Assembly (NCBI GenBank): GCA_024653865.1
Contig: JANLHD010000079.1
Span: forward strand, 1-15,928
DNA length: 15,928 bases
Source: an archaeon
Lineage (GTDB): Archaea; Iainarchaeota; Iainarchaeia; Iainarchaeales; Iainarchaeaceae
Reading direction: 5' to 3'
Positions 1-15,928 of this stretch are shown in pieces. How positions within the stretch are numbered: the first letter of the stretch is position 1; the number at the start of each line of letters is the position of its first letter. The translations under genes were made by a program, and so were the position numbers. The notes under the pieces were generated by a model, which was not told the origin of the DNA, ran no database searches, and saw only the letters and a list, made by a program, of their open reading frames with translations.

Positions 1-61
1 ATTTGCGTTGTTTTCAACAAAAACATAGCAATTTTCCAAAATTTTGAATTCTAAAACCACT

Positions 62-100
62 TAAAAAAAGAAAAAAAATAACGGCCGGGAAAATTTCCCG
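62..100 (-). terminator. Hairpin plus T-rich terminator of the DUF1761 gene
   Basis: Just past the stop codon of the minus-strand membrane-protein gene, positions 86-100 form a near-palindrome (CGGGAAA / TTTCCCG). On the minus strand this is followed by T-runs (positions 62-80 read as A-runs on the plus strand). T-rich tracts terminate archaeal transcription. The hairpin may help, but the T-runs are the stronger signal. Positions 1-61 are AT-rich and show no gene that I can support. Confidence 0.5.
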
Positions 101-114
101 AACCCCGAATTTTT

Positions 115-525
115 TTAAATTATTGTTATTATTGTCGCCATCAAAAGCAAAGCAACCAACTGGTACGCCGCATTTAGCACAAAAAGCGCCACGGGCTTTG
201 CTTCCCAGAGAATGTCACCCACAAGCAGCATTGCCTGAAAGCCAAGCCAGGCAAGGAATGCCACAAAAAGCGCATCGCCCATCGCAAGCGCGCCCAAGGA
301 GACCAAAAATACGCCAAGAACATAAGACGTAACCAGCGCACTCACAAGGCCGCCAAGCATGTACAATGGCATATTGCCCTTGGATGACTCCATGTCCTTC
401 ATTGTTTTTCCGGTGAGCGCCATCCACCTTTTTCCGAACAGCGGCCCATACCAGAGAAACCCAAGTATGAAAGCGCCTATTCCCGCGGCGGCGACACCAA
501 TTAGGTTCACATCAAAACTAACCAT
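115..525 (-). CDS. DUF1761 family integral membrane protein
   Basis: This is a 136-aa hydrophobic protein with four predicted membrane segments (about residues 7-25, 53-77, 82-104 and 111-135). The motif LWYGPLFGKRW at residues 24-34, after the first membrane segment, is typical of the DUF1761 family, which has no established function. I chose the ATG at 525 rather than the in-frame GTG at 534. A perfect Shine-Dalgarno GAGGTGA (537-531) sits five bases upstream of the ATG, whereas it overlaps the GTG. The gene is monocistronic here: the tRNA lies upstream on the same strand and a T-rich terminator follows. The location (cytoplasmic membrane) is inferred from hydrophobicity. The family assignment is by eye and fairly confident; the function is unknown. 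Confidence 0.75.
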   Translation of the reverse strand: MVSFDVNLIGVAAAGIGAFILGFLWYGPLFGKRWMALTGKTMKDMESSKGNMPLYMLGGLVSALVTSYVLGVFLVSLGALAMGDALFVAFLAWLGFQAMLLVGDILWEAKPVALFVLNAAYQLVALLLMATIITII

Positions 526-530
526 CCAAC

Positions 531-537
531 TCACCTC
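531..537 (-). promoter_or_regulatory. Shine-Dalgarno GAGGTGA deciding the DUF1761 start
   Basis: On the minus strand GAGGTGA is followed by GTTGG and then ATG at 525. It is complementary to the archaeal 16S rRNA 3' end and fixes the start at 525 rather than at the GTG that it overlaps. This gene is therefore read from a transcript with a leader, unlike most genes in the window. Confidence 0.7.
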
Positions 538-614
538 ACAAATTAAAAAAAATCCTGAAATGGCTGAAAAAATTGGCGATAAAATGAATTAAAAGCAGCA
601 GGCGGTGTTTATTT

Positions 615-624
615 TCAAAAAAAA
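615..624 (-). terminator. T8 terminator after tRNA-Pro
   Basis: On the minus strand an uninterrupted run of eight T follows nine bases past the discriminator base. Such oligo-T tracts end archaeal tRNA transcripts. No CCA is encoded before it. Confidence 0.55.
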
Positions 625-632
625 GCGGGAAA

Positions 633-752
633 TGGGGCTGCCCGGATTTGAACCGAGGTCGCGAACTCATCTGGCCCCACGCCTTGCCGAAGCACATCCG
701 GCCGACGAGGTGCACCCAAAGCTCGAATGCTACCAGGCTACACCACAGCCCC
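633..752 (-). tRNA. tRNA-Pro (anticodon TGG), intron-containing
   Basis: The minus strand folds as a tRNA once a 47-nt intron is removed. The acceptor stem is GGGGCTG/CAGCCCC, and the D arm is GTGT-AGCCTGGTA-GCAT. The anticodon stem CGAGC/GTTCG holds the loop TTTGGGA, giving anticodon TGG (positions 718-716). The variable loop is CGAC, the T arm is CTCGG-TTCAAAT-CCGGG, and the discriminator is A at 633. The mature length is 73 nt and CCA is not encoded. The anticodon-stem and T-stem each contain one G-U pair. Proline identity follows from the TGG anticodon and agrees with archaeal tRNA-Pro. A possible promoter is the AT-rich box at 801-814 on the minus strand. Confidence 0.95.
668..714 (-). 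other. tRNA-Pro intron (47 nt, between positions 37 and 38)
   Basis: The intron lies after G37 (position 715) and before A38 (position 667). The bulge-helix-bulge can be read directly. TTTG (tRNA 32-35) pairs with CAGA near the intron 3' end (A-U, G-U, A-U and G-C pairs, 4 bp). It is flanked by three-base bulges GG|T and TG|A, each cut between its second and third base. The following intron helix begins GCACC/GGGGC with one mismatch. This is the substrate architecture of the archaeal tRNA splicing endonuclease. Confidence 0.88.
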
Positions 753-840
753 ATTTGCTCTCTTCTGGAGGCAAATTTGCCCTGCGAGAAAATTGTGGAG
801 GATTAACTTTAAAACCCCAAAACAATGGCGTTTCGGAACA

Positions 841-857
841 TATTTTAACTATTTAAA
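841..857 (+). promoter_or_regulatory. TATA region of the DNA ligase gene
   Basis: The AT-rich element TATTTTAACTATTTAAA is centred roughly 25 bases upstream of the ATG at 872. There is no Shine-Dalgarno before the start. The spacing suggests a leaderless or nearly leaderless transcript. Confidence 0.45.
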
Positions 858-871
858 CACCTGATTTAAAC

Positions 872-2713
872 ATGCAGTTTTCCGAACTGGCCGAGTATTT
901 CCACAAAATAGAGTCGGTTTCCTCAAGGCTGGAAATGATGGCAATACTCTCGGAAATGCTGAAAAAAAGTGGAAAAGACGTGAAAAAAACAATTTACATT
1001 TCCCAAGGAATCCTAGGGCCCGGGCACGAAGCGCTCGAAGCTGGCATTGGCGAAGGATTGCTCGAGGCGGGAATTGCAAAGGCAAGCGGCTACCCAAAGG
1101 ACGAGGTGAAAAAACTCTACAAGCAGCTCGGGGACCTGGGCGAGGTCGCACAAAAGCTATCCAAAAACAAAAAACAGCAATCGCTTTTTTCCGAAAAGCT
1201 CTCAGTGCAAAAAGTTTTCGGCAACTTCGTGAAAATGGCGGCAACCGAAGGAAGGGGCAGCCAAGAAACAAAGCTCGGCGCATTCTCCGAACTCTTGAAC
1301 AGCGCATCGCCGCTCGAGGCAAAGTACATAGCAAGAATACCTCTGGGCAACATGAGGCTCGGAGTGGGCGACCCCACCATAATGGACGCGCTCGCGCTCA
1401 ATTACGTCGATGAGTTCACGCGAAGCAAAAAAATCCGCGCACAAATAGAGTCGGCAATGAAGGAAAAAAAGGACGAGAAGCGCAAGGAGGAATTTGCGAG
1501 AAAGGCAAGGCAGCTTTTGCGCGAAAAAATAGAGGCAAAGTACAACATCCACTCCGACCTTGGCGAGATTGCGGAAAGGCTCGCCGAAAAAGGGCTCGCG
1601 GGGCTTGAAGAAATTTCCATGAAACCGGGTTCGCCAATAAGGCCCACCCTTGCGGAGAGATTGCCCAGTGCCGAACAAATAATAGAAAAACTCGGCAAAT
1701 GCATTGTGGAGGCAAAATACGACGGATTCCGCGTGCAGGTCCACAAAAAAGGAAACGACGTCGCGATTTACTCGCGGCAATCCGAGAACGTGACGCACAT
1801 GTTTCCCGACCTAGTGGACGCGGTCCGCGAAAGGGTGAGGGCCAAGGACGCAATCATAGAGGGCGAGGCACTAGCGTACAACTCCGTGACACAGCAGCCC
1901 CTTCCCTTCCAGGTAACCATACAAAGAAAAAGAAAATATAACGTGGAAAAAATGGCGGAAGAATTCCCGCTTCGGCTCTTCGTGTTCGACGTCATGTACC
2001 TGGACGGAAAAAACACCATGAACCTCCCGTTCATTGAAAGGAGAAAAAAACTTGAGGGGGCAATAAGTCAGAATGAAAAAATCGCGCTAACCGACGCAAT
2101 AGAAACAAACGACCCCAAAAAACTTGAGGAATTCTTTTTGGCGAGCATAGAAAACGGCCTCGAGGGAATAATCGCAAAAGACCCGGCCGCGCCCTACATT
2201 GCGGGCGCAAGAAAATACGCGTGGATAAAGCTAAAGCGCTCATACAAGGGCGAACTAAACGATTCCGTGGACCTCGCAATAATCGGCTATTACAAAGGCA
2301 GGGGCAAGAGAACAAAATTCGGCCTGGGAGGGCTCTTGTGCGCGGCGTACAATGAACAGGAGGACTCATTCCAATCGATAACAAAAATCGGAACGGGAAT
2401 GAGCGAACAAATACTCGCCGAACTCGAGGAAAAGCTCAGCGCAACCTCGGAAAAAGAAAAGCCCGCCCGCGTTGACTCTGGCCTTTCCCCCGATATTTGG
2501 GTGAAGCCATTTTACGTGATAGAGGTGGTTGCGGACGAAATAACGCGAAGCCCCACCCACACCGCGGGAAAAACAGGCGGCCAGGGATACGCCCTTAGGT
2601 TTCCGCGCATGATAAAATTCCGCGAGAAAAAACCCGAAGAGGCGACAACCGTTGCGGAAATAGAGCAAATGTACCGGAACCAAAAAAGCGTGGCACTGGA
2701 AGAAAAACCCTGA
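872..2713 (+). CDS. lig: ATP-dependent DNA ligase
   Basis: This 613-aa enzyme seals nicks in DNA during replication and repair through an enzyme-AMP intermediate. The N-terminal DNA-binding domain spans about residues 1-245. The nucleotidyltransferase domain follows with motif I EAKYDGFR (catalytic Lys282), motif III FDVMYLDG, motif IV EGIIAKDP and motif V WIKLKRSY. The C-terminal OB-fold ends with ITRSPTHTA and RFPRMIKFR, as in archaeal ligases. A Lys/Glu-rich stretch at about residues 184-222 makes the protein slightly longer than the 560-600 aa I expect. The ATG at 872 is preceded by a TATA region at leaderless spacing. The next gene has its own TATA box, so the ligase is probably transcribed alone. 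The identification is secure. Confidence 0.96.
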   Translation: MQFSELAEYFHKIESVSSRLEMMAILSEMLKKSGKDVKKTIYISQGILGPGHEALEAGIGEGLLEAGIAKASGYPKDEVKKLYKQLGDLGEVAQKLSKNKKQQSLFSEKLSVQKVFGNFVKMAATEGRGSQETKLGAFSELLNSASPLEAKYIARIPLGNMRLGVGDPTIMDALALNYVDEFTRSKKIRAQIESAMKEKKDEKRKEEFARKARQLLREKIEAKYNIHSDLGEIAERLAEKGLAGLEEISMKPGSPIRPTLAERLPSAEQIIEKLGKCIVEAKYDGFRVQVHKKGNDVAIYSRQSENVTHMFPDLVDAVRERVRAKDAIIEGEALAYNSVTQQPLPFQVTIQRKRKYNVEKMAEEFPLRLFVFDVMYLDGKNTMNLPFIERRKKLEGAISQNEKIALTDAIETNDPKKLEEFFLASIENGLEGIIAKDPAAPYIAGARKYAWIKLKRSYKGELNDSVDLAIIGYYKGRGKRTKFGLGGLLCAAYNEQEDSFQSITKIGTGMSEQILAELEEKLSATSEKEKPARVDSGLSPDIWVKPFYVIEVVADEITRSPTHTAGKTGGQGYALRFPRMIKFREKKPEEATTVAEIEQMYRNQKSVALEEKP

Positions 2714-2754
2714 AAAATATTCCAAAAAATGCGAAAAAAAGCCGCGTGGTCTGC

Positions 2755-2766
2755 TATAATATATTA
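2755..2766 (+). promoter_or_regulatory. TATA box of the envelope operon
   Basis: TATAATATATTA is centred about 27 bases before the ATG at 2787. This argues that the ATG, not the upstream in-frame TTG at 2769, starts both transcript and protein. Confidence 0.6.
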
Positions 2767-2786
2767 GTTTGAGGCTACATAAACTG

Positions 2787-3044
2787 ATGAACAGGCTTGT
2801 TTACTGGACGGAAAAATCGCTATTCCTAATTGTGGGCTTTTTGATCGTAGTCTACCTGCTCTCGGTGTTCAAGATTTGGAGTTCGGAACAAAGCAGGTAC
2901 TTTTCATTCATAGGCGATTGGGAATCGGTAATACTGCTTACGGTGATAGTTTTTGTGATTACTTTTGTGATGGAGCGCCTGTGGAAGTGGGAGGTGCGCG
3001 AAATATTCAAGCCGCCACAAATCATTAGGAGGAAAAAAAGATGA
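2787..3044 (+). CDS. Small two-pass membrane protein, hypothetical
   Basis: I do not recognise the family of this 85-aa protein. A first membrane segment spans about residues 12-31 (LFLIVGFLIVVYLL) and a second about 45-62 (VILLTVIVFVITFVM). A basic tail ends in RRKKR, so the C-terminus is probably cytoplasmic by the positive-inside rule. The start is set by the TATA box 27 bases upstream; the in-frame TTG at 2769 would add six residues and is less likely. Its TGA overlaps the next ATG (ATGA), so the two genes are translationally coupled. This suggests a partnership with the pilin-like protein, for example as a membrane anchor or assembly factor. That role is inference only. Confidence 0.7.
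   Translation: MNRLVYWTEKSLFLIVGFLIVVYLLSVFKIWSSEQSRYFSFIGDWESVILLTVIVFVITFVMERLWKWEVREIFKPPQIIRRKKR
3027..3032 (+). promoter_or_regulatory. Shine-Dalgarno AGGAGG for the pilin-like gene
   Basis: AGGAGG ends eight bases before the ATG at 3041 and lies inside the end of the preceding gene. It is the expected arrangement for an internal operon gene, in contrast to the leaderless first genes. Confidence 0.75.
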
Positions 3045-3964
3045 GGGGCTTTTCGGCTTTCCAATTGCTTGTTGCCGCGGTCGCGGCAATCGCCATACTC
3101 TCGCTCGCACTCGGGTTTTTCAGGTTAGGCGATGAGGACATTAGCGCCCAAATTTCGGACGCGCTCGCATACGCGCAAGGGAACGAGGGCATTTTGCACG
3201 AAAAAGAATTCACATTCCCGCAAGGGTTTGCGATCCGCGCACAAAACTTCGACTCGGCAACAAGGAGCGTGCGGTTTTTGTGCACAAACCCCGAGACATG
3301 CGATTCCGAAAAGGCCATTGTCGAGCCAAGGCTGGTTAATTTTACCGAAAACTATTTTACGCGCGCGTTCTTCAGGTGCAAAAAAAAGGACAAAATATCC
3401 GATTGCGTGGTTTACTTCGGAAACATGCCGGCCCGCCTTGAGGCAACCATACTAAGTTTTCCGCAAACAACCCAATCGCAGGCCGATGTGCTCTTCAAGG
3501 TTGAAAACACGGGAAGCCTTGATGCCGTGAACATCGAGTACTCGGCAACGGCATATTTGCTCAGAAATATCGGGGAAAGCATTGAACGCTCATTCGCGGC
3601 GAAATTCGCAGAACAGCTCGAAAGGCTCCCGGCGGGGTCGTCAAAAACAGCCCTGGGCACCCTTAAAATTGATGCACCCGGGGAATACGTGCTTGTGGTC
3701 GAGGCGCAGGGGCCTGAAGCTGGAATTTCGCGCACGGAACGCGAATTTGCCGTGACAAGCGGGATTTCGGAAGAGTGCAGGGCAACCACAAAAGAGCGCG
3801 AATACCTCTCGGGCGATTTGTGCGTTTCGGAGTTGCTCTGCGAAGGCTGTTCGCACGGGTATGAGTGCGTGCAAAGGTGGACTGAAAAGGGCGAGCAAGC
3901 AGAACTTGGCTCAAAGGACAAGGCATTTTCGACAACACAATCCCAAGGCGGGGCGTGCAGTTAA
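3041..3964 (+). CDS. Type IV pilin-like, cysteine-rich secreted or surface protein
   Basis: This 307-aa protein begins with a short basic leader, MRG, and then FSAFQLLVAAVAAIAILSLA. That resembles an archaeal class III (prepilin) signal, with Gln at position 8 and a hydrophobic helix to about residue 26. Cleavage after Gly3 is plausible. A middle region (about 135-235) alternates hydrophobic residues and contains VLFKVENTG and APGEYVLVVEAQG, like CARDB or other immunoglobulin-like surface domains. The C-terminal part is cysteine-rich (DLCVSELLCEGCSHGYEC). I count ten cysteines in all, compatible with extracytoplasmic disulfides. It is coupled by an ATGA overlap to the small membrane protein upstream. 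The surface location is inferred. No specific family was recognised beyond the pilin-like N-terminus. Confidence 0.65.
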   Translation: MRGFSAFQLLVAAVAAIAILSLALGFFRLGDEDISAQISDALAYAQGNEGILHEKEFTFPQGFAIRAQNFDSATRSVRFLCTNPETCDSEKAIVEPRLVNFTENYFTRAFFRCKKKDKISDCVVYFGNMPARLEATILSFPQTTQSQADVLFKVENTGSLDAVNIEYSATAYLLRNIGESIERSFAAKFAEQLERLPAGSSKTALGTLKIDAPGEYVLVVEAQGPEAGISRTEREFAVTSGISEECRATTKEREYLSGDLCVSELLCEGCSHGYECVQRWTEKGEQAELGSKDKAFSTTQSQGGACS

Positions 3965-3991
3965 AAAACGCTTTACGCCACAAAAAAATGC

Positions 3992-5191
3992 ATGCTGCTC
4001 AAAAATTGCCGATACATCATAACCCAGAATGGTTCGCGCGCCATTCTGGAAAAATCCGACATCCTCGTGCAAAACGGAAAAATCAAAAAAATCGGCAAGG
4101 CACTTTTTGCCCAAAGCCCTGCGGAAATAATTGACTGCTCTGAAAAAATCGTGATGCCAGGGCTTGTGAACACACACACGCACCTCGGAATGCACTCTCT
4201 AAAGGGCGCGTGTGATGACGAGGAACTCTTCGAGTGGCTCGAGCGGCTCGCGAAAGAGGAGGAAAAACTCGATGCGAAAAAGGTCAAGGAAAACACAAAA
4301 GCAGGACTGCGCGAGGCAATTCGGTTCGGAACCACGACAATATATGACTCATACAAGGAGCCAATGGCGCGCGCGCAGGCTTTTGGCGAAGCCGGAATAA
4401 ACGGAATAATATCATCCACAATAACGGGCACAGAATCGTTTTCACGGGCAGTAAAATTTTCCGAATCAAGCCTTCCCGAAAACGTTGCGCCCGCAATTGC
4501 CGCCAATTCCATTTATGCGTGCCCGGAGGATGTTTTGAAAAAGGTCGCAAAATACAGCGACAAAAAAAGGCTGCTGAGAAGAATTCACGTGGGCGAAACC
4601 CGCAAGGAGCGCTTTGACATACTGGAAAAAAAAGGGAAGCTCGCCGTCGAATACCTAGATTCCATTGGATTTCTCGGAAAAACCTGCCTGCTCGTGCACT
4701 GCATTTGGATAACCAAGGGGGAAATAGCAAGGATTGCAAAGGCGAAAGCAAAAGTTTCTCACAACCCGGTGTCGAACATGAAGCTCGCCTCTGGCGGGGT
4801 GATGCCGCTTGCGGAAATGCTCGCAGCGGGAGTTTGCGCCGGGCTGGGAACGGACTCGGTCGCCAGCAACAACAACCTTGACATGTTCGAGGAAATGAAA
4901 ACGGCGGCACTTTTGCACAGGCACCACAAGTGGGACCCCAAGGCAATTTCGGCACAGCAAATACTCGACATGGCGACCATAAAGGGAGCGCAGTGCCTTT
5001 GCGTTGAAAAAAGAACCGGCTCAATCGAAGTTGGCAAGCAGGCGGACATCATAACCCTCGGCCCCGATGAAAATCTTTTGCCGATAAACGACCCGGTTTC
5101 GTCCATGGTGTTTTCCGCAAACGGGCTGAACGTGGATGATGTAATCGCGCGCGGAAAAATCCTCTTGAGGGAAAAATCATTTTTCTTCTAA
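3992..5191 (+). CDS. Amidohydrolase of the MTA/SAH/5'-deoxyadenosine deaminase family
   Basis: This 399-aa metal-dependent deaminase probably converts adenosyl compounds (S-adenosylhomocysteine, methylthioadenosine or 5'-deoxyadenosine) to inosyl products, which salvages SAM-derived nucleosides. The N-terminal β-sandwich strand is followed by VMPGLVNTHTHLGM (metal ligands His62 and His64). Next come HVGETRKE (His199, Glu202), LVHCIW (His236), VSHNPVSNMKL (His257) and GLGTDS (metal ligand Asp288). This is the ligand series known for TM0936-like MTA/SAH deaminases. The C-terminus closes the sandwich with GSIEVGKQADII. Its start lies 27 bases after the pilin-like gene, without a clear Shine-Dalgarno. 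Its last 15 bases overlap the convergent Dph6-like gene. Substrate preference cannot be read from the sequence. Confidence 0.88.
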   Translation: MLLKNCRYIITQNGSRAILEKSDILVQNGKIKKIGKALFAQSPAEIIDCSEKIVMPGLVNTHTHLGMHSLKGACDDEELFEWLERLAKEEEKLDAKKVKENTKAGLREAIRFGTTTIYDSYKEPMARAQAFGEAGINGIISSTITGTESFSRAVKFSESSLPENVAPAIAANSIYACPEDVLKKVAKYSDKKRLLRRIHVGETRKERFDILEKKGKLAVEYLDSIGFLGKTCLLVHCIWITKGEIARIAKAKAKVSHNPVSNMKLASGGVMPLAEMLAAGVCAGLGTDSVASNNNLDMFEEMKTAALLHRHHKWDPKAISAQQILDMATIKGAQCLCVEKRTGSIEVGKQADIITLGPDENLLPINDPVSSMVFSANGLNVDDVIARGKILLREKSFFF

Positions 5192-5860
5192 ATGGGCACG
5201 CACTATTTCGAGCCGGCCCTCGTGCTCTTTTTCCGAAACCACATTTGTTTTATCAAGCACCAGCCTTTTTTTGAAAAAGGGCGCATCGACAACCAGGCTC
5301 TCGTACTCGCCGCCCTCGCCGCCGACGTGAAAACCATGCCGAGCATTTAGGGAACTAAAATATGCGAGGGTTTTTTCGTCAACGCGCTCGCCGAGCAAAT
5401 CCTTCGAGAGCCCCTGCGCGGCTATTGCGACAATGCGCACATCAAATCCGAGCGAAATCATTTCCCCGAGCAATTTTTCCTGGCTCTTGTGCCAAAGCGG
5501 CGCAAAGCACCTTAGCCCAAGCGAGTGGCAAACCCTGTTCACGCGCTCCTGCTGGTAATCGCTCAAAAGCGCGCCCACCGCGACACCCGTTATTTCGAAT
5601 TTCGCCTTTGCCATTGCGAGGGTTTTTTTGAGGTCAAAAAGTTCGGATTCCTTCTCCCCCAAAGTCTCGCCAATCAAAATCGGCAAGCCTATGGCATTTG
5701 CCTGCAAGGAAACCATTTCTATTGCTGGTGTGTGGAACATCCAGCTGAATTCATTCTTCGATTTCAGGGAAATTAGGCATTTGACGTCCCAACCCTGCTC
5801 CAAAAAATAGTGAAGCGTAAAAACAGAATCCTTGCCCCCGGAAAACAATATGCCAATCAT
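5177..5860 (-). CDS. dph6: Diphthine-ammonia ligase-like PP-loop ATP pyrophosphatase (Dph6)
   Basis: This 227-aa enzyme would amidate diphthine on the conserved histidine of elongation factor 2 with ATP and ammonia, the last step of diphthamide synthesis. The N-terminal PP-loop is SGGKDS (residues 7-12). The middle region has VAVGALLSDYQQERV, and the C-terminal signature is HVGGEGGEYESLVVDAPFF, typical of the archaeal Dph6/MJ0570 family. The length is normal for archaeal members, which lack the eukaryotic C-terminal extension. ATG at 5860 is the start. A TATA-like TTAAATTT (5888-5881) about 24 bases upstream indicates a leaderless transcript. The 3' end overlaps the convergent deaminase by 15 bases. 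The family is confident; the exact reaction is assigned by homology. Confidence 0.88.
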   Translation of the reverse strand: MIGILFSGGKDSVFTLHYFLEQGWDVKCLISLKSKNEFSWMFHTPAIEMVSLQANAIGLPILIGETLGEKESELFDLKKTLAMAKAKFEITGVAVGALLSDYQQERVNRVCHSLGLRCFAPLWHKSQEKLLGEMISLGFDVRIVAIAAQGLSKDLLGERVDEKTLAYFSSLNARHGFHVGGEGGEYESLVVDAPFFKKRLVLDKTNVVSEKEHEGRLEIVRAHLEEK

Positions 5861-5880
5861 ACAGACATTTTGCAGGAAAA

Positions 5881-5888
5881 AAATTTAA
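5881..5888 (-). promoter_or_regulatory. TATA box of dph6
   Basis: TTAAATTT on the minus strand is centred about 24-25 bases upstream of the ATG at 5860, the spacing for a leaderless message. Confidence 0.45.
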
Positions 5889-5935
5889 CACAACCGCATT
5901 GTTTTTAACGACAAGAACCCCCTAATATAAACAGA

Positions 5936-6045
5936 CAAAGGGTTGGTTCCCCTTTTTGCCGAAAAAAATGGCTGGGGGCGACGAATACGGAACTAACCAG
6001 GCAAAGGGTTGGGTGTGCCCCAAAAGGGCACCGGGGCGGGAACAA
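5936..6045 (+). ncRNA. Structured G-rich intergenic region, possible leader or small RNA
   Basis: The 249-base gap between dph6 and the aldolase gene is mostly AT-rich, but this part is rich in G-runs. GGTTGGTTCC (5941-5950) can pair with GGAACTAACC (5989-5998) over 10 bp with one G-U. Alternatively AAAGGG (5937-5942) pairs with CCCTTT (5950-5955), which is followed by T residues, so the two folds exclude each other. GTGCCC/GGGCAC (6015-6031) forms a separate hairpin with loop CAAAA. The 11-mer CAAAGGGTTGG occurs at 5936-5946 and again at 6002-6012. A TATA-like CTAATATAAAC lies at 5922-5932. It matches no RNA family I know. It could be a leader of the aldolase gene or a stand-alone RNA. Confidence 0.3.
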
Positions 6046-6047
6046 AA

Positions 6048-6057
6048 CTATTTAATC
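6048..6057 (+). promoter_or_regulatory. TATA box of the DUF2090 aldolase gene
   Basis: CTATTTAATC would place transcription start near 6080 and leave a leader of about 30 bases before the ATG at 6110. If this promoter is the only one, the structured region upstream is not part of the mRNA. Confidence 0.4.
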
Positions 6058-6109
6058 CTTTAACACCTAATTCTACCAAAACATAAAGCATTTTTTGGGG
6101 GTTGGACAA

Positions 6110-7006
6110 ATGGGATACAAAAAGGACCTGCTCATTCTCCCCTTCGACCACCGGGGGTCGCTTCTCAAAAAACTCTTCGGAGTTGAAGGGCGCGAACCGA
6201 CAAGCGAAGAGGCGGAAAAATACGCGGACCTAAAACACATGGTTTATGAGGGATTTTTGCAAAGCCTTGAAATGGGCGTGCCAAAGGAAAAAACCGCAGT
6301 GCTCGTGGACGCGCAGTTCGGCGAAAAAATAATTTCCGACGCAAAGAAACGCAAAATTATGGTAGCAATGCCCGTGGAAAAATCAGGGCAGGAAGAATTC
6401 GACTTTGATGAGCAGGATTTCAGGGGGCACATTAAAAGAGTTGACCCTGATTTTGTGAAAGTGCTCGTAAGGTTCAACCCGGAAGAAAAAGGAGACCTCA
6501 ACACAAGGCAGCTCAAAAGGCTAAGGCAGGTGAGCGATTTCTCCCGCGAGATAGGGAAAAAATTCATATTCGAACTCCTGGTCCCCCCACTCCCAAAACA
6601 ACTCGCAACCCTTGGCGACACATATGATTTGGAGCTGCGGCCAAAACTAATGGTCAAGGCGATAAGGCAAATACAGGACGCAGGAGTGGAGCCGGACGTG
6701 TGGAAACTCGAGGGCGTTAGCAAAAAAGATGACTCACAGGCGCTTGTCGCGCAATGCCACGCAAAAGGCAGGACCTCTGGCATCATAACCCTTGGAAGGG
6801 GCGAGGACGCGAACAAAGTGAAAGAGTGGCTCAAAGTCGGCGCGAAAATAAACGGCATAATCGGCTTTGCCGTGGGAAGGACGATTTTCTGGGAACCAAT
6901 GAAAAACCTCAATTCCAAAAAAATTTCCCGCAAAGAAGCGATAAACCAGGTTGCAAACAATTACAAGCAATTGGTCGACCTTTGGGAAAGCGAGAGGTCG
7001 AAATAG
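6110..7006 (+). CDS. DUF2090 (IolC C-terminal-like) class I aldolase family protein
   Basis: This 298-aa TIM-barrel protein resembles the DUF2090 domain fused to the C-terminus of IolC kinases and the 2-deoxy-5-keto-gluconate-6-phosphate aldolases. Signature segments are LPFDHRGSLLKKLFG (10-24), VDAQFG (66-71), PVEKSGQEEFDFD (88-100), PDFVKVLVRFNPE (123-135) and FELLVPP (154-160). EPDVWKLEG (194-202) contains Lys199, a candidate Schiff-base lysine by analogy with LacD-type aldolases. GFAVGRTIFW resembles a phosphate-binding end. No kinase domain is attached. I chose ATG 6110; the in-frame TTG at 6095 would add MGVGQ and lacks family support. The convergent neighbour operon encodes FBPase, so a role in hexose-phosphate metabolism is plausible. 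The substrate is unknown. Confidence 0.8.
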   Translation: MGYKKDLLILPFDHRGSLLKKLFGVEGREPTSEEAEKYADLKHMVYEGFLQSLEMGVPKEKTAVLVDAQFGEKIISDAKKRKIMVAMPVEKSGQEEFDFDEQDFRGHIKRVDPDFVKVLVRFNPEEKGDLNTRQLKRLRQVSDFSREIGKKFIFELLVPPLPKQLATLGDTYDLELRPKLMVKAIRQIQDAGVEPDVWKLEGVSKKDDSQALVAQCHAKGRTSGIITLGRGEDANKVKEWLKVGAKINGIIGFAVGRTIFWEPMKNLNSKKISRKEAINQVANNYKQLVDLWESERSK

Positions 7007-7007
7007 A

Positions 7008-7030
7008 GGGCAGGCAATTGCCCTTTATTT
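7008..7030 (+). terminator. Terminator of the aldolase gene
   Basis: GGGCA (7008-7012) pairs with TGCCC (7019-7023) and is followed by TTTATTT. It starts immediately after the stop codon and overlaps the stop of the convergent methyltransferase gene. Confidence 0.5.
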
Positions 7031-7636
7031 AATGCCAATATTTAAGTGGAATATTTTTTTATTTTCCAAAGTTGATTCCATATCAGATGTTTTAACTCCG
7101 GAAAATAATTCAATTGGCTGTGGATTCAAGCCGTGTTTTCGAGCCAATTGTGAAATGCGTTCTAGTTCATCAGTCATTTCACTTGTAACACTAATATTGC
7201 CACCTGGCGCCAAAACCCGGCGGGCATTTTTAAATAAAAATTCGAAATCGTACATTTCAATGGGCAAACTCGGCATATGGCAAACAAAACTCTTGGCTCT
7301 ATGTCCTTGGCCAATCATTTCCTTGACAAAATCACTTAATTTTGAATCCTTAACTAGGCCACCTGATTTTCCAATTTGCTTGACAATTTTCTTAATAGGC
7401 ATTGCAGGCAAGGAATAAAGAGGATCCACAGCCACATACTTCCCTTTAGGAAAACTATGAGGATTCTGCAAAAATTGTTTTGCGCTACCAGACCCAATAT
7501 CAACGGCGTCAAAAACTGTAGGATTATGCCAATCGGATTTCTTCCGGCCAATTATTTTTGAAAAGTTAGAAGAAACTTTAGAAAAAAACATTCTTGACTG
7601 GGGCCAAAAACGCAAACACACCACTTCAGAAATCAT
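7025..7636 (-). CDS. Class I SAM-dependent methyltransferase-like protein
   Basis: This 203-aa protein has a Rossmann-type methyltransferase layout. FDAVDIGSGSAKQFL (about 42-56) acts as motif I, YVAVDPLYSLP (about 68-78) as the acidic second strand, and NARRVLAPGGNISV (about 137-150) as the post-IV strand. The SAM-binding glycine motif is GSGS rather than the usual GxGxG. The substrate is unknown. The ATG at 7636 lies three bases after the FBPase stop codon, so it is the second gene of that operon. It is visibly richer in AT and in ATT, AAA and TTA-type codons than its neighbours, which suggests later acquisition. The methyltransferase call is moderate; a degenerate, non-catalytic member is possible. 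Confidence 0.65.
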   Translation of the reverse strand: MISEVVCLRFWPQSRMFFSKVSSNFSKIIGRKKSDWHNPTVFDAVDIGSGSAKQFLQNPHSFPKGKYVAVDPLYSLPAMPIKKIVKQIGKSGGLVKDSKLSDFVKEMIGQGHRAKSFVCHMPSLPIEMYDFEFLFKNARRVLAPGGNISVTSEMTDELERISQLARKHGLNPQPIELFSGVKTSDMESTLENKKIFHLNIGIK

Positions 7637-7639
7637 TTC

Positions 7640-8536
7640 TCACTTGCCGAGGAACTTTTCGGCAAGTGCAACCTCTTTCTTTCCCCCGACATAGAGCGGG
7701 GTTCTTTGCGCAAGCGACTGCGGCTTTATATCATGCAGCGAGTGAACGCCGTTGCTTCCCGCGCCATTTGCCTGCCTTGCAATCAATTCCATTGGGTTCG
7801 CCTCGAAAATGAGCCTCAATTTTCCATCCGGCTTGCCATTTAATGCGGGATAGGAAAACAAGCCCCCGTAAGTGAGGAGCTGGCGAAAATCAGGAACAAA
7901 GCCGCCCGAAAACCTCAATTTGTAACCGCTTTGCTCCAAAAAGTCCACTAATTTTTTGTGCCCCTTTACCCAATCCTTTCTCAATCCGCCCGGGCAATAA
8001 AGTTCCCCATCCTGCGGAATCATTAGATTCTCATGCCGGAGCACGAACTTGCCCCTTGCGTTCAAAACAAATTCATGCACGCCGTTTTTTGCCGTGTACA
8101 CGAGGCTCGTGAGCGGTCCATAAAGAATGAACATCGCGCCATCCATTTTGGAGCCCCTCTCCATCACATTGCCCTCATTGAAAAAACCCGCAATCGTGCC
8201 GACCGCAAGGTTGGTTTTTATGAGCGAACTCCCATCCAAAGGGTCAAGGGTAACCCCATAGCTTCCCTTCGCCTTCAATATTTCAACTATATCATTCTGC
8301 TCTTCGGACGCAACCGCCCTGACAAGCCTTGATTTCCCCATTGCTGAAAGGAAAACATCGTCCGCGTACTTGTCGAGTTCTAGCTGGGTTTCGCCGTGGA
8401 TGTTCCTTGTAGTGGAGACATTGGAATGGGTCAGAAAGGCCTTTTGCACGATTTTCGATTTTTCGGCAAGCAAAACCATTATCTTCGCCATGTCCCTATC
8501 GACGTGCTCTTTGCGCAAATGCTCCCTAAAATTCAA
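7640..8536 (-). CDS. fbp: Class I fructose-1,6-bisphosphatase
   Basis: This 298-aa enzyme hydrolyses fructose-1,6-bisphosphate to fructose-6-phosphate in gluconeogenesis. The metal-binding motifs are ASEEQ (Glu78, Glu79) and LDPLDGSS (Asp98, Asp101). PLTSLVY and the substrate-binding RLIFEANPME near the C-terminus match class I FBPases. It is shorter than the usual ~330 aa, mostly at the N-terminus and in loops. The reading frame opens with TTG at 8536; an in-frame TGA lies only nine bases upstream, and the first in-frame ATG (8491) would remove 15 residues. A weak Shine-Dalgarno-like GGGGGCTGAT precedes the TTG. Most archaea instead use the bifunctional FBP aldolase/phosphatase or class IV enzymes, so this type is notable. 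The gene is first in an operon with the methyltransferase-like gene. Confidence 0.9.
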   Translation of the reverse strand: MNFREHLRKEHVDRDMAKIMVLLAEKSKIVQKAFLTHSNVSTTRNIHGETQLELDKYADDVFLSAMGKSRLVRAVASEEQNDIVEILKAKGSYGVTLDPLDGSSLIKTNLAVGTIAGFFNEGNVMERGSKMDGAMFILYGPLTSLVYTAKNGVHEFVLNARGKFVLRHENLMIPQDGELYCPGGLRKDWVKGHKKLVDFLEQSGYKLRFSGGFVPDFRQLLTYGGLFSYPALNGKPDGKLRLIFEANPMELIARQANGAGSNGVHSLHDIKPQSLAQRTPLYVGGKKEVALAEKFLGK

Positions 8537-8576
8537 TAAAAATCAGCCCCCATTCGACATTATTGCCATTAGAAAT

Positions 8577-8587
8577 GAATAAAAAAA
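8577..8587 (+). promoter_or_regulatory. A/T-rich promoter between fbp and ansA
   Basis: AATAAAAAAAG is centred about 28 bases before the ATG at 8611. Read on the minus strand, the adjoining T-rich stretch (8573-8585) could equally serve fbp, so this short divergent region probably drives both genes. It is a weak match to a TATA box. Confidence 0.35.
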
Positions 8588-8610
8588 GACCTAAACAGAC
8601 TTTAGTTCGT

Positions 8611-9636
8611 ATGGCAAAGGCAAAACCCAAAATTCTCGTAATCGGCACCGGCGGGACAATTAGCGCCATAAAAGACGGCGAAAAACTCAAGTACGGCGAA
8701 GTGCCACAGGATAGGATTATAGACTCCATCCCCCAAATACGCGACCACTACGACATCAAGGCAACGCACCTTTTCCGCATGGATTCATCCGACCTCAAGC
8801 CCGAGCACTGGCTCACGCTCGCAAACACGATTTATTACAACATGCAAAATTACGATGGAATTGTGGTCACAATGGGAACCGACACATTGCACTACGCCGC
8901 CACGGCAATCGCATTTCTCATACAAAACAACAACATCCCGATAGTATTCACCGGCGCAAAAACAGAGCCCTTCGCGCTCAACAGCGACGCGCGCACAAAC
9001 CTTAGGCACGCCATAATCGTGGCCGGCTCATCGAACATTGCGGAAACCCTGGTTGTTTTCAACAGCAAAATACTCAGGGCAACAAGGGCCACAAAAGTGA
9101 ACGCATCCGAATTCGGGGCATTCGACAGCTATGACACCGAAATCCTTGGAAGAATAGAGCAATACATAAAACTAAACGAGCCATACAAAAAACGCGGAAA
9201 AAGAAAACCCGCACTTCACACAAAACTCGAACAGGAAGTCGCAACCATAAAAGTTTACCCCGGATTTGACGGAGGAAGGATAAAACTTCTAATCGATGAC
9301 GGCGCCGCCGGAATAGTAATCGAAGGATACGGCCTTGGCAATTTGCCTCTTCTCGACAACGGATTGAAGGAGGGCATAAAATATGCGGAAAAGAAAAACA
9401 TCCCAATAGCCCTAACCAGCGATTGCTTCCTTGGAAGCTACTGGAAAGAAATATACCCCCTCGAAATAGGCAAGAGGTTAAAGGGCATGCGCGTAATACA
9501 CTGCTATGACATGCTCACCGAAACCGCATACGTAAAAATGATGTGGGCAATGGCGATAACAAAAAAATATCCGGAAATAAAAAAAATGATGCAAACAAAT
9601 TACGCGGGCGAAATCACCCCATACAAGAGCAGGTGA
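8611..9636 (+). CDS. ansA: Type I L-asparaginase
   Basis: This 341-aa cytoplasmic enzyme hydrolyses L-asparagine to aspartate and ammonia. The N-terminal motif ILVIGTGGTIS carries Thr13, and VVTMGTDTLHYAA carries Thr90 and Asp91. Lys162 lies in TRATKVNASEFGAFDS. These positions match the catalytic Thr14, Thr91, Asp92 and Lys163 that I recall for E. coli AnsA. The C-terminal domain has GIVIEGYGLGNLP. I prefer the ATG at 8611 because it puts the GTGGT motif at the usual distance from the start and lies about 28 bases from an A/T-rich box. An in-frame ATG at 8575 and a TTG at 8563 would add 12-16 basic residues. gatD, a paralogue, starts seven bases downstream of the stop codon, so the two form an operon. 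Confidence 0.87.
   Translation: MAKAKPKILVIGTGGTISAIKDGEKLKYGEVPQDRIIDSIPQIRDHYDIKATHLFRMDSSDLKPEHWLTLANTIYYNMQNYDGIVVTMGTDTLHYAATAIAFLIQNNNIPIVFTGAKTEPFALNSDARTNLRHAIIVAGSSNIAETLVVFNSKILRATRATKVNASEFGAFDSYDTEILGRIEQYIKLNEPYKKRGKRKPALHTKLEQEVATIKVYPGFDGGRIKLLIDDGAAGIVIEGYGLGNLPLLDNGLKEGIKYAEKKNIPIALTSDCFLGSYWKEIYPLEIGKRLKGMRVIHCYDMLTETAYVKMMWAMAITKKYPEIKKMMQTNYAGEITPYKSR
9631..9636 (+). promoter_or_regulatory. Shine-Dalgarno AGGTGA fixing the gatD TTG start
   Basis: AGGTGA is formed by the last sense codon and stop of ansA. It lies seven bases before the TTG at 9644 and makes the non-ATG start credible and translationally coupled to ansA. Confidence 0.7.
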
Positions 9637-9643
9637 AAATTTT

Positions 9644-10975
9644 TTGGACACCAAAGGCTTTCTCAAAAAAAACAATCTTTCCGAAGGCGACTTCGTAAAG
9701 GCAAACGACGGCAAAAAAACCCTCGAAGGAAACATACTTCCATCCAACACACAAGGGATTCTTAGGCTAAAACTTTCTTCCGGATACAACGCAGGAATCC
9801 AAATCACGCCCTCCCTAAAAATCGAAAAAACCGGGGAAACAAAACAGGTCGGAAAGGCAAAGCACACTGTCCAAATAGAAAAAAAAGGATTGCCAAAAAT
9901 CGCAATTCTGCACACCGGAGGCACAATAGCCTCGCGCGTGGACTACAGAAGCGGCGCGGTGTTTTCCTCATTCAACCCACAGGATTTGCTCACAATGTTC
10001 CCCGAACTCCACGAAATAGCTAACTTCTCCTCAAAGCTTGTTTCCAACATGTGGAGCGACGATTTGCGCTTCGCCCACTTCGAAGTAATAGCAAAGGCCG
10101 TGAAATCCGCGCACGAAGAGGGCGCACAGGGCGTTATACTCGGAATGGGAACGGATAATATGGCCGTGGCATCCGCGGCACTCGCATTCGTGCTCGAGCA
10201 ATGCCCAATACCCGTGATTTTTGTTGGGGCACAGAGAAGCTCGGATCGCGGGTCCTCCGATGCTGCAATGAACCTAATCTGCGCGGCGCAGTTCATCACC
10301 AAATCCGATTTTGCGGGCGTCGCCATATGCATGCACCACACAACCTCGGACACAAAATGCGCCATTTTGCCAGCGTGCAAAACACGCAAGCTGCACTCCT
10401 CGCGCAGGGACGCATTCAAGGCAGTGAACGACACTCCAATAGCGCTCGTGGACTACAATTCGCGGCAAATAGAATTTTTGAAAAAAAATTATTCCAAAAA
10501 AAGCGGCGCAAAAATGGTTCTAAAGCCCAAATTCGAGGAAAAAGTCGGGCTTTTGAAAATACACATCAATATGTTCCCAGAACAATTCTCCTTCTACCGC
10601 GAACACAAATATAAGGGCCTTGTAATTGAGGGCACGGGCCTTGGGCAGACCCCGGGGCACGACCCGAACGAACTAACCCACATCCACAAAAAAATCTTCC
10701 CCGAAATCAAAAAACTAATTGAATCGGGGTGCGTTGTTGTCATGACCACCCAAACCATTTTCGGAAGGGTGCACATGCACGTTTACGACAAGGCAACAGA
10801 CCTCGTGGATTTGGGGGTGATTCCGGGCGAGGACATGCTCGCGGAAACCGCATTCGTGAAACTCGCGTGGCTCCTGGGAAACCACACGCAAAAAGAGGCC
10901 GCGGAACTCGTTCGAAAGAATTTGCGCGGCGAAATTTCACAATCCACGAAGTATGAAGAAGATTTCACAGGCTAA
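9644..10975 (+). CDS. gatD: Glu-tRNA(Gln) amidotransferase subunit D
   Basis: GatD is the glutaminase-like subunit of the archaeal GatDE complex. It releases ammonia from an amide donor for GatE, which converts Glu-tRNA(Gln) to Gln-tRNA(Gln). The 443-aa protein has a small N-terminal β-barrel (about 1-80) and then an asparaginase-type domain. Catalytic residues are Thr94 in LHTGGTIAS, Thr170 and Asp171 in GMGTDNMA, and Lys246 in PACKTRKLHSSRRDAF. The spacing matches the Thr-Thr-Asp-Lys set of characterised GatD. EGTGLGQTPGHDP and TTQTIFGRVHMHVYD are typical GatD. The start is TTG, supported by the Shine-Dalgarno at 9631. The C-terminal residues KNLRGEISQSTKYEEDF recur in altered form 1113 bases downstream, beyond the fic gene. 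gatE is not adjacent: four other features lie between. Confidence 0.95.
   Translation: MDTKGFLKKNNLSEGDFVKANDGKKTLEGNILPSNTQGILRLKLSSGYNAGIQITPSLKIEKTGETKQVGKAKHTVQIEKKGLPKIAILHTGGTIASRVDYRSGAVFSSFNPQDLLTMFPELHEIANFSSKLVSNMWSDDLRFAHFEVIAKAVKSAHEEGAQGVILGMGTDNMAVASAALAFVLEQCPIPVIFVGAQRSSDRGSSDAAMNLICAAQFITKSDFAGVAICMHHTTSDTKCAILPACKTRKLHSSRRDAFKAVNDTPIALVDYNSRQIEFLKKNYSKKSGAKMVLKPKFEEKVGLLKIHINMFPEQFSFYREHKYKGLVIEGTGLGQTPGHDPNELTHIHKKIFPEIKKLIESGCVVVMTTQTIFGRVHMHVYDKATDLVDLGVIPGEDMLAETAFVKLAWLLGNHTQKEAAELVRKNLRGEISQSTKYEEDFTG
10916..10975 (+). repeat. GatD 3' coding end, left copy
   Basis: This is the last 19 codons and stop of the intact gatD. By hand alignment it shares 38 of 60 bases and 11 of 19 residues with 12029-12088, with no gap. 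Confidence 0.7.
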
Positions 10976-10981
10976 CCCAAT

Positions 10982-10990
10982 CCCTTTTTT
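10982..10990 (+). terminator. Possible T-run terminator after gatD
   Basis: CCCTTTTTT follows the gatD stop codon within seven bases, which is consistent with archaeal T-rich termination. No hairpin is attached to it. The large inverted repeat at 11000-11045 could form a hairpin in read-through RNA. Confidence 0.3.
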
Positions 10991-10999
10991 CCACAATTC

Positions 11000-11045
11000 T
11001 TTAACCCCACAAATAAGATAAGTTTTTATATTTTGTGGGGTTAAA
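11000..11045 (+). promoter_or_regulatory. Perfect 14-bp inverted repeat framing the fic TATA box
   Basis: The left arm TTTAACCCCACAAA (11000-11013) and the right arm TTTGTGGGGTTAAA (11032-11045) are exact reverse complements separated by 18 bases. The spacer and the edge of the right arm hold the TATA box TTTTTATATTTT (11023-11034). Arm centres are 32 bp apart, about three helical turns, so both would face the same side of DNA. With start at 11053 the arms fall at roughly -53 to -40 and -21 to -8. That fits a dimeric repressor site or a factor bridging the arms. Confidence 0.65.
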
Positions 11046-11052
11046 ACACATT

Positions 11053-11994
11053 ATGGTTTATTTTACCGAAAAAAGGATTTCTGGCAAAAAATATCTCTAT
11101 GCGGTCCATTCAGTAAGGCTGCCGAATGGAAAGGTCTCCAAACTGGCGAAGCGGGTTGAGGAAAGGAAAATTACCGCCTCGCTTGAGGCGCATTTCCAAA
11201 AAAAAGAGGCAGAATTGAGGGCAAAATCCGCGGAAGATTATTTCAAAAAAACAAGTGTTTTTTCCGGGCGGCAAATCAGGGGCATCGAAGAAACAAAACT
11301 CGCCTACAAAAAAATTGTTTCCTGCCTCACAAAAAAACAGCTCCAGGACCTCTTTGACAGGTTCACCGTCAACTTCACCTACGAGTCCAACGCCCTTGAA
11401 GGAAACTCCCTCACCCTAAAGGACGTCGCCATATTAATTTCCGAAAACCGGGTTCCAGAGAACAAGGATTTGCGCGAGGTTTACGAAACAAAGAACTCGC
11501 GGAAAGTTGTCGACCTCATAATGAAAAAAAAGTTCAGGGCAACCGAGAAGGACATAATCAAAATGCACAAAATCCTGATAAAAGACATGGACATCCGGCC
11601 CGGCTACAAAAAAGTCCCGAATTTTTTGCTCGGAAGAAACATTGAAACCACGCCGCCGGAAAAAGTGGAAAAAGAAATGAAAGAACTCTTCAAATGGCAC
11701 AAGGAAAATAAACAAATGCACCCCTTGCGCCTCGCCGCGCTGTTTCACGGAAAATTCGAGAAAATCCACCCATTCGAAGACGGAAACGGCAGGGTCGGGA
11801 GATTCATGATAAACACCATCCTCGTGAACAACGGTTACGCCCCGCTTATAATACGCAAAAGCCAGCGCATAGCTTACCTAAAAAGCCTGGGTGACTTTGA
11901 CAATGGATATAGTGAAAACCTCGAGCGCTTCCTTTTGGACAAGTACAAGACCACGTTCGCAAAATTCTTCAAAATCTACGAAAAATACGTTTGA
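11053..11994 (+). CDS. Fic family protein (class II), likely AMP-transferase
   Basis: The Fic domain (about residues 100-300) usually transfers AMP from ATP to a hydroxyl of a target protein. The active-site motif HPFEDGNGRVGR (residues 239-250) is complete, with catalytic His239. SNALEG (112-117) fits the inhibitory (S/T)xxxE(G/N) helix. It lies upstream of the active site, which makes this a self-inhibited class II Fic. The N-terminal 45 residues (GKKYLYAVHSVRLPNGKVSK) look like the two-strand module at the start of some archaeal transposases and Fic proteins and might bind DNA; that is inference. I chose the ATG at 11053, 25-26 bases from the TATA box. The GTG at 11035 lies inside the operator arm. 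The 313-aa gene stands between two GatD-tail copies, suggesting acquisition. The target is unknown. Confidence 0.9.
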   Translation: MVYFTEKRISGKKYLYAVHSVRLPNGKVSKLAKRVEERKITASLEAHFQKKEAELRAKSAEDYFKKTSVFSGRQIRGIEETKLAYKKIVSCLTKKQLQDLFDRFTVNFTYESNALEGNSLTLKDVAILISENRVPENKDLREVYETKNSRKVVDLIMKKKFRATEKDIIKMHKILIKDMDIRPGYKKVPNFLLGRNIETTPPEKVEKEMKELFKWHKENKQMHPLRLAALFHGKFEKIHPFEDGNGRVGRFMINTILVNNGYAPLIIRKSQRIAYLKSLGDFDNGYSENLERFLLDKYKTTFAKFFKIYEKYV

Positions 11995-12028
11995 AAAACG
12001 ATCCCTTGAAGAAAAAAATCACCAGGCA

Positions 12029-12088
12029 AAAAATCTGCGCGGCGAAATCACAAGCGCGGCCAAGTACGAGGATGAGTTTGTTGAGTGA
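12029..12088 (+). pseudogene. Remnant of a GatD C-terminal end
   Basis: Thirty-four bases after the fic stop, one frame encodes KNLRGEITSAAKYEDEFVE and then TGA. This aligns without gaps to the GatD C-terminus KNLRGEISQSTKYEEDFTG at 10916-10975. Eleven of 19 residues are identical and most others conservative, but the DNA is only about 63% identical. It is therefore not a recent exact duplication. It looks like the tail of a diverged gatD, either the displaced native end or one brought from a relative. Homology upstream of 12029 is not evident. There is no start codon of its own, so it is probably untranslated. Confidence 0.65.
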
Positions 12089-12096
12089 AAGAAAAC

Positions 12097-12106
12097 CTTA
12101 AAAATC
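12097..12106 (+). promoter_or_regulatory. TATA box of the 256-aa orphan gene
   Basis: CCTTAAAAAT is centred about 27 bases before the ATG at 12128, at leaderless spacing. A second TATA-like stretch (CTTTTATATGG) lies right at the start codon and is too close to serve. Confidence 0.45.
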
Positions 12107-12127
12107 AGGCAATTCAATTACTTTTAT

Positions 12128-12898
12128 ATGGCATCCAAATTCCGAAGGGAAAGTGGCTATTCTGGTCAAGAAATACACCGGAAAAGCTGGGGCGTATTTA
12201 GAAGGCATGTCAAAGAAACCCATGGATCAACTATAACAGGGATTGCCATCCCTGATTTAAAACGGCTTTTTGAACATGCACTCACTGCCCAGCCAATTGA
12301 TTTTGAAAGAGGCCATGGGACCACTGACAAAGTCCCAGCTAACAGCCATATCAGAGGGATTGATTACCACCGGGTGGGAAGAGTAGATACCATACATCTT
12401 CATTTTGACGTTACGGGGAAAAAAGGAAGCGCCGTTCTCTATAGGTTTAGTGCAGCTAATCCCCGAGGGCAACACCCGTATCCTGACCCATCCACATTTA
12501 GAGCCCCGCACTTAGTTATTGATTTGGCAAAAAAAACAGCAAGCTATTATTCAAGCAGCGGAATTACTGACGGGCAAATGAGAGAATTATTCCAAAAACA
12601 TGGCGGAAATCTGCACGACGCATATTGGCAGTTAATTGAGGAAAAAGAAAAGCGCGGCGGAAAATTTGTTGGCGGGGCATCATGCGAATATCATCCTGAA
12701 GAAGGAAACCTAATGCATATACAAGAAAAGAATCAGATGAATTCGACGATGGGCGGAGTACAAAAATTATGCAGCGTAATGATAGAATCTGCACTTCCCT
12801 TAGAAGTTATGGAAGAGGAAACGCCTGCAATAAAGCATAGAGTACAAATTCTAAGAGAATTAGGAAATTTTGATAAGCACTTCCCATACTTAGAATAA
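12128..12898 (+). CDS. Hypothetical protein, 256 aa, family not recognised
   Basis: I recognise no family. The protein is soluble and has no signal or membrane segment. It has a basic N-terminus (KFRRESGYSGQEIHRKSWGVFRR broken by polar residues) and a central β-rich part (VDTIHLHFDV, GSAVLYRFSAANP, APHLVIDLAKKTASYYSS). Histidines and aromatics are concentrated there. The C-terminal half is helical (GQMRELFQKHG, DAYWQLIEEKEKRGG), and only two cysteines are present. Codon use is richer in A/T than in gatD or gatE (many TTA, AGA and ATT), which suggests foreign origin. A TATA box at leaderless spacing supports the ATG. It lies in the island between gatD and gatE, next to fic and a winged-helix gene, so a defence or mobile-DNA link is possible but unproven. 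Confidence 0.75.
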   Translation: MASKFRRESGYSGQEIHRKSWGVFRRHVKETHGSTITGIAIPDLKRLFEHALTAQPIDFERGHGTTDKVPANSHIRGIDYHRVGRVDTIHLHFDVTGKKGSAVLYRFSAANPRGQHPYPDPSTFRAPHLVIDLAKKTASYYSSSGITDGQMRELFQKHGGNLHDAYWQLIEEKEKRGGKFVGGASCEYHPEEGNLMHIQEKNQMNSTMGGVQKLCSVMIESALPLEVMEEETPAIKHRVQILRELGNFDKHFPYLE

Positions 12899-12915
12899 TG
12901 CAAGCCTCCAAAATA

Positions 12916-12925
12916 CATTAATAAG
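12916..12925 (+). promoter_or_regulatory. TATA box and possible operator of the winged-helix gene
   Basis: ACATTAATAA is centred about 28 bases before the GTG at 12948, supporting a leaderless transcript. Just downstream, AGAC-aaac-GTCT (12924-12935) is a small inverted repeat between TATA box and start, where a repressor would act. The repeat is short and may be chance. Confidence 0.4.
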
Positions 12926-12947
12926 ACAAACGTCTCATTCTATTTTT

Positions 12948-13154
12948 GTGAAGCCGAAAAAGGACAAGACCGACAAGATACGAAAAACCCTGCGCGATTC
13001 GCCCCGCGGACTTTGGGTTCGCGAGATTGCGCGCAAATCGGGAATGGACAAAAGCACGGTTTCGCGGTATTTGGTTGCGATGCACGAGGAACTCGATTTC
13101 GACGTTCTTGGAAGAAACAAGGTATACAGGCTAAGGGGAAGGGGCGAGGTTTAA
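12948..13154 (+). CDS. Small winged helix-turn-helix DNA-binding protein
   Basis: This 68-aa protein consists of a single winged helix-turn-helix. A basic N-terminus (KPKKDKTDKIRK) leads to RGLWVREIARKSGMDKSTVSRYL (about residues 20-42) with the recognition helix in DKSTVSRYL. A wing follows in VLGRNKVYRLRG. The start is GTG at 12948, chosen because the TATA box lies about 28 bases upstream and the fold begins at once. It is too short for a ligand domain, so it is probably a simple transcription factor. A short inverted repeat at 12924-12935 hints at autoregulation. gatE follows after 33 bases with its own TATA-like element overlapping this gene's stop, so it may regulate gatE, the island genes, or itself. 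The target is unknown. Confidence 0.75.
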   Translation: MKPKKDKTDKIRKTLRDSPRGLWVREIARKSGMDKSTVSRYLVAMHEELDFDVLGRNKVYRLRGRGEV

Positions 13155-13156
13155 AT
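13149..13156 (+). promoter_or_regulatory. TATA-like element before gatE
   Basis: GTTTAAAT overlaps the end of the winged-helix gene. Its centre predicts initiation near 13180, eight bases before the preferred ATG at 13188 and at the alternative TTG at 13179. Confidence 0.4.
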
Positions 13157-13187
13157 CCCTTTACTGGCTTGAATTTAGTTGGTTCCA

Positions 13188-15083
13188 ATGGAAACGGATT
13201 ATGAAAAAATCGGCCTCAAATGCGGCCTAGAACTGCACCAGCAGCTCGACACCGGAAAGCTATTTATACGCACGCCATCAAGGCTGCGCGAAGATGCGCC
13301 GGATTATACAATAGAGAGAAAACTTCGGCCCGTGGTATCCGAACTCGGGGAATTCGACAAGGCGGCGCTTGAGGCATTCAAAAAAGGCCACACATTCATA
13401 TACGAAGGGTACAACGACACGATTTCGCTCATCGAACTCGACGACGAGCCCCCGCAGCCCGCGGACAGGGAAGCTCTGAACACGACCCTCGAAATCTCCC
13501 TCATGGCGGGCGCGGAAATACTGGACGAAATCGTGACCATGCGCAAACTCGTTATTGACGGCTCGAACACAAGCGGCTTCCAAAGGACAATGCTGGTTAG
13601 CATCGGGGGAAAAGTAAAGCTTGCAAACAAGGAACTTGGGATACAAACAATCGTGCTCGAAGAGGACTCGGCAAGGCCGGTTGAAAAAACCGGCGAGCGG
13701 GTGGTTTACAGGCTCGATCGGCTCGGCGTTCCGCTCATTGAACTCGCAACGCAGCCCGGCATCACAAGGCCGGAAGAGGCAAAAGAGGCCGCGCGCGCAA
13801 TTGGAACAATTTTTCGGCTAACCGGAAAAGTCAAGAGAGGGCTTGGAACAATAAGGCAGGACTTGAACGTATCAATCCGCGAAGGCGCGCGCGTCGAAAT
13901 AAAAGGAGTGCAGGAACTAGAAATCATCGACGAATATGTGAGAAGGGAAGTGCACAGGCAAATAGCGCTCGTGGAAATCAAAAAAGAACTAGAGCACAGG
14001 GGCTTGAGCAAAAAAGAACTCGAGCAAAACCCGGTTGACGTTTCCAAAATTTTTGCAAAAACACAGGCAAAAATAATCGAATCCGCAATCCAGGGAGGCG
14101 GAATCGTGCTTGCGGTAAAACTACCCAAATTCGCCGGGCTACTCGGAAAAGAGGTCCAGCAGGGGCGCAGGCTAGGAACCGAAATCGCGGGATACGTAAA
14201 GGCACGCACAGGCCTTAGGGGAATCTTTCACAGCGACGAACTGCCCAAATACGGGGTCAGCGAACAGGAAGTTTTGGAAACAAAAAAAATCCTCGGGGCA
14301 AAACAACAGGACGCATTCGCGCTTGTTGCCGCACCCAAGCCAAAGGCACAAAGGGCAATGGAAACAATAACGGAAAGGGCGCAAAGCTGCCTCGATGGCG
14401 TTCCCGAAGAAACAAGGGGCGCAATCGAAGAGGGAAACACCGAATATCTAAGGCCACTGCCGGGCTCCGCGAGAATGTACCCAGAAACCGACCTCGAAAG
14501 CATAATAGTAGACGAAAAAACAATTGCACACATAAAAAAGAATTTGCCACTTGGAACAAAAGAACGCGAGGCACTCTACAAAAAACTCGGCCTCAACGAA
14601 AAGCACGCGAACGAAATGAAAACCTCGAATTTCGCCAGAATGTTCGAGGAAAAATGCGCAAAAGGCGCCGACGCAAAAAAAATGGCGGTATTTTTATTGG
14701 AAACACTCGTGGAAGCAAGAAGAAAAGGAGCCCAAATAGACCTGCTTTCAAGCGAAGAACTCGAAGAAATTTTGGACGCAATCGTTGCGGGCAAAATCCC
14801 CAAAGAGGTCCAGGTTGAGTTTCTCGTGAAAAAAACAAAAAACCCGCAAAAAAGCGTTTCCGAACTCGTCACGGAACTCGGGGAATCAAAGGTCGAATCC
14901 GCACAGGCACACGAAATCATAAAGACAATTGTGGCAAAAAACTCAAAGCTTGTAAAAGAACTCGGCGAGCGCGCAGTTGGCCCGCTCATGGGAGATGCCA
15001 TGAAAGAGCTCAAGGGAAAGGCAAGCGGGAAGGAGATAAGCGAATTGCTCCTCCAAGAAATCAAAAAGCAAAGCGGGAACTAA
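13188..15083 (+). CDS. gatE: Glu-tRNA(Gln) amidotransferase subunit E
   Basis: GatE is the kinase/transamidase subunit of archaeal GatDE. It phosphorylates Glu-tRNA(Gln) and uses ammonia channelled from GatD. The 631-aa protein starts DYEKIGLKCGLELHQQLDTGK, the hallmark of GatE (the GatB-like cradle domain, to about residue 270). TIRQDLNVSI and GARVEIKGVQELEIIDEYVRRE follow within it. An AspRS-like GAD insertion spans about 280-400. The GatB/YqeY-type helical and tail domains fill about 450-631, ending LLQEIKKQSGN. The length is normal for the family. I chose the ATG at 13188; the in-frame TTG at 13179 adds only MVP. The GatD partner ends 2.2 kb upstream. The hydrate dehydratase gene starts at the base after the stop codon. 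Confidence 0.96.
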   Translation: METDYEKIGLKCGLELHQQLDTGKLFIRTPSRLREDAPDYTIERKLRPVVSELGEFDKAALEAFKKGHTFIYEGYNDTISLIELDDEPPQPADREALNTTLEISLMAGAEILDEIVTMRKLVIDGSNTSGFQRTMLVSIGGKVKLANKELGIQTIVLEEDSARPVEKTGERVVYRLDRLGVPLIELATQPGITRPEEAKEAARAIGTIFRLTGKVKRGLGTIRQDLNVSIREGARVEIKGVQELEIIDEYVRREVHRQIALVEIKKELEHRGLSKKELEQNPVDVSKIFAKTQAKIIESAIQGGGIVLAVKLPKFAGLLGKEVQQGRRLGTEIAGYVKARTGLRGIFHSDELPKYGVSEQEVLETKKILGAKQQDAFALVAAPKPKAQRAMETITERAQSCLDGVPEETRGAIEEGNTEYLRPLPGSARMYPETDLESIIVDEKTIAHIKKNLPLGTKEREALYKKLGLNEKHANEMKTSNFARMFEEKCAKGADAKKMAVFLLETLVEARRKGAQIDLLSSEELEEILDAIVAGKIPKEVQVEFLVKKTKNPQKSVSELVTELGESKVESAQAHEIIKTIVAKNSKLVKELGERAVGPLMGDAMKELKGKASGKEISELLLQEIKKQSGN

Positions 15084-15928
15084 ATGCCAACCACGCTCCA
15101 TTCAATCAAAAAATTCTTCAAAAAAAGAAACAGCGAATCGCACAAGGGACAGAACGGAAAGGTGCTTGTGATAGGAGGCTCGAATGACTTGGTCGGAGCG
15201 CCCGCACTTTCCGCAATGGCATCGCTTGCCGCGCTCCGATCGGGCGTTGACCTGGTAACCGTATTTGCGCCAGAAAAAGCGGGTTTTGTCATAAATTCTT
15301 ATTCCCCGGATTTGATTGTAAAAAAGGCAATGGGGGGCGAATTTTCAAAAACTCACCTGAAAGAGGCGCTCCTACTCGCAAAAAAAAGCGACGTTGCACT
15401 AATAGGGCCGGGAATTGGAAACAAAAAATTTGCACTAATATTTGCGGGGCAGTTCATCAAAAAAAATTCCGGCAAAATGGTGATAGATGCTGATGCAATT
15501 TCCTGCGCGCGCAAACTAAAGTTCCACGCAAATGCAATAATTACACCGCACGCGCACGAATTTTTCGAGCTCACCGGGAAAAAAATTTCCGGAACAATCG
15601 CACAAAAAAAGGAACTCGCGAAATTTGAGGCAAAAAAAAGAAACTGCGTAATTTTGCTCAAGGGAAAAACCGACATTATTTCGGACGGAAACGATATTCT
15701 TCTCAATTCCACGGGAAACGCCGCAATGACCGTGGGCGGCACAGGGGATGTTCTTGCGGGGCTTTGCGCGGCATATTTGGCTCTGGGCGCAAAACCAATA
15801 CATGCCGCCGCAACCGCGGCATACGTGAACGGAAAAATAGGGGAAGAACTTTTTGCCAAAAAAGGCCATGGGCTCATTGCATCCGATTTCTTGGCCCAAA
15901 TCCCTGCGTGGACCAAAAAAATCCTAAA
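15084..15928 (+). CDS. nnrD: ADP/ATP-dependent NAD(P)H-hydrate dehydratase, partial at window end
   Basis: This ribokinase-like enzyme converts the damaged S-form of NAD(P)HX back to NAD(P)H. At least 281 codons are open to the window edge, so the gene is near its end but incomplete. Visible motifs are GKVLVIGGSND (nucleotide/fold start), ALSAMASLAALRSGVDLVTV, VALIGPGIGN, VIDADAI, ITPHAHEFFELTG, ILLKGKTDII and TVGGTGDVLAG with the catalytic Asp222. Many archaeal and bacterial homologues are fused to an N-terminal epimerase domain; here the dehydratase stands alone. ATG follows the gatE stop codon with no gap, so the two are co-transcribed. No obvious functional link to Gln-tRNA synthesis exists beyond housekeeping. 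Confidence 0.92.
   Translation, partial: MPTTLHSIKKFFKKRNSESHKGQNGKVLVIGGSNDLVGAPALSAMASLAALRSGVDLVTVFAPEKAGFVINSYSPDLIVKKAMGGEFSKTHLKEALLLAKKSDVALIGPGIGNKKFALIFAGQFIKKNSGKMVIDADAISCARKLKFHANAIITPHAHEFFELTGKKISGTIAQKKELAKFEAKKRNCVILLKGKTDIISDGNDILLNSTGNAAMTVGGTGDVLAGLCAAYLALGAKPIHAAATAAYVNGKIGEELFAKKGHGLIASDFLAQIPAWTKKIL

Follow-up and report, generated by a model that had tools for sequence, protein, structure and literature searches.

The window, a stretch of 15,928 nucleotides that forms the entire contig C145 of genome G000 (176 contigs totalling 986 kb, 80.5% complete), carries an intact gatD gene, a fic gene behind it and, behind fic, a second, orphan gatD 3' end. We interpret this second tail as a recombination scar: with a probability of roughly 0.58, two gatD lineages recombined with fic at the joint, one side anchored by homology and the far end joined illegitimately. 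Genes are arranged in the order asparaginase, gatD, fic, second gatD tail, ORF 12128, an IclR-type HTH gene, gatE and, 3' of gatE, a gene that we take to be nnrD-like. The features needed for the argument are listed below.

9644..10975, + strand: gatD, encoding Glu-tRNA(Gln) amidotransferase subunit D, intact (NF003217, 469 bits at a cut-off of 310; Pfam GatD_N and Asparaginase)
10916..10975, + strand: tail 1, the near gatD tail and functional 3' end (nearest tails in G019 and AR10)
11000..11045, + strand: palindrome around a TATA-like box (arms 11000-11013 and 11032-11045), probably the fic operator
11053..11994, + strand: fic, the cargo, a class II-like putative AMPylator gene (Pfam PF02661 and conserved motifs; closest relative found in G008, 70%)
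11995..12026, + strand: fic 3' flank without gatD homology, with the right junction at its end
12029..12088, + strand: tail 2, a second, orphaned gatD 3' end that carries a stop of its own (HMM 15.9 bits; nearest of 67 tail records in G005)
12128..12898, + strand: ORF 12128, family unassigned (homologue directly 3' of gatD in G003)
12948..13154, + strand: IclR-type winged-helix gene, a conserved neighbour of gatE (Pfam PF09339)
13188..15083, + strand: gatE (NCBIfam NF003107)

The product of gatD at 9644-10975 ends in KNLRGEISQSTKYEEDFTG before its stop, and 12029-12088 encodes KNLRGEITSAAKYEDEFVE and a stop in frame. Both tails are 60 nt long with starts 1113 nt apart, are identical at 38 of 60 bases in an ungapped comparison (63%) and have the exact 13-mer TGCGCGGCGAAAT in common. 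None of 5000 codon shuffles of tail 2 aligned as well. A GatD-tail HMM scored 15.9 bits at 12026-12079, and all other matches above 8 bits in 1.79 Mb were intact gatD tails, an asparaginase-tail homologue or the second tail of AR10 described below. A plain-DNA repeat test was weaker, with a score of 34 (up to 5 kb of flank) compared with best scores of 33 and 34, depending on direction, in 100 shuffles. Chance similarity of the tails is ruled out by the profile match and the codon shuffles, and an unrelated coding sequence at 12029-12088, one of the outcomes that would have spoken against the initial annotation, is likewise ruled out as the profile assigns this segment to GatD. Two homologous gatD ends around fic, as proposed there, were thus confirmed; the frame given for the second tail also stands, but its homology begins slightly earlier, at about 12027. 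This edge is sharp, lies 32 nt past the fic stop, and the sequence to its left has no likeness to gatD (10 of 42 nt identical). Comparison of the 20 codons, stop included, yielded five identical, seven synonymous and eight nonsynonymous pairs, with 6, 4 and 12 differences at codon positions 1, 2 and 3. Given the synonymous changes and this positional pattern, tail 2 appears to have accumulated its differences as a coding sequence and not as a freely decaying duplicate.

Tail 1 and tail 2 each indicate a different gatD lineage, in line with the earlier proposal that one of them is foreign. Against 67 tail records, in which a few genomes are repeated, tail 2 scored 39 with the G005 tail (next best 31) and tail 1 was nearest to G019 (32.5) and then AR10 (31.5). 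Among 73 order genomes, only one besides G000, namely G003, yielded a homologue of ORF 12128. There it lies directly 3' of gatD, so that tail 2 is consistent with the resident locus; none was found in G005. A protein search with ORF 12128 returned only itself, and its predicted fold was uninformative (mean pLDDT 54.6). gatD is uninterrupted both in G003, where the ORF 12128 homologue follows, and in G005, where the HTH-gatE pair follows, and both of these genes belong to other gatD lineages. A small gene resembling the IclR-type gene at 12948-13154 precedes gatE in G005 and G002. Based on the tail affinities and the adjacency of ORF 12128, the joint between tail 2 and ORF 12128 looks older, and tail 1 with fic looks like the newcomer. 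The question of which tail is native, left to comparison with relatives by the initial annotation, would therefore be answered in favor of tail 2, while the opposite assignment appears improbable, as discussed below.

Phylogenetic analysis added to this picture. Among named records, GatD relatives were found in Diapherotrites and other DPANN-type archaea, including AR10 (CP010424.1). The GatE tree unites six family members (99/97) and pairs G000 with G005 (94/96), whose GatE is also the closest to that of the window; a grouping of G000 with G002 is not rejected (AU p 0.19), so the affinity to G005 is not firm. NnrD, in a tree of four taxa, likewise pairs G000 with G005. For GatD, the family as one clade is rejected (AU p 8.8e-6), as is G000 with G005 (p 1e-4), and G000 is placed with G002 (94/89). 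A grouping of AR10 with the family member G033 is rejected for GatD (p 1.5e-4) but not for GatE (p 0.10). In view of these conflicting trees, GatD appears to have been exchanged between families. The fic tree rejects G000 with G002 (p 7e-7), with the fic of G000 nearest to that of G008, a member of another family; horizontal acquisition of fic is supported by this placement. The GatD and fic trees are in conflict with kinship. Over almost the whole of gatD, the closest sequence to that of G000 comes from its genus mate G002. The gatD body thus does not look like a fresh import, a point against a simple recombination account, and only the tail could be one. A mosaic gatD was considered and rejected, as no break in affinity was found along the gene; no such break marks the putative anchoring crossover either, and the tail offers too little sequence for placement in a tree.

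The two tail affinities, the sharp homology edge, the adjacency of ORF 12128, the tree conflict and the second case in AR10 described below together suggest that tail 2 is a genuine gatD terminus that recombination left behind. The incoming DNA would have comprised at least the last gatD codons of a related lineage and fic. One of its ends would have been anchored by homology within the resident gatD, whereas the far end would have been joined without long homology, about 32 bp past fic, to the last 19 resident gatD codons. The outcome would be a complete gatD with a newcomer tail, fic, and the resident tail stranded beside its old neighbor ORF 12128. This agrees with an orphan gene 3' end, presumably the resident one, behind the cargo and with a far junction that lacks long homology. 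The order of events, the incoming side and the choice of ordinary recombination over a lost integrase are what we infer.

We carried out a census of second tails in related genomes. A codon pattern for NLRGEI, run on 75 order genomes, matched in 53, with two matches in one locus only in G000. A tail-HMM census of 1.79 Mb covered 62 loci, namely 51 order gatD loci (in three of them the sequence past gatD falls short of 1 kb) and 11 further named gatD contigs; of the 75 order genomes, 24 fall outside the census. Second gatD tails were present in two of the 62 loci, G000 and AR10, and absent from the other 49 of the 51 listed order loci, where the neighbors 3' of gatD vary widely. A second tail in relatives lacking the cargo had been named as evidence against insertion; none of the 62 loci carries one without cargo or cargo remnants. 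AR10, from another family of the same order and represented by a complete-genome record, was found through the gene-end repeat survey described below. It shows the order gatD, VapB-like end, PIN-like start and frameshifted gatD tail, the latter scoring 11.2 and 4.1 bits on the two sides of the frameshift. The VapB-like end matches a G022 sequence at 38% across 34 residues (E 0.025), and the start of the PIN-type reading frame gave a Pfam PIN score of 13.1 bits (E 0.16), below cut-off, and no PADLOC match. With family scores below threshold, a VapBC assignment rests on motif and arrangement, and we refer to the DNA between the AR10 tails as vapB/vapC-like remnants. Behind AR10 tail 2 lie an antisense asparaginase gene and a regulator-like gene, presumably AsnC, and the same pair follows gatD in G002 and G007. 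The second tail of AR10 is nearest to the gatD tail of G014, from another family, with tails of its own family ranked 5 and 6, which counts against the recombination account. The G000 and AR10 junctions fall within about five codons of each other, and the exact runs differ between them. A 19-bp copy at AR10 gatE was rejected as a third displaced tail because it falls inside the following nnrD-like frame. The suggested integration or recombination hot spot at the gatD tail is thus favored by AR10, with its other toxin-type cargo, but weakened by the low frequency of two in 62 loci.

The most likely fic start is ATG 11053, since the alternative GTG 11035 sits in a palindrome arm. Class II Fic proteins are defined by the motif HPFx[D/E]GNGRxxR together with an N-terminal inhibitory [S/T]xxxE[G/N]. 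Both are found in the Fic protein of the window, and the HPF.DGNGRVGR and S...EG columns are invariant in a 40-row alignment, so that its sequence marks it as class II-like and a putative AMPylator. FICD (PDB 4u04) and the bacterial Fic protein 4x2c, which we take to be class II Fic AMPylators, likewise have the Fic domain, HPF.DGNGR and the N-terminal S...EG. In the model of the Fic protein of the window, a predicted three-stranded sheet and a helix precede the Fic part, whereas the parts of the 4u04 and 4x2c chains that are matched begin at their residue 63 or later. Of 87 phylum genomes, 17 hold members of the fic clade, amounting to 18 pieces (E 1e-60 or better). No close fic relative was found in 45 phage records (at most 34% identity among the matches listed) or 822 plasmid records (at most 37% among the matches listed). 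Single-sequence scans of viral contigs confirmed no close relative of fic or gatD; when viral contigs were compared with the fic alignment, there were 111 matches, and the 80 listed were at 24-39% identity, except for two spanning 37 residues or fewer. A viral or plasmid carrier of the unit was rejected given the lack of a close fic relative there and of gatD in viral contigs.

Three other fic-clade loci, in G003, G022 and G073, are bracketed by repeats. In G003, fic lies directly 3' of tRNA-Cys and the tRNA 3' end recurs 874 bp past fic with a score of 30, compared with a best of 27 in 100 shuffles and 19 for the inverted orientation. In G022, fic lies between repeats of 44-46 bp (82% over 38 ungapped nt), with a third copy beyond an AbiEi-AbiEii pair. 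A 41-bp repeat brackets fic in G073, where two small genes follow and the sequence separating fic from the distal copy is similar to the end of the latter of the two (35 of 45 nt, reached by 3 of 5000 shuffles). By eye, these two genes were taken as a candidate toxin-antitoxin pair; neither had a passing Pfam match. Repeats at the remaining fic loci with tested flanks did not exceed the 95th percentile of shuffles, and for four fic pieces at contig ends one side or neither could be tested. Among 444 genes, flank repeats with scores of at least 34 were direct in eight cases and inverted in none. Direct repeats of this kind flank three of 12 fic-clade genes and five of 419 others (p 0.0009), or two of 11 fic-clade genes without the window (p 0.012); since one of the five non-fic cases adjoins fic in G073, the enrichment at the fic clade is suggestive only.

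Gene-end repeats were also surveyed more broadly, using 90-nt probes from 952 genes, 3 kb of flank and a score of 34. Probes from 3' ends gave 11 direct and one inverted case downstream, the 11 including the window itself and chosen loci, and six direct and three inverted cases upstream. For 5'-end probes, 14 direct cases upstream and seven downstream were found, with no inverted ones, and mid-gene probes gave one direct and no inverted case upstream and two direct and one inverted downstream. These counts indicate that gene ends recur nearby more often than gene middles. The downstream recurrence of 3' ends is in favor of a recombination scar, while their upstream recurrence and the still more frequent upstream recurrence of 5' ends count against it. 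The cases form a mixed set: some are intergenic repeats, some involve paralogues and some overlap other genes, and several of the downstream ones look spurious. A repeat matching at 68 of 69 positions on contig C8 of G000 was rejected as a displaced gene end and is a GC-rich repeat.

The main rival to the recombination scar is site-specific integration without a recombinase, in which a small element would have inserted by way of an attachment site that duplicates the end of gatD and would have restored the gene with its own version of the tail, its recombinase lost or acting in trans. Although unlikely in our assessment, it would explain much of the anatomy, which resembles attL/attR: a direct, if diverged, repeat of the gatD 3' end lies on both sides, the 13-bp exact run is near the left edge of tail 2, and gatD is restored with a new stop. 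It also better predicts how close the G000 and AR10 junctions are, which together with the scar's presence in only two of 62 loci counts against recombination, and it accommodates the G003 fic gene behind tRNA-Cys with its recurring tRNA end. Integration of this kind is known from archaeal tyrosine recombinases (PMC8371274), and Thaumarchaeal elements use protein-gene 3' ends (PMC6563490). However, fic fills nearly the whole 1.05-kb unit and so leaves no room for a recombinase, as the initial annotation had noted. G000 has a single PF00589 match, located on contig C20, others possibly being missed in a genome that is 80.5% complete, and at least one such match occurs in all seven genomes searched. 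The different exact runs in G000 and AR10 and the lack of a close fic or gatD relative in viral contigs also speak against integration. An integron cassette, considered in view of archaeal integrons (PMC9668308), was dropped because attC folding is absent (fold z-scores of +1.40 for the window tail and +0.30 to +0.94 for the G022 repeats). With respect to casposons and DNA transposons, no inverted pair was found at 10975/12027 among 25 of 26 pairs.

Recombination could also have run in the reverse direction, with tail 2, ORF 12128, the HTH gene, gatE and nnrD derived from a donor resembling G005 and placed next to gatD and fic as the resident genes. The pairing of G000 with G005 for GatE and four-taxon NnrD, the affinity of tail 2 to G005, and the gatE module of G002, located on a separate contig with a HicA-type toxin in front, are all compatible with this direction, yet the ORF 12128 homologue was not found in G005 and GatE leaves G000 with G002 unrejected, and we regard it as improbable. 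Less probable still is a local duplication of gatD with fic inserted between the copies and most of the second copy deleted: it would equally leave one intact gene and one tail, but the tails have different nearest relatives and no gatD homology remains to the left of tail 2. We give slightly less credence again to an assembly chimera of two strains. Fragmentation into 176 contigs would make one conceivable; against it, there is no gatD-like stretch left of tail 2 to mislead an assembler, and similar anatomy is seen in AR10, whose record is titled a complete genome.

Orphan gene tails and 3'-end integration are already known elsewhere, and the locus is not categorically new. In E. coli prophages of the e14/icd type, the original 3' end is displaced beyond the insert and the new tail differs at many codons. 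The displacement is shared with the window, but e14 is a full prophage with integrase. In T6SS effector-immunity arrays and Rhs loci, toxin-type cargo is likewise anchored by a homologous stretch and the old part orphaned; a new module is proposed to displace the old one, whose 3' end can shift back (PMC5361080). Here, in contrast, anchoring would involve a housekeeping gene of DPANN archaea that encodes a tRNA amidotransferase subunit, and the toxin-like gene carried as cargo is separate and forms no part of gatD. Integrative elements of Thaumarchaeota also target a gene 3' end and restore the frame with a new stop (PMC6563490), whereas the present unit has no recombinase, spans about 1 kb and is flanked by diverged repeats with different gatD affinities. 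The open-licence literature, judged by titles and the beginnings of abstracts, yielded no publication on the gatD-fic locus.

In conclusion, the overall interpretation in the initial annotation is partly supported. A wider reading, which we put forward as speculative, is that toxin genes of DPANN archaea may spread without any recombinase, carried along when the ends of housekeeping and tRNA genes are exchanged by homologous recombination. An incoming end with its toxin gene would replace the resident one and strand a tail at each event, gatD would be one such landing place, and the toxins may help to fix the swap. This claim is modest but testable. Scars of this type reveal the identity of the swapped gene, the position of the crossover and the cargo that was carried, and through them horizontal exchange can be traced in uncultured DPANN archaea at sites that show neither a mobile element nor a recombinase. 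Should swaps of tRNA-charging genes prove to be marked by toxin genes repeatedly, a role for the toxins in fixing such swaps would become testable.

In the window, the open reading frame at 12128-12898 follows directly on the second gatD tail, and its single detected relative (30% identity), encoded in the related genome G003, is likewise directly preceded by a gatD tail. The joint between gatD and gatE also holds toxin-type genes in family members without tail scars, that is, without an orphan gatD 3' end behind cargo (G006 and G002). Coordinates of these genes, and of repeats and units observed at other loci, are as follows.

Features at other loci of the window genome (G000) and its relatives
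L037, 6664-7152 (G006): PIN-domain gene behind gatD
L218, 3695-3949 (G002): HicA toxin gene ahead of the HTH-gatE module
L096, 5143-5213 and contig end (G003): tRNA-Cys and tRNA-end repeat around fic and a methyltransferase gene
L115, 11299, 12448 and 13859 (G022): 43-bp repeat in three copies that have diverged
L115, 10912-10973 and 11077-11138 (G022): duplicated 5' end of a nuclease-like gene
L123, 5870-5938 and 7725-7793 (G000, contig C8): GC-rich repeat pair

At the G003 locus, tRNA-Cys stands on one side of fic and the methyltransferase gene, and its 3' end recurs on the other; the unit resembles a tRNA-targeted element of 1.9 kb that lacks an integrase. In G022, the 43-bp repeat copies set fic and an AbiEi-AbiEii pair apart in a cassette-like manner; attC-like folding, as in integron recombination sites, was looked for in these repeats and not found. 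The duplication adjoining this fic unit (53 of 62 nucleotides identical) lies about 100 bp upstream of the start of a gene labeled nuclease-like by eye. Elsewhere in the window genome, the C8 repeat copies match at 68 of 69 nucleotides and flank, on both sides, what we take to be ribosomal protein genes from their reading frames.

The TATA-like box before the window fic is bracketed by a palindrome (11000-11045) with arms of the TTAACC..ACA / TGT..GGTTAA type, which is also present upstream of fic-clade genes at 16 further loci. Shuffled sequences rarely matched the arms (at most 6 of 200) at 16 of the 17 fic-clade loci with upstream DNA, the sole exception being G005 (74 of 200). The half-sites vary in sequence between genomes while their symmetry is kept, a pattern as might be seen for a co-evolving repressor site.

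The structure of Fic was modeled with confidence (mean pLDDT 91.8), and the model places a three-stranded sheet (residues 2-35) and a helix (residues 42-63), encoded within window 11053-11241, ahead of the Fic domain. Based on this model, the N-terminal sheet and helix are a candidate DNA-binding part that could read the upstream palindrome.
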